In this document: in pieces, positions 1-64,000 of the stretch
How the letters are laid out: every line of letters begins with the position of its first letter
Numbering within the stretch: the first letter of the stretch is position 1
Assembly (NCBI GenBank): GCA_029834535.1
Contig: JAQMWT010000544.1
Coordinates: forward strand, 185,520 to 249,519
DNA from: Chrysophaeum taylorii
Taxonomy: Eukaryota > Sar > Pelagophyceae > Pelagomonadales > Pelagomonadaceae
Direction of reading: 5' to 3'
Length of the DNA: 64,000 nt
Notes under the pieces: model-generated
Seen by the model: only the letters and a program-made list of their open reading frames with translations
Told to the model about the DNA's origin: nothing
Database searches by the model: none
Program-made: the position numbers and the translations under genes

Positions 1-1
1 T

Positions 2-841
2 GCTTGTCGCCCCGATTTCTCCCGAGCTATAGGACGCTGTTCCCGAGGTATGCACTCTACCACCTATGTGCATATCCAAATGCTCGGTCACCTCCTAAGG
101 TACCTCAGTAAACCTGCCAATCGAGCTCTTCGTCTCTGGTTGCACCCTAAAGGGAATGCTATCGAAAACCATATACGCGTTATTTCACCTAATAGAGTTG
201 ACCTGTCAACAATAATCGACTACCGGGACAAAGACGTCGCTGCTGGCAAGTTCGACCCTCTAGTTGCTATGGTGGATGCCGACAACGCTCCTTCACTGGA
301 ACAGGAAGACAGAAAGTCCACTACTGGCTTTGTTTTCTACCTGTTCAACTGCCTCATCGCCTGGAAAAGCAAACTACAACCCATAGTTTCGTGTTCTACC
401 CACGAAGCTGAGCTTATCGCTCTCAGCATCTGCGCTGACGAAGCAGTCTGGCTCCGTAAGTTACTTCTTGAGCTCTCGTTTGTTGTTAATCCGACATTCT
501 ATATGAATACGCAAACTGACCCTCCTTCCGATTTTGACGCTGATGACAATCCTATTGCCGAGGATATGCGCTTCATCAGAAGCCTACCCCTTTTGTCTGA
601 TAATGCTGCAGCTGTGCACACTTCCAACAATCCTGACGGTTCTTCTCGTAGCAAAGCCCTTTCCACTCGATGGTTCAAAATTCGCGAATATGTCGCACTA
701 CAGAAAATTCGTGTTCACCATGTCCCTGGCAAGTTAAACGTAGCTGATGGCTTCACAAAGCCTCTTGCAGCCGACTTTACCACGCTCCGTTCTCTTCTAG
801 GTATGCACCATGCTACTGACTCAGACCAAGAAGATACCTAA
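2..841 (+). CDS. Ty1/copia retrotransposon pol, 3' end (RNase H), partial
   Basis: The frame is open from base 2, so the gene begins outside the window. The first residues match the pol segment that links reverse transcriptase to RNase H in Ty1/copia elements (MHS..Y.H then LLRYLSKP). The RNase H part is clear: DRKSTTGFVFYL, a WKSK motif, the STHEAELIAL active-site stretch, ADEAVWLRKLL, then LSDNAAAV, and the usual end HHVPGKLNVADGFTKPL. RNase H degrades the RNA strand of the RNA/DNA hybrid during reverse transcription. No frameshift or internal stop is visible, so this is the best preserved pol end in the window. A second open frame starts 75 bases after its stop. Confidence 0.88.
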   Translation, partial: ACRPDFSRAIGRCSRGMHSTTYVHIQMLGHLLRYLSKPANRALRLWLHPKGNAIENHIRVISPNRVDLSTIIDYRDKDVAAGKFDPLVAMVDADNAPSLEQEDRKSTTGFVFYLFNCLIAWKSKLQPIVSCSTHEAELIALSICADEAVWLRKLLLELSFVVNPTFYMNTQTDPPSDFDADDNPIAEDMRFIRSLPLLSDNAAAVHTSNNPDGSSRSKALSTRWFKIREYVALQKIRVHHVPGKLNVADGFTKPLAADFTTLRSLLGMHHATDSDQEDT

Positions 842-915
842 TCTCTAGCCCTGACCGCAATGTCATTAAACTAGCCCTCATCTTTTGCCACTACTTTTTG
901 TGTACGTCGTCGCCA

Positions 916-2937
916 ATGCATCACTGGCGCAGCAACCACCCACGTGGAGTCACGCCCGCCCGACGCGAGCTACCTCGCACACTTACGCCCGCTGAGTCGT
1001 CTACCAACACTCCTCCGAACCGTAGGAAACCAAATCGCGACGACATTACTCGTCTGCTCTCATCCTCTGCTGCTGCGATCCGGCCTGGCTCCAACCCCCT
1101 AACCACGTTTGCCGATGCTGTCGTTTTAAATGTTTCTCAGCAGGAACATGGATCATCTATCACGTCAGACCAAAAATTCAAAACTCCTTTCACCGGTCTC
1201 TTATCATCTTTTCTACATACTGACCTATTCAAGGCACTTGATTCCATCTACGCATCTCGCGATCACTTGGACTACCAGATCTTCATGGAACTGTCGAACT
1301 TTTGCTCAGTCAGGACACCAGTCGTCTTCCCTCTGCCTTCTGCACCTTCAATATATGCTACACTTTGCTATCGAGGTCTCAAGAAGGAGACCCAGCAATC
1401 CTCATTTCACTGCCTTCAATGCTTCGACAACGACGGCAAACCGCTCCAAATCTGTGTCTCCAATTATAAAAGGAAGATAGACGAGCTACCTGCTGCTGTC
1501 CTAGAACATCTCGCCAGCGAATCACATATTCGAAATGCCTTCATACCTGTCTCTATCCCGACTATGGGTATGTGTTGTGCGTGTAGAAACTCTGACCACA
1601 TTGCCCTCTCGTTTCTTTTCCTCGCGTGGAACGCACGTATAATTGTTTTTCCTTGTGAGTCATCACCCGCTGGTCACCTCCGTGCCACCATCCTCCGTGT
1701 TTTCTTTCTCCCATTGGACCTGCAAGCACTGCTCCAAGAACTAATCAAGGAACACGCACTACCCGCTGATATTATTATTATTATGCCTTCCCCAGTCACA
1801 ACAGATTCACAAAATGCGGTGGCCTACCCCTTCAACCTCAAGTTTATTTCTCGGCTTCATCTGGAACACCTGTCGCTTATTGTGACAATTGTTCGCACAC
1901 ATGTAAAGAAACAGTCGATTATTAAGGCAAGCGCTTATCAGCCTTTGGTTCACGCTCTCTGCCGCTCTCTCGTACATCACATTACTGAGTACAACACACT
2001 GGCACATGATGAACGACCACCATCTATCTTTGACGAAATATCTTCACCAACTACCTTTTGCGACACCGATCGCAAAGATTTTGCTAAGCTCTTATCATCA
2101 CGTTACCCCGATCTCTATAACGAACTTACCGCTGCGACCGAAAAGTCAGTAAACTACCCGCCAGTGGCACCTACTGCCCCGGCACCAACACAACCTAGTA
2201 CTACTACCTCTCCAGATCTTGCGGCATTATCCTCTCAGGTGACTCAACTTACCCAACAGGTTACAATTCTCCAAACTTCATATGGACAAATGGACCAACG
2301 TCTCCACGCCTTAACTACTGAAAATGCTGCCTTACGGTCTGATTTAACTACTGCTGTCACAGACCTCCGTGACATGGAAAATCGGCTATTCCCAGCCACT
2401 ACTAATACCAACGTTCTGCTGGTAACCCTATTCAAGGTGTGTGAGTTACTCAACAGACTCACTCTTGCTTTGAATGACCAACACGACTTAGTGTTTGGCT
2501 TGCCTGATGATACTCTCCTTCAACTCCGAAACGAGTTAATCCGCACGACACATCATCCTGCATTACAACAAACTGAGTCCCTCCAAGATCCTTTCACCAT
2601 CCCACAGTTTCTCGAGAATAACCTCGATGAATTGCAATTGAGCAGCCTTATCCCTCAAATCTTGCATCACCTGCTCGCCCTTACCCACAGGATCATACCT
2701 CAACATTGCTCTGCAAAGAGCATCAATCATCCTTCTGAACCTGAAAATGATGACGTTCCCGCCATATGTGAAGTCCAAGAGGACCAAGCAACCTCCTCAC
2801 CGTTATCATTGACATCTGCCTCATCACGTTCACTTCCCTCTTTTAAAGTCCCCTTGCCAAAAGCATTCAGAGTGTTATCACCAAGTCCAAGCCCTAACAT
2901 CTGTCTGCTGATGAACCTGTTGTGCCACTTTATGTGA
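916..2937 (+). CDS. Large extra ORF downstream of copia pol, unknown function
   Basis: This long intact frame (first ATG at 916, about 673 residues; the open frame reaches back to 898) lies directly 3' of the RNase H stop, where some copia lineages carry an extra ORF. I do not recognise the family. Visible parts: a basic, Pro/Arg-rich start; a middle region with Cys pairs (HCLQC, CCAC) that could bind metal; a Pro/Thr-rich hinge near residue 430; then a heptad-like coiled coil (LSSQVTQLTQQ onward, roughly residues 440-500) and an acidic C-terminus. There is no convincing signal peptide or membrane helix, so an envelope-like role is not supported. An RNA-binding, structural or gag-like protein is possible. 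Its base composition and codon use resemble the neighbouring pol, unlike the GC-rich host genes. Confidence 0.55.
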   Translation: MHHWRSNHPRGVTPARRELPRTLTPAESSTNTPPNRRKPNRDDITRLLSSSAAAIRPGSNPLTTFADAVVLNVSQQEHGSSITSDQKFKTPFTGLLSSFLHTDLFKALDSIYASRDHLDYQIFMELSNFCSVRTPVVFPLPSAPSIYATLCYRGLKKETQQSSFHCLQCFDNDGKPLQICVSNYKRKIDELPAAVLEHLASESHIRNAFIPVSIPTMGMCCACRNSDHIALSFLFLAWNARIIVFPCESSPAGHLRATILRVFFLPLDLQALLQELIKEHALPADIIIIMPSPVTTDSQNAVAYPFNLKFISRLHLEHLSLIVTIVRTHVKKQSIIKASAYQPLVHALCRSLVHHITEYNTLAHDERPPSIFDEISSPTTFCDTDRKDFAKLLSSRYPDLYNELTAATEKSVNYPPVAPTAPAPTQPSTTTSPDLAALSSQVTQLTQQVTILQTSYGQMDQRLHALTTENAALRSDLTTAVTDLRDMENRLFPATTNTNVLLVTLFKVCELLNRLTLALNDQHDLVFGLPDDTLLQLRNELIRTTHHPALQQTESLQDPFTIPQFLENNLDELQLSSLIPQILHHLLALTHRIIPQHCSAKSINHPSEPENDDVPAICEVQEDQATSSPLSLTSASSRSLPSFKVPLPKAFRVLSPSPSPNICLLMNLLCHFM

Positions 2938-3314
2938 CCTCTGAAGTGCACTTCTTGTTTATCCTGATCTCGTCCTCCACCACATTTCTCTAGAGATGTC
3001 ATGTTCCTCAACCACAAGACATCTCGAGGGGGTGGAGAGAAATCTGGTAACTCCTACGCTTATTCCGTCCGTTGAGAGCGCGATCTCTTCCTTACCCTTT
3101 TCCTTCCTTTCTACACAGTCAATTAGTCCTCTGATCTGTGCTCACGCTCATCATCATGGTCTAGCGCGTCCCACAGGTACGTAGTAATTACATGTTACCC
3201 TGATGTGCTGCTATGTATCGTCTGTCGTGCGAAGAGGCTAGGGGGACCAATGCCTGGGTTCCCTGAAACCTACCTTTTTGCCAGACTCACGCGGTGAGAT
3301 GGTCTCTCAGTGAT
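2938..3314. other. Non-coding junction between two copia elements
   Basis: About 380 bases without a plausible gene. It lies between the end of the extra ORF of the first element and the RNase H end of the inverted element, so it should hold the 3' untranslated/LTR parts of one or both. I could not pair it with a second copy in the window; in particular it does not contain the 197-bp segment found at 5600 and 10722. Confidence 0.4.
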
Positions 3315-5570
3315 CTAACCACTGCCTAGCGCAATACTCTGCAGGATGTAGAGAGTGTTCTGGACGGAGTTGTACGGTGGAAGAGTAGCAGAAAGAGGAA
3401 CTTGATCAGATGGTGGTGAAGAAGATGTAGAGTGAACACCGTAGGCGTTCTTGAACTTGTGGAATAAATTGCAGGGGAGAAGCTTTGAAAAATGATCGGC
3501 AACCTGGTAGTGAGTAGGGCACCAGAGGGGACGAATGACCGAGTTGGCCTGATAGTCACGAATGCGAAATTCTCGTAGATTGATATGACGAGAGGGAGCA
3601 CTGACTTTAGGGTGATTAGGGACTTGTAAGGCGCTAGCGTTGTCAATACGTAGGGGAATAGCGTGAGCTTGATCACGCGAAAATAGATAAGGGTGAGAGG
3701 AGAAGGTTTTATGACACCATTGGCATTCATCAGCGGCTGCACTAGCGGCGATGAGTTCGGCTTCCATGGTGCTTTTGGCAGTAAGAGTCTGGCGTTTGCT
3801 AGACCAGAATACGAGATTGCCATACGAAAATACATGCACCAGAATGAAGATCATAGGCGAGGGTCAGAACGGTCAGCGAAACTGGCATCAGTAAAACAAA
3901 TAATGGGCGAACGAAGATGATGCAGTTCTGGATATGTGCCGATCAGATGCTGAATAAAGGGCGTAATGGAGGGGCTGTCGGATGAATAGTCTAGAGAATC
4001 ATTCGGTGTACCCTTCAAATAGCGAAGTAAAACATACAAATGTAGAAGATGGGTCTGCTCAGGGTTGTGCATGCCTTTGCGGCATTTGTTGCACGGAGAG
4101 GTGATGTCAGGACAACATGTGACAGACAAGTAAATACTAGTGCCACAGCAATGAGGAAAATGCTTGCTTAAAATTTCTAAGGTAGGAGCCAAGTTGAAAA
4201 GAAGCTTAGCAGATGGTTTCTGGACGAGAATGTTAGAGTAGGGGACGTCGGTAGTACGGAGGTTGATTCTATGCTCGGCGAGCATCTTATTTATCTTCGC
4301 GGCTACATTCATAGTAAGGTGACCAGCGGAGACATTGTACTGTACATCGATACCAGGGAAGGATCGAATGTTATCATGCCATGTACCTTCGCCATATTCC
4401 TTCTCCAAAGCGGTGCGAAGAGACGTGATTTTGGCGGTGTTGGTACCAGTGATCGGGAGAGGTCTGAAGTTAGTTAGTTAGTTAGGTACCAGTGATCAAG
4501 AGATCAGCGACAGAGACAGATAGGAAAACCCATCTGTTGATAGATCGATCCCAACTGATATAGAGGCAAGTGTCGACTTGTGAGCGTTCGAACTCATGTT
4601 TTCGAAGAAACGAGTCGAGCTTAATGTTCCACAACAAAGCTGACTGTTTGAGACCATAGAGAGCCTTGACGAGTCGGAGAGATAGCTTGGATTCTGGATG
4701 GTTCTTCTGTATCTGTTGGACAGGGTTTTGCGAGACACGTGTTCCTCGAGGAAAGTCGATCCATACTGGGCGATCGAGTGCCGATTGGATGAATGCATGA
4801 GGAATGTCCGCGTGCGCGACCGGGAGCTTGTGCTTCACAGCGATGGCGAGCAGTAGCCGGTTGGTGGCAAGCATTGCGGTTGGGGAGGAGGTGGCATAAA
4901 AGTCAATGCCGACACGTGCCAAGAAACCTCGGGCAACTAGACGAGCTTTATAGCGGTCTGGGGTGCCGTCAGCAAAATACTTGATCTTCAGCACGAGTTT
5001 CGTCGAGATAGACGAGCGGTCTGGCGGTAAAGGTTCAAGCTTAAAGACGCCGTTGGAGCACAAACCTTCAATTTCCATGCGAATCGAAGCAATATGCTTA
5101 AGCTTATCTTCTTCGCTGAATCCTTAGAGTGCGACAATCTTCTCAGGCTCATAGACAATGTCTTCAGCAGTCACGAGTTGTGACGCGACATGGTCGATGT
5201 GCTGCAGGTTATAGTTCATGACTTCTTGGAGAATGTCTTGGTTCGGATCACTTTGACTTAGAAAGAGGTGCCCGAGTTCGCCAGAATCATGCATGAAGGC
5301 ATGTCTGTGACGAGAAGCTAGGTGGTAGTGCTGATGCGCTGAGATGTCCCACAAGAGAGATGAACTCATACAACAGAATTCTTGGTTCCATTGACGCGCA
5401 TAGTACTCTGCCGGTGACAGTTCGTCATGGCATACATAGTTCTCGAGAACAGAATCGTCGTTGTCCAGGTGGTCGACCAAGACAGACGAGTGGTACGGCT
5501 TCCTTGGGAAGTCAACGTACAAGAGGTCTGCGTCGGTTTCTCTCTGCAGATCCAGTGCAGTGCCGCCCAT
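3315..5570 (-). pseudogene. Ty1/copia pol remnant: linker, reverse transcriptase, RNase H
   Basis: Read on the minus strand, the order is linker (MGGTALDLQ onward), reverse transcriptase (5078-4482: STKLVLKIKY, KARLVARGF, HADIPHAFIQ, LVKALYGLKQS, then VADLLITGT where YVDDLLI is expected), the RT-RNase H connector (4408-3851) and RNase H (TLTAKSTMEAELIAAS, RHINLREFRI, VADHFSKLL). Breaks: an in-frame stop near 5124 between linker and RT; loss of one of the two catalytic Asp in the YxDD box; a 43-nt insertion at 4455-4497 that shifts the frame; and another shift near 3850. gag and integrase are missing. The linker is about 90% similar to that at 10496-10680, so this copy and the methyltransferase-bearing element are one family. 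Confidence 0.85.
4442..4497 (+). mobile_element. 30-nt dead-on-arrival non-LTR insertion with 13-bp target-site duplication
   Basis: The 13-mer GGTACCAGTGATC occurs at 4442-4454 and again at 4485-4497. Between them lie 30 bases: GGGAGAGGTCTGAAG followed by (TTAG)n. Removing one 13-mer and the 30 bases (43 nt) brings the RT frame exactly into the frame of the downstream RT-RNase H connector, so the insertion is later than the element. The same 15-mer and tetranucleotide tail occur, inverted, at about 23681-23712 at the end of a longer sequence. Target-site duplication, extreme 5' truncation and a tandem-repeat tail are the marks of target-primed reverse transcription. Confidence 0.75.
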
Positions 5571-5599
5571 GATACCATAGTCTTGGGTGGTGTAGAGAT

Positions 5600-5796
5600 A
5601 GAAAATTTGGTTTAGGGTTAGTACCCCCCCTATCCTAGGGTTAGCTCTCTGACTTTTAGCACCTTTTAGTTCAAGAAAACGCTGTGTTATTCACACCGTG
5701 CTGTCCTCGTTATTAGAGACAGATACGAGGGCAGACTACCACTGCTCTCACTCTGCTGAAGGGTAACACAGTTGAAATTACTGTTCTCTAGGTATT
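5600..5796 (-). repeat. Probable copia LTR segment, inverted partner of 10722-10918
   Basis: The reverse complement of this stretch aligns almost end to end with 10722-10918: shared blocks include AGAGAACAGTAATTTCAA, GTGAGAGCAGTGGTAGTCTG, AACACAGCGTTTTCTT and CTAGGATAGGGGGGTACTAA. I judge 85-90% identity by eye. On the minus strand it directly precedes the linker of the inverted pol remnant, so it sits where a 5' LTR would be after an internal deletion. Exact LTR ends (TG..CA) are not clear. Confidence 0.6.
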
Positions 5797-5807
5797 GGGC
5801 ACCAGTC

Positions 5808-5825
5808 CCGGTATCAGCAGAGTAC
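5808..5825 (+). other. Primer-binding-site-like sequence
   Basis: CGGTATCAGCAGAG lies about 55 bases before the first ORF of the element. Copia elements commonly prime from initiator tRNA-Met with a site beginning TGGTATCAGAGC; this is close but has a changed first base and a two-base insertion. There is no LTR in matching orientation just upstream, so the call is tentative. Confidence 0.3.
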
Positions 5826-5879
5826 CAGGATTTCCAGTCGAGTTTCGCTCTCTGACGTTCCTGACCAAACAAAATAAAG

Positions 5880-6429
5880 ATGCCAACCAATCAAGAACTT
5901 CAAAGAGAGTTGGCCACTCAGAAGACCCAACATGACCAAGCCATGAAAGATCAAGAAGATCGCTTAAGGGCGGAATTCAACGCTCAATTCACCGCGTTCG
6001 CCGCCCAGATGCAGCAACACCAAAACACCCCACCACCTGCCGTCGCCGCTGCGTCAGCTCCTCCCACGGCTCCACAAGACCCCAAGACCAAGCCAAACAT
6101 CTTCACTGACCCCCCTAGCGCCGTCCTTAAGTCAATGGACTCCGCTCAAGACACCCCCAAAAAATACTTCTCTCCGAGGCTGATTCCGACGCCGCCGAGT
6201 TTCTTCAGGTGCTATCATCCGATCCTCAGGATGATCCACCCGATGAGGGCGCAGCCGACGACGCAGATAACCAAGGCCACCTCGGTTTTTATGATATGAT
6301 CACGGACAGCTAGGCCTCTACGACGATAACATCCCCGAAATAGACGATGAAGACGACGCCGCCGAAGACTACGCACAACGTCACAGCGACTACATGCGTG
6401 CTCTACACCAGAGTCAGCTTTTTCGATGA
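5880..6429 (+). pseudogene. First ORF of the element (gag position), frameshifted
   Basis: It starts at the ATG at 5880 with a charged coiled coil (QRELATQKTQHDQ onward, residues 5-45), then a Pro/Ala-rich stretch. After about residue 95 the annotated frame turns non-coding in character, while a second frame continues with an acidic, Asp-rich sequence (SEADSDAAEFLQV onward) to about 6303, and a third to a stop at 6429 (EDYAQRHSDYMRAL). At least two single-base shifts are therefore likely. I see no capsid motif and no CCHC zinc knuckle, so gag is inferred from position only. Confidence 0.5.
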
Positions 6430-6681
6430 TGGTTGCCGGTTATAGCGACCTCTAAACTGAAAGCTCTAAACGTTCAAGCAACAGACCCACCGCAGCCATA
6501 CGAACCATACTTGTATGAACTTCTGACCACCTCCACTTAAGATCCTCATGATTACAAAAAACACTTCTAGGCACAACCGCAGTAGTTCTCTGCCAATCGC
6601 CAAACTAATGGTCTCTTGTCCCTGCCATCCCATCCAAAGCAAACATTCCGCGCCGTGCTTAGTTTCCACACCAGAACGAAA

Positions 6682-8903
6682 ATGTCACTCAAGGATGAGC
6701 TCGCACACATAAAGCAGAACGTAGCAAAGACGCGCTCGCAATTCCATCTCCTCGATTTCGCAAAATTAGAGCATCATTCTATATTCTTGACGGACTTAAT
6801 CAGCCTTCCGCGTACTGTCGTCCAATATGCATTCACTGGCTCAGCGGACCTCTTTGCGCAAGCACAACCCCCTCCGCTACACACCGCAATCATTGCAGGT
6901 GGACTCCACCAAGAAGGCTTTGACTCTTTTTGCAAACGCTTCGACCAACGCATGATTGTCGTGGCCGCCTGTGAAATCAACCCTATTATACGCGCCCGCG
7001 CGCAGCAACTTTTCCCGCACGCTCTGCATTATGCGGACCTAAGGAAGCTCACTGCCTCTTTGCAAACCGGCAAAATACGACTACCTCAACCTGAACTGGC
7101 TGTCTTCACCTTGCCTTGTCAACATCTGAGCGTAATGAAAGACTATGACGGCTATGCCACTCCGGTGACCGCCGACCTTTTCGTCAAAGAACAAATTCGC
7201 TTTGTTCGTTGCACGCTCCTGACATACGCCATTGTCGAGAATGTACCCCCAACCCCCCGAACTCACCACGAGTACGCTCAGCTCGCCAAATGCTATCAGC
7301 GCATGGGTTACTTCAGACACTCCGGTGTCTACAATGCCTCCGCTTTTGGTGACGTCATAAGCAAGACCCGCTACCTCGCTGTCTTTGCCCGACACCCGCT
7401 CACCGACTACAACCTCGAGAAAACCGCTTCCTCCTGGTTAATATCTCCTCCGAGCATGGTTCCTCTACTGGACCCAAGTCACACTATCCCCGACGATCTC
7501 TCGATAGCCAACCCCGCTCTTCGTGGCACCGTGACGCGCTCCACCTTGGACTATTACCAGAACAAGGCCATTTTCTCATACGCACCCGCCAACGCCTCTA
7601 AACTCTCGATTTCCGAGAATGCACGCATCTGCCAAATGCTTGCACGCTTGAAGAAGCCCTTCACGGATCTAGGACTGGACGCCGACGGCACCCCCTATGC
7701 CTCGATGACCAACATCTCACATCTCTTGGTATTTACATTGCTGCACAACCATTTGTCGCAACACCCTACTCTCGCCGCCTGGAGCACACTCCGCTGCTTT
7801 CACGCCCCAGAGTCCCAATGTGCTTACCATTTAGAGGGAGCCATCACCGGCGCTGCCGCTACCGCCGTCGCATGTGGCTACTTCCCGCGCGCATCCCTCA
7901 CCTTACATTCACGCCCCCCCCCCGGATAATGGACTGTTCCCACCAACCCGCTGTCTTCTCCCCAACGCACACCTTTTCCCTGGATGTCCCCAATGGCACC
8001 GCCTTTCTGGTCGTCGCCTACACCATCTCCTTGGCCGCCGCTCACAGCTGCTCGCGCCCCTCCACGTGGGTCCACTACATGAATCGCTCGCATCCCGGCT
8101 TCGCCGCGATCGATTCACGAGGGCGAATTACTCTCGATGACCCCACGGGACTCATAATGTCCGAAGCACGTCCCACTTACGCGGACTTCGTCGGCCACAT
8201 CGGCGACACACTCCAGAAATCCACAAAGTGCTACTCGGTCACTGGCTCGTACCCAACCAACACGAGCTACTCCAACGCATTACTGCTGATCTCCCCCGAC
8301 CACATCCGATACGCGACTCTCAACGAAATCGCAAAGTTTGGACAACACTCGGACCATGAACTGCTCTGCTTGTTCCAACAGCATCCGCCGTACTTCGCGT
8401 TTAAGGCACTGGCCAACGCTGTCCCGCTCAACATGCTGCAGGCAAAGTACAGCGCTGTCCTCGCACTTCACGAATCGTATCACCACGTGAACCTTCACAT
8501 CGAATGGGCAACCATACGCAATGGCATTCCCAGCCCCGGAGACATCAATCAGGTTGCAGAATTCTTCCTGAACATTTCCAGCCGTCTCTTAGAAGAGGAG
8601 GACCTCAACCTCACCTCCCTCTTCAATGGTGTTGCAGATGCTCACCATGCTGCGATCCGCAAGCCAAACAAATCGAAAAACCTCGAGACGCTGCTTGCCG
8701 AGGCCACAGTTGCTAAAGTCCGAGTCGATAAGCGACCCACTCCTCCTTGGACTTCGACTGCCGCTCTGCCCCCCTTGCACAAGGCCGGCACCATTAAGCA
8801 CGCGAAAAGAGTGCTCTTGGTCACTCGCTGGCACCGCATACACCACCAGCAACCCGAGATTCTTCGCCGCACAATTGCCGCCAACGAAACGAATCTCCGC
8901 TGA
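6682..8903 (+). pseudogene. C5-cytosine DNA methyltransferase inside the retrotransposon (two frames)
   Basis: The order of motifs is that of C5-cytosine methyltransferases. First frame (ATG 6682 to stop 7929): a weakened motif I (IIAGGLHQEGF), motif II-III (ACEINPIIRARAQ, then a D at ALHYADLRKL), motif IV with the catalytic cysteine (LPCQHLS), motif VI (YAIVENVPP) and a motif VIII-like NASAFGDVISKTRYLAVF. Second frame (about 7924 to 8903): motif IX (RYATLNEIAKFGQHSDHEL) and motif X (KALANAVPLNML). The frames meet at a run of ten C at 7914-7923, so a single-base length change there would join them. The enzyme would transfer a methyl group from S-adenosylmethionine to cytosine C5. It lies between gag position and integrase. 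Activity is uncertain because motif I departs from FxGxG. Confidence 0.8.
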
Positions 8904-10707
8904 GGTGATGATCGGTATTTGCAAGACTGCAGCGAATGCAAGCGCTTCAATCGCATGTCAGCTTCCGTCACAAGAACACTTCCTGGTCACAGGATGAACT
9001 AGCCTATGCTCCTGGCCAACATCTCCACATGGATGTCTCATACCCGAGCATCAGCAAATGCTATGGTGGCTTTCGTTACATCATGCATTTTGTGTGTTTT
9101 ATTTCGCCACACAAATGGGTATACTTCCTGAGGAAACTAGACGCGCAGGACGTTCTGGCCGGCATCCTCTACGCGGTCAATGTGATTAAGGTCGAATTCG
9201 ATGTAAGAGTGAAAATCATCTCATCTGGTGCTTTTTCCACATTTCGCTCCGAAGCTTTCCACCCGCTCAAGGTGCAACTCGGTATCCAGTTTAAAATCAT
9301 GCCACCTACACCAGCGGAACTTCGCGGAAAACATCATCAAAGAAAATACAAGAGGCACTGTCGTTCGCCTCCTTAACCTGCGCAGCGTCCGCATCGAAGG
9401 AAAGCCGATTGGCGCCGAGTATTACCAGCCGTTTGGTCTACTGCATAAGATCCAAGCAGACAATCAGTGCTCTCATGGACTGCCCTCACGCACTAACATG
9501 ACCTGCACCGTCCCCCGGCGCATCATGTCACCCACGGCACCACTCTTGAAACTTCTCCCCTTTGGCGAACCTGTCATGTTCGTCGATCCTCGAAGTCATA
9601 AACTAGAACCCTCCAAGCGTCTCCGCCTCTTATTTCCACAGAAACAACATATCTCCCGAAACTCCCCGGTACGGACCGATTTATTCGTGATGTTCACAGA
9701 TCTATCCTGCTCGTACAACATCAAAGGCGATATGGAAAAATCGTCACCTCGAACGACTTCCACGTCGATGCAGACATGCCAGTCAACCGCAACAAGGAGA
9801 TCGAACGGATCAAAGCATACGCACAGATCCCTCCCAACAGAGGTGCGGCAAGAGGACCCGCTCCCAGCTATAAGCGAGCAGCCAAAGCCGGACATAACAC
9901 GGGAATCGCAGAACGAGGGCGAGACTCATGATAACAACCTCGACGACGAACCCGATGATGACGACGAGCATGAAGAACCAGTTCAAACCTCTGCCACTGA
10001 TCCCAGTCCCGTCAGCGACGAGACACCTGAACAAAGATTTTTCGTTCCTCAACCGGCCACCCCCGACGGACGGTAGCATTCCGATGCCCAAGCGAAAGGA
10101 TCGCCTTGTTCTCGATGATTCTGGTTTTACTCCAGTCCTCGCGCATCGCAACCAGAGTGACAAACTCAAGGCAGATCTCAAGGACGAGCGCGGATTCCGC
10201 ATTCCCAAAGATCAACTATACATCCTGAAACGTGTCGACGATGGAAAACTTTTCACCAGACGCATTATCGCTTCAGAGTATGGTCGCAACAGGAAATACC
10301 AGCAGGAGCAATCCACGGCTCGTGCCACAGCCAACATGTCCAGCACATTGATGTTCCTCATCAGTGTCAGCGCTCTGCACCAGGGCCGTGCCGTCAGCGT
10401 CGTATCTGATCTTAACATTAGATGGGACGCTAAGCCGCCAGATCCTGTCCCGATAGGATGCCTCCTCGCAAATACCACCCAAGACTATGGTATCATGGGC
10501 GGCACTGCACTGGATCTGCAGAGAGAAACCGACACAGAACTATTGTACGTTGACTTCCCAAGGAAGCCGTACCACTCGTCTGTCTTGGTCGACCACCTGG
10601 ACAACGACAATTCTGTTCTCGAGAACTATGTATGCCATGACGAACTGTCACCGGCAGAGAACTATGCGCGTCCGTCCGTCAATGGAACCAAGACTTCTGT
10701 TGTATGA
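8904..10707 (+). pseudogene. Copia integrase and post-integrase linker, frameshifted
   Basis: A CxxC of the integrase zinc finger (LQDCSECKRFNRM) is seen just after the methyltransferase stop. The core follows at about 8990-9376: HMDVSYPS holds the first Asp of the DDE triad, then the usual GGFRYIMHFV and WVYFLRKLD. The second Asp (RSDNG in relatives) is lost; the sequence reads IISSGAFSTF. The Glu is recognisable only after a frame change (NFAENIIKEN, about 9320). From there the reading continues in a second frame to 10076 and in a third to 10707, with an acidic stretch (DDEPDDDDEHEE) and the family linker MGGTALDLQ. It then stops 15 bases before the LTR-like segment without reaching RT. Confidence 0.75.
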
Positions 10708-10721
10708 GTTCCTCTCTCTTA

Positions 10722-10918
10722 GAGAACAGTAATTTCAAAAACCGTGTTACCTTTTCTTCAGAAGAGTGAGAGCAGTGGTAGTCTGCCCTCGTATCTGTCT
10801 CGGACAGCACGGTGTGAATAACACAGCGTTTTCTTAAAATAAAAGGTGCTCAAAGTAAGAGAGCTATTCCTAGGATAGGGGGGTACTAACTCTAAATCAA
10901 TTTTTGCATCTCTGTCTC
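10722..10918 (+). repeat. Probable copia LTR segment, inverted partner of 5600-5796
   Basis: See the partner at 5600-5796 for the shared blocks. Here the segment closes the methyltransferase-bearing element at its 3' side, in the same orientation as that element's genes, as a 3' LTR would. Sequence after 10918 is of a different, more GC-rich kind. Confidence 0.6.
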
Positions 10919-12121
10919 CAGGGACCAGCGCGGCTGGTCAACAGCGCGCGGGCCTGAATGACCGGGAGCGCCTCGACCGGCAGTGTCGTGGCACCGATCC
11001 GCGCCCATCCCGCAGGTGGACGCCTCGCAGAGTTCCGCCGCTGCGCACGGCCTGCCACCGCGGCCAAGTCATCCATCCTCGGACGGTCCTTCGACAAGGC
11101 GATGGCGGACACCGTTGCTGCCAAGAAGCGGAACAGACATTTTCGAAAGTCTTGAAATACTGCCGGGAGGATTCACAGCGTCGGAGCGAAGATGTGCTTG
11201 TCGAAGAACTCTGAGTGGAATGAATGGATCTCGCGGCGGCAGCTCGACGATCGGCTCGGAGGGAAGCGTCGTACGACGAGGACGTCGAGCTGCACGTGCG
11301 CCGGGACCAGTCGCTGCTGACGGAGGTCGAGGAGAACTCAAGTTCGTGATGCATTCGCCGCCACAGGTCGGCAAGAAGCCCGAGATTTTTCGACCTGACC
11401 ATCGCGTCCCCCGCCGGTGTTACGAAGGACTCTGTCGACTACTACTAAGCTCATGAGCAAGCCCAGGCCATCATCGAGTACCAGTCAGTCCTCGCGCGAA
11501 GTCTACCCCGAGAAGGCCGGCATCCTGCCGGTGACGAAGCCGACTCGCAAGACCGACGCGTCCAGGGTGAACGTCACCGACGGCCACGGTTCGGCTGCCC
11601 GATCTCAGGAGGCCGAGGCCAAGCGCCAGCGCGCGGAGGAGCGCTCTCTCCCAAAAGCGAGCTGCGAGGGACTAACTCTAGGCGCGTCTCCTGGCCGCCT
11701 GGTATCGATGCAAGGATGGCCGTGTCTGCGGTGACCTTCGGAGATCGGCGTCGAGGCTTGCGATGCCTGCCGCCTCATCCGGTGCGACGACACTTGCCGC
11801 GGCGACCTGAAGAAGCGACCCTGCGAGAGGAAGAAGTTCGTGAAGGAGCGCGAGGCGGCTGCTGACGATGGTGCTGATGATGATGATGATGATGATGGTG
11901 CTGCTACTGATGATGAGGACGACGGCGGCGACGGGCCCACGGATGCCGACTAGATCGAGCACCTCGACTTTCGCGCTGCTCCTGACTCGACTTCCTTACT
12001 CCCACCACGCCTCTCTCGACCTCTAGTTGCGTGCTCGCCACATCCTTCATCACGTTCACGTCCCCGAATCCTTCAGTCACTTTAGCCCCCTTTTTGACCC
12101 TATCACTGCAAGTTGAAGTGG
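10919..12121. other. Gene-poor stretch with decayed coding-like pieces
   Basis: No intact gene is supported. Short frames with coding character occur on the plus strand, for example MDLAAAARRSARREASYDED (about 11224-11350) and a Ser/Lys-rich piece at 11453-11731, each ended by a stop, plus the Cys-rich piece described separately. Sequence is GC-rich like the host genes. It may be a dead gene or an old mobile element. The last 170 bases before 12122 should include the promoter of the Tubby gene. Confidence 0.4.
11732..11953 (+). pseudogene. Cys-cluster fragment with acidic tail
   Basis: Between two stops on the plus strand lies a frame reading EACDACRLIRCDDTCRG then KKRPCERKKF, followed by an Asp/Ala-rich tail ending at 11953. 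The spacing C-x2-C-x4-C-x3-C-x8-C and basic flank suggest a small metal-binding domain; it is not a standard Zn2Cys6 or CCHC pattern. No start codon is available, so it is a fragment or an exon of an unseen gene. Confidence 0.3.
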
Positions 12122-13594
12122 ATGAGGGTGCGATTTCGCGCGCCGCGGTGGGCCACCGATGATGAAGCACTCGAGGTGTCCGGGGCCGTGGATGCCCCTC
12201 TGATTGAAGTGATCGAGGAGTCGCCGCGCGGCAGCCCCGCCGTCGTGTCGTTTCGCGTGTGGTGTTCGCGCGGGGGCTCGGCCGAAGCGCGGGGGGACTC
12301 GGCCGAGGACGAATGGTCCGCCGACGGCACAGCTCTCGCAACGTACGGGGTGACGTGCCGCGTCGAAGTGCCCGCGTCCTCCCTCAAAGCCTCGTGGCTC
12401 CGGGGCGCTTGCGCCGTCGACGTCGAAGCGCCGTCGCCTATTTCCGTGCAGTCGTGGGTACTCGCTCTCCACGCTCTCGAGGCCGTCGCCCCGGGCGAAA
12501 TTTCCCCCCGAAACGCCTATCCCCTGCTCGCCGTCGGCGCCGCTCTCGAAGCTCCGGGCGTCGAGGACGCGGCAGCCCGCGTCGCGGCCACGACTCTTAC
12601 GCCGCAGACCTTTTCTCGCCTCGTAGCGTATTCTTTGGATAGACGACGACCGCTCGACGCGTGCTACGCGCGCCTCAAAGCTCTCGGGCCCGCGCTGGGG
12701 TTTTCGAACGGACACTTGCTGGTGGGCGACGGCGCCTGCGACCAGCGTCTCTTCGCGCCGCTCGTGGACGCCGAACGAGAACGGAAAACGCCGTTTTTTC
12801 AAGTGGCTGCTCCGCCTCTCCTTCGAGGCGTGCCCGTCAAGGTGAACAACGAAGACGACAAAGATCTCGCGTCCTCGCTCGCCGGAGTCGAAGAACGCGA
12901 CGACGACGACGACGGGGCTCGTAAAGAGGTCGCGTCCCACGTTTTCGACCCCGATCTCCGCCGATGTTATCTAGTCCGCCGGCGCGCCGTCGATAGTGCC
13001 AACGGCGACGACGATTTCGCGCTCTACGACGACGCCACCCTCGAGCTCCTGGTCGCAGCCCGGGGCCACAAGGGCGCCGCAAGCTTCGTGCTCTCGCGCG
13101 CGCGTGCGGGACCGAGCGCCCCTCCGCGTCACACCGAACCCTATCTGGGGGAGATGGTCTCCCACCTGGGGGGGTCGAGGTTCGTCTTGCGAGATTGGGG
13201 GGTCGACGATCTCCCCCCAAACTGCCTCCCCCACCTCCAGCGCAACGTCCGCGCGGCCGTCACCTACAAGACGAACGTCCTCGGCCGCGTCCCTAACACG
13301 ATGCGCGTCGCCTTGGTGACCGCCGACAACAACACGGCGACCCGCTTCCGCACGCGCAAGGCCCGCTGGAACGAAAGGCTCCAAATGTGGACCCTCGAGT
13401 TCCAGGAGCGCGTCAAGCGCGCGTCGAAAAAGAATTTCCAACTCGTTCAAGAGGACGACGACCACGTCGTCAAACTCCTCTTCGGCAAGGTCTCGAAGAA
13501 CCGCTTCTCCCTCGACTTTGCCCCGCCCTTCGCCCCGGCGACGGCTCTCGCCATCGCTCTCACGACCTTCGCATCGAAACTTGTCGCTGCCTAG
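12122..13594 (+). CDS. Tubby-like protein (C-terminal Tubby domain)
   Basis: ATG at 12122 gives about 490 residues without an intron. The last ~190 residues form a Tubby domain: FVLRDWGV, then AVTYKTNVLGRVPNTMRVAL, KARWNERLQMWTLEFQERV, KNFQLV, LLFGKVSKNRFSLDF and a hydrophobic C-terminal helix (ALAIALTTFASKL). Tubby domains bind phosphoinositides (PIP2) and act at membranes, in ciliary trafficking or in transcription. The first ~300 residues are Ala/Val-rich and helical, with a part (SVQSWVLALHALEAVAP, ending ARVAATTLTPQTFSRLV) that resembles a BTB/BACK repeat, but I cannot confirm that. It lacks the common C-terminal ACE. The next gene on the same strand starts 121 bases later. Confidence 0.85.
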   Translation: MRVRFRAPRWATDDEALEVSGAVDAPLIEVIEESPRGSPAVVSFRVWCSRGGSAEARGDSAEDEWSADGTALATYGVTCRVEVPASSLKASWLRGACAVDVEAPSPISVQSWVLALHALEAVAPGEISPRNAYPLLAVGAALEAPGVEDAAARVAATTLTPQTFSRLVAYSLDRRRPLDACYARLKALGPALGFSNGHLLVGDGACDQRLFAPLVDAERERKTPFFQVAAPPLLRGVPVKVNNEDDKDLASSLAGVEERDDDDDGARKEVASHVFDPDLRRCYLVRRRAVDSANGDDDFALYDDATLELLVAARGHKGAASFVLSRARAGPSAPPRHTEPYLGEMVSHLGGSRFVLRDWGVDDLPPNCLPHLQRNVRAAVTYKTNVLGRVPNTMRVALVTADNNTATRFRTRKARWNERLQMWTLEFQERVKRASKKNFQLVQEDDDHVVKLLFGKVSKNRFSLDFAPPFAPATALAIALTTFASKLVAA

Positions 13595-13715
13595 AATTCA
13601 GAACGGTCCGGCGCCACGAAAACCCTTCGAAAATTTATGAGTTGTACCTAAATTCTCGTACAACGGGCAGTTCGATGAGCAAACGGTGGTGACCGAAGAT
13701 CTATCTACCCAGCAC

Positions 13716-16700
13716 ATGTGGTGGTGGTGTTGGTGGTTCCCACTCCTCGCGGCACGCCGCCTCCAGGCCCCGGTCGACACCTACGACCTCACCTCGGGCT
13801 TCTGCCGCAGCGCCTGGGAGGAGTCGGGGGGCCTCGCCGACGACGCGATGCAATGCTGGACCCAGTGCAACGACCTCTACGGCGAAGACACGATCCTCGC
13901 CGCCACCTACTTTGCCGACGACGCCACCTGCAATTGCCAGGACTCGTGCGACTGTCTCGAGACCACCTCGTCGACCGGCTCCCTCCTGGTCGATTCTGGA
14001 ACACAACTTCCGCCAGACTGCGCCACCGACGCGCCGACGACTCTAGGCCCGCGACCGCCCACGACGCCCAACCCGTGAGGAGATTACCACACCTTGTGCT
14101 GTATGTACCACAGGGTGCCGGCGCTGCAACCGCCGACGACGCCGGAGCCGGCTACGCCCGACCCGTGAGGACTTGTTCTTTCTTCTCGAGCGCCGCTTTT
14201 TTGACGATAACTAACCGCAGGGTACCTCAGCCGACGACGTGAGGAGCTGCTGCCTTCCCTTTGATGACACAGCAGTCATGGTTCCACAGGGTGGCGGAAC
14301 CGACGACGTTGGGACCTCGACCGCCTCCAACAGCGCGCCCGACTACTACCGAGCCGTGAGGAGCTGCGCTTCGACGATACGACGATCTCGCAGGGTGCCG
14401 CGGCCGCCGACGACGCCGGAGCCGGCAACTCCCGAACCGTGAGGAGATGAATGCGCTTTGACGGGTGACGACCACGCAGGGTGCCGCAGCCGACTACGAC
14501 CGAACCGTGAGGAGCTGCGCTTTGATCATCAACGCGTCATACGGTTCCGCAAGGGTGGCGCGACCGACGTCGGGGCCGACGTCGGGGCCGCTACCGCGGC
14601 CGACCACGACCGAACCGTGAGGAGCTGCGCTTTGATGACAGAGTGCTCGACAACCACGACAACGCAGGGCCCCGCAGCCGACTCGCCTACAGCGACCGCC
14701 GACGACGCCGGAGCCATCTACTCTCGAGCCGTAAGAAGTTTGTGCGTTTATGACGACGGCTCGACGAACGCCGCAGGGTACCGCAGCCGACGACTTCCGA
14801 GCCGTGAGGAGATGAAGGTTTACTTGCGGAGGACCACCGACCCCCCATAGGGTGGCAAAACCGACTCCAGGGCCGGTACCGCCGCCGACAGCGAACCCGA
14901 CTGCTTTAGGGCCGCCGCCGTGAGCGCTTGGATCTCGCGACTGCTCGACGATCGCGCAGGGTGGCGCAACCGACTCTTGGTCTGCGACCGCCAACGACGC
15001 CGGAGCCGACTACTCCGTGAAGAGATGCGCATCGATGGCACACATCACTGCTCGACCACAGGGTGGCACAACCGACTCTGGGGCCGCGATCGTCGCCGAC
15101 GTGAGAACAACGTACGGTCTCGAGATTTGACGTTTACGTTCAGCGCTCCGCCGACGATTCTGCAACAAAGCACTTTCGCGCCAACGACGCGAGTAAAGAG
15201 CTTGTGCTTACGCTTAGTTTTTCGCGCCGCAGGCGACCCCTCTTGCCGCCCGAACCGTAGACTTCGCCGTGTCCATTCGCGGTCACGATTCCCCTCGCAG
15301 GTCGGCCCGACCCACGACCGTAGATTCGCCACCAACGACGCCGCGTCCATCGTCGGGACGTCCCACGCTATTGCCAACGACACCCCTATCTCTTCCACCT
15401 ACGTCGATGCCGGTGCCATCGCCGACGTCACCCCCATCTCCGCCGCCTTCGGTGTCGCCCTCGTCGGGACCCACCGAGATCCCCGCGCGAATCCCCACCG
15501 CTTTCCCCTCGGTGCAGCCCTCGTCGGCACCCACCGAAAGCCCCACGCTGGCGCCAACGCTGATGCCGTCGTCGTCGGGACCAACCGAAGACCCCACAGC
15601 TAGCCCCACGCTGGCGCCAACGCTGACGCCGTCGTCGTCGGGACCCACCGAAAACCCCACAGCTAGCCCCACGCTGGCGCCAACGCTGACGCCGTCGTCG
15701 TCGGGACCCACCGAAAACCCCACAGCTAGCCCCACGCTGACGCCAACGCTGTCGCCGTCGTCGTCTGGACCAACCGAAGACCCCTCGGCTTGCCCCACGC
15801 TGACGCCATCGCTGACGCCGTCGTCGTCGGGACCCACCGAAGACCCCACGCTGCGGCCGACGCGTGGCCCCACGAGGTTGTTGTTGTTCGCGGCCTCCTG
15901 CGCGACGATGACGAAGCCCGCAGGGACCCGGGGTCGCCACAACCAACGCCAGCACCCACCACATCATTGCCAACTTCACGACCTACGTCGGAGCCAACGC
16001 CCTGTCCTACGAGGTGCGGCCGATAATGACGCTGGAAAAAAACGACCACGCAGCGAGCCTACGGCAGCGGCACTCCCGACGCGAGCGCCCACCACGCCCG
16101 AGCCGAGCGCCAGGTTGTTGTTGTTGTTGTTACCGTTTGTGTGTCGACGCGCACATCTTTATTAGGCCGACGACGACGACGACGACTCGAGGGCCAACGA
16201 CGACGACGCAGCCGAATCTATTTTTGTCGAGGTGCTTCGTTATGATTGTTGCGAACAACGAAGACGCTGCGCGCGCGCAGTTCTCCGACGACGAACCGTC
16301 CGTCGTTCGAGGAGGCGACGCCGACCCATCTCCCCAGCGTATTGCCTACGAGCGAACAACCGACGGAGTCCCCTCGCGCGCCGCCATCTGCCGAGCCGAC
16401 GAGCTGCCCGTCGAGGACGCCCAGCGACGAGCTCGCGCCGACGTCGTCGTCGGACGGAACGGTGTCGATCTCGTCGTCGATCGTGCTTTTCGTCTCGCAG
16501 GACAACAACAACGACAACGACGACGACGACGACGAGGTGGTGTTCGAGGCGCTGCGAGAGGCTTTGGTGGCATCGATCGACCTGCTGACGAACGTGTCGC
16601 AGGTTCGAGACGTGCGTCGCGAGGAGGAGAGACGGCGACGACGGTTGCTGCAAGAGAGCATCGTCGTCGCGTTCGTCGCCCGAGTCGAAGGGACGGTAGA

Positions 16701-18461
16701 CGCGTTCGTCGGAGAGTTGGAAGAAGCCGTGGCATCTGGGTCCCTCGAGGCCTCGCTGGCGGAGTGGCTCGCGGTCGACGTCGACGCGTCGCTCGCGCTG
16801 ATCGCGGAGAGCACGAGAAGCATCGACGGCGACTCGGGCGACTCGGGCAACTCGGGCGGAAACGATCAGATAAGCGCGTGGACGACGATCGCCGTTATTA
16901 TCGCCGGGACCCTCCTCGTGTTCGCGGGGCTGGCGGTCGTGGTGGTCCGACGGAAACTCCAGTCGTCGATCCAGCTGCGGCACACCCTCGCCGACCTCGT
17001 GATCGACTGCGACTCGACCGACGACGAGTCCGCGGCGGAATCGTCGTTTCGCGCGGTAGTCGAGAACCGCCTCTTCGACTGGGAGGAGTTTCGCGTGACG
17101 TGGGATACGCGCGACGGCTTCGTGCGGCGGGTTGGGTTTCACGCGGTTAAGCTCGTCCCGGCGTCGGAGGGGGTATCGTGCGGCGACGCGACGTCGCAGC
17201 TCCGAGGCGACCTCGAGCTCGCCGCCGAGCGCGACTTCGACGACCGCCTCGCCGCGTTCCGCCTGTCCGTCGACGGGCTGCGCGTCGAGTGGACCGTCGG
17301 CCGCGTCGAATTTTGTGTCGACCGATCCAAGCTGATCGGCGACGCCTACAATGCCCTCGGGAGCCTCCCCGCGGAGTGTTGGCGCCGGCCATTTTTCGTT
17401 ACTTTCGCGGGCGAAGTCGGCCTCGACGCCGGGGGCTGCTCGCGCGAGTTCTTCCGCCTCGTGACCGACGAGTTGTTCGACGTCAAGTACGGCCTCTTTA
17501 AATATGCGACAGACTACGCCTATCAGCTCGCCGACGACGTCGACTCGATCGTCGCCTTCGACGGCGACGTTCGCAACCGCGACGCCCAGTTCGTCTTCGT
17601 CGGACGTCTCCTCGGCAAGACCCTCCTCGAAAGCCACGTCATTCACCCCCACCTCGCCGTGCCTCTCCTCAAACACATCGTCTCGGAGCCCGTTGACTTG
17701 GACGATCTCCAACACGTCGACGTCGAATACTGGAAGAGCTTGATGGAGCTCGCATCGATGCCCTCGGACATCCTCGAGTCCCTCTCCCTCACCTTTGCCG
17801 TCGCGACCGACGTCTTTGGCTGCAAGATGGAGAAAAATCTCGTCCCCGGCGGCGCCGACATTCCCGTCACTTCCGACAACCTCCCCGACCTCCTCGAGCT
17901 TCGCCTCAAGGAGCGCCTCTGCGACGTCCACGCGATGGGCCTCGCCTCCTTTTTGAGAGGGATATACGACATCATCCCCCCCGCTTCCCTCATGTTGCTT
18001 TCTGCCAACGACCTCGATACCGTCCTCTGCGGCGACCACGACATTTCCGTCCAGGCCTGGCGCAACTCGTGCCGGTACGGCGGCGACTTCAAGCACGTCA
18101 AGGAGGACCACCCCATCGTCAGGCATTTCTGGGACATCCTCGAGACCTGGGACAACGACAAAAAGGCCAGGCTCTTGAGGTGGGCGACCGGCGCATCCTC
18201 GCTCCCCGCCCAGGGCTTCGACTACCTCCAAGGCCGTGATGGCATCATCCGACACTTTGCTCTGACCTCGGTCCCCCTCGATCGCGCCATCTACCCCAGA
18301 GCGCACACGTGAGCCTTGCTCCTTTTCCATCTCATTTTTTCGCTCGCAGCTGCTTCAATCGAATCGACCTCCCCCTCTACAAATCCAAGGCCGAACTCGA
18401 GGCCGCCCTCGACTTTGTCCTCAGCAGCGACGAACTCCAGTGCGTCTTCACCATGGACTAG
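13716..18461 (+). CDS. Single-pass membrane HECT-type E3 ubiquitin ligase with mucin-like ectodomain (19 exons)
   Basis: Splicing 18 short GT-AG introns joins many small frames into one 1279-residue protein. Exon 1 (13716-14074) encodes a signal peptide (WWWCWWFPLLAA) and a Cys-rich domain. Exons 2-13 (14114-15256) and 14-17 (15301-16231) encode a Pro/Thr/Ser stalk. Exon 18 (16281-18308) encodes the end of the stalk, a juxtamembrane SEA-like part with RRRRLLQES, a membrane helix (WTTIAVIIAGTLLVFAGLAV, near residue 770) and the HECT domain from about residue 915. Intron 18309-18349 precedes the last exon (18350-18461), whose first full codon is the catalytic cysteine in AHTCFNRIDLP (Cys1244, 35 residues from the end as in known HECTs). 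All introns are phase 2. HECT enzymes accept ubiquitin from E2 on this Cys and pass it to substrate; here the domain would face the cytosol. Confidence 0.85.
14114..15256 (+). repeat. Array of tandem phase-2 micro-exons and ~40-nt introns
   Basis: Twelve in-frame exons of 18-69 nt (14114-14164, 14221-14238, 14290-14355, 14394-14438, 14480-14506, 14554-14616, 14668-14730, 14777-14803, 14851-14919, 14960-15016, 15062-15100, 15233-15256) alternate with introns of 38-56 nt. Nearly every exon begins G-GTG-CCG/GCG and ends CC before GTGAGGAG; introns end CGCAG or similar. Each exon length is divisible by three. The protein reads as short motifs such as VPQPTTTEP and PPTTPEPATP. A further exon-like piece at 15144-15192 (49 nt) is out of phase and is best skipped. 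Confidence 0.85.
15542..15856 (+). repeat. Five tandem 63-nt coding repeats (S-P-T stalk)
   Basis: Units start at 15542, 15605, 15668, 15731 and 15794, each 63 nt, beginning CCCACGCTG and containing ACGCCGTCGTCGTCGGGACC. They encode 21-residue repeats of the type PTLAPTLTPSSSGPTE. They lie in exon 14 of the HECT gene and extend the mucin-like ectodomain; such repeats are likely to vary in number between strains. Confidence 0.85.
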
Positions 18462-18677
18462 GCACAACACCTTCTTAAACTACCGTCGTCTGCTCCTTGC
18501 TCTTGTTGTTGTTGTTGTTGCTTCTTCTTCTTCTTCTTCTTCTTCGTGGGGACATCCGGCCTTTTTTGCACCCATCCTCCCTCCTGCTGATTATTCTTTC
18601 TCTCATAAGTCGCCGTTCGTTCGTTCGTTCGTTCGAAACATGTTCTAGACGTCTTGAGTAGTATTATTTACTCCCGT

Positions 18678-18717
<40 letters not shown>

Positions 18718-20550
18718 CTGCTGCGTGGTTCGATCCTCGCGCCGACGTAGAGAGACACGCTGAGGAGGAGCAGCAGCTAACGAAGCGATGATCACGGCTC
18801 CGCACTCCGGTAGCCACGTGGAAGGCGCGTGTCTTGTAAGTTTCGGACAGAGAAGACACCTGGCATCTGGACCCACGGTGTACATACAACCTGGGGATAA
18901 CTAACGCCCACAGCTCTGCTTCCGCCGAATGGGCGCAGCCTACTTCCTCAAAAGGCAGTTGTGGCCGATGAAATGCAAGCCACAGTCCGCGCTGACACGC
19001 CGGGACACGCTGCGTGTGTGCGCGCGTGCCACAAACCGCGCGCGGTGTTCAACAAGCCAAGGAACGAGCGCGAGAAACGAAGTGTTTGTTTGTTCTGTGA
19101 ATCTCCGAGTCATTTTCGGAGTAGAAGTTTTTCTTTTCTCTGCAAGAGAGAGATGTATTTATTATCTGTATCGCAGACCGCAGCATGCAGGAAAACGAAA
19201 ATGAATACACAAAATTCCGTTATCGAAATGTTCGCGCCTTGGACAGAAGAAGGTTGCATAAGAAGCCGTTTGAGGCCGTGCGGAAGATTTTGAAGCCGCG
19301 TAGCGATTGAGGCGACGATAGATCACAAGAAGCAAGCTTCGCCACACGACACAATGTTCCTTCCGGGAGACAAGCAACGCGCGGTCCTCTTGCATACTTC
19401 GTGCTTTCTGCTGCTGCGTCTTAATGAACAATCATCATCCCACCATACGCTCTTTTTGTTGCTCTCACCATGCTTCTCGCAGCGTCCCCGCCTCTTCCGG
19501 CCTTCTCCCGTCTGCATTGCCGTTTTTCTCCTCGCTCTCTCCATCGCCTTCCTTCGACGCGGTCGTCTTTGGTCTTCTCTCCTTTTGTGTTTTTTTTCCT
19601 TTGAGCGATCATCCATATTCTGGCTCTCTCTAAAAAAGCTGAGAGTTGCTGACCATAATTTTATTAATTATCTGGCCCCTCGTCCTTCTGCTCCCCCGTG
19701 TGCTTTAGATCCGTGCTCTTCGTACCTGGTGCTCTTCGTAGAGAGACGGTCTTCGCCCTTCTCCCCATTTTGCCCTCTTTACCTTTGTGTTTGCGCTATT
19801 CAGGCTTCCTTCTTTGAATTTCCCACCAATTATATTCGCGCTGTTCCTCTCCTCCCTTGCTTATTATGTGCGTTTCCTTGCGACAGTGCCGCGTGCGCAT
19901 TAAACGAACCCCTACGGCCTACAAAAATGTGGTGGCTTGTGATATTCGAAGCAAATGTCGCCCCGCCGTTGGCAAACGACGCTGATCAACCTAGGACCAC
20001 CACCACCACCACACTGTGCAATCAAGGAAAAAAGGCTCGTGGGAATCGGATTTTTACATGTGGAGGAGCGTGCCAGAAGGTGTGGGGCACGTTGGGGAAT
20101 CGCTGCAGCTGCTTAGCCCAGGTCGGGTGGGAATCCGCGTGGAAGATTATGTTGTGCCACCACCAACGGACCAAATTTGAGGGCGGGTATTTATTTATTT
20201 GTCCGAAACAATGCCGAAACTTTTCGATTTTTTTCTGAACCCTTTTTTTTTTGTCGCGAAACAACCCACCCCAATGTTGAAGAAGAAGGAAGTGTCCCGC
20301 TATTGCTTACCCCAAGAGAGAGAGAGAGAGAGATTCACGAACTTTCACCCCCAGCGCGCCCCCCTTCTAGACAACGTACTGGACGACCGCGATCATCATC
20401 ATCATCATCACGTTGATCGTCGTCTAGTCTAGTCTAGTGGCGTCCTCCCTCCAAGCTTCGAGGGAAGCGAGCGAGCTTAGATAGCCAATTATGCAGCACG
20501 TCGTCGTCGTCGTCGTTCCACACAAAGTTAGTTGCTGTAAAGATAGCACA
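18462..20550. other. 2.1-kb interval between convergent genes, microsatellite-rich
   Basis: It lies between the 3' ends of the HECT gene and ORC1. It holds simple repeats: TTG/TTC runs at 18503-18545, GTTC near 18618-18637, GGCT repeats at about 18679-18718, GA at 20316-20332, CAT at 20392-20412 and GTC at 20499-20515. Open frames on both strands in 18.9-20.4 kb have poor coding character (Ser/Leu/Cys/Phe-rich or Arg-rich) and no recognisable domain, so I do not call a gene. A non-coding RNA cannot be excluded. Confidence 0.5.
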
Positions 20551-22203
20551 CTAACGGAATACACCTCCTCCTCCTCCGCCTCCTCCTCGGAGATTTGCGG
20601 GCCCGCCGAGGAGAGTGCGCGCGAGGGGGTCGCCGGTGCTGACGAGGTTTTCCGCGAGGATGTCGGGGTGCGTGTTTAGGGAGATGTGGGGAAAGCGGTG
20701 GTTAGGGTGCAGGAAGGTGAGGGTGATGAGCCTCGCGTCGGAAAACCGGTTGAGGATCGCGAGGAGGTGGGTGTGGGGGGGCACGAGCTTGTCCGCAGCG
20801 TGGTGCGATACGATAGCGACGAGCTTGTCCTTCAAACTGGAAAACGCGAGGTGTTCGTCGTCCGAGTTGCGCTTTAGCTGGACGCAGAGGGCCAAGAGAA
20901 TAAAGCGTTCCATGTCGGAGGCGTGCTTGACCGCATTCAATGCCGGCGAGTCGGAGAGGAGTTTGTAGGCCTTGTTGATGTCGGCGATCGTGACGACGTC
21001 CGTCGCATATTCCGCCGCGGTCGCGCATATCTGGAGCGCTCGTCGGACGTCACCCGAGTAGGCAGAAACCTTTCGCGCCGCCATGTCGAGGGCCTTGGGT
21101 TCGAAGCAGGTGATGAGGTCTCCTCGAAGTCGGTCTTCTAGAATCGCGAGAACGTCCTCGCGGGTATACGGCTGGAAACAAGCGCGACGACAGCCCAATC
21201 TCGACCTCACTTTGGCGTCCAGTCGCTCGGGAAGGTCCATGGTGTTGGCGACTCCGATGACCGCGAGCCTCGCGTTCCTCGTCGGCCAGTCGAACAAATT
21301 GTACAGCACGGATTGGTCCTTCGTCACGAGCCAATCGAGTTCGTCGACGAGCGCGACGACCATCCTCTCGGCGCCACAACTTCTGGAGTAGGTCTTTTCC
21401 AGCGCCCTCGCTGCCGCCTCGGCCGCAACAACCTCGCCGGATACGGCTTGCCACAGGAGCGTGTAGGCGTGGGCGGGTCGCGGGAGACGCATGGCGTTTA
21501 TCTCGACGAAGTCGAAGTCTAAGTCTTCGCACCGTTGCGCGACTTCGCGCACCGTGGCAGTCTTCCCCGTGCCCGGCATCCCGCTGATGTAGATCCGACC
21601 GCTCCCCGCTTTCACCGACTCGCGCACGAACGCTTCTATTTGAGCGCGTTCGCGCTCGCGTCTCTTGAGCTGCCGCGGCGCGCGACGCAGCTGCAGCGCC
21701 GCGACGCACGCGTCCAGCAGCGTCGCGCCCTCGTCCGGCTGCTGCTGCTGGTGAACATGCTTCTTGCTCAACGCCTCGCACCTCTTCCTCCGCAGCCGAG
21801 CGTCGACGGCGATGAGCGTCCTCTGCCCAACCTTGTACAAGTAGTCGGCCTCGACGTCGATCTTCCCCATCACCGCTTCGAACGGTATCTCGTCCATCAC
21901 GTCAGTCTCGACGAAGCCCTTCGCTTCGGGTGGTCGACACTGCCGCGGCACCTCGGCCACCGTGTAGAACCACCGCACCTCGCACCGTGCCTCCGACCCC
22001 TCCCACCACAGGTTCGTCACCTCGGCGGCGGCCCACGACCCGTCCTCCACTTCGACGCCAACGGTGTCGCCGACCCCGATCCACGCTTCGTACGACCCAT
22101 TCTTCTGCACCAACCAATCCCCATTCTCCGCCGCCGCCACTTGGAATGTCTCGCCGGGAAGCCGCCCATCGCGGCCCCAAAACGCAACCCCACCCGCCGA
22201 CAT
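20551..22203 (-). CDS. ORC1: Origin recognition complex subunit 1 (BAH plus AAA+ ATPase)
   Basis: ATG at 22203 gives 550 residues, no intron. Residues ~20-140 form a BAH domain (GDTVGVEVEDG, EVRWFYTVAEVPR, DEIPFEAVMGKIDV), which distinguishes ORC1 from CDC6. The AAA+ part shows Walker A GMPGTGKT (208-215), Walker B VALVDELDWL (283 onward), sensor 1 with NTMDLPERL (~320), and an arginine-rich sensor 2/lid region (YSGDVRRALQICATAAEY). A winged-helix part follows and the tail is a Gly run (GGGGGGGG) just before the stop. ORC1 binds origins with ATP and loads the replicative helicase together with CDC6. Its 3' end faces the HECT gene; upstream lies a 2.6-kb interval with inserted repeats. Confidence 0.92.
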   Translation of the reverse strand: MSAGGVAFWGRDGRLPGETFQVAAAENGDWLVQKNGSYEAWIGVGDTVGVEVEDGSWAAAEVTNLWWEGSEARCEVRWFYTVAEVPRQCRPPEAKGFVETDVMDEIPFEAVMGKIDVEADYLYKVGQRTLIAVDARLRRKRCEALSKKHVHQQQQPDEGATLLDACVAALQLRRAPRQLKRRERERAQIEAFVRESVKAGSGRIYISGMPGTGKTATVREVAQRCEDLDFDFVEINAMRLPRPAHAYTLLWQAVSGEVVAAEAAARALEKTYSRSCGAERMVVALVDELDWLVTKDQSVLYNLFDWPTRNARLAVIGVANTMDLPERLDAKVRSRLGCRRACFQPYTREDVLAILEDRLRGDLITCFEPKALDMAARKVSAYSGDVRRALQICATAAEYATDVVTIADINKAYKLLSDSPALNAVKHASDMERFILLALCVQLKRNSDDEHLAFSSLKDKLVAIVSHHAADKLVPPHTHLLAILNRFSDARLITLTFLHPNHRFPHISLNTHPDILAENLVSTGDPLARTLLGGPANLRGGGGGGGGVFR

Positions 22204-22239
22204 AAAAAGTTTCAAAAAGAAGGAATTTCTACTGGAATA

Positions 22240-24690
22240 AAATAAGGGATCGGTCAAGTTTGGTCAAAACGTTTGGTGAATTTCTTTCATGTTTGCTCGA
22301 TTTTGATGTATGATTAAGGAAAAACTCACAAGTGTGGTCACTTTCCATAGAAGTTTTGTCAGTTAAGTTTGGTCACTCCGAAGTTGCATTAAGTTTGATC
22401 AATCAACTCTTCAAGTTTGATTAATTTCCTTGTAAGTTTGGTCAACAAGTTTGATCACTACTCCTCAAACATCCACAGTATTGACCAAACTTCGGCTTTT
22501 TAAATAAAACTTAAGAAGGCTTTTCAAGGGGGCGCGTGAGCGCTTTTGGTGCGAAAATGCTTTAAAAACGAGAGCTAGGTGCTGCAGCCACGCAGAATCT
22601 ACCGTCGCGTTACACGCGCGGCATGGGCACCCTCCCATGACCGCCTTAGAAGGAGGTCCATCCTAAGACAGCGCGGCGATACGCAAGGAGAGCGGGTAGC
22701 GAAGCGCGGCCTCGAGAGCAGATTCCCACGGCTTGGCATATTTAAGCTGGGCCCATTCTCGTACCTTCCATCGTTCGTAGAAGCCACCCAAACCGCGACT
22801 CTCCATGGTGGTGTTGCCGTGGTCGTGCGTCATTCTTCAGCAACAAGCGGACATCGGACACCAGACTTACTGCGTGAGACGGATCACCGCATTCTGCATC
22901 CCAAAATCCGAGAGGGACCGTCTTTGATAATCGACTCGGGGTCGAGAACGCGAAACTCGACGACCTCGAGAAACTGCGCGAGCAACGCCCCTCGAAAACC
23001 CAAAGATTGTAGTCCCACACTTGTGCGGGACCGTACAGGACCACGTTCAGGAGTTCCTCACCGTCGCGTACCCGATCCGGAGTTAGCTGTCCAGCTTGAT
23101 CATGGGACGGCAACGCGAGCACGTGCCGTTACGCCAGCATAAACAACTCGCACGACCGTAAGAGAACACCTCCTTATCCTCCTCCTCCTCGCGCATCTCG
23201 ACAACCCCGCCCTGCCGCAAGATCTCCCCGGGAGCTGCTGCCGCACCGTCGAGCACTGTACGAGAAAGTCGGCAAATACAAGCTGCGGCGCGAAGGGATG
23301 TCAAGACGTCGACAGCCTCGTTCCGGAAGATCGCCGACACCACCCCTGTAATTCTAACCCAGTCATCAGTACGAGTCTAAAATATGACAAGTTTGATGTG
23401 ATTGTTCGAAATTTGATCACACCAAATTGAATGCCTCCAAGTTTGACTATACACGCGCATCAACATGCGAACACTCGCAGAGCAACATATACAAGCAAGG
23501 CCTGCGCAAGAAAACGCTGATACCACGCTGTTTCGTCGCCCAAGATTATTCGGATGCGCCTTATTAGTTCGATGTTTATGACAGACTACAGCGAACGATC
23601 CCGGTTCGTCATCTCGTGCCTTTAGCGGATGACATTGTTGCAGATGTCTATCAAACGCATATGCCGAGAAGAGCCGCCTGACTGACTAACTAACTAACTA
23701 ACTTCAGACCTCTCCCGAGCATGGGAGCCAGGCCGGACCGGCAGGAGCCGGTACGGAATCACGGAGAAAAATCACGCAGCTGGGGCAGAGGCGAGGGACG
23801 AGGACGGACTTGTTGATGGTGGACCGCCACTGCGCGGTCTTGTGCGAGGTCGTGCAAAAGCGTCGCAGGCCGCGGACGTGCTGGTCCACGAACAATCGAC
23901 CTGTCCGTCGCGCTCTGCCCAACCGAGCGAACCCCATCCCAGCGCGGACTTTCCGGGTGCTAACCGGTCACCGAGCCGCCTGACTTGCCCTCCATAAAGC
24001 CCTTGATGAGGACCGACACGGCCTCGCAGAAGTGCTTCGCGCGATAGCTGGATCTTTGTCGGCAAGCAGGTTCGGAGCAGGTGTGCCTTTTAGCACACGT
24101 GACGGTATTGTCTACTTGCACATCACAACGACCAGCACGCACATAAAAGCTGCATCTTGCATATAGCACTTGAACGACAGCGCTGTCGCGCTGTAGACCA
24201 TGTTGTACATGCCATCAACTTGCCGCCCGTGTCGAACATCATCTGCTGCAAGTCGGCCTCGAAAACACACATGCTGAACTTGGCATCTTGGTTAGATCGA
24301 GTAAAGTGGAGCCTCGCATTTGCGCGCTCTGAGCTGCGACAGCGTACTCGGCGATCTCTCATAGTCGTTTACCTTCGTCTGGGCACGCGATTTCTTGTTT
24401 TCTTTCTCGGCGTCGTGGTCAACCGACGTCGGCGTGTTACCACCACGCTCCCGCTCGACCTGAGCGACGAAACCCGCATCGATACCGTGTTCGTTTCGAA
24501 GTCGAAGGACGCTCCGGAGTCTCAGTGCGACGCGCAGAACCGCTGAAAGCTTGATCACGGCGGGCCTTGTTTTGTCAGCGAACAGTATGTTTGCTCTCTA
24601 AGAGTACAAGTTTAGTCAGCCAAGATACGGATTGACTAAACTTAAGTGACCAAACTTGTTGAGGGTTTACGGTGACCAAACATATATGGT
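22240..24690. mobile_element. AT-richer insertion bounded by AAGTTTGGTCA-type repeats
   Basis: Between ORC1 and the cyclophilin gene lies about 2.45 kb of different composition. The left end (22250-22500) has many copies of AAGTTTGGTCA or AAGTTTGATCA; a second cluster lies at 23370-23455 (AAGTTTGATGTGATT and others); the right end (24605-24690) has the inverted form GACTAAACTT, GACCAAACTTGTT. The ends are thus roughly inverted to each other. Interior frames (22.6-23.3 kb) are decayed; one ordered piece reads VVPHLCGTVQDHVQEFL then a stop. No transposase is recognised. Confidence 0.4.
23681..24170 (-). pseudogene. Probable 3' end of a non-LTR retrotransposon with (GTTA)n tail
   Basis: Read on the minus strand, broken frames (24169-23960, with several Cys and His: TCAKRHTCSEPACRQRS, and 23937-23704) end close to GGGAGAGGTCTGAAG followed by four GTTA units at about 23712-23685. 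The same 15-mer plus tail is the 30-nt insertion at 4455-4484, which has a target-site duplication. I infer that this is the 3' end of the source family. I do not see a reverse transcriptase here, so the coding identity is unproven. Confidence 0.4.
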
Positions 24691-24802
24691 GGTTGGAAAC
24701 TTGACTTTTCCCATAAAATAATAATAATAGATCCGGCCGCCGTTAATAATAATAATGATAATATTATGCCGTCGTCGTCGTCGTCGTCGTCTTTAAAAGA
24801 AA

Positions 24803-25636
24803 TCAGCAAGAGGTGGTCCAAGAGAAGAGGGCGGATCTGGTGGAGTTGTCGTAATAGTTGGCCTTGTTGCGGAAGGAGCGGGCAAGGTGCTTGGGGTCGT
24901 CCTTGGGTTTCGGAAGATGGAGGGGGGCGGCGTAGGCTTCGACGGTGGCTTGGCGGGACCCCCCTTTCGGAGGGACAGAGGCGCACTTCAAGATGCGGGC
25001 CGAGGATGCCTTTTCGATCTCGCGAAGAATCGCGAAGCCGTCGACGAGGCGGCCAAAGACGACCTGGCGGCCATCGAAGGCCGGCTGTTCGGCGAATATA
25101 ATTTGAAATTTAGAATTAACGGTTCGACCGACGGTCGCGAGGACGCCCGCGTCCGTATGCTTCAACGTGTAATTCTCGTGTTCAAAGTCCCGGCCGTAGG
25201 TCGATCTCCCGGCGGTGCCGTCGTTCCGTTCGTAGTCGCCGCCAGAGCAGGCGACGCCGGGTTCGATTTTGTAGAAGAGGGTCCCGTCGTACCTCTCGTC
25301 GTTCGCGAGCGTCACGAAATTCTTGACCGTGCGCGGCGCGACGTCTTCGAACAGTTCGAATATCATGCGCCCCGAGGCCGATCCCGCCTCGACGTCCATC
25401 AGAACGACCGTCGACAGAGATTCGGAAAATTCGCGGGTGCGGGCGATGATCTTCGCCTCGGCCTCGAGCTCGCGCTTCCGTTGGGCTTTGGTCCGTTCGC
25501 GCTCGGCGAGCTCCTTCTTGAGCTCTCCGAAGACCACTGAGGACGACGACGATCCCTGGGCGTTTTGCTGCTGCTGCTGGTCGTCCCGCCAGCTGCCTGC
25601 CGTTCTTTTGCGCTTCGTCGCGAACGAGAGGGCCAT
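24803..25636 (-). CDS. Divergent cyclophilin-type peptidyl-prolyl isomerase domain protein
   Basis: ATG at 25636 gives 277 residues. A charged coiled-coil N-terminus (KELAERERTKAQRKREL) precedes a cyclophilin domain at about residues 80-245: DVAPRTVKNFVTLAN, FYKIEPGVACSGGDY, GRDFEHENYTLKHTDAGVL, DGRQVVFGRLVDGFAIL. Cyclophilins catalyse cis-trans isomerisation of X-Pro bonds. Several active-site positions are changed against cyclophilin A: the catalytic Arg55 is Lys (FYKI), the SQFF strand reads SKFQ, the Trp121 position is Phe and His126 is Gln (GRQVVFG). It may therefore act more as a peptide-binding or scaffold domain. It is transcribed away from SMC1 across an 84-bp gap. Confidence 0.85.
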   Translation of the reverse strand: MALSFATKRKRTAGSWRDDQQQQQNAQGSSSSSVVFGELKKELAERERTKAQRKRELEAEAKIIARTREFSESLSTVVLMDVEAGSASGRMIFELFEDVAPRTVKNFVTLANDERYDGTLFYKIEPGVACSGGDYERNDGTAGRSTYGRDFEHENYTLKHTDAGVLATVGRTVNSKFQIIFAEQPAFDGRQVVFGRLVDGFAILREIEKASSARILKCASVPPKGGSRQATVEAYAAPLHLPKPKDDPKHLARSFRNKANYYDNSTRSALFSWTTSC

Positions 25637-25720
25637 GAGATAGATAGATAGACAGATACTTACCCTCCTCCTAGGAACAACAGCAGTTAGGACGAAGGAC
25701 GAGGTGGTGTTTGTTTGAAC
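25637..25720. promoter_or_regulatory. Shared 84-bp interval between divergent cyclophilin and SMC1 genes
   Basis: The two start codons face away from each other at 25636 and 25721, so both promoters and 5' untranslated parts must fit here or overlap the coding regions. It contains GATA repeats (AGATAGATAGACAGATA) at about 25639-25655. No TATA box is evident. Confidence 0.5.
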
Positions 25721-27583
25721 ATGGGGGCTTTGAGCTGGCTGAGCGTGGAGAACTTCAAGAGTTTCGGGGGGCGACAGGTGGTGGAGTTCGGGGGATCGTC
25801 GTCGTCGCTGAGCTGCGTTGTGGGTCCGAACGGTTCGGGAAAGTCGAATCTCGTGGACGCGGTTTCGTTCGTGTTGGGGTCGAATTCGCGGGCGTTGCGA
25901 AGCGGGAATCTCGCGGAGGTGGTGTCGCGCGGGAGCAGAAAAACCAAGGTGGAGATCGGCGTGGGCGGGAGACGGTTTTCGCGCACGATAACCAACGGGA
26001 TCGCGAGCTTTCGGGTCGACGACGCCGAGGCGACGAGGGAAAAATATTTGGAAGCGCTCGGGGTCGCGAGTCCCGACGCGGCGGTCATCGCGCAGGGCGA
26101 GGTCGAGGCCCTCGCCTCGTCGAGCCCCGCGCAGCTGACGAAGATCCTGGAGACCCAGATTCCGGGGTGGGAGGGTTTGCGCGACGAGTACGAGCGGCTC
26201 CTGAAGGAGAAGGTCGTCGCAGAAGAAACTACGGTCGCGGCCGCCGCCGAGAAGAAGCGAATCGCGGCGAAGCGACGGGCCCTCAAGGAGCAGAAGGAGG
26301 AGGCCGACAAGGTTGAAGGGCTGCGGGAGGCGGTTGTCGCGGCGAAGCGGGAGTTTGCGAAGTGGGAGGCCTGGTGGGTACGCGGCAAGTTGAAAACGGC
26401 TCGGAGTTTGAGCGAAAGTCTTGGCGCTCGACGCGAAGAGGCGGCGGCGACCGAAGCAGAGGCCGTCGCGCAGCTCGCTGCCGGGGGGGCGGCGTGCGAA
26501 GCGAGCGAGGCCGACGCGCGGCACCTCGAGAAGGAGGTGGCCGCGGCCCGGAAAAAAGTGGTGGCTACGAAGCCTTTGATCGCGGCGAAGAAAGACGAGA
26601 TCGCGAGGTTAGAATCGAATTCGAAGAGCAACGGTGCTCTCGAGGAGGCTTTGGCGCGGCAGGCGGCCAAGGTGGCAACCGTGCGCCGGGAATTGGAGGC
26701 GACGTCGGCGGTGGCGTGGGCGGCGGATCCCGAACTGTCAAAACTTCGAAAAGCTGCCGACGCGGCCTCGGACGACGCCCGAAGGAGAGCCGCGTACTAC
26801 GCGCGAGTCGCCGCTCGCGACGCGGCGGACCTCGAGGAGGTCGAGGCGCGGCTGGTGGTTCCAGAGGCGGCGGCGGCGGTGGAGGAGAATATTTCGACGA
26901 TAGAAAGCGAGGCCGCCTCGGCGGCCGCAAAGGTCGCGGCGCTGAGGGCGCGCTACGCCGAATCGACGTCGCGGTGCGTCGCTTTGGAGAAAGAGGCAGC
27001 AGACCGAGAGGAGGCGCCTTTTCTTCTTCCCGCGGAAGAGGAGGACGCGGCCGTGGAGACGCTGAAGCGGCTGTTCCGCGGCGTGCGGGGTCGCGTGGCG
27101 GACTCTTGCGCGCCCACGCAGAAGCGGTTCGAGGCAGCCGCGGCGGCCGCCGCGGGCGCGCTCGCCGGCGCCGTAATCGTAGACACGAAAGCGCGCGCTA
27201 TCGAGTGCGTCCGATACGCGCGCCAGCAGCGGCTCGGCGCCCTCACGTTCCTGCCGCTCGACGGGCTCCGTCCCCCGCGGTCGTCGCTCCGCGACCTCCC
27301 CGAGCTGCGAGAGGGGGCCCGCCTCGCGGTGGACGTCGTCGCGTTCGACGAGGACGCGAGACCCGCGATGGAGTACGCGTTTGGTTCGACGGTCGTGACC
27401 GAAACGCTCGAGGAGGCCCGCCGGATCTCGGCGCGCCGCGACGTCAGGGCGGTCACTTTGAGCGGCGCGGTGGTCGCTCGGTCTGGCGCCATCACGGCGG
27501 GGACCTACCATCATCATCATCGCGACAACCAGTTTTTTGGTCGTCGTCTTAAAAATCGTCGTCGCGGCGGTGCTACGACCGAC

Positions 27584-27614
<31 letters not shown>

Positions 27615-29035
27615 AGGTGCTGCGCTCGGCGCGCGCCGAGAAGCGGTCTCTCGCCGTGGACGAGCTGCCCGAGGCAGAGCGCCGCGAGGTCGAGGTCGCC
27701 GCGCGGTGGCGGGTATTTCGCGCCGCGCGGCGCGCCGCGGCCCAGCAGAAGTTGGCTTCGGAAGCCGCGGTTTCCCGGCTCGCGTTGGAGGTCGACGCCG
27801 CGCGAAAGAAGGCTGGTGCTTCCCGCGCCGCGGCCGACAAAGCTGCCCGAGAAGCCCGCGAGATCGCGCGCGGCGTAGTGGGGTCCTCGCGCCTCGGCGC
27901 GGTGTTGGACCTGGCGACCTCCGAGGGCCTCGACCGGGCCCTTCGGCGGCGCGCGGCGCTCGAGGAGCAGCTCGAGTACGAAATCAAGCGCGAGGACGAG
28001 TTTCGGCGCCGCGCCGAGGCGGAGGCGGCGCGGCGCGCGGCGGACGCGGCTCGCCTCGCGCGCGTTAGAGCCGAAATCGCAGAACTCGAAATTACGGCGC
28101 GCGAGGCGACCAAAGATCTAGGATCGTCGAGGGAGTCCGGTCCGAAGGTCGAAAGCGCGCGGCGCGTCCTCGACGGGCTCCGCCGGCGCCGCGCCGAGGC
28201 GGCCGCCGACCGGAACGAGGCAACTCGAGCGGCGACGGCCGCCGACGACGCCGTCAAAGACCTCGAGGAGGATCTCGGAAAGCGCGGCGAAGACGACGAC
28301 CCGGAGGACGCCGATTCGACTTTGCTCGAGGACGAGACGAAATTTCGTCGCGAACAGACGCGTCGCCGCGACCGCGCCGAAACCCTCGAACGAGACCTCG
28401 AGGCCCTCGCCCCCAACATGAAGGCCCGCGAGCGCTTCGACCAAGTTACCGCCGACCTCGACGCGGCCGAAAACGAATTGGCAAAGGCCAAAGACGTCGC
28501 GCGCGAGAAAATGGACGCGTTCGAAGACGCGAAAAAAATGCGTCGCGACAGGTTCGGGGCCTGCCTCGCCACGGTATCGGCAGCCCTTTCGGCCGTATAC
28601 GGAGATCTCACGCGCTCCGAGCGCCACGCCCTCGGCGGGACGGCGTCGCTCTCTCCCGTCGACGCCGACGAACCGTATCTCGGAGGTCTCGCCTTCCACG
28701 CGACCCCCCCCTCCAAAAAGTTTTGTGACGTATCCCAGCTCTCGGGGGGCGAGCGCACTCTCGCGAGCCTCGCCCTCCTCTTCGCCATCCGCAAATACCA
28801 CGCGGCACCTTTCGTCTTTCTGGACGAGGTCGACGCGGCCCTCGACGCCCCCAACGTCCGAGCCCTCGCGTCCTTCCTCCGGGCCCAGGATGACGCCCAG
28901 GTCGTCGCCGTCTCCCACAAGGACCTCCTCTACACCCAAGCCTCTCTCCTCGTCGGGGTCTCCAAGCCCCGCTCCACCCATCGCTCCCAGACGTTTTCCC
29001 TCGTCTTGGAAGAAGAAGAAGAAGAAGAAGATTGA
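25721..29035 (+). CDS. SMC1: Cohesin subunit SMC1
   Basis: ATG at 25721 gives 1104 residues. N-terminal ATPase half: VENFKSFGGRQVVEF and Walker A VGPNGSGKSNLVDAVSFVLG (from ~34). Two long Arg/Glu/Ala-rich coiled coils flank a hinge at about residues 455-595 (FRGVRGRVADSC, ALTFLPLDGL, AFDEDARPAMEYAFGSTVV). C-terminal half: signature LSGGERTLASLALLFAI and Walker B PFVFLDEVDAALDAPN, then VSHKDLLYTQASLLVGV, which is of SMC1 type. SMC1 pairs with SMC3 to form the cohesin ring. It is about 10% shorter than typical SMC1 because the coils are shorter. Oddities: His-rich and Lys/Arg-rich segment after the hinge and a poly-Ala run from a CTG/GCT repeat (27588-27616). It ends 13 bases from the convergent next gene. 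Confidence 0.93.
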
Positions 29036-29048
29036 GCGGTTTTTCCTC

Positions 29049-29690
29049 CTACCCGAATCTCTCCAGCAAGAGGATTGGCGCCGTCCCAGCGGCGGCGCAG
29101 GCGGCCCAGAGCGCGATGTAGACCCCGGGCTGCGCGAGGAGGAGGTCGTCTTCTTCGTCGACGTAGCCAACCTCTTCCCTGTACGAAAAGAGGATCAGAG
29201 CTGCCACAAAGACGGCGAGGGCGGCCAAAGGTGCATCCCACGACAATGGCGGAAACTTAGCCCTCTTCTCCTCGTACAAGAGCGCCGCGCCGACGAGAAG
29301 CGAGAGACCTAGAGCGACGTGCTTGGCCGCGTTCTCCGCGGACCGCTGCGGATGTCCCAAGAAAATCAGCGCCACGTTCGAAATATTCAGCAGCCAGAGC
29401 CGCAGACAACGCAGCATCTCGCTCGCGCCGGCGGCGACGAGGCTCAGCCCCATCGCCGCGTGCTGCGCCTCGACGAGATTCTGCTTTTTTTTCCAAGTAG
29501 AAGAAGAAGACGCCGCCGCCGCCGCCGCCGCCGCGTACAAGACGAGGTACGTGCCCGCGCCGACGGTCGCGGCACCGGCGACGCGGCTCGACGTTTTAAG
29601 ACTCGGCGCCCGAATCACCTGGTGCCCCCACACCAACAGTATCGCAACGAGCGCAACCCCGAGGACGACGTGGGCGCCTTCCGCATCCAT
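29049..29690 (-). CDS. Polytopic membrane protein of unknown function
   Basis: ATG at 29690 gives 213 residues, mostly hydrophobic, with about six possible membrane helices: VVLGVALVAILLVWGHQVI at the start, VAGAATVGAGTYLVLYAAAA, GLSLVAAGASEML, HVALGLSLLVGAALL, PLAALAVFVAALILFSY and VYIALWAACAAAGTAPILLL. An Ala run (from a GCC/GGC repeat at 29513-29535) follows the second helix. I do not recognise a family; the pattern of repeated hydrophobic pairs could be a duplicated two-helix unit. It converges with SMC1 and diverges from the MsrB-fold gene. Confidence 0.7.
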   Translation of the reverse strand: MDAEGAHVVLGVALVAILLVWGHQVIRAPSLKTSSRVAGAATVGAGTYLVLYAAAAAAAASSSSTWKKKQNLVEAQHAAMGLSLVAAGASEMLRCLRLWLLNISNVALIFLGHPQRSAENAAKHVALGLSLLVGAALLYEEKRAKFPPLSWDAPLAALAVFVAALILFSYREEVGYVDEEDDLLLAQPGVYIALWAACAAAGTAPILLLERFG

Positions 29691-29798
29691 CCTTGCCCTC
29701 GTGTTCGAGGGGTTCTTCTTCTCTGAACAAACTAACAAATATAAATAAGGTGTGCCACGTGTGTGTGTGTGTCGTCGTCGTCGTCTCCAGAACGATCT
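29691..29798. promoter_or_regulatory. Divergent promoter interval with TATA-like element
   Basis: This 108-bp gap separates the start codons of the membrane-protein gene (minus) and the MsrB-fold gene (plus). ATATAAATAAGG at about 29739-29750 resembles a TATA box and lies about 50 bases upstream of the ATG at 29799. A GTGTGT/GTCGTC run follows it. Confidence 0.4.
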
Positions 29799-30380
29799 AT
29801 GATCGCAAAAGTGACGCTCTTCGCGACCGCCCAGGCCTTCACCCGCAGCGCATTCCTTAGGTACACGCCTACCGCGGTCCTCGGAAGCTTCATGTCGACG
29901 ACGAAAACGTACGCGCCGCCGTGCGTGATGGGCGACGAGTCCATCATGGCTCCCAAAGACCACGGGACTTCCGCGACGCCCGTGCAGCAGGACCTCCGGT
30001 GGAGCTGCGACGTCTCGACGGCGGACCGCATCTGCAACTACAACCGGCACTACGCGGAGTTTGCGGGGTACTGGGAGACGACGACCTTCCTCTCGGAGGA
30101 GAAAAACGGACCGCTCGAATTTTACGACTCCAACACCGGAAAGCTCCTCTTCACTTCTCCCAAGGGACGCACCTGGGCGGACTTTGTCAAAGAATCCAAG
30201 GCCCACGGCTGGCCCTCCTTCCGCGACGAGGAGGTCAACTGGGAATACGTCCGCGTGCTTCCCGACGGCGAGACCGTCTCCGTCGATGGCACGCACCTCG
30301 GCCACAATCTCCCCGACGGCAAAGGCAACCGCTACTGCATCAACCTCGTCTCCGTCGCCGGAAAGCCGGAGGCTGCTTAA
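29799..30380 (+). CDS. MsrB-fold (SelR-like) protein, atypical, possibly organelle-targeted
   Basis: ATG at 29799 gives 193 residues. The first ~40 residues are hydrophobic/basic with Ser/Thr (AKVTLFATAQAFTRSAFLRY), consistent with an organelle or secretory presequence. The rest has the layout of methionine-R-sulfoxide reductase: HYAEFAGYWETTTFL, HGWPSF, THLGHNLPDG and GNRYCINLVSV. The RYC cysteine matches the catalytic Cys of MsrB. The two CxxC zinc pairs of standard MsrB are missing and the spacing after GWPSF is altered. Reduction of methionine-R-sulfoxide is possible but not assured. The gene sits between a divergent membrane-protein gene and a convergent heme-oxygenase-fold gene (41-bp gap). 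Confidence 0.7.
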   Translation: MIAKVTLFATAQAFTRSAFLRYTPTAVLGSFMSTTKTYAPPCVMGDESIMAPKDHGTSATPVQQDLRWSCDVSTADRICNYNRHYAEFAGYWETTTFLSEEKNGPLEFYDSNTGKLLFTSPKGRTWADFVKESKAHGWPSFRDEEVNWEYVRVLPDGETVSVDGTHLGHNLPDGKGNRYCINLVSVAGKPEAA

Positions 30381-30421
30381 GAAGGATCTGCTACTGTCTC
30401 TTGGTAATACTACATCTTCTT

Positions 30422-31198
30422 TCACTTGGATGATAGAACAAGATGGCGTTTGGCTTCGAGGCCATCCCAGAAGACGGCACAGGCGTCGAGCATGCGGTTG
30501 GCAGCATCCTCGAACGTGGCTTGGTTGGTGATGAGGCCGTGCGCGAGGGAAGCCTCGAGTTCGTCCATCGTGTGCGCCGCGTGCTGGGCCTCGAGAGCCT
30601 GGTGAAACCGCCAAAAGCCGAGGGGCAGGTCCAGGCGCTCCATGCCCTCGACCAGGGAGTCCCAGAATCCGGCATTGGCCCAGTGCTCGATGGCGAAGGA
30701 CGCGCCGAGAGCCTCGTTGAGGTCGTCCGAGCCATAGATGTCGTAGAGGGCGTCGCAAAAATGGAGTGTTTCGGGGGACCCGTGGCAGCGCTTGCCCATC
30801 TGGTCAAAGGTGAGTCCAACGCTGTCGCCGACGTCGAGGAGCCACTCGAAGTGAGCCGATTCGTGGGAGTACTTTCCCCCCTCGATCGATCCCTTATTGA
30901 ATGCGACCCCTATCTCGTTCGCCAAAATCTCTTTGCCTTCGCGCATCTCCTCGAGGCTTGGCGCGTTCAATACTTTCCGGAGTTGTGCGCTCAAAAATAG
31001 GTTTGAAAACACAGAGAACTGCTGGACGAGGTCCCGGACTTGAGCACGATTGGCTTCCCCGTGCCGAAACCACTCGCAGTACGGGTTCGATTTCACGATT
31101 CGGTGCGCGGCCACAATCGACAGAGCCTTGCGCGCGAAGGGCGACTGCAACTGGACACCATCGACAACAACAACGACGACGAACAACACGGCGAACAT
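30422..31198 (-). CDS. Heme-oxygenase-fold (TenA/PqqC/CADD-like) iron-containing protein
   Basis: ATG at 31198 gives 258 residues. A hydrophobic start (AVLFVVVVVVDGVQ) looks like a signal or transit peptide. The body is all-helical with the typical set of metal-ligand motifs: HRIVKSNPYCEWFRHGEANR, EEMREGKEILANEIG, SHESAHFEWLLDVG, HFCDALYDIYGS, EHWANAGFWDSLVEGM, RFHQALEAQHAAHTMDEL. This matches the diiron/iron-containing redox enzyme group of the heme-oxygenase-like fold, whose members do oxidations in cofactor, hydrocarbon or pigment metabolism. The substrate cannot be told. It converges with the MsrB-fold gene. Confidence 0.75.
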   Translation of the reverse strand: MFAVLFVVVVVVDGVQLQSPFARKALSIVAAHRIVKSNPYCEWFRHGEANRAQVRDLVQQFSVFSNLFLSAQLRKVLNAPSLEEMREGKEILANEIGVAFNKGSIEGGKYSHESAHFEWLLDVGDSVGLTFDQMGKRCHGSPETLHFCDALYDIYGSDDLNEALGASFAIEHWANAGFWDSLVEGMERLDLPLGFWRFHQALEAQHAAHTMDELEASLAHGLITNQATFEDAANRMLDACAVFWDGLEAKRHLVLSSK

Positions 31199-31352
31199 TT
31201 TTAACGGTTCGAACAACGGCCAACTAGTATGTATTTACGTACTCTGCTGGATATAAGAGAGAGATTCTGCCGTTCTCTGAACACGGACGACGATATCTTC
31301 AACCTCGCGGTAAATAACTAGTATTTAATCATCCCAGTTAGTTAGATCTCCG

Positions 31353-31383
<31 letters not shown>

Positions 31384-31501
31384 TTGTTGCAAAACACACA
31401 CCCGTGTGGTGGTCGCGCGGTTGTTGTTGTCGTTGTTCGTGCTGCTGCACGAAGTGAACACACACGCTACCACCGTACTCCTACTACTACGACGACGACT
31501 A
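31199..31501. other. Intergenic stretch with CAGC microsatellite
   Basis: About 300 bases between the start of the heme-oxygenase-fold gene and the end of the S9 peptidase gene. It holds (CAGC)n at about 31352-31383, followed by GTT-rich and CTA/CGA-rich runs to about 31500. No gene is seen. Confidence 0.5.
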
Positions 31502-33268
31502 CTACAAGTGTGTGTTGACCCAGGCGAGGGTGTTGAGCCAGAAGTCCGCGGAGCTTTTGGGACGATCGATCGCGTGGTCATCTTCGGGATAGGTGAGGAG
31601 GCGCTTGGTGGCGGTGAGCGCGTGGTAGTACTCGAACCCCTGGCTCGGGGGAACCCGGCGGTCCTTGAGGCCGACGGCGACGAGGGTCGGGGCTCGGACG
31701 CGCGCGACGGTCGTCAGCGGCGACCTCGCCCAGAGCTCGCGGACGTCGTCCTCGGAGGAGAGAACGCGCGTCGTACGCTCGACGACGCCGAGGCCCTCGA
31801 CGTGAACCCAATCGGGGATGTCTGTCGCGGATATCATCGAGACGAGATTTGTGACTGGATTTCTCATCGCCGCGACCTTGTAGAGGTCGGGATGACGGGC
31901 GACGAGGTGCGCCGATATGAAACCGCCGTGGGAGCCGCCCACCACCGCAACGCGGTCGGGGTCGAGGGGGTACTGGTCGAGGGCGGCGCGCGTCGCGGAA
32001 ACGACGTCGCACACGTCGATTTCGCCGATATTCCCCGGCAGAGAATTCAAATCGCCGAAACCTATCGAGCCGCGGTAGTTTACGACGAGGACGCCGTACC
32101 CCTGGGTCGCCAAGAATGTCCAGGGGGCATAGTACTCGCGCCGCGAGACGCTGTGCGGCCCGCCGTGCACGAAAACCACCAGCGGTTGTTGTTGTTGAAG
32201 TCGGTTTTTCGAGCGCAGCAAAAAGGCGTCGCCGCGTTCAACTTCAACCTCGAGCACCTCCGTCGTCGTCTCGACAGCAACTCGGGAAATAGGGCCTACC
32301 GGGAGCTCGAGAGCATCGAGTCGCACGGTACCGGGGTTATCGGGGGCTTGGTCGTGCACGAGGAGCGCGCCGTCGTCGTCGGCGCCGAGCAGCTTGCCCG
32401 GTCCGAGCCATTCCAAGGGCGGAAACTTAGCCATCCAAGGCGTCGAGCCTCGGAGCGCGTTCGCGTACCCAAAGGTCGGCATACTCACCCCAAACAGAGG
32501 CTCGCTCCTCCAATCGCCGACGACGATGAACGAGGGACCGTCGTGGGTATGAAAGTCGCTTCGAATCGTAGCCAGGCGCCCGTCTCGACTCCAGCGAGGA
32601 GACGACGCGTTTTCGTAAAATTCAGCACCTTCAACCTGCACCCCCAACGGCCGATTGGCGCAATAGGTGATGCCAAGGCCCCTCGGGAATTTGACGTAGG
32701 CGAGCGACGGTCCAAACGCAGGCATGCCGCTGGGCGGCTCGGACGCGCGGCGGCACGAGTCTAGGCTCAAGACGAAAACGCACGGCTCGACGACGCCCTC
32801 TAATTTTTCCCCAAAGTCTTCGCGGTGCAGAAAGTCGTCGTATCCCCACTCCTTCGTCTTCGCAGGCTTGTGATTGTCGGCGACATACGCGATTTGGCTC
32901 TCGTCGGGAGACCAAGAAACGCCTCCGATAGTTCCGTGCTCGACAATTTTTCCGTGGGGAAACTCGTGCCGCGCGACGCGCGTCCCGTCCTCGAAGATCT
33001 CGGCCACTTCCTCCGAAAACACGACACACCGCCGCCCCGACGGCGACACGTGCTTCTGGCATCCAATTGACTGGAAGATCCTGTCGGTGGTGACAACAAC
33101 AAAACGGTCCGTTCGTCGTATGGTCCGGTCGCTCTCGATGTCGGGGATCGACCGTTCGACGCTCACGGCCCACGCGTCGTCGCCCTCGCGCCGGAGGGAG
33201 CCCCCTTTCACGTACAACCCGCTCCCCAACGCCTGGAGGTAGGCGTCGCGACTAAGTGCTCCTGCCAT
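31502..33268 (-). CDS. S9 family serine peptidase, acylaminoacyl-peptidase type
   Basis: ATG at 33268 gives 588 residues. The first ~330 residues fit a degenerate beta-propeller (VSWSPDESQIAYVAD, SSPRWSRDGRLATIR). The alpha/beta-hydrolase part begins near residue 350: PLVVFVHGGPHSVSR, GYGVLVVNYRGSIGFG, the nucleophile serine in VVGGSHGGF (about residue 445), Asp in VGLKDRRVP (about 533) and His in EDDHAID (about 566). These are the marks of prolyl-oligopeptidase family S9C, which releases N-acylated residues from peptides or short peptides generally. No signal peptide, so probably cytosolic. Only 7 bases separate its start from the stop of the next gene on the same strand. Confidence 0.9.
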   Translation of the reverse strand: MAGALSRDAYLQALGSGLYVKGGSLRREGDDAWAVSVERSIPDIESDRTIRRTDRFVVVTTDRIFQSIGCQKHVSPSGRRCVVFSEEVAEIFEDGTRVARHEFPHGKIVEHGTIGGVSWSPDESQIAYVADNHKPAKTKEWGYDDFLHREDFGEKLEGVVEPCVFVLSLDSCRRASEPPSGMPAFGPSLAYVKFPRGLGITYCANRPLGVQVEGAEFYENASSPRWSRDGRLATIRSDFHTHDGPSFIVVGDWRSEPLFGVSMPTFGYANALRGSTPWMAKFPPLEWLGPGKLLGADDDGALLVHDQAPDNPGTVRLDALELPVGPISRVAVETTTEVLEVEVERGDAFLLRSKNRLQQQQPLVVFVHGGPHSVSRREYYAPWTFLATQGYGVLVVNYRGSIGFGDLNSLPGNIGEIDVCDVVSATRAALDQYPLDPDRVAVVGGSHGGFISAHLVARHPDLYKVAAMRNPVTNLVSMISATDIPDWVHVEGLGVVERTTRVLSSEDDVRELWARSPLTTVARVRAPTLVAVGLKDRRVPPSQGFEYYHALTATKRLLTYPEDDHAIDRPKSSADFWLNTLAWVNTHL

Positions 33269-33275
33269 ATTAATT

Positions 33276-33899
33276 TTAGGAGGCAGCCCAAAACGCGAGG
33301 GCGAGGGTCGCGTCGAGCGTGTCCCGGACCCCCGCCGCGAGTGGTGGCACTTTTTTCAATAATAATAACAAGGGAAAAATCATGAATACGAGGTATGGGT
33401 AGCGTCCCAGAAAATCCCCGAGACTTGCCGCCCGGGGGTGCGGGTCGCACCGGGGGATGTCGTCGTATCGCGAGGCGACCTTGATTGCCTCCCCAAGCGC
33501 CGTCCAGTTGAGCCAGCCAGGCCGCGTCGAGAGCAAGTGCCGGTCCGCGAGGCGGCCGCGCTCCCGACGGTAGGTTGCGTCGTTTCGCTTCCGCGCTTCG
33601 ACTTTGGCCGCCCGCGCGGCCTCCAGGGCCTGGTCGAGCGCGGCGCGCTGCTCGCGCAGGCCCAGGACGTCGGCGTCGAGGTCCGCGAGGTCTTGGGTCG
33701 TGTTCGCAAGTTGCGCCTCGAGGTCCGCCGTGCTCACCACGGGCAGCTCGCTCGTGTTGACGACGTCCGCGTAGCCCCACGCATCAACCTCCTCCCGGAG
33801 AGCCGCGTACTTGGTGGCGACATCGTCTATCCGCGCCATCTCCAGCGCGACCTCGCGCGCGAACCGCTGTTCCTGCCACGCCAGCAACGCCAGCAACAT
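33276..33899 (-). CDS. Coiled-coil protein with one C-terminal membrane helix
   Basis: ATG at 33899 gives 207 residues. Residues ~10-120 are a charged Ala/Leu/Arg/Glu coiled coil (LEAQLANTTQDLADLD, LREQRAALDQALEAARAAK). A hydrophobic helix near residue 175 (YLVFMIFPLLLLLKK) and a second weaker one (TLDATLALAFWAAS) end the protein, so the bulk probably faces the cytosol. I do not recognise the family. It shares a 23-bp interval with the divergent FkbM gene and lies 7 bp upstream of the peptidase start, which could mean linked transcription. Confidence 0.65.
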   Translation of the reverse strand: MLLALLAWQEQRFAREVALEMARIDDVATKYAALREEVDAWGYADVVNTSELPVVSTADLEAQLANTTQDLADLDADVLGLREQRAALDQALEAARAAKVEARKRNDATYRRERGRLADRHLLSTRPGWLNWTALGEAIKVASRYDDIPRCDPHPRAASLGDFLGRYPYLVFMIFPLLLLLKKVPPLAAGVRDTLDATLALAFWAAS

Positions 33900-33922
33900 A
33901 TTTGGCGTTAGTTAGTTATAGG
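33900..33922. promoter_or_regulatory. 23-bp interval between two divergent start codons
   Basis: The coiled-coil gene starts at 33899 (minus) and the FkbM gene at 33923 (plus). The gap carries GTTAGTTAGTTATAGG. Promoter elements must overlap the coding regions, or one true start lies further inside its gene. Confidence 0.4.
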
Positions 33923-34765
33923 ATGTTATTATTGTTCGCGGTTTTTGCGGGTGCCGACCAGCAGCTCGTGGTTCCTGTCCAGGTCGCCTTCCTCAAAGAG
34001 GGCCGACTCCCGGTCCCATCCGACAAGTTCGTGGTGATCGAGGTGGGGGCCAACACCCAGAACACGGTCGACGAGACGTTGCTCCCCTTGAACTCTGACA
34101 CCTTCGCGGTGACCTTCGAGCCGCTTCTAGACAAGTACGGGGCACTCCTCGCGCGCAACAGCCGGCCCGACGCGTTTTCGCGGCTCGGGTTTCATCACGA
34201 CCGCGGCATCGTTTTGCCGTTGGCAATTGCTACCGGCTCGCCGTTGGATTGGCGGCACTTCCACGTCCACCGAATCGACGGCTGTTCGTCGCTTCTGGAA
34301 TCGCCGCCGGAAACCGTTGTCGAAACGCGCGGGGTCGCGACCGTGCCGCTTTCCTACGTGCTGGATGTGTGGCTGGGGGGACGCGTGGTCGACTACCTCA
34401 AGATCGACGCGCAGGGCAACGACCTCGACGCGATTCGAAGCGCGGGGCCCTCGCTCGCGAACGTCACCGCCGTCAGCGTGGAGGTCCCCACGGACGACGC
34501 CGCCCCCGCCTATGCCGGCGAGCTCCGATGCTCGGCGGCGCTCGACGAGCTCGAGAAAATGGGCCTCGTCCCCGTCGGTCGAAAGAGGATGCACGACGCT
34601 CGATTCGAGCGACATCATTTCAGGAGCCGCGCGGCGGCCTGCTCGTGGGCCGGGGTTGCGGCGATCGAGATTCTCCTCTGCCACTGGCCTGGCTGCGTCC
34701 TCGCGTCGGTCCAACCGGGCGACCCCATCCCCGGAGTCCGCCACGCACAATCGACACCTACTTAA
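33923..34765 (+). CDS. FkbM-family SAM-dependent methyltransferase
   Basis: ATG at 33923 gives 280 residues. A short hydrophobic start (LLLFAVFAGADQQ) may be a signal peptide. The fold is seen in VVIEVGANTQNTVDE (motif I region), FAVTFEPLLDKYGAL, DGCSSLLESP, VPLSYVLDVWLG and VDYLKIDAQGNDLDAIRSAG, followed by VSVEV; these are typical of FkbM methyltransferases, which O-methylate sugars, polyketides or similar. The last ~40 residues contain Cys/Trp pairs. The stop lies opposite the coding strand of the next gene, so the two 3' ends are very close or overlap. Confidence 0.8.
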   Translation: MLLLFAVFAGADQQLVVPVQVAFLKEGRLPVPSDKFVVIEVGANTQNTVDETLLPLNSDTFAVTFEPLLDKYGALLARNSRPDAFSRLGFHHDRGIVLPLAIATGSPLDWRHFHVHRIDGCSSLLESPPETVVETRGVATVPLSYVLDVWLGGRVVDYLKIDAQGNDLDAIRSAGPSLANVTAVSVEVPTDDAAPAYAGELRCSAALDELEKMGLVPVGRKRMHDARFERHHFRSRAAACSWAGVAAIEILLCHWPGCVLASVQPGDPIPGVRHAQSTPT

Positions 34766-35473
34766 TTCCCATATCTCCAGCTGCCCAAAGCCGCCGCCGC
34801 CGCGGTCGTAGGAGGAGAGACACTCCGGGGGAAGCGGGAGTCTAGAAACGTCGCGGAACCAAGCGCTCGCGAGCTTTCGGAAGAGGCGATACCCGTGGGC
34901 CACCACCGACAGGGACTCGACTTCGAAGTTAAACCGCAGTTCCAGCACCAGAATCGCTCGCTGGCCGTCGTCGGTCATCGCCAACTTCAACACCTCGAAG
35001 AGCGCGAGTGTTGCTCGGTCGTCGTAGATGACGTCGGCCGCCACGATGAGGTCGAACCGGTCGAACCAAGCCCAGGGCGCGAACCAGTCGAGGTGCCGGA
35101 TGTCGACGGCGACGCCGTTCCGGTCGGCGTTCCGGCGCGCCATCTCGAGAGCCGATTCGCAGGCGTCGGTGAGGGTCACCGCGGCGCCGCGCCGCGCCGC
35201 GAAGATCGAGGCGGCCCCGACCCCCGCGCCCAGCTCGAGGACTTTGCGCCCGACGAGCTCTTGCTGCGCGAGCCAGTCGCACAGCAGCAGCCCGCCGCGC
35301 CACACCTGCTCCCCGACGAAACCGATCTCCGTCGCGTACGACCGTTCCAGAAGAACGAGCTCTTCGAGTCGCGGCACCTCGAGGTCCCCGTCGGCATCCA
35401 CCCGGGCCTTTTCTTGACGCGAGGAGTACGAAAACCGCCCGCCCTCCACCTCGGACGACACCACCACCACCAT
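34127..35473 (-). CDS. Family-16 (METTL21/EEF2KMT-like) protein methyltransferase
   Basis: ATG at 35473. The class I methyltransferase fold is complete within about 235 residues: GEQVWRGGLLLCDWL, motif I VLELGAGVGAASIFAARRG, acidic loop TLTDACESALEMA, FDLIVAADVIYDD (post-motif DxxY), LVLELRFNFEVESL and a last strand LEIWELSR near 34770. Members of this family trimethylate lysines in proteins such as elongation factors and chaperones. The frame stays open for another ~210 residues, running antisense through most of the FkbM gene to 34127. That extension is Arg-rich and looks like an antisense shadow; a donor-like AAGTAGGT at about 34761 suggests that the real C-terminus is spliced. The true 3' boundary is therefore uncertain. 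Confidence 0.7.
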   Translation of the reverse strand: MVVVVSSEVEGGRFSYSSRQEKARVDADGDLEVPRLEELVLLERSYATEIGFVGEQVWRGGLLLCDWLAQQELVGRKVLELGAGVGAASIFAARRGAAVTLTDACESALEMARRNADRNGVAVDIRHLDWFAPWAWFDRFDLIVAADVIYDDRATLALFEVLKLAMTDDGQRAILVLELRFNFEVESLSVVAHGYRLFRKLASAWFRDVSRLPLPPECLSSYDRGGGGFGQLEIWELSRCRLCVADSGDGVARLDRREDAARPVAEENLDRRNPGPRAGRRAAPEMMSLESSVVHPLSTDGDEAHFLELVERRRASELAGIGGGGVVRGDLHADGGDVRERGPRASNRVEVVALRVDLEVVDHASPQPHIQHVGKRHGRDPARFDNGFRRRFQKRRTAVDSVDVEVPPIQRRAGSNCQRQNDAAVVMKPEPRKRVGPAVAREECPVLV

Positions 35474-35521
35474 AATGGGGTACGAATCGAGTTCCGTTTA
35501 TAAAGGTCGACTCTCTCTTAT

Positions 35522-36400
35522 GAGATGTCCGCCGAAACGAGGAGGAAGCGCAACGAGAGGCGCCGCGATGGCAGCAGATCGAGTGGGAAAAGGAGATAAC
35601 GGGGGAGGCCGCGACGTCGGAGACGACGATATTGGGTGGCGGGCGACAGGTTTTCAGCGCACAGAATTTGTCGACGGCCAAGTTCGCGCGACGAAACGAG
35701 GTCGACGTCCGCAGGGACCCGAGGTTGATTGGCCTCGCCGAAACAGTGAGGCCGCGGCTCGACGAGTTCAACGCGCAGCATCTCGCGGCCTGGGGTTTTG
35801 CGACGGCGGGCACCGCGGCTCTTCGAGCGACTAGCCGAAGCAGCCGGGCTTGGTGTCTCGGCGAGTTCACAACTTGCAGAACTTGGCGAATCTGGTTTGG
35901 GCCGTTGCGACCGCGGGCGTCGAGGCGCCGCGGCTGTTCGAAGCTATAGCCGACGTCGTCGCGCGCGGGGCTCTTCGAGCCGCAGGAGCTCGCGAACGCG
36001 GCGCGGGCCTTCGCCGAGGCGGGCGTCGAGGCGCCCGAGCTCTTTTTTTGCCATCGCCAGCGCGCCGAAGTCGAGGGTTTTGCGCGAATTCAACGCGCAG
36101 AACGTCGCCAACACGGCCTGGGCCTTTGCGACGGCGGGCATCGCGGCGCCGCGACTCTTCCTCGCGATTTCTCGAGCTGCTCGCTCGAGGGCGGAAAAGT
36201 TCGACGCGCAGAACCTTGCAAATACGGCATGGGCATTCGCGACGGCGGGCGTCGATGCGCCCGCATTATTCGCCGCGATAGCCAGCCAGGTTCAGCGCGC
36301 AAAATCTCGCCAATACGGCGCGGGCTTTCGCGACCGCCGGGGCGCGCGGGCTCTCTGCCAAAATCGTCGACGCGGGCAGCAACGCCGGCTGCATCTGGGT
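35522..36400 (+). pseudogene. Broken AWAFATAG-repeat (OPR/DUF1601-like) gene
   Basis: Pieces in all three plus frames carry a ~37-residue repeat common in algal organelle RNA-binding proteins: FNAQHLAAWGFATAG (~35767), LQNLANLVWAVATAGVEAPR (~35870), FNAQNVANTAWAFATAG (~36090), FDAQNLANTAWAFATAGVDA (~36200) and a last copy that loses frame at about 36290. Reading must switch frame at least three times, so it is a pseudogene or a badly sequenced gene. Intact relatives usually hold many repeats plus a RAP domain and act in chloroplast or mitochondrial RNA metabolism. Neither the N-terminal target peptide nor a RAP domain is seen. Confidence 0.7.
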
Positions 36401-36823
36401 CACATCGAACGAACGAACTACATGCAGCACGGTTGTTATGCGAGCCGTATGTTGGCCCGCAAAACCAGTCTGCTGTGCGTCTTTGTATGTCGATGTGAAC
36501 GGACGTCGTCGTCGTCAATACGCCTTTCGGGCGATCTATCTAACTCGCAAGGCAAATGGTGAAGCCGCCTCCGACGAAAAATTTCAAGTTTGCACAAATG
36601 GTTGGCTCTCGTTTGATATGATATTGTGGGCACTCCTATCTACTACGAGTCAGAGCTCAACAGCGATGCCTCTCCTACACGCGCGCGTTGACTCGCGACC
36701 GCCTTAATGTGAATTTTTCTTGTTTTTTGTTGGCGCGAAACTAACTCGAGCTACAACTGGCTTCGAGCGGCCCGACCTCGCGCCCAAGCGGTCAAGACAC
36801 CTGCTATCGGGGATGTCTCCTTA

Positions 36824-36867
36824 ATCAAGCAAGCAAGCAGCAAGCAAGCAGAAGCAGAGTCAGAAGC

Positions 36868-36898
<31 letters not shown>

Positions 36899-36962
36899 CC
36901 AACCAAGCAAGCAAGCAGAAGCAGAAGCAGAGTCAGAGTCAGAGTCAGAGTCAGAGTCGACA
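36824..36962. repeat. AAGC and CAGAGT simple-repeat tract
   Basis: Alternating runs of AAGC (ATCAAGCAAGCAAGCAG and later CCAAGCAAGCAAGCAAGC) and of AGTCAG (AGAGTCAGAGTCAGAGTCAG) form about 140 bases of compound microsatellite. Confidence 0.85.
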
Positions 36963-39811
36963 GCAGGCCCTGTGCTATCGAGCACACTGGTCAGGCTCGG
37001 GCACGCCTGGACTGACCGGCTTTCTAGCTCCCACCACCACCGTTAGTTAAATGGAGGTGAGAAACTAGTTCGCAGGAGCCCGCAGAATGAGGGTGAAGTG
37101 CAAGAGGATCTGCCAGCCCAGGAACTCTACGCAACAGCTGCGAGAAAAAATATGGTGGGCCACATTCGAGGTCGAGATCCCTGGCAGATTGGGAGCGTGT
37201 CTGGCGAGATCGCGAAGATGTGAGGTGCGTCCGACGAGGACGCGAGACATTCCTCAAGGGCGTCTCATCGTATGCTGTACTTGAACTCGAAAGGTGCGAC
37301 GCGGCAAAGGGGGTGAGGCCGAGTTAGCTTGATGTCGCCGAGCATGGCGCCAGTATTTATCCGAGGCCGCTGAGCGTGATGATCGTGCGAGCACCTGTCG
37401 ACGACGACAGGAGCTTGTGACAAGATGTGCGTCGCGCCGCCTCCGGAGCTTCACATTTTGGCGCTTGGTCTTTCGCACGAAAACAGAAGAAGAGTACGTG
37501 AAAGGCGTGAAAAAAAAAAAAAAATCTTTGAAAAAAAAAAATCTCCTCCTCGACGTCCTTTTTGCCGCAAGAAGAAGGGTGGGTCACAGACCGAACCACC
37601 TCAAGGCTCGTAATGACGTCGAAGCAAAAATCTTTGGGGAAATTTTTTCTCGTTCTTTTTGCCGCAACGAAGAAATTTGTTGTTGAGGATACAATCTAAG
37701 AAGCACATACATAACAAGTCTGTTCTCTCCAAATGAGTCAGTCGAGGGACTTGTTGATTTTCGCCACAAGTGGGAAAGAGAGATGCCGCCGGCGCCGTCT
37801 TGGTCTAGAACGATGCCTCCTGGGTCACCGGCGACGCGCCCCAAAAGATACGGAGAAGGCGAGCGCGTGTTCCAGTTCTGGCCGGAAGATCTCATGTAGA
37901 AGGAAGTGGCTGCAGTGCTGAAAAAGGCGAAGGCATTCAAGGGGCTCTAACCTTCCGAGGCGCACGTGCGGAGCTAGCTGACTACCGGAAAGACGGGATA
38001 TTGTTCATCGTTCCAGCGGTTAGAGACGCGATGCGCCATCATCCTTTGAAGGAGATCGGGAACGGAACAGGCTCGTAGAGTACGTCAGACAGACCTGTCG
38101 ACATCCCGATTAAGGTTGACGAGGAGACTGTGTCAGGCGAAGACTGCGGGCCAACGCGCGATGACTGGATGATCACGCCCAAGAGCTCGGACGCGTCATC
38201 GGATATAGTCAATAGCGCGCCAATCCAATTGCCCGACCCGTTCCGCGGGTGATAGCGATTCAGTACTCTGCATGACGACTTGGACGAACTTGGTGACGAT
38301 GTGGGCCTGGCTAACGTTTCTGCCTCTCTTGCATCCTGTGGCTCGTCGTTTTCGAAGCTCTTCGGCGTCGAGTCGCTCGTTAAGAGTATACGGACACGGG
38401 CGACCGCGTCGTCGACGCGAGGCACGCCGGCGCCACGTGTACACCGCGGCATGAATTACCGCCGGGCGCATCATCATCCGTAGTTGGTTCACCACGAGGC
38501 GGTCGCGCTTGCCGAGTGCCAATCGTTCTTCAACTCGAGCAACTTATCAGTGCTGTCTGTTGGACGACGGCATCAAAGGCCGGCCCACCTTCTTCGCTTA
38601 CTGCGGATGCTTGCGCGAAGAACATCGTCTTGACTGTGTTTCGCGAAGAATCCATCGAAGCGATCCGGCAAGTATACGTGCAACCGAACGACGTTGTCAA
38701 CAGAAGGAAACTGTGCGATGAGGTCGTAGAGAGGCTGAAGGAGATCGGGGAGGAGGAGCCGCGCGCGCGGGTGGATTCGTTCTACTTCAACTTCTGCGAA
38801 TTCGTGCCGGAAAAAACGCCGGATTCAAAAATAAGACGCCACTCACGTCCACGAAATCACGAGCAGAGAGAGATTCTCTCGGCCGTCCGTCCCCGACGAC
38901 GAACTCGCCAGGTCAAACGCAGCGCTGTCAAAGGCGTTTGGCCCTCGACGATCAAATATTGAAGACGTTTCCCAGTGACTGGTCGCGCTGCAGTAGCAAA
39001 GGTCCCTCGAATATACAGTCTCCAGCGCGCTAAGATCCCAATCAGCATCTTGTGGCTTGATCTCAGTTTCCTGGAGATCGAGGAGAAAACTCCGTCAATC
39101 CAGAGATGAACGGGTCACTTGGTGGTAATACGCGCGCGTTCGCGCGCTATGGTTGGCCTTTTCGGCGTCGCGTTGCTACTTTTCGGACTCGCGGTCATCG
39201 CTTACGTCGGCCGTCTCTCTCTTTCCTCAACCCGCGGTTTCTATTGACCGAGACGAAACGTTGACCGCGGCACGGATAGCTTCAACAACGCCGAGGCTCA
39301 CTGCAGTATCGTTCTCGGACGACGACGAGCCCGCGAAGTATCATCCGCGCCGACCCTGTTGGAGGCGAGCGCATCTCCTGACCAAATCACCTTTCTGTTC
39401 TTTGAAGCTTTCGTTCGTGTGCGGTCTCGTCTCGAAGTTTCGGTTTTGATGATGAGCTCCAACAAGTGCAGAGACGCGTGGAATATATGCAACCGATAGC
39501 TCGGGCAATTTGCAACGTTCGTCCGCCACTGGGATAGGGCTGTCGGACTCCTCTCGATCAGCAGGACGGGCGTCGAACTCGAGTGGCAAAGCACGAGCTC
39601 CGTCGTGATCAAACGATGCTGCTGCTTCTGCGTGGTCTTGGTCATTTTAAACTAGTTATTTAATTTTTGACGCCGCCTTCCCTTCCGTGCTCGAGATTGC
39701 CAGCGCTGTCTGCAAGGCACTCAGAGGCGTGCGAAGGCGCGCTGGCATCGCGGGCAAGAAATTGTGTCTTGTTTTAGATTCAAGAGGCTTGTAAGTGCGA
39801 CAAACGAAAGA

Positions 39812-40255
39812 ATGAGAGACAGGAGAGAATCGACGCGAAGCCTGTTGAAAGCGCGAAAAATTGGCGTTAGCTCAGATAATTGGTGCGACTTAGCCCTCAA
39901 AGACTGGGACAAGATCGTAGCGAAGACGACGCTCGAGCATAGCCAGGCCGAGATTCGGAAGAGACTCAAGACAGATGTCAAATTAATCAACCAAAAGCTT
40001 GCCTTTGTCGTCGTTCATAACCAGTACGCCGGCGACGACATCCTCGGCGAGGGTGTTCCCTCTCGATCGGCGTCGAATCCGAGCACGACAGAGCGAACGC
40101 GTGCAAATTCGGCCACAAAGAAACATGCTCTGCGCAGTCATGGTGAAACGTCGCCAAAGTCGGCTCTCCAGGATATGAGAATTGTGTCCGAGGTATCACC
40201 AAAGTTCAGGGTGAGCCCGGCTATCTCGCGGCATTCGAGACGAAGGTGGTTCTGA
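39812..40255 (+). CDS. Hypothetical protein, weak support
   Basis: From the first ATG (39812) the frame runs 147 residues; it is open upstream to 39764. The first half is helical and charged (RRESTRSLLKARKIGV, WCDLALKDWDKIVAKTTLEH, EIRKRLKTDVKLINQKLAFV) and looks more protein-like than neighbouring frames; the second half is Ser/Arg-rich. No family is recognised. It may be an exon or fragment of a mobile element. Confidence 0.25.
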   Translation: MRDRRESTRSLLKARKIGVSSDNWCDLALKDWDKIVAKTTLEHSQAEIRKRLKTDVKLINQKLAFVVVHNQYAGDDILGEGVPSRSASNPSTTERTRANSATKKHALRSHGETSPKSALQDMRIVSEVSPKFRVSPAISRHSRRRWF

Positions 40256-41640
40256 TCGGCCGATGCACACGCAGGGGCTTGTTGTTGGCTCTTCTTATTC
40301 GCCTCCCTAGTATGACGACGACGACGACGACACGGGCATCCACCTTGGTTGATTACGCTCACGTCTGGAACACGCATATTTCATGCCTAGGGCATCAAAA
40401 CACGACTCACGACCAGCGAGAGAGAACGAAATTACGAGAATTATATTCATATCCCATCAGAGCCATCATTTCGAACGGTGCGAACACGATTGATGGACGC
40501 GTGCCTTTTTCAGAGCCGCCCGCGGATACCTTTCTTTCTCAGAAGACACTTTTTGCAGATACAGTAGTCAGAGCTTGTGCCGAGGGAAAGAAGGTGTCGT
40601 CAACGCGCTCGAGAAGATCGGCTGCAGCTCACCATCCGGATCGCTCGCTTCGACTGCAACTGCAACCTCCTCACGACCAGGAGCGCGCGCATTAGAGGCT
40701 CGAGAGGGTGCGGCGGTCTTTAAACACTACAAAACTATCCACGCCACGAAACAAGATGACCAAAACTGCCACCGTAGTAGCTCAGCGCCAACACCAACCG
40801 AACTTGAACTTAAACGAACGCGGCCTTCCCGCCCATCGGCGCCATACCCATCCGATGAGGAGGCCCGTCGACCACGAACACATCATCGACGCCACCTAGC
40901 GGGAACTACTTCCATTATGGACACACCCCGCCCTCCTGGTGCTCTAGCGCTGGGAGCCGAGCCGTCTGCGTCCACCCGCGCGTTCGAAATTTTGTGCCAA
41001 CCAGCATCACAATGTGCAAAGTCGCAGGGGTAAAGTCCACCCCGCCACCATCAAATCCCAGAACCCACCCTTAGCAGCGACGCAGTCTCAAGTAGTCGCG
41101 GTCTACCCACGACAATTTAGACGGGGAGATTCGCGCCGCGCGGGCTCTCGAGATTAACCCCCGGTTTATATAAAAGCCAAGGAAGCTGGGACGACGACGA
41201 CGACGACGCAAGCGCAGGTGGATCATTTTTCTTGCGAAGAAAAACAGCAAGGTACACACATCGCTGGGAAGGCGCCGCCAGAATGAGAAGTCACCCACAG
41301 ACGGCCTGGCCCCTCATCATTTTTCAACGACGCGAAAAGCACGGCGAAAGACACGCTCTTTAAAAAACATATACCGCCAGGAGGACGAGCAGCAGGAGGC
41401 TGACCATAAAATCAGAGACCGCGTCAACACCGACAAAAAAACAACCTCCGAGAATCAATCTTTCGAGAGAGAAAGGGTGTCTGTCTGTCGAGGAACATAA
41501 TTTCGAGCTACACGTGGCCCTCGGCGGCGGCGGCGGCGGCGGCGAAATCCAGCATGCTAAATTTGATGGACGAAATAGAAACGACTACTTCGCGGGGGTG
41601 TCGTCGCGGTCGCGGTCGGTTATTAATACATAGTCCGGCG

Positions 41641-42450
41641 TTAGACAAAGCCGTCGACGTCGACGCAGGCGCGTTCGGAAGCACGGGCGGGTCCGTTCCC
41701 GGCAAAAAAATGTGAGTGGGGCCGCTTGATGCGCGTGTCGAAGAGGAGTTTGGGGCGCCACTCGTCGCCGTCGAGGGATTCGGCGACGTAGAGCGCGCCC
41801 TTCTTGGCAACGCGCCATGTCGGGAGGTCGCGCTCGGTCCCCGAGGGAAGGAGATCAACCGGTTCGGGGAGCGATACGTCGACGAGCCTCTTAAGGTCGG
41901 GAGATGGCGCAACGAAGAGGAGAACGTGGGTCGCGGGACCCCAGCACGGCGGTTGCGGAGCCCGGATCGACTTGGCTTCGGCGTACTCGACCACCCGGGC
42001 CTCGGGCGCAATCCGGCGGGCCAGCACGAACTTGACCTCGAAAAATAACTCGAGGCGACATGCGACCCACCCGAGAAGTAAGGTACGCTCGGCCTCGCTC
42101 GTAGCTACGCCTCGCGTCGCGTCGCCGTACGCGCGCCTTACGTCGGCTCCGTGAGTGCGCTCGACGGTTGGGAGTCGCCGGTGCGCCTCTAAGAGCGTCT
42201 CGAGGGTCTCGACGCGACCGCGCGCAAGCGCCGGCACCCCGAGAAACGCGAGGTACGCACGGACATCGAGGTCGATTCGCCGCACCTGCCGCCAGAAGGG
42301 TAAGCCTCCGACATCCTCGTCCGAGTCGTCCATTTCGCTCGGACGGAGAAAATGCGACGCGCGGCACGCCCACATCATAGGCCCGCCCACGAGGGTCCCG
42401 ATGAGAGCCCCAGCGGAAACTTCGTCGTCCGCCTCGGGACGACACGCCAT
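41641..42450 (-). CDS. Hypothetical protein (269 residues)
   Basis: ATG at 42450, single exon, host-like GC-rich codon use. I do not recognise it. The N-terminal part has a Gly/Ala segment (AGALIGTLVGGPMMWACRASHFL), then a charged helical domain (AYLAFLGVPALARGRVETLETLLEAH, TLLLGWVACRLELFFEVKFVLARR) and a C-terminal part rich in beta-strand residues (WGPATHVLLFVAP, KKGALYVAESLDGDEWRPKLLFDTR). No signal peptide or catalytic motif is clear. The next gene downstream on the same strand is 245 bases further on the upstream side. Confidence 0.6.
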   Translation of the reverse strand: MACRPEADDEVSAGALIGTLVGGPMMWACRASHFLRPSEMDDSDEDVGGLPFWRQVRRIDLDVRAYLAFLGVPALARGRVETLETLLEAHRRLPTVERTHGADVRRAYGDATRGVATSEAERTLLLGWVACRLELFFEVKFVLARRIAPEARVVEYAEAKSIRAPQPPCWGPATHVLLFVAPSPDLKRLVDVSLPEPVDLLPSGTERDLPTWRVAKKGALYVAESLDGDEWRPKLLFDTRIKRPHSHFFAGNGPARASERACVDVDGFV

Positions 42451-42694
42451 TTTGTTTTTTTTTTTGTTTTGGGGGAGATAACGGACTGCGGGTTAGCGTC
42501 CGTCGCCTTGCGTTCGCATGTACCCTCGTCGCTCGCTCGGCATGTTGTGTGCCTAGAGATTATTGTTGAGTCCCGCGTTGTCCAAAAAAGGAAGGAAGGG
42601 CGCGCGCGCCCCAGTACCGCCAGTCCCTCCTCGAGAACGTGCGCACATCGTCGTCGCCTTGCCTTGTCTCGTGTTGTCTTTGTCGTCGCTAAAG
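42451..42694. other. 244-bp intergenic interval
   Basis: It lies between the start of the hypothetical gene and the stop of the ecdysoneless gene, both on the minus strand. It begins with a T-rich run (TTTTGTTTTTTTTTTTGTTTT) next to the start codon. No gene or RNA is recognised. Confidence 0.4.
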
Positions 42695-43957
42695 CTAAGT
42701 AACGCAACCCTGGCTTAGGAGGAGGTCGGCGGGGCCCGGGTCAGGGGCGTCACCCTGGGCATCGAGGCTGGCAAGGAGGGAGGTGATGAGGTTGAAGTCG
42801 AGGTCGAGGGGGCCATCCTCGGAGCGGCGCTGGAAGCTGTGGGCCATGTGGGTCCCCGCGAGCTCGTCCGTCTTTTCCTCCTCCTCCTCCTCATGAACAA
42901 GAGGTCCTTCGAGCGCGTCGAGGACGGCCTCGGGGTCGAGGTCATCGACGTCATCGTGAAGAAGAAAGGCGTCGACGCGCGCGGCCAGGTCGTCGGTGGC
43001 CACCACCTCCTCGAGCTCCTCGTCGAGCTTGAGGGGGTCGAGGTCGGGGTCGTCCTCCTCCTCGTCGAGCACGACAGGAGCTTCGTCCAAAGGTCCGTCG
43101 ATTGTCGCGAGCGCAGCCGCGAGCTTGGAACCAATATTTCCCGCGGAATGGTACTGCAACTCGGCGAACATCGCCCTCGAGAATCTGAGGAAAACAGACC
43201 GCATCGAACCGCCTCGAAACTTCCCCTCCCCTCGAAACTTCCCCACCCCTCGAATCGCGGCAGAGGCGGCCTTCGCGAGCGTTCGCCGATGGCTGAGCTT
43301 TGTTGCGACAGCTGCCGGCACCGAGACGCGGCGCACCATCGCGAGAGCGTCGGAGGGCCCGAACCCAGACCGGTCGCGCCACGGAGCGTACCGGTCGAAT
43401 CTGATGCGACGCGACGCCGCCCGGGTCGCCGAGCTCGACGCCTCGTTCTCTCGCGAGGACTTAGCCTTCAAATACTGCCGAGCATCCTCCTCCTCGAGGC
43501 GGCCCGGGGCATCCAGGACCACCACCACCGCCCCTCCCCGCACCCAGACGCGGTTCGCGCTGGTCTCGGGCTCGAGCCAATCGGGAAGCGATTCCGCCGC
43601 GTCGATCAACAAGAAGTCGCCGTCTCCGTCCGTCAAGCGCGCGGCGATACGAGGGTCGCGAGCAGTGATGTCCAAAAACACGGCCACCGCGAGCCACTCG
43701 TCGTCGCCGTCGACCTCGAACCGCGCGACGAGCCCTTCGTCGACGCGTTCGAGGCAGAGACCGCGCGGGTCGCGCCACGCGTGGGCCCCCGTCAGCGCCT
43801 CGCACCGCGCGTGGATGCGAACCCGCAAACCCTCGAGGTCCTCTTTATCTTCCAAACAAATAACGCGCACCTCGAGATGCTCGGGCTCGCTTGCCAACTT
43901 GAGCTCCCCCGGTTCCGAGACGAACGCTTCCAAGGGCGGGGCGTCGTCTTCCATCAT
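42695..43957 (-). CDS. Ecdysoneless/SGT1 (ECD) family protein
   Basis: Start at the first of two adjacent ATG codons near 43957, about 420 residues. The N-terminal half matches ECD: LTGAHAWRDP, a WLAVAVFLDIT strand, FLLIDAAESLPDWLEPETSANRVWVRGG (the conserved PxWLxPxxxxNRV signature) and VVLDAPGRLEEEDA. The C-terminal half is acidic (LDEEEDDPDLDPLKL) as in other ECDs. The family acts in the nucleus and cytoplasm in pre-mRNA splicing (Prp8 stability) and cell-cycle control. It is shorter than animal and fungal ECD (about 600 residues) and the middle is compressed. The next 7.6 kb downstream of its start is repetitive. Confidence 0.8.
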   Translation of the reverse strand: MMEDDAPPLEAFVSEPGELKLASEPEHLEVRVICLEDKEDLEGLRVRIHARCEALTGAHAWRDPRGLCLERVDEGLVARFEVDGDDEWLAVAVFLDITARDPRIAARLTDGDGDFLLIDAAESLPDWLEPETSANRVWVRGGAVVVVLDAPGRLEEEDARQYLKAKSSRENEASSSATRAASRRIRFDRYAPWRDRSGFGPSDALAMVRRVSVPAAVATKLSHRRTLAKAASAAIRGVGKFRGEGKFRGGSMRSVFLRFSRAMFAELQYHSAGNIGSKLAAALATIDGPLDEAPVVLDEEEDDPDLDPLKLDEELEEVVATDDLAARVDAFLLHDDVDDLDPEAVLDALEGPLVHEEEEEEKTDELAGTHMAHSFQRRSEDGPLDLDFNLITSLLASLDAQGDAPDPGPADLLLSQGCVT

Positions 43958-44049
43958 CTTGGGGTAAGAGTAAGGGTGGGTCACTTCTTTTCTCAACAAC
44001 AACAACAACGCTAGTCGTGGGGAGAATGTAGATTTCCGGTAGGGGTATA

Positions 44050-45017
44050 CAAGTGCAGGCCAGTAAGTTCACCTAGTCCCCGTTAAGTTCACCTAGTCCC
44101 AATCTCTAACCCCAGTAAATTCGGCGTAAACCCACTCGTGCTCACATCCACTCTCCTTTGAACTCGTCGCCGTCACCCCCGCCAATCTAAGCTGCTTTGA
44201 TCCGCACACGCCGCTAACCTTTGAGTTTACTCTAAAAACCCCAGTAAGTTCACTTGGTCTCAGTAAGTTCGCCTGGTCACTAATTTCACCTAGTCCCAAT
44301 CTCTAACCTCCGTAAGTTCACCTGGTTCCAGTAAGTTCACCTGGTCCCGATAAGTTCACTTACAGTGCGCGTGTAGACGCCGGGAGGGGGCTTATCGGTA
44401 TTGCGTAGCACGTGTGGGGTAGGGTGGAGTCGTCGACTCAGAAGAGCATATCCCCGGGGTTGCCGATCGACAGAGAGCCACGTAGAGCTGGACGTGACAG
44501 AAGACGGGCTTGGGCGAGAGGACGCCGACCTCGCGGGGCGTCTGGCCCTGGCTCTTGGTGATCGTTTGGCGTCGGCGGGCCTTAAGGGATACAGGTTGGA
44601 GGAGCCTCGGTGACACGACACGATCGATCATGTGTCTGGTACCGTTGCAGTGGCCGTGCGACGGGTCGAGGTTGCGAAGACTTTACGCTCGAGATCAAAG
44701 TCAGCATGCCGTTGGTTGTCAGGGAGTCGAAAACTCGACTGTAAAGAGCGAGGCGTCGTCTTCCGACCCAACCTAGTCTGCCTAAAAGAACTCCGACGCC
44801 TCGTCTCCGGGAAAAAAAGGCCGCGGTCATGCGCGCGTTGTCAGCATCGACAACATCGTTTCGACGGGGCGTGAGAATGGCGCGCTGAAAGAGCCGCCGC
44901 GGGTCGTGGAAATAGTCTGCGAGGTCGCCGTAGACGGCTTGGAGGATCACTGTCTGGCTCTCGCGCCTACCTGATCCTTACTCTCGCGCCTACCTGATCC
45001 TTACCCTAAATCGAGGG
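44050..45017 (-). repeat. Helicase-bearing repeat unit 1 (genes on minus strand)
   Basis: First of five copies of a ~0.94-kb unit. It begins CAAGTGCAGGCCAGTAAGTT and ends CCTAAATCGAGGG. The first ~300 bases are iterated AGTAAGTTCACCTGGTCCC-like motifs; the rest, read on the minus strand, encodes the end of a Pif1-type helicase in two or three frames: VILQAVYGDLADYFHDP and AILTPRRNDVVDADNARM, then TITKSQGQTPREVGVL and PVFCHVQLYVALCRS. The motif TINKSQGQT..VGV with LYVALSR is typical of Helitron and Pif1 helicases (motifs V-VI). A non-functional remnant. Confidence 0.8.
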
Positions 45018-45085
45018 ACAAACAGACAGACAGACAGACAGACAAACAAACAAACAGACAAACATCTGTCGATTAGTAGTTAGGG

Positions 45086-46019
45086 CAAGTGCAGGCCAGT
45101 AAGTTCACCTAGTCCCAATCTCTAACCCCAGTAAATTCGGCGTAAACCCACTCGTGCTCACATCCACTCTCCTTTGAACTCGTCGCCGTCACCCCCGCCA
45201 ATCTAAGCTGCTTTGATCCGCACACGCCGCTAACCTTTGAGTTTACTCTAAAACCCCAGTAAGTTCACTTGGTCTCAGTAAGTTCGCCACACAATTTCAC
45301 CTAGTCCCATCCCTAACCTCCGTAAGTTCACCTGGTTCCAAAGTTCACCTGGTCCCGATAAGCTCAGTGCGCGTGTAGACGCCGGGAGGGGGCTTATCGG
45401 TATTGCGTAGCACGTGTGGGGTAGGGTGGAGTCGTCGACTCAGAAGAGCATATCCCCGGGGTTGCCGATCGACAGAGAGCCACGTAGAGCTGGACGTGAC
45501 AGAAGACGGGCTCGGGCGAGAGGACGCCGACCTCGCGGGGCGTCTGGCCCTGGCTCTTGGTGATCGTTTGGCGTCGGCGGGCCTTAAGGGATACAGGTTG
45601 GAGGAGCCTCGGTGACACGACACGATCGATCATGTGTCTGGTACCGTTGCAGTGGCCGTGCGACGGGTCGAGGTTGCGAAGACCTTAAGCTCGCGATCAA
45701 AGTCAGCATGCCGTTGGTTGTCAGGGAGTCGAAAACTCGACTGTAAAGAGCGAGGCGTCGTCTTCCGACCCAACCTAGTCTGCCTAAAAGAACTCCGACG
45801 CCTCGTCTCCGGGAAAAAAAGGCCGCGGTCATGCGCGCGTTGTCAGCATCGACAACATCGTTTCGACGGGGCGTGAGAATGGCGCGCTGAAAGAGCCGCC
45901 GCGGGTCGTGGAAATAGTCTGCGAGGTCGCCGTAGACGGCTTGGAGGATCACTGTCTGGCTCTCGCGCCTGCCTGATCCTTACTCTCGCACCTACATGAT
46001 CCTTACCCTAAATCGAGGG
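45086..46019 (-). repeat. Helicase-bearing repeat unit 2 (genes on minus strand)
   Basis: Direct copy of unit 1, about 95% identical by eye, with small deletions in the iterated region near 45285-45355. Unit 1 and unit 2 are separated by 68 bases of CAGA/CAAA repeats and GATTAGTAGTTAGGG. It stands head to head with inverted unit 3 across only 24 bases. Confidence 0.8.
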
Positions 46020-46043
46020 ACAAACAGACAAACCCTCTTAGCA

Positions 46044-46961
46044 GGCCAGACAGTGATCCTCCAAGCCGTCTACGGCGACCTCGCAGACTATTTCCACGAC
46101 CCGCGGCGGCTCTTTCAGCGCGCCATTCTCACGCCCCGTCGAAACGATGTTGTCGATGCTGACAACGCGCGCATGACCGCGGCCTTTTTTTCCCGGAGAC
46201 GAGGCGTCGGAGTTCTTTTCGGCCGACTAGGTTGGGTCGGAAGACGACGCCTCGCTCTTTACAGTAGAGTTTTCAACTCCCTGACAACCAACGGCATGCT
46301 GACTTTGATCGCGAGCTTAAAGTCTTCGCAACCTCGACCCGTCGCACGGCCACTGCAACGGTACCAGATACATGATCGATCGTGTCGTTGTCACCGAGGC
46401 TCCTCCAACCTGTATCCCTTAAGGCCCGCCTACGCCGAACGATCAACAAGAGCCAGGGCCAGACGCCCCGCGAGGTCGGCGTCCTCTTTCCCAAGCCCGT
46501 CTTCTGCCACGTCCAGCTCTACGTGGCTCTCTGTCGATCGGCATCCCCGAGGATATACTCATCTGGGTCGACGACTCCACCCTACCCCACACGTGCTGCG
46601 CAATACCGATAAGCCCCCTCCCGGCGTCTACACGCGCACGGTAGGTGAACTTACTGGGACCAGGTGAACTTACTGGGGTTTGAGATTGGGACTAGGTGAA
46701 CTTAGTGACCAGGTGAACTTACTGGGACCAAGTGAACTTACTGGGGTTTTAGAGCAAAGGGTTTTTAGAGTAAACTCAGGTTGGCGGCGCGTGCGGATCG
46801 AAGCAGCTTAGATTGGCGGAGGCGAGAGCGACGAGCTCAAAGGAGTTGGTGTGAGCTAGGTGAACTTACTGACCAGGTGAACTTATATGAAACTTACTGG
46901 GATTAGGTGAACTTACTGGGGTTAGAGATTGGGACTAGGTGAACTTACTGGCCTGCACTTG
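46044..46961 (+). repeat. Helicase-bearing repeat unit 3 (inverted)
   Basis: Reverse-complement copy of the unit, so the helicase remnant reads on the plus strand: VILQAVYGDLADYFHDP at 46050 onward in one frame, TINKSQGQTPREVGVLFP near 46445 in another. It carries differences shared with unit 4 (for example TINKSQGQT rather than TITKSQGQT) and ends CTGGCCTGCACTTG. With unit 2 it forms a palindrome of about 1.87 kb with a 24-bp centre. Confidence 0.8.
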
Positions 46962-47499
46962 TCCTAACTACTAATCGACAGATGTTTGTCTGTCTGTCTG
47001 TCTGTCTTTAAATGTCGACTGCTAAGAGGGGGGGGTGTGTGTGGGGAGCATGAAGGATGTGGGTGGGTTTGTGGGGTATGAGGGATGTGCCTGACTGCGG
47101 AGATAAGTACGCGGGACCTAGTCGGGGTCATCGCCGAGGCGTGGGGCAGGCGAAAGAGGACGGGCCCCGCCCGTAGGTCGTACGCATGCTGCCGCCGGAC
47201 GTATGTGCGACGAAGGGTGACGTCCTGCTGGGATCGGGCGGCCTGGGCGGGGTTCCCCGAGGCGGCGACATGGGTGAGGGCGGTGAGGGCACAGCGAGCC
47301 CGGCCTAATGCGTTGGCGATCCCCCACTCACGGTAGATGCGGCGAGTTTGGGCCGCCTTTGCCTCTGTGAAGTTGGCGCAGCCGCTTGTCACCCGACATT
47401 TAAAGACAGACCTCCCCACACACACCCCCCCCTCTTAGCAGTCGACATTTAAAGACAGACAGACAGACAAACATCTGTCGATTAGTAGTTAGGAAGACA
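46962..47499. repeat. Palindrome-ended fragment of the RT-element 3' end
   Basis: Between units 3 and 4. Its ends are inverted repeats of ~80 bases: TCCTAACTACTAATCGACAG, GTCTGTCTGTCTGTC, TTTAAATGTCGACTGCTAAG, then a G-run with TGTGTGTGGGGA; the right end is the reverse complement. Inside, 47017-47394 is a near-identical copy of 48465-48843, encoding on the minus strand the last ~85 residues of the RT/endonuclease ORF (TSGCANFTEAKAAQTRRIYR). Confidence 0.75.
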
Positions 47500-48437
47500 C
47501 AAGTGCAGGCCAGTAAGTTCACCTAGTCCCAATCTCTAACCCCAGTAAGTTCACCTAATCCCAGTAAGTTTCATATAAGTTCATCTGGTCAGTAAGTTCA
47601 CCTAGCTCACACCAACTCCTTTGAGCTCGTCGCTCTCGCCTCCGCCAATCTAAGCTGCTTCGATCCGCACGCGCCGCCAACCTTTGAGTGAGTTTACTCT
47701 AAAAACCCTTTGCTCTAAAACCCCAGTAAGTTCACTTGGTCTCAGTAAGTTCACCTGGTCACTAAGTTCACCTAGTCCCAATCTCAAACCCCAGTAAGTT
47801 CACCTGGTCCCAGTAAGTTCACCTACCGTGCGCGTGTAGACGCCGGGAGGGGGCTTATCGGTATTGCGCAGCACGTGTGGGGTAGGGTGGAGTCGTCGAC
47901 CCAGATGAGTATATCTCCTCGGGGATGCCGATCGACAGAGAGCCACGTAGAGCTGGACGTGGCAGAAGACGGGCTTGGGAAAGAGGACGCCGACCTCGCG
48001 GGGCGTCTGGCCCTGGCTCTTGTTGATCGTTCGGCGTAGGCGGGCCTTAAGGGATACAGGTTGGAGGAGCCTCGGTGACACGACACGATCGATCATGTAT
48101 CTGGTACCGTTGCAGTGGCCGTGCGACGGGTCGAGGTTGCGAAGACATTAAGCTCGCGATCAAAGTCAGCATGCCGTTGGTTGTCAGCCTAGTCAGCCGA
48201 AAAGAACTCCGACGCCTCGTCTCCGGGAAAAAAAGGCCGCGGTCATGCGCGCGTTGTCAGCATCGACAACATCGTTTCGACGGGGCGTGAGAATGGCGCG
48301 CTGGCTAAAAGAGCCGCCGCGGGTCGTGGAAATAGTCTGCGAGGTCGCCGTAGACGGCTTGGAGGCTCACTGTCTGGCTCTCGCGCCTACCTGATCCTTA
48401 CTCTCGCGCCTACCTGATCCTTACCCTAAATCGAGGG
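47500..48437 (-). repeat. Helicase-bearing repeat unit 4 (genes on minus strand)
   Basis: Same orientation as units 1 and 2, starting ACAAGTGCAGGCCAG and ending CCTAAATCGAGGG. It has a ~35-base deletion near 48187 relative to units 1 and 2 and reads TINKSQGQTPREVGVLFP on the minus strand. It forms the left arm of an inverted pair with unit 5. Confidence 0.8.
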
Positions 48438-48460
48438 TCGCGCAGCGCATCGCTGCGCGA
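48438..48460. other. Perfect 10-bp hairpin with 3-base loop
   Basis: TCGCGCAGCG-CAT-CGCTGCGCGA is a perfect inverted repeat lying exactly at the inner edge of unit 4. A related sequence (GGTTCGCGCAGCGATGCGC) lies at 48845-48863 at the other side of the duplicated RT 3' fragment. It may be a recombination or replication-termination hairpin of the element. Confidence 0.6.
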
Positions 48461-48565
48461 ACCTGACTGCTAAGAGGGGGGGGTGTGTGTGGGGAGCATG
48501 AAGGATGTGGGTGGGTTTGTGGGGTATGAGGGATGTGCCTGACTGCGGAGATAAGTACGCGGGAC

Positions 48566-50671
48566 CTAGTCGGGGTCATCGCCGAGGCGTGGGGCAGGCG
48601 AAGAGAGGACGGGCCCCGCCCGTAGGTCGTACGCATGCTGCCGCCGGACGTATGTGCGACGAAGGGTGACGTCCTGCTGGGATCGGGCGGCCTGGGCGGG
48701 GTTCCCCGAGGCGGCGACATGGGTGAGGGCGGTGAGGGCACAGCGAGCCCGGCCTAATGCGTTGGCGATCCCCCACTCACGGTAGATGCGGCGAGTTTGG
48801 GCCGCCTTTGCCTCTGTGAAGTTGGCGCAGCCGCTTGTCACCCAGGTTCGCGCAGCGATGCGCTCTGCGCATGTTTGGGCGAGAGCGTGGCACGCCGCGC
48901 TGGCCTCACCGAAGGCACCAAAGACGAGGCCGGCGACGGTGCCGTAGCTACGTAGCCGCTGTTCGACAGGGCCCAAGAAGCCAGGCGGTGGTGCTGTACC
49001 CGGCTGGGGGATGATGGCGTCGATGCCGCGGGCGTGAGCGAGGTATTCGGAGTGGACTTGCGCTGCGCGCCGATCGACAGGCGACGGGTGGGAGGGATGG
49101 AGGGCGTGGGCGGTGTACAAAGAACCCCAAGCGAGGGTTTTGATGTCGTAGAGTTGCTCCTTGTTGTCGAGCGTGGTGAGGATGTCTGGGACGACTTGAC
49201 GTCGGGCGAGATTGCCTCGGTACCGGCCGTAGAGGCGCGTGCGAATGGTAGGGGCGACGACGTCAGCAAAGATGCCGAAAACCTCGGACAGGGCTGGGAT
49301 GCCGGCCTCTTTGACGCTGCCGTGGACGCAGTCGAGCTGGCCGTCATGCCAGGTGGTCCGCGCTCCTCCGCGGTTGACAAGGTTGGCCTGCGTGAGAAGC
49401 ACCTTGCCGTGAGCGTCGAGAACGACGTCAGTGCCCAGAATGCGAGTGCCCACGAGGCCCAAACAAGCTGGAGAGGGGTAGCCAAAGTACTGGGCACACA
49501 TCTCAGCCCAGCAGCGGTTGGGGATTTGAAGGCCAGAGCTGGGCCACGAGCTGATGAACGTGGTCGAGAAGCGATCCCATGAGGACGCCGCTACTCGAAG
49601 TGCTTCGGTGATGGGAAGGGTGGCCGCAAGGCGCTGGAGTGCAGTGGCCCGAGCTGTCTCGCGCTGGGAGGTTAGAGCACGCTGGAGTTGGGGTATGAGC
49701 ACGGGTGTCGAGATGGTGGGGTCGACGAGGACGCCCATGGACACGAATTCGTGGGAGAGAGGACCGTCGACGAGATGAACGTTGGCGGGGTCGCCGGAAC
49801 CAGCGCCGCCGTGGGAAGCCAGCGTGGTACGGAGATCAGCCCGAAGTCCGTTCCACGCAGTCTCGAGTGCCCGCCCCAGGCGGCAACCGGATGCGAGGAG
49901 GTGGTGCCAACGGTGCAACTCGTTACCTGTGCGAAAAGAAGTGGCACCCAGGACCGAGGCGAGGCGGGGGAGGTAGCCAGGGACCTCCAAGGCACCCGTA
50001 GGATCGCGAAGGTCGACGAGGTGTGGGAGGGCCTGGGCCGCCGTGCCAACAAAGGCGGCGGGGCTGAGGTCGGCGCAGGAGCGAATGCCGCCACCCCCAC
50101 TTCGAGCAGGAAGACGGAGGCGTTGGAGGACGATGCCGTTGGAGTCAAAAACCTGACGCGGATCTGCGCCAAGTGCTGTGGCGACGAAGCTGAGGGCGGC
50201 AACGTCGAAGCGGCGGAGCGCGCTCAAGGCATTGGTGGGGTAGCAGTGTTGCGCGATGTAGTCCATGCGCGGGGCGATGCAGTAGCGGCCCAACGAGTAC
50301 ATGCAGTGGAGGGAGACGTTCTGGAGCTTGGTGCGAATACGGCTCATGTAGCTCACCTGAGCGTCAACCTCGCGTTGCAAGGTAGCTTCGACATAGGCAT
50401 CTCCGGCGTGGCCGGGGGAGCCGATGGGCACACCGTAGATTACGAGGCCGTCGGCGACAACGGGGATACCAGCAAGAGTACGCGTGCCGTCAGGCGCAAC
50501 TTGGACGTGGTCGTGAACATCGGGGTGGTCGAGAAGCCCCATGCCAAGTGCCGGACAGAACGCCTCGCACTTGTCGAGGCGGAGCTCCTCGCCGCTAGCT
50601 TGGATGTCGCGGGCGTACTGCAGGAGGGCGTCGACAACCTCACGAGGGAAACCAGAGATGACGCCGTCTGT
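48566..50671 (-). pseudogene. Non-LTR retrotransposon ORF: RT thumb plus PD-(D/E)XK-like endonuclease, 5'-truncated
   Basis: The frame is open from the edge of unit 5 (about 50671; first ATG 50542) to 48566, ~700 residues. The start (LLQYARDIQASGEELRLDKCEAFCP) fits the end of the RT palm; GVPIGSPGHAGDAYVEATL and MYSLGRYCIAPRMDYIAQ are a thumb-like region seen in algal and protist RTs. The YxDD catalytic box is upstream and missing. Near the C-terminus, VVPDILTTLDNKEQLYDIKTLA gives PD-x11-D-x-K, the layout of restriction-like endonucleases in R2/NeSL-type elements, followed by GLVFGAFGEAS and a Cys/Arg-rich tail. One stretch, 48465-48843, is duplicated at 47017-47394. No stop interrupts the frame, so it decayed little after truncation. 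Confidence 0.65.
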
Positions 50672-51612
50672 CCCTCGATTTAGGGTAAGGATCAGGTAGG
50701 CGCGAGAGCCAGACAGTGATCCTCCAAGCCGTCTACGGCGACCTCGCAGACTATTTCCACGAGCCGCGGCGGCTCTTTCAGCGCGCCATTCTCACGCCCC
50801 GTCGAAACGATGTTGTCGACGCTGACAACGCGCGCATGACCGCGGCCTTTTTTTCCCGGAGACGAGGCGTCGGAGTTCTTTTCGGCTGACTAGGCTGGGT
50901 CGGAAGACGACGCCTCGCTCTTTATAGTCGAGTTTTCAACTCCCTGACAACCAACGGCATGCTGACTTTGAGCGCGAGGTTAAAGTCTTCGAAACCTCGA
51001 CCCGTCGCACGGCCTCTGCAACGGTACCAGATACATGATCTATCGTGTCGTTGTCACCGAGGCTCCTCCAACCTGTATCCCTTAAGGCCCGCCTACGCCA
51101 AACGATCAACAAGAGCCAGGGCCAGACGCCCCGCGAGGTCGGCGTCCTCTTGCCCAAGCCCGTCTTCTGTCACGTCCAGCGGTACGTGGCTCTCTGTCGA
51201 TCGGCATCCCCGAGGATATCCTCTTCTGGGTCGACGACTCCACCCTACCCCACACGTGCTGCGCAATGCCGATAAGCCCCCTCCCGGCGTCTACACGCGC
51301 ACTATAGGTGAACTTACTGGGACCACGTGAACTTACTGGGGTTAGAGATTGGGACTAGGTGGACTGAGTGACCAGGTGAAACTGGGACCAGGTGAACATA
51401 CTGGGGTTTTCAGAGTAAAGGGTTTTAGAGTAAACTCATAGGTTGGCGGCGCGTGCGGACCAAAGCAGCTTAGGTTGGCGGAGGCGAGAACGACGAGCCC
51501 AAAGGAGTTGGTTAGAGCTAGGTGAACTTACTGACCAGGTGAACTTAACAGAAACAGGTGAACTTACTGGGGTTAGAGATTGGGAGTAGGTGAACTTACT
51601 GGCCTGAACTTG
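50672..51612 (+). repeat. Helicase-bearing repeat unit 5 (inverted)
   Basis: Reverse-complement copy starting CCCTCGATTTAGGG and ending CTGGCCTGAACTTG. The helicase remnant on the plus strand includes TINKSQGQTPREVGVLLP and PVFCHVQRYVALCRS. With unit 4 it makes inverted arms of ~0.94 kb around the RT ORF. It is followed directly by the third copia element. Confidence 0.8.
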
Positions 51613-52965
51613 TCAGTTCTTACATGGCAGCAGGTGTTCTCCACGGTTGAGCCTCTGCTTGACTTCGTGGCGACACCTCCTTGGCTTCAGTTCATTGCTA
51701 CGTGTTCGGTTCGTTATCGTTTATCACGTCCTCGATCGAAATTAAAGATAGCAAGCTTTCGCACAAACTTGATGCCTTCAACGGTGAGCGACTTATTTTT
51801 TTCCCACCAATGGCACGTCGTCTTGAGAACATGATCATCTCCACCGGCGATCACATTATCTCGACCAACGATCCTTGGACAAGCATCTCAGCATCTCGCT
51901 GCTCTGCAGAAGCATCTCGCTGCTCTGAAGGCGAATTTCGCGTCGAGCAACAACAACGTTGATATCCATGAAAACCGCGACATGAACTTCACGCGACTTT
52001 ACAAGCGCGTTACCGATGTCTACATGGGCCATGGGGATCGCGTAGCGAAAACTTCCTCAACAAGTTCATCATCGGAGTATACAAGTTGCTCGGCATTGTA
52101 CCTATCACCGGAGTATACAAGTTGCTTGGCATTGTACCTGATCCGACACACCCTCGAGTGGGTCCTCGCATTTGACTACGTGCATCGTGCTTCAAGCCTT
52201 ACTGGCTTTGTTTTATCGTCTCGCGTTTCGTACCGATGAACGTGGTTGTACCCTTGAGAAGTTCACCAACAATCAATTTCGATGGCATGCACAACCACTT
52301 CCGCCGCGCTATCCGCCGCGTCGTCAGCCACGACTTCCGACTCTTCCAACTGACCTACCCTAGACGCTCCCCTTTCCCAACAACCTGGCTCTACTCGATT
52401 CCGACGCTCTACCCAATGTCATTTTGGCGGCTGCTGCAAGGATCATCACGTTAAGGGGGACTGCCGCAAGTTTCAAAGTTCCTAGCTATTCCACGACAAC
52501 GCCCTACCCACCATCGCCGTTCTTCTCAACAACGCAACACTTCCAATGACTCCAACAACACCCAACAACACCCAACAACTGTTACAACACCAACCCACCA
52601 AAACCACCAGGAACACTACCTTTTCTGCTCCTTTGCCTACTCCAACCTTGACTGATTCTAGTTCCACTCCGCCGCTTTTCTTAATACCACCACCTATTAC
52701 ACCCCCTTCACCGCCTTAAACGGCCGCACCCAACGTCTCACATCCACCTACCGATACCACCGATACTCTATCTTGTCATCTTTGCACCTTTCTGCCAATC
52801 AAGATAATTCCAAGTTAGCGTGTGTACCGCCGATTCTCTGCCGCAAGCACATCAACAACCCCATCCCATGGAAGCCCCTCGTTTTTGTGAAGGAAAAGTG
52901 TTTTTGTGGAAGCCCCTCGTTTTTGTTTTTAGCTCCCATTGCACAGGCGCCCTTCGTTCCGTACT

Positions 52966-53217
52966 TTCCGCTATTCGTTGCTCCCCTCCTCGTTCTGTAT
53001 TTTCACCTCGTCGTTGCTCCTCTCCTCGTTCTGTATTTCCCCCTTGTCGTTGCTTCACTCCCCGTTGTGCATTTTCAGCTATTCGTTGATCCACTCCCCG
53101 TTGTGCATTTTCACCTATTCGTTGATCCACTCCCCGTTCTGCATTTTCAGCTATTCGTTGATCCACTCTCCGTTGTGCATTTTCACCTATTCGTTGATCC
53201 ACTCTTCGTTGTGCTTG
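52966..53217 (+). repeat. Seven 36-bp tandem repeats
   Basis: A 36-bp unit, CTATTCGTTGATCCACTCCC followed by CGTTGTGCATTTTCAC, is repeated about seven times with the first copies more diverged. Being a multiple of three it keeps all frames open; one frame reads a 12-residue repeat of the type VVHFHLFVDPLP. It lies inside the decayed copia element where integrase would be expected. Confidence 0.8.
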
Positions 53218-54689
53218 TCGGTTTTGTTTTCGTGCTTCCTATGTGGTTGGATCGCTCATCTTCGGGATCCTGGACAGACGCTTCTTTGCTGTGTGATTTG
53301 TGGTTCTCCTTCGCGCACTCTCGCCTTTTCGCCGTTTTCCTGACCTTCAAAATCCGTTTTTGCTCTCGCAGTGAATTCCGTGCTCAGCACCCGCGACGCT
53401 ATCTGCAATGTTCTTACGTGCCACTGCGACGCTATCTGCAACGTTCTTACGTGCCACAACTGTTTTGCCACTGTCGCCAACTTCTACCGCAGTCTATTCG
53501 AGCATGACGAGTCAAGCTCGCCGCTTGCTCCTCCAACGTTGGCCCATATGGCAACTTCGTTCTTGCGAATGCGAAAACGGGCCACTTTCTTATCTGCCCC
53601 AGCAGGCTGGCATACAGCAGCCTGGTCTACCCGTGTTCGTTCCTTACACCGCTGGCGCGTCCGAAGTCTTCCATTTTCGCGTACAGGACGCGGTCGTGCC
53701 CATGGCAACTTGCTCGCACCACAACAACCAAACACCCACGTTCGCATCAAACCTGTTTACGCCTGTTTTTGCTTCTGTCGACTCCGACCATCGTCATAAC
53801 CTGGTCACCATGCACGATGCACCCTATCTGCCCAAAGGCCACGTTCTCATCAGACGTCTGGTACACTGCCATCATATATACCAGCCTGTGTTTCCGCTAT
53901 CTTTGCCCCGCTGCGATTCTCAGTGGCCACAATCGTCTAACGCACGTCATCCCAGGCACTTTTGTCGCTATTGTTCTTCAGACCTCGATTTTCCTGACAG
54001 TTTCGCATATCAGATTTTTCCTGCAATGTCAACCACCGGAACTTCAACGTTGTTCCGACTTTCTCGAATCACGCGCTCTCGTCTACTGTTACCCCATTGT
54101 CACCTGTTCCTGCTGTTGCCCGATTGTCACCTGTTCTTCCGCAGTTGCCCCCTTGTCCCCTGTGTTTGATGAGAATGCGCCGGTTTCACTGGGACTGATC
54201 ACCCCATCACGTGAACCGACCATTCTACGAGCTCATGAACTCCGACGAACCAAAGAGAGAAAACAACAAAAAGTGCACAACAAAGCCGAGCCAACCAGAG
54301 CCGACAAAACAACAAGCATGCAAAACAAAAAGCATGCAAAACAAAGTCGAGCCAAACGGAGCCGACCGCGCAAAGTCGACAAAAAGCGCACATTATTCAG
54401 AAACAAATGGAGAACCAACTCAAACCCACAATACTGGCGTTTTACCACGCACTGTCGATTCTGTGTCATCTTGTCATTCCCTTCGATTCTGTGTCATCTT
54501 GTCATTCCCTGTACGTTAATTATTCTAGCTTTCGTTTGTTAGTTCATTATGTCTTCCTTCCCCTCTGTCTCGCCCAGCCCATCCAAATCCTGCACGTCGG
54601 TTACAAGCCCTTGCCAAAGAATATCATTCCCTCGGTCAGCTCGGTTGCTCGGATGTTGTTCGCGTTCCTTCTCCTTTTTCTGGCACCAT

Positions 54690-56095
54690 CTGCCCTTTGA
54701 AGTGGGTCCACCGCACGAAGTATGAATCTGGCCGCTTCAAATCGCACACTGCTCATCTCGTTGTCCGCGGTTACACCCAGGTTCACGGCATTGCTTACCA
54801 CGACACGTACCGTCCTGTATATGTCATCTCTGCTTTCATACAAGCCCCTGTCTGGCGTTGCCGTTCACGACTGGGATTTGCATAAGTTGGATGTCAGCTC
54901 CGCTTTTATCCAAGCTCCCATTGACGAAGACATCTATGTCTGGCCACCCGAAGGTTATGCTCCTCGCCAACCCACCGATGGTTTCAAAATCATTTACACG
55001 CTCCGTCGCTCTTGGTATGGTTGCAAACAAGCTTGTCGTAATTGGTGGCTTTATTTGGCACGCTTTCTCGTCAATGACTGTGGCTTCGTCCGCGGATCTG
55101 GTGACACTTGCAGCTACACGCTCGTGCTTAAGTCTACTGTCGTTCAGCGCCTTGTTCTCGTCGTTGATGATCTTCTTGTGGCGCACCCCGTTCTTGCATT
55201 GGCCATTACCAAGCCTTTTTGCGTTTTTCAAAGCCTTCCCACTTCCGTTGGTCTCCGCCTTACGCGTGCTCGCGCACGTCGCAAGCTCGCTATCTACCAA
55301 TCCCATGCTATCCGTGAAATCCTCACCGAGCATCGCTTCATCAACAGTAAACCAGAATTTACTCCCGCTCCCAATGGTTCTTCCTCTTTCTGCGGCTGCT
55401 TCTCCTGCACCTGGCTCCCCTGCTCACGTCTTCATGGCACGCATCCCTTTTCGTCGTATTCTCCGTTGTGTCTTGTTTCTTCCTGTTATGCCTCGCCCTG
55501 ATATTCACTTGGACCGTCAATCCGTGTGCGCCTTTTACTGACAATCCTGGTAAACCCCACTGGCGCGCCTTATCTCATACCCTCCGTTATCTCCATGGTA
55601 CTCAAGATCTTGCCCTTGTTCTTGGTCGCGCTTCTACCCTTCGTCTCTGTGGTTATTCCGACTCCAGCTGGGCCGACGACCCTGATGACCGCCACTCCAC
55701 TACTGGCGTTTGTTTTCTCCTTGCTGGCTCTATGATAGCCTAATGCTCACGCTCGCAGTACCTCCTCGCCCGCTCCTCTTTTGAAGCTGAATTGCTCGCT
55801 CTTTACGCCGCTACCTTGGCTTCTCCAACTTTTTGATGACTTTGATCTCATCCCTCGTCACACGGTACCAATGTATGTCGATAATAGCACCACCGTCACC
55901 CAAGTCCGTCTCCAATGTCTCACGCGGCGCACCCGCCATATTGATATTCGCTTTTACAGCACCGCCGAATATCATCGCAACCACATCATTGATCTCCAAC
56001 ACAATCCCCGCCTTGACAACCTTCGCGATATCTTCACCCGTCGTACGGAAGCTCCTCCCTTCCTCCGGCTTCGTGCTCGTTACCTCACCTCGTGA
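54690..56095 (+). pseudogene. Ty1/copia reverse transcriptase and RNase H remnant
   Basis: RT begins PLKWVHRTKYESGRFKSHTA and HLVVRGYTQVHGIAYHDTY in one frame, moves near 54830 to a second frame (HDWDLHKLDVSSAFIQAPI, IYVWPPEGY, LRRSWYGCKQ, LVLVVDDLLVAH where YVDDLLI is usual, AIREILTEHRF), and then to others for the connector and RNase H (PHWRALSHTLRYLHGTQD, YSDSSWADDPDDRHSTTG, SSFEAELLALYAATL after a stop at 55743, then MYVDNSTTV and RRTRHIDIRFY). At least four frameshifts or stops make it inactive. Confidence 0.85.
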
Positions 56096-56391
56096 CTTCG
56101 CCCGACATCTCCTGTCTCTTTCTGCCACAATGCCTTTCCTGACGTCGGTCTTCCTTCAAGCTTCTCCTCTGTGAGCGTCTGTCTCACTTACCCCTTTTTC
56201 CTTTTCTTTCTTTTCCAGCACCTGTGTGAGGACCTCACTTACCCCTTTTTTTTCCTTTTCTTTCTTTTCCAGCACCTGTTGTGTGAGGAAGCTATGACAC
56301 TTACCCCTGCACCACGTCCCCATTATAGTTCTCTCATCCAGTTCTCGCAGGGAGGGAGGGAGGGAGGGCCCTTTTTGAATCTATAGATTCC
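56096..56391. other. Junction with a ~50-bp direct duplication and GGGA repeats
   Basis: CTCACTTACCCCTTTTT-CCTTTTCTTTCTTTTCCAG-type sequence occurs twice in tandem (about 56187-56235 and 56237-56288), followed by a (GGGA)n run at 56349-56368. No gene is seen. It marks the end of the copia element and the upstream region of the CNB gene. Confidence 0.45.
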
Positions 56392-58279
56392 ATGATCCAT
56401 GATGTTGCCGAAACTTTTTTTTTGTCGTCGTTATTATTGAAGTTTTGTTGTAGGAAAGAAGAAGAAGTACTACCTAGGGCCCGCGCCGCCCGCAGAGTGT
56501 GGATGGAATGGAGGTGCCTAGAGTGCGGGTTGAAGATTCCCCGGGAATGTCCGCGGTGCGCGTGCGGGCGGCGCAAGCCGTCGGCGGCGGAAGTGGTCGT
56601 CGCGACAGTGGCGACGCCCCCAAAGACGGAGGCGCGGCACCGACGGCAATCGTCGATATCGCGGCTGTCCATCGCGATCGCCGCGCTCGTCTGGGGCGAG
56701 GAGGCGGAAGAAGAAAAAGTTGAGGTGAGGGCGCCGACGCGGTGTTCTCGGCGCCGCGAAAAAGGTGCTGCTGCTTCTCGCGAGAAGAGAAAAAGGAAGT
56801 ACGACATCAAGGCGAGGACGTCGTCCGCGGCTCGTCTGACGTTCGGCCAATCGGCGCGACAACGCGACGTGAACAACAACACGCAGTCGACCCTGGACGC
56901 GTTAGAAACCCTCCTGGACGACAAGACGGGGAACAGCGAGGTAGGGGCGAATTATCTTCGACGATTGGTGACGCCTGATCTCGGCGGCGAGGAAGGTCTG
57001 GAAGGTTCGGCGCGATCGGCGTTCGAGCCCGGCGAAGTCAACCGCATTTTGCTCGAGACGACCGGAAAGCCGCCCCAAGACAGGACGGCGAGGGACCTCG
57101 CCATCGTGAACCACCATTTGGGATGGCATCCCTTTTTCAACGTCGGTCGCGGCAACCTCAAGCCGCGAATCATCCGGAGCGTGACGCTCGTGTCGCCGGA
57201 ACAGTACGGCGTCGTCGTGCTCCAGGGTGATTTGGCCGACGCGGCGTTTATCGTGTATTCCGGAAAGCTCGCCGTGCACGTCAAGGCATCGCCCCCGAAA
57301 AGACGCTCAAGCGAAAGCCACTCGCGACCGAGGTTTCCGAGTACCATCGAGAAGCCGAAGATAAAGTCGGCGCGAAAGTCGCGACGCTCGAACAAGGAAA
57401 TGCGTTTGGAGAAAACGGACTCGACCCGAGGAGGGTCGGCGGAACGCGACGGTTGTGGCGATCTGCGAAGGGACGCATCTATTTTGCATAAAGCGCGACG
57501 ACGTCGTCGTTCCGAAAAAATTATTAAAAAGTAACCGAGCGGCGACGTCCTTCGAGGGCGCGCCGCACGATGGTTTGGTCGACGTGCTGCGGACGCCCGC
57601 GGCCGAGCGGACCGAAGACCAGATCGACATCGTGATGCACCACTGCTCGTGGCAGCCCTTCTTCAGCACGCTCGAACCGACCCTCGCGAGCGTCGCGTGT
57701 CGGCACCTGCGACTCTTAGAATTTCCGGGCGACCGCGCCGTAGTACTCCAAGGTGATGTCGCGGACTGCTACTTTATCGTCTACGACGGCCAGGCCGAAG
57801 TATACGTTTCGAAGGACGAAAAGGAGCTCCATCGATGGAAAGGATTGAGCTTGTGGTCGAACGACCCAAAAAACGAGACTGTTCGCTTGCCGCTCGATAT
57901 CGCGGGAGACAAGGTCTTCATGCTTCAGCAGGGCATGGCCTTTGGCGAGAGTGGATTAGACCCCGCTGGCCCAAAGCGACGCACGGCGACCGTCGTCTCG
58001 GCCGCGACCCGCGACACTTCCTTGATGCTGCTGGCCCTCTACCGCGAAGACGTCAGAGTCGACCCGGCGCCGCGACCGCGCCAACGGTCCTCCTTCGTGT
58101 CCGTGTTGCGCGCCGCGAAGCGGGCTAGAGACAAGGAGTTGGTGGGGGACGAGGCCCCAAAGTACTCCCAGCATCGCAAGGTCGTGCTCGACCGGAGCAA
58201 CAAACGGCCACCCTCGCGCCGGAAGAAGAAGGTCGACGTCGCGCGCAAGATCGACGAGGAGATCAACCCCAGCTGCTGA
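56392..58279 (+). pseudogene. Protein with two cyclic-nucleotide-binding domains, frameshifted
   Basis: From the ATG at 56392 (or 56503) a zinc-ribbon-like start (WRCLECGLKIPRECPRCACG) and a basic linker lead to a first CNB domain (HHLGWHPFFNVGRGNLKPRI, VVVLQGDLADAAFIVYSGKL). Around 57290 reading must move to the third frame (EYHREAEDKVGAKVATLEQG, AFGENGLDP), and around 57435 to the second (ATVVAICEGTHLFCIKRDDV). A second, intact CNB domain follows (HHCSWQPFFSTLEPTL, VVLQGDVADCYFIVYDGQAE, MAFGESGLDPAGPKRRTATV), then a basic tail. CNB domains bind cAMP/cGMP, as in PKA/PKG regulators. Two unbalanced one-base shifts mean a pseudogene, or two sequence errors in a live gene. Confidence 0.7.
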
Positions 58280-58390
58280 CGATTATCTATCATAAGTTGA
58301 GCGTGGTGGTGCATCAAAAAGGACACGAGTCCGGCCGAGATAGATCGATCATCATGGAGGTGGACTTCTCCTTGGCCCGTATATATACAT

Positions 58391-58422
<32 letters not shown>

Positions 58423-58433
58423 TTTTTCCTCCT

Positions 58434-59126
58434 TCAACCAGTCTCCTCTCCAGAAGAAGAAGAAGAAGAAGCTAGGGTGGCGAGGACCGTGAGGAGGAGC
58501 ACCTGCAAGGCGAAGCGGACATAGTGGAAGGTGAGGGGGAGCGGGCCGGGGGGGGGGATGCCAACCATCTCCGCGCCGTGCGTATACATATAAATGTTGG
58601 CGGGCGTGACGCACAAGACCAACGCGAACAACGCGACACTCGCGAGCGGCGCGAGCTTGGCCACCGCAGTGTCAGGCGCGATCTCCTTGGCCAGACCGCC
58701 GATAAAGAGCCCGGCGCCGCCAAGGATCTCGGCAGCGCCGGTCCATCGGACGTGAAATTCGGGCGACCCCGGCAAGTTCCAGAACCCCCAGGTCCCCCGG
58801 GGCGGGTATATCCCCAAGTAAGCATCCTCCGCCGTGAAATGGGAGACGCCAATCACCGCGAAGATGGCGCCGATTAGAAAGAATGTCCGCGTCCATTGGC
58901 GAAAGGCTTCGATTTGCTTCAACGATTCGACGCCGCGGGTAGCCAGGACGGTCGACGCGCCGAGCCCAGCGTACACAGACGCGAACACGGCAGCCTGCTC
59001 GGCGAGGGGAAGCGCGTCGATACCGGAGGGCGCGACCCTCCTTAACAGCCCAACCCGCTTCGCTGGAACGAGGTGTTGCTGCGAGACAAAGGCCGCAGCC
59101 GACGACGCCACCACCCAGAACAACAT
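58434..59126 (-). CDS. DoxX-like membrane protein, probably organelle-targeted
   Basis: ATG at 59126 gives 230 residues. The start (LFWVVASSAAAFVSQQHLVP) resembles a signal plus transit peptide of a heterokont plastid protein. Four membrane segments follow: FFLIGAIFAVIGVSHFTAED, GAAEILGGAGLFIGGLA, LAPLASVALFALVLCVTPAN and VRFALQVLLLTVLATLAS. The combination of GVSHF, WTGAAEILGG and TPANIYMY fits the DoxX/DoxX-like four-helix family, some of whose members act in redox or thiol stress. Substrate unknown. The stop lies 154 bases from the convergent CNB gene, with an ACG microsatellite at 58391-58422 between them. Confidence 0.7.
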   Translation of the reverse strand: MLFWVVASSAAAFVSQQHLVPAKRVGLLRRVAPSGIDALPLAEQAAVFASVYAGLGASTVLATRGVESLKQIEAFRQWTRTFFLIGAIFAVIGVSHFTAEDAYLGIYPPRGTWGFWNLPGSPEFHVRWTGAAEILGGAGLFIGGLAKEIAPDTAVAKLAPLASVALFALVLCVTPANIYMYTHGAEMVGIPPPGPLPLTFHYVRFALQVLLLTVLATLASSSSSSGEETG

Positions 59127-59245
59127 ATCAACAATAAATTAACCCTTGGGCTGGTTGATGGGGTTTCGGTACCACTCTCCAGCCGCCGCCGCCGATCTGC
59201 CCGAGCGAAAGTCGACATCTAGATTAAGGTGTATATTAAGGCTCC

Positions 59246-59967
59246 TCAACCGCGAGCGAAGTAGAAGAAGAGGAAGAAGGGTACATCATAAGCTAGCGCT
59301 GGGGGCGCCTTGTTTTTCTTCTTCTTTTTCTTTTCCTCCTCCTTTTTCTTCTTGGCGAGGGCATCGGAGCGCGCCTTGGCCTCCTTGACGGCCTCGGCCG
59401 AGAGTGGCCCAGACCCAGTATCCTTTTTCTTGAGGCGGCTCTTCATGACCTCCTTGATGTCCTTCGGCGGCTGCTGCGGCGGAGGTTCCGGCGCCACGGG
59501 GTCGTCGGATTGAGGTGCGTCCTCTTTGGGGCGGCGGAGCTTTTTCTTCTTCTTCTCTCTTCCTTGTCCACCTCGTCCTCCTGTGCGTCCTGCGGTTCCG
59601 GCTGTTCCGGTTCCGGCTGTTCCGGTTCCGGTGGCGCCGGAACAAACCCCTCGGCCGCGAGGAGTTCATCCAGGGACTCGAGCTCTTTCTGCTTGAGCTC
59701 CTTGCGCTCCTTCTTGGACATTTGCTCGATGGGCTTGGCCTTGGGCACCTCGGTCTCGACAATTACCTCGGTCGCGACCACGCCGGGGACGGGCTCCTCT
59801 TCCGCGGGCTCCTCCTCCTCCTCCGCGGGCTCGTCCTCCTCCTCCTCATCGTCCTCCTCATCCCCCTCCTCAGACTGGGCGTCAGAGTGCTCGACACGCT
59901 CATCGTCGTCCGAGTCCTCATCTGCCCAGTTGATCGTCGACTTCTTCTTCGCAAACGGAAAGCTCAT
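59246..59967 (-). CDS. Acidic then lysine-rich low-complexity protein, one frameshift
   Basis: ATG at 59967: FPFAKKKSTINWADEDSDDD, a long Glu-rich stretch, then MSKKERKELKQKELESLDEL and a Pro/Glu repeat (PEPEQPEPEQPEPQ). The frame turns implausible at about 59550, in GAAGAAGAAGAAAAAG, whereas another frame continues sensibly from there (DDPVAPEPPPQQPPKDIKEV, KSRLKKKDTGSGPLSAEAVK, then a Lys/Glu run) to a stop at 59246. A one-base indel in the GAA repeat would join them. The segment KKERKELKQKELESLDELLA occurs in conserved nuclear or translation-associated proteins of unclear role; I considered eIF3j but the match is only acidic-start deep. Confidence 0.55.
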
Positions 59968-60067
59968 AAACTAACTCCACCTCGGCGACACTTCCTGTCG
60001 CTAACCCCTCGCGCACTTTGAAGACGTATCTTGTTTGTAGAAATTCTTAATCTTGCAACACCCATGC

Positions 60068-60241
60068 TGCTTGCACCCTAATTAATTAATTAATTAATTA
60101 ATTAATTGATTGCCCCACATACGTACTTCCATCTATGTCTATCCCACGAATCAGGGTTTAGGATCACGTCGGCGCGGTCGTCTTGTCACAATGGACTTGT
60201 TTCGAAGGGTCAGTCAGTCAGTCAGTCAGTCAGTCAGTCAG
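60068..60241. repeat. AATT and GTCA microsatellites
   Basis: (TTAA)n of about 36 bases at 60078-60112 and (AGTC)n of about 30 bases at 60209-60241 flank a short unassigned stretch. The second runs directly into the stop codon of the LamG gene. Confidence 0.8.
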
Positions 60242-62483
60242 GCGCACGGTCTGGGGGCGTCACCCACCACGGTGAGCTGATAAAGGCCATCGATTTCGGT
60301 CGTCGTGAGAGCTGTACTGAAGACAAGGACATCGTCGATGGCGCCGACCCATCCTAGCAAGGTGCGGGTGGGTGTGCCGCCATCGATGTGCCCAATGACC
60401 AGGTCATCGTAGGGACCGCTCGCGAGCTGCGGCGACGCGTACGTCCCCAATAAGGCGCCATCGACGTGGATCCACACGTCGACGCCGTCGTAGCCGACGC
60501 AAAAGAAGTGCCAGGCGCTAGGATTGGGCACGTCTTGGTCCCGAAATTGTTCGTTGCAATCTTGAAGGATGCCGCCGACGAACGACATCAGGCCGTCGGC
60601 TCGGTTAAAGCGGAGCTTGAACCTGCTGCACGTCTCGTCGTCTCGCAAGTTCCCCGTGTCTCCCGTGTTGAATAGCGCGGTCCATAACTTGTCGGACTCG
60701 TCAGCCCGAGCCCACGCGCAGTAAGTCCTCGGCTCAGCTCCACCGGCAGCGAGGCCATCGCACCTGCGAGAAAGTTTTGCTTTATTTTTTTTTGCGCGAC
60801 GCTCACTCGACGTTGCTAAGGCCGTCGAAGAGGAGTGCGCCTGCCTGGTTGCCGAACCGGTCGGTGGTCGGCGTAGCACCTCGGACCGTGCAGTTCTGGG
60901 CATAGCCAGTTGCGTCGACGGCCAAACCATCTTCGAACGGGTAGTACGCGACCCACGACGTCGCGTCGATAAGGCAATCGTGCGCTCCAATAATGGAAGG
61001 CGGCCAAGTTGGCACGGCGGCTGGCGCCAGGGAGATCGTCGAAGGCGAAAGCGAGCCTGCTGATGGCGCGGACTCCGCTGTTCCGGTCGGCTCGGCAGGG
61101 CTCGAAAAAAACTGAGGTGCCAAAGTCGGCCGCGAGCTGGTGCACTCGAAGCGGACGGCTTGGTTTTGTGGCCACGTCATAAAGGCGCCGCCGCCGCCGC
61201 CAAAGCCGTCGACGGTGGTGACGGGGTAGGCATCACCCGTCGACGCGGATTCGATGCCGGCAACTCCCGAAACGTTGACGAGGACATCGTCATAATAGGC
61301 ATTCAAACCATCATCATCGAAAAAGCGGGAAACCCCGGTACCCCAGCGGATCTCGATGTCACCGGAGGAGAAGAGTTCGGCTTGGAAGTTGGCGTCGGTA
61401 GAAGCGTAAAACAGTCCTTCGAACGTGCTGAGGTTGACCTCCCAACTGAGAATGATCGAGGAGGCAGTGGTGAGCGCGTAGACGCGCTCGGTAGCATCAT
61501 TTCTGAGGTCCCAGTCCGCGTGAGCGACCGCGATCCGGGTATACTTTGAACCGTCGACCAACGCGACGTCCAAGCTCGGATACGGACCGGTCCCAAAATT
61601 TATGTTGCCGTTCGTTCCCACGACGATCTCCGCGTAGGATGCGCCAAAGAATGGAAAGCCCCCGGGAAAGACAGCTTTCGGCAGCGGGACGGTCACGAGA
61701 TGATCGTCTTCCAAATACAATATCACCTCGCTCGCTTCTTCTTGGTTGACGAACTCAAAGTTACTGCTCGTTTCTCGCGTTTCGATCGCACCGCCGCACG
61801 TTCTTGTCGTCGGAGCGAGGGTCGTCGACGGTGCGGCGGTCGCGGAGTCGTCGCTTTCGCAGGTGAAGCGGACGCCCTCAAACTCGGGCCAAGAGGAGAA
61901 TGCGCCACCTGATGACGTGCCCGCGACCGAGGTGACGGGGTAAGCGTTCGTCCCAGCCTTTTCGATACCCGCGCGCGTCGCCTCCCAGGGATCTTGGACG
62001 AGCCTCCCCTCGCCCCATCGTATCTCGATGTCGCCAGAAGGAAACAGTTCGGCTTGAAAGTCAAAATCGACCAAGCTGCAACAGCCCCAACTCACTATAA
62101 ACGACCCTCCCGCGTCGACCACGTCGACGGCCTCGGCGGCACGCAAGTTCAGTACATTACTGTGCGCGACGGCGATGCGAGTGAACTCTGTGCCGTCGAT
62201 TGGATTCGTGTCGAAGAAGGGTATCCTCGTTGCGGGGTCCAAGTTTATGTTACCGTTGGTTCCGACCGTGATATCAGTATACCTCGATCCCAAAACGGAA
62301 ACCCATCGGGGAACGTCGTCGCAGGCAGCGAAACCGTGACCACCGTTGGCTCATCAAAGGCGTCGTCGATCGATATGGTTCGGGTCCCGCCGTCGACGAC
62401 AGCGAAGCCAGCGGAGGGCCTTGGACGCACACCGCCGATGTGTGTGCGACAAGCACAAACCACCGCCGCATCAAAATCAACAT
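60238..62483 (-). CDS. Secreted protein: two VGTNGNI-type repeats and a C-terminal LamG domain
   Basis: A start near 62478 (MRRWFVLVAHTSAVC) looks like a signal peptide, but reading to the mature part needs a frame change near 62430 and another at about 62287, where TTTTGGGATCG has one G too few to give FPFWGSRYTDITVG. From there a ~495-residue frame holds two similar domains (FPFFGASYAEIVVGTNGNIN, YTRIAVAH, FQAELFSSGDIEIRWG, AYPVTTVDG, WPQNQAVRFEC), a Ser/Pro/Thr linker and the start of LamG (AYYPFEDGLAVDATGYAQNC). A 43-bp intron (60806-60764, GTGAGC..CGCAG, phase 2) joins it to the rest of LamG (SAWHFFCVGYDGVDVWIHVD, LGWVGAIDDVLVFSTALT). Probably a cell-surface or wall adhesion protein. Confidence 0.7.
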
Positions 62484-63151
62484 ACTTCCCTTCCCTTCCC
62501 TTCTCTTCCTTTCAACGGGCGCCCGCGGTGGTGGTGGCGGCGGCGGCGGCGACCGCGAGACGATGTAGAGACGCTCGATAGCAACAGAACGAACGTTTCT
62601 GACTCATCACACGTCCTGGAGTTTTCGCGGCGGATTCTTTCTTTCCTCCTACATAGACTCTCTTTGATGAATCTATTAATAATGTTCAGACGGTTGGTCT
62701 TCTTCTTATGGTGGTTGGTGATTCTCAGATTCACTAAAAAGTCATTTTGGTTGAAAAGTGGTTGAACATCGTTCGCAGTGGGTTTTATGGGATATATGGC
62801 CGGGGCTCGGACGGAAAAGTTAGCGACGAGTTGGTCGTCGGTCACATCGCGTTCTCCGCGCCGCATGGCGACAAGCCTGATCATTACTCCCGCCGACTCA
62901 CCTTTCGTCGCCCCTCGTCTACACACCCGGTGACTCTTATCCCAGCGCCACGGCGCTGGGATTTACGCCCCATGCAGCACCGGGCTCTGGCTGTAGTTAA
63001 TTAGTCCGTTCGTCAGTAATAAATGGCACTGCTAGACGTTTATTCGTCAGCCATGAGCCAGTATACTGTATGCATCCATAAACTCCGGGTGTTCGGGACA
63101 GAACCCATGTTCAAAAGCAGAAAAAAATAAACCTCGGCATGTCGGATGGCA
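62484..63151. other. Unassigned stretch upstream of the LamG gene
   Basis: It starts with CTTCC and GGC runs (62485-62565) and contains no supported gene. A short palindrome CCCAGCGCCACGGCGCTGGG lies at about 62940-62960. AT content rises after 62640, which suggests old mobile DNA rather than host gene sequence. Confidence 0.4.
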
Positions 63152-63511
63152 CTAGGGGGGGTGAAGGTGGAGGAGACTATATAAAGGTCCTCGCAATTTG
63201 AAGTTTGCGGGGCTCTCTCGGGATCGCAGGAGGTGGGGCTCGAAGCATCGGCCAGCTGGTTGTGAGGTGCGGTGTCGGCACCTTCGACAGGAGGCGCACC
63301 AGGAGGAGAGTGGAGTGGAGGAGAGGAGAGCATCGCATCTTTGCTTCCGAAGGAGGCGGTTCCAGGGCATGCGGGTAACGTGGCCTCCCCAGCGGAGCTG
63401 CCGGCTAGAGATAAAGGTATTGAAAGTCTCCAGGAGTCGGCGCTGAAGAAGGGTTGAAGTTTTGATATGGTGCTTCTGGAGTCGCCATTGTGTAACGAGG
63501 CACATCATCAC
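63152..63511 (-). pseudogene. C-terminal tail of a LINE-type reverse transcriptase ORF
   Basis: The minus-strand frame reads MMMCLVTQWRLQKHHI, then LLETFNTFISSRQLRWGGHV and TRMPWNRLLRKQRC, which is the familiar C-terminal region of non-LTR retrotransposon ORF2 proteins ((R)LRWxGHVxRM..RL). A Cys/Arg-rich tail follows to about 63152. The RT catalytic domain is not recognised in 63512-64000, so this is a truncated copy or one whose 5' part is too decayed to see. Confidence 0.65.
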
Positions 63512-64000
63512 GCGTGCGCAGTGTGGGTGAGAACATCGTCGTCGGCGATTAGAGATGATTTCGATTAGGCACCATGATTCCGTAAGGAGGAGGAGGGAGG
63601 AAGAGAATGGTGGAGAAGTGGCAGTCTGCGTACATAGAGTTCGCTTGGGTTGATCGAGGACGTCTCTCGAAGCGAAAACGTAATGACGGAACCACTGCCT
63701 TCTTCAGTTGCACGAGTAGACGTAATCACTACCTTGACGAGTATCGAGACCAGATAATCGTACGAAGGGCCGGAATACGACGGTCGTCACCTACGTCTAA
63801 ATTAGAGAGATCGAGGCACCACCATAGGTGGTCGGATCATTATAGAGAATGTTGTTGGCTTGGGAACGAAAAATATTACCTCCTCCGATTTCGGCTTTTC
63901 CGGTGCTTCACGCGTAGGCGTGGAATTCCCAACCTCATCTGGCTGGCAGCAACGCGCTTGATGAGACGCGGCGTCTCCTCACTCACGGTGCGACGGTCCG
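63512..64000. other. Unassigned sequence at the window end
   Basis: No convincing frame on either strand. From its position it should be the upstream part of the LINE fragment if that element reads leftward, but I see no RT motif. Confidence 0.35.

Follow-up and report, generated by a model that had tools for sequence, protein, structure and literature searches.

Does a Ty1/copia retrotransposon of the pelagophyte Chrysophaeum taylorii carry a cytosine-5 (C5) methyltransferase (MTase) as a domain of its own, or did a methyltransferase gene and an unrelated element meet by accident? The question was raised by a stretch of 64,000 nucleotides, here termed the window (contig JAQMWT010000544.1, positions 185,520 to 249,519), for which an original prediction had placed the C5 motifs IV, VI, IX and X in order ahead of the integrase (INT) of a copia-type element. 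Three other genes in the window match the eukaryotic families SMC1, CDC6/ORC-like and Tubby.

Layout of the window copy

The window element extends from 5593 to 10913, from an LTR to an inverted LTR. Its 5' LTR (5593..5791, + strand), which is 85–87% identical to both LTRs of a complete copy on contig C681, is followed by a remnant of the gag ORF (5865..6296, +) recognized by tblastn to other loci. Up to position 6438, gag lacks about 1.6 kb present in the complete copy and the protease (PR) region another 0.43 kb, as seen in jumps of the blastn alignment from 1946 to 3547 and from 3819 to 4249 in C681 coordinates, leaving the protease largely missing (coverage 0.36). The N-terminal part of the MTase with motifs I–VIII (6682..7920, +) was delimited by PF00145, PHROG 116/363 and the positions of the motifs, which by motif reading include motif IV (PCQ) with the catalytic cysteine (7105..7131, +), motif VI (ENV) with the catalytic glutamate (7231..7251, +) and a motif VIII-like SKxRY sequence (7357..7392, +). 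Near 7.91 kb the frame breaks, and the C-terminal part (7917..8900, +), consisting of a large insert, motif IX (8307–8339, +), motif X (LANAVP, 8409–8432, +) and a linker, continues in a different frame. All four predicted motifs were thus located, although IX and X do not share the frame of the other two.

The integrase region comprises an HHCC zinc finger, read by eye and interrupted by a stop, and a core (8829..9376, +) with a match to rve (PF00665, E = 8.5e-4) of 20 bits, under the cut-off of 32.6. Its C-terminal part, a linker and the start of the segment preceding the reverse transcriptase (pre-RT), which is then cut off, were assigned by tblastn/blastn to other copies (9377..10717, +). 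The second LTR (10720..10913, −), with 77–79% identity to the C681 LTRs, is inverted relative to the first (inverted repeats I2 and I3). On the other side of the element, pre-RT, reverse transcriptase (RT) and RNase H (RH) of the same family are found in inverted orientation (3349..5591, −; 86% identity to C681 8325–10535), with an RVT_2 match at 4485–5123 (−; E = 1.4e-33). Part of this half (5353..5591, −) is duplicated in inverse orientation at 10474–10720 (inverted repeats I1, 199 nt, 97%, and I4, 44 nt, 95%). The window copy is therefore a dead, rearranged member of its family, which we designate A, with a broken frame and the RT half on the opposite strand. In this damaged state, with half of pol inverted, it does not by itself suffice to establish an element-borne methyltransferase.

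Family A as a mobile unit

In the 70.8-Mb genome, two merged position lists contain about 112 MTase loci, 65 of which are followed on the same strand by a family RT, at a distance of 2.6–4.8 kb in 63 cases and of 7.1–7.4 kb in two. The window copy is present in one of these two lists but missing from the other (60 of 828 candidates scored) and from the PF00145 list (123 of 474 scored), which marks the latter two as lower bounds. Among the best 20 PF00145 places, retrieved with their flanks, two are host-like genes and 18 carry the MTase region of the window, with INT downstream on the same strand in 14 and RT in 10; the order MTase-INT-RT on one strand is contained within the fetched stretch in 10 of the 18. 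The number of family loci and the frequency of a downstream RT on the same strand exclude a chance insertion of the MTase into a copia element.

Two copies, those with both ends read, are complete. Both are bounded by LTRs and a perfect 5-bp target duplication, CTCAC/CTCAC in the copy on C96 (9625 bp) and GTATA/GTATA in that on C681 (9439 bp), and both exhibit the architecture LTR-gag-PR-MTase-INT-RT-RH-LTR within 9.4–9.6 kb. In one complete copy, an open frame of 1952 residues leads from a protease-like site through MTase, INT and RT. RVT_2 is matched with E = 1.6e-38 in the locus L025, in whose translation a DGGAS-like protease site without a Pfam match was read by eye; a second rve match is, like that of the window, weak and under the cut-off (E = 0.006).

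The MTase domain is under purifying selection, with median dN/dS values of 0.156 (motifs I–VIII), 0.179 (VIII–IX) and 0.186 (IX–X) compared to 0.107 for INT, 0.119 for RT and 0.149 for PR; values in frames +1/+2 are 1.1–2.2. Across 14 copies, nucleotide distances of the MTase correlate with those of PR (0.97), INT (0.93) and RT (0.69). The correlation is weak at the protein level (PR 0.62, p = 0.011; RT 0.30, p = 0.11; INT 0.08, p = 0.34), probably because frame-shifted segments were included. A host methyltransferase gene hit by an unrelated element, or an assembly chimera, would be compatible with a window copy that, viewed alone, is broken and half inverted, but this scenario, to which we assign a negligible probability, is refuted by the order shared among many loci and by the LTRs and target duplications that enclose the domain in two of them, and it is also at odds with the co-inheritance of the domains. 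Family A thus consists of Ty1/copia LTR retrotransposons with a C5 MTase domain that have moved as a unit, which bears out both the predicted capture and the expectation that the fused order would recur in the genome.

The methyltransferase domain and its relatives

The profile match proposed as a check of the MTase region was obtained for the window ORF at 6586–7929 (+), which matches PF00145 with E = 3.1e-5 (24 bits, gathering cut-off 22); other copies score 32.1 bits (L025) and 34.0 bits (L020 and L022). The same ORF matches DNA methyltransferase families of PHROG (E = 1.2e-9 and 4.3e-7), and two PHROG methyltransferase families match 11 of 11 aligned copies. NCBIfam dcm is found in the window ORF with E = 3.2e-5, yet under its curated cut-off, and gave no match for L025 or L020. 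A PDB profile search with the query A1 returned two weak matches, the one to a DNMT with E = 0.23, and an AlphaFold model of the window part made without alignment is uninformative (pLDDT 36.5).

Within family A, 24 of 25 rows retain PCQ, the remaining one being frame-shifted; ENV is retained in 21 of 26 and its glutamate in 22 of 26 (two of the other four are frame-shifted), and the motif VIII arginine in all 26. C5 methyltransferases follow the consensus FxGxG in motif I and QxRxR in motif VIII. Neither IIAGGLHQEG nor SKxRY, the equivalent sequences of family A, fits this consensus, so cofactor binding could be altered and the protein is best described as a divergent member of the C5 MTase superfamily instead of a canonical enzyme. 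Motifs VIII and IX are separated by an insert of about 270 residues.

The two host-like genes, L009 and L010, share PF00145 with the element enzyme but score higher (69.6 and 62.1 bits), and no family A retroelement proteins were found near either. In the PF00145 list, the two top places (67.1 and 61.2 bits) look host-like, and the remaining places listed have at most 46.1 bits. L009 is by its motifs presumably DNMT2-like, and hhalign gives it little similarity to the MTase of the element (probability 0.4%, E = 0.17), whereas L010 combines PF00145 with SNF2 and is DNMT5-like. Further host DNMT1 or DNMT3 genes may exist, considering introns and the 123 of 474 candidates scored. Protein searches with A1 (E ≤ 0.01), A2 (E ≤ 10) and pol 300–985 of L025 (E ≤ 1), covering 8000, 6091 and 7975 candidates, detected no homologue elsewhere, and scans of viral contigs (A2, A3) and prokaryotic contigs (A2) no relative, which may reflect collections poor in protists.

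Two further copia families, B and C (RT identity 42% and 35%), contain divergent homologous domains before INT. One of them occupies at least 150 places, and A, B and C together about 260 among the matches listed. In the rows scanned, neither B nor C has a Pfam or PHROG MTase match of its own, and PCQ and ENV are changed in both; the motif IV cysteine is kept in 10 of 10 rows aligned across the three families. Profile comparison relates A to B (E = 8e-9, probability 95.8%) and B to C (E = 1.4e-5, probability 80%), and with the B profile all 11 A rows and all 8 C rows outscore every one of 4200 shuffled sequences, the C row L040 by a narrow margin. In L040, a QSRER-like motif VIII is found downstream of a stop. 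The direct comparison of A and C is not significant (hhalign probability 0.2%), and neither of their profiles raises the other above shuffles.

As two other copia families carry such domains ahead of INT, the capture looks ancient. Probably a C5 MTase was acquired by pol in the ancestor shared by a deep lineage of copia elements, and it would now be part of much, perhaps most, of the copia complement of this genome, with diverging active sites. Independent captures of the domain in A/B and in C appear unlikely: the missing direct relationship between A and C and the absence of matches of family C to Pfam or PHROG MTase models would be expected in this case, but family B bridges the other two and the domain resides in the same place in all of them.

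Proposed role and comparison with known elements

We lean towards the view that the C5 MTase, a fixed pol domain of family A, methylates the element's own cDNA before integration. The enzyme, either cut from Gag-Pol or working within it, would act in the virus-like particle, with RNA or primer tRNA as less likely substrates, and the new copy would thereby gain a host-like or protective mark. Elements with a C5 MTase-like enzyme of their own may thus place chemical marks on newly made copies. A methylation footprint is not seen in the substitutions of family A, where CpG transitions are not in excess (C, 0.0407 in CpG versus 0.0408 in CHH; G, 0.0341 versus 0.0331). The observed/expected ratio of CpG is about 1.0 in elements versus 1.2–1.4 in flanks, and TpG/CpA is higher in elements, which may be due to base composition or mild old decay.

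It is conceivable, if somewhat doubtful, that the fold was kept for another job, such as RNA or cDNA binding, particle assembly or primer capture, with no methylation involved. The deviating motifs I and VIII, the lack of a CpG transition excess and the changed PCQ and ENV motifs of families B and C, where the domain stays in place, all agree with such a role, but the PCQ, ENV and arginine residues retained in family A, and the cysteine common to all three families, would be dispensable in a purely structural use. A DNMT2-like activity on RNA instead of cDNA, with the genomic RNA or the primer tRNA as substrate, is improbable. Copia particles contain RNA and tRNA, and we take the GGLHQEG of motif I to resemble GGMHxAL of DNMT2, but the latter is a compact enzyme lacking a counterpart in size to the VIII–IX insert, and the comparison with host L009 is not significant, although both proteins are colinear at motifs IV and VI. 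For the LINE enzyme, RNA is discussed as a target by the authors of PMC5890265. Methylation of cDNA remains our preferred reading.

Retrotransposons that encode DNMTs have been described in the LINE, DIRS and Gypsy classes (PMC5890265). The original prediction had named dinoflagellates and charophytes as their hosts, and both lineages are correct, but the elements described in that study are of these three classes and not Copia; for Symbiodinium, Copia is stated to have no DNMT domain (de Mendoza et al., 2018, PMC5890265). The DIRS-type enzyme of Symbiodinium methylates CG de novo, a precedent for the activity proposed here, while the LINE-type enzyme, an orphan lineage, produced no DNA methylation in yeast, which speaks against it (PMC5890265). 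In the literature we found no description of copia elements carrying this MTase. One sentence of a 2025 paper, in the text available, places DNMT3 in 'LTR Copia and DIRS' and so names Copia as carrier (PMC12344493), which may be a slip because it cites the 2018 study, whose LTR element is Gypsy; unlike family A, it refers to a DNMT3-type enzyme in streptophytes or dinoflagellates.

Retrotransposons with a silencing-type enzyme of their own have thus been described in two lineages and three element classes, to which copia adds a fourth. If the single capture holds, the MTase would be an ancient, unrecognized standard domain of a copia clade and not a recent curiosity, and its apparent persistence across divergent families turns the keeping of a DNA methyltransferase by a parasite into a comparative question. 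Because one genome harbours a family with an intact active site (A) next to families with altered ones (B, C), their methylation is directly comparable. Among the described systems (PMC5890265), family A resembles KnitGypsy-Dnmt3 of Klebsormidium nitens in being an LTR element whose Pol polyprotein includes a C5 MTase under purifying selection, but that element is Ty3/gypsy with a DNMT3-type enzyme, whereas the present one is Ty1/copia with a divergent C5 MTase. With SymbioDIRS-Dnmt3 and SymbioLINE-Dnmt of Symbiodinium it shares the organization as a multi-copy retrotransposon encoding a C5 MTase, while differing from these DIRS and LINE elements in its copia backbone.

Methyltransferase domain and rearrangement of the window copy

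The plus-strand open reading frame at 6586-7929 matches PF00145 in profile searches (E 3.1e-5, 24 bits, cut-off 22), which bears out the original prediction of a C5 methyltransferase (MTase). It also matches two PHROG methyltransferase families, as do 11/11 family A copies of the alignment A2 (best E 2.9e-12). The motifs had been predicted to lie in order between gag and integrase (INT). This location holds, with a gag remnant found 5' of the MTase and an INT core 3' of its frame (rve E 8.5e-4, under the cut-off). Motifs IV and VI reside in the frame at 6586-7929; past a frame break, motifs IX and X are read in a different frame.

Comparison with the complete family A copy on contig C681 resolves the window copy into RNase H-reverse transcriptase (RT)-pre-RT on the minus strand (3349-5591), an LTR on the plus strand (5593-5791), gag-MTase-INT-pre-RT on the plus strand as far as 10717 and an LTR on the minus strand (10720-10913), with the copia RT detected at 4485-5123 on the minus strand (RVT_2 E 1.4e-33). 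Inversions can arise when retroelement cDNA integrates into itself, and the location of both internal joints at LTR ends is consistent with such an event. However, a pre-RT stretch of about 240 bp occurs inverted on both sides of the copy, and this duplication, which would not result from a 5-bp stagger, is left unexplained by simple self-integration. In position lists, family MTase and RT are found on opposing strands within 6 kb at five loci including the window; besides 3349-10913 these are L041, C490, C489 and C189, and L041, the one inspected closely among these four, is also organized head-to-head. The GC-rich DNA adjoining the element contains a tandem array with 63-bp spacing and a dispersed 52-nt repeat family (14120-15874).

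Complete copies and genomic distribution of the fusion

The two complete family A copies on C96 (L025 and L029) and C681 (L026 and L030) are both flanked by perfect 5-bp target duplications and bounded by LTRs of about 200 bp (TAGAGA...TCTCTA), which are 89% and 98% identical within the respective element. The former contains a single open frame of 1952 residues with a protease-like site, MTase, INT and RT. The family A element including its MTase is thus a mobile unit. By position, the complete C681 element sits between an RT and an MTase of the more divergent copia family B, as if nested in an element of that family.

PF00145 is matched at no fewer than 57 places in the genome (best 123 of 474 candidates scored). 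The best 20 were fetched with flanks, and one of the remaining 37, on C143, was read as a short piece. Two of the 20 (L009 and L010) are host-like genes, and the MTase region of the window was found in 18/18 of the others. Within the stretch read, INT follows downstream on the same strand at 14 and RT at 10 of these 18 loci. The whole domain of L025 as query recovered at least 77 pieces (best 60 of 828 candidates scored), and merging these with the matches to the domain of the family B copy L038 gave at least 112 MTase loci. Contig duplication may account for some of them, and one or more (C118) belong to family C. A family RT is located 3' on the same strand at 65 or more of the 112. Conversely, an MTase precedes 65 of 117 RTs taken from the matches listed in an RT search; the 52 others likely reflect truncation, rearrangement or an MTase outside the matches listed, although some may truly lack the domain.

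Selection, co-inheritance and divergent families

Median dN/dS values over 26 copies in the coding frame, from pairs that are not independent, are as follows: motifs I-VIII, 0.156; VIII-IX insert, 0.179; motifs IX-X, 0.186; linker, 0.264; INT, 0.107; RT, 0.119; and protease (PR), 0.149. An earlier calculation on translated alignments with slightly different bounds gave 0.174, 0.208, 0.188, 0.338, 0.161, 0.158 and 0.173 in the same order. In the two non-coding frames, the values for the 26 copies range from 1.1 to 2.2. Nucleotide distances of the MTase in 14 copies correlate with those of PR (0.97), INT (0.93) and RT (0.69; p 0.0005 each, 2000 permutations), with weaker correlations at the protein level (0.62, 0.08 and 0.30). 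Within family A, PCQ is kept in 24/25 rows (the exception, L033, is frame-shifted), ENV in 21/26, its Glu in 22/26 (two of the four rows without it being frame-shifted) and the motif VIII Arg in 26/26. The conserved insert of about 270 residues between motifs VIII and IX (about 485-756 of L025 pol), for which no Pfam domain was found in L025 and other family A copies (dN/dS 0.18), is perhaps an enlarged target recognition domain.

Among the matches listed in the RT search (best 150 of 1404 candidates), RT identities extend from 100% to 63% and from 46% downward, with none in between. Three RTs from below this gap were fetched. Two define family B (L038 and L039, RT 42-43% identical), whose domain preceding INT matches that of family A (hhalign E 8e-9) and, with L038 as query, recovers the MTase of the window (E 1.6e-11, 24% identity). 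The third, L040, defines family C (RT 35%), whose core matches family B (E 1.4e-5) and which by eye has a motif IX/X-like end and also, behind a stop, QSRER; direct profile comparison of A and C gave no significant match. When each profile was used to rank real rows against 4200 shuffles, all A and C rows outranked the best shuffle with the B profile, L040 barely; the A profile recovered both B rows but missed every C row, and the C profile recovered a single B row out of two and missed every A row. Motifs IV and VI read PCQ/ENV in A, ECT/EMT in B and PPCT/EMT in C, with the motif IV Cys present in 10/10 and the motif VI Glu in 9/10 aligned rows of the three families. The L040 core is found at 150 or more places, with 66-89% identity excluding itself (best 150 of 869 candidates), and a family C core is located upstream on the same strand at 43 of the best 150 RVT_2 places, in 32 cases at 4.2-4.75 kb. 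RT/RNase H-like remnants at window 1-871 are probably the end of a family C element with its MTase core at C544:180383-180931, about 5 kb ahead of the window start. Another diverged copia-like RT (54559-55740) is 23-28% identical to families A-C, and family B and C MTase cores as queries gave no match within the window.

Putative function and relation to known elements

The copia pol products PR, INT and RT are made together, where cDNA is made. An MTase encoded inside pol would thus be made with them and be present at this location, where it would methylate cytosines of the element cDNA ahead of integration. Judged from sequence, such methylation is our favoured reading of the putative enzyme, with an about even chance of being correct. 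It is weakened by the lack of a transition excess at CpG sites of family A copies (C 0.0407 versus 0.0408 at CHH; G 0.0341 versus 0.0331). The observed/expected CpG ratio is 1.0 in elements versus 1.2-1.4 in flanks and TpG/CpA is somewhat higher, which could reflect composition or mild old decay.

We found no published account of these MTase-bearing copia elements, with most subscription journals and preprints outside the scope of the search. In the parts of the sources consulted, accessory domains of retrotransposon polyproteins are covered without mention of copia (PMC6338049), DNMT3 is described as missing from most stramenopiles except diatoms (PMC9998398), and 'LTR Copia' is named as a DNMT3 carrier in one sentence citing de Mendoza 2018 (PMC12344493). 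The carriers of DNMTs described in the consulted part of that study are LINE, DIRS and Gypsy elements, and Symbiodinium Copia is presented there without a DNMT domain (PMC5890265). The methyltransferase described in a Sola1 DNA transposon is a different one, of the N4/N6 type (PMC12477816).
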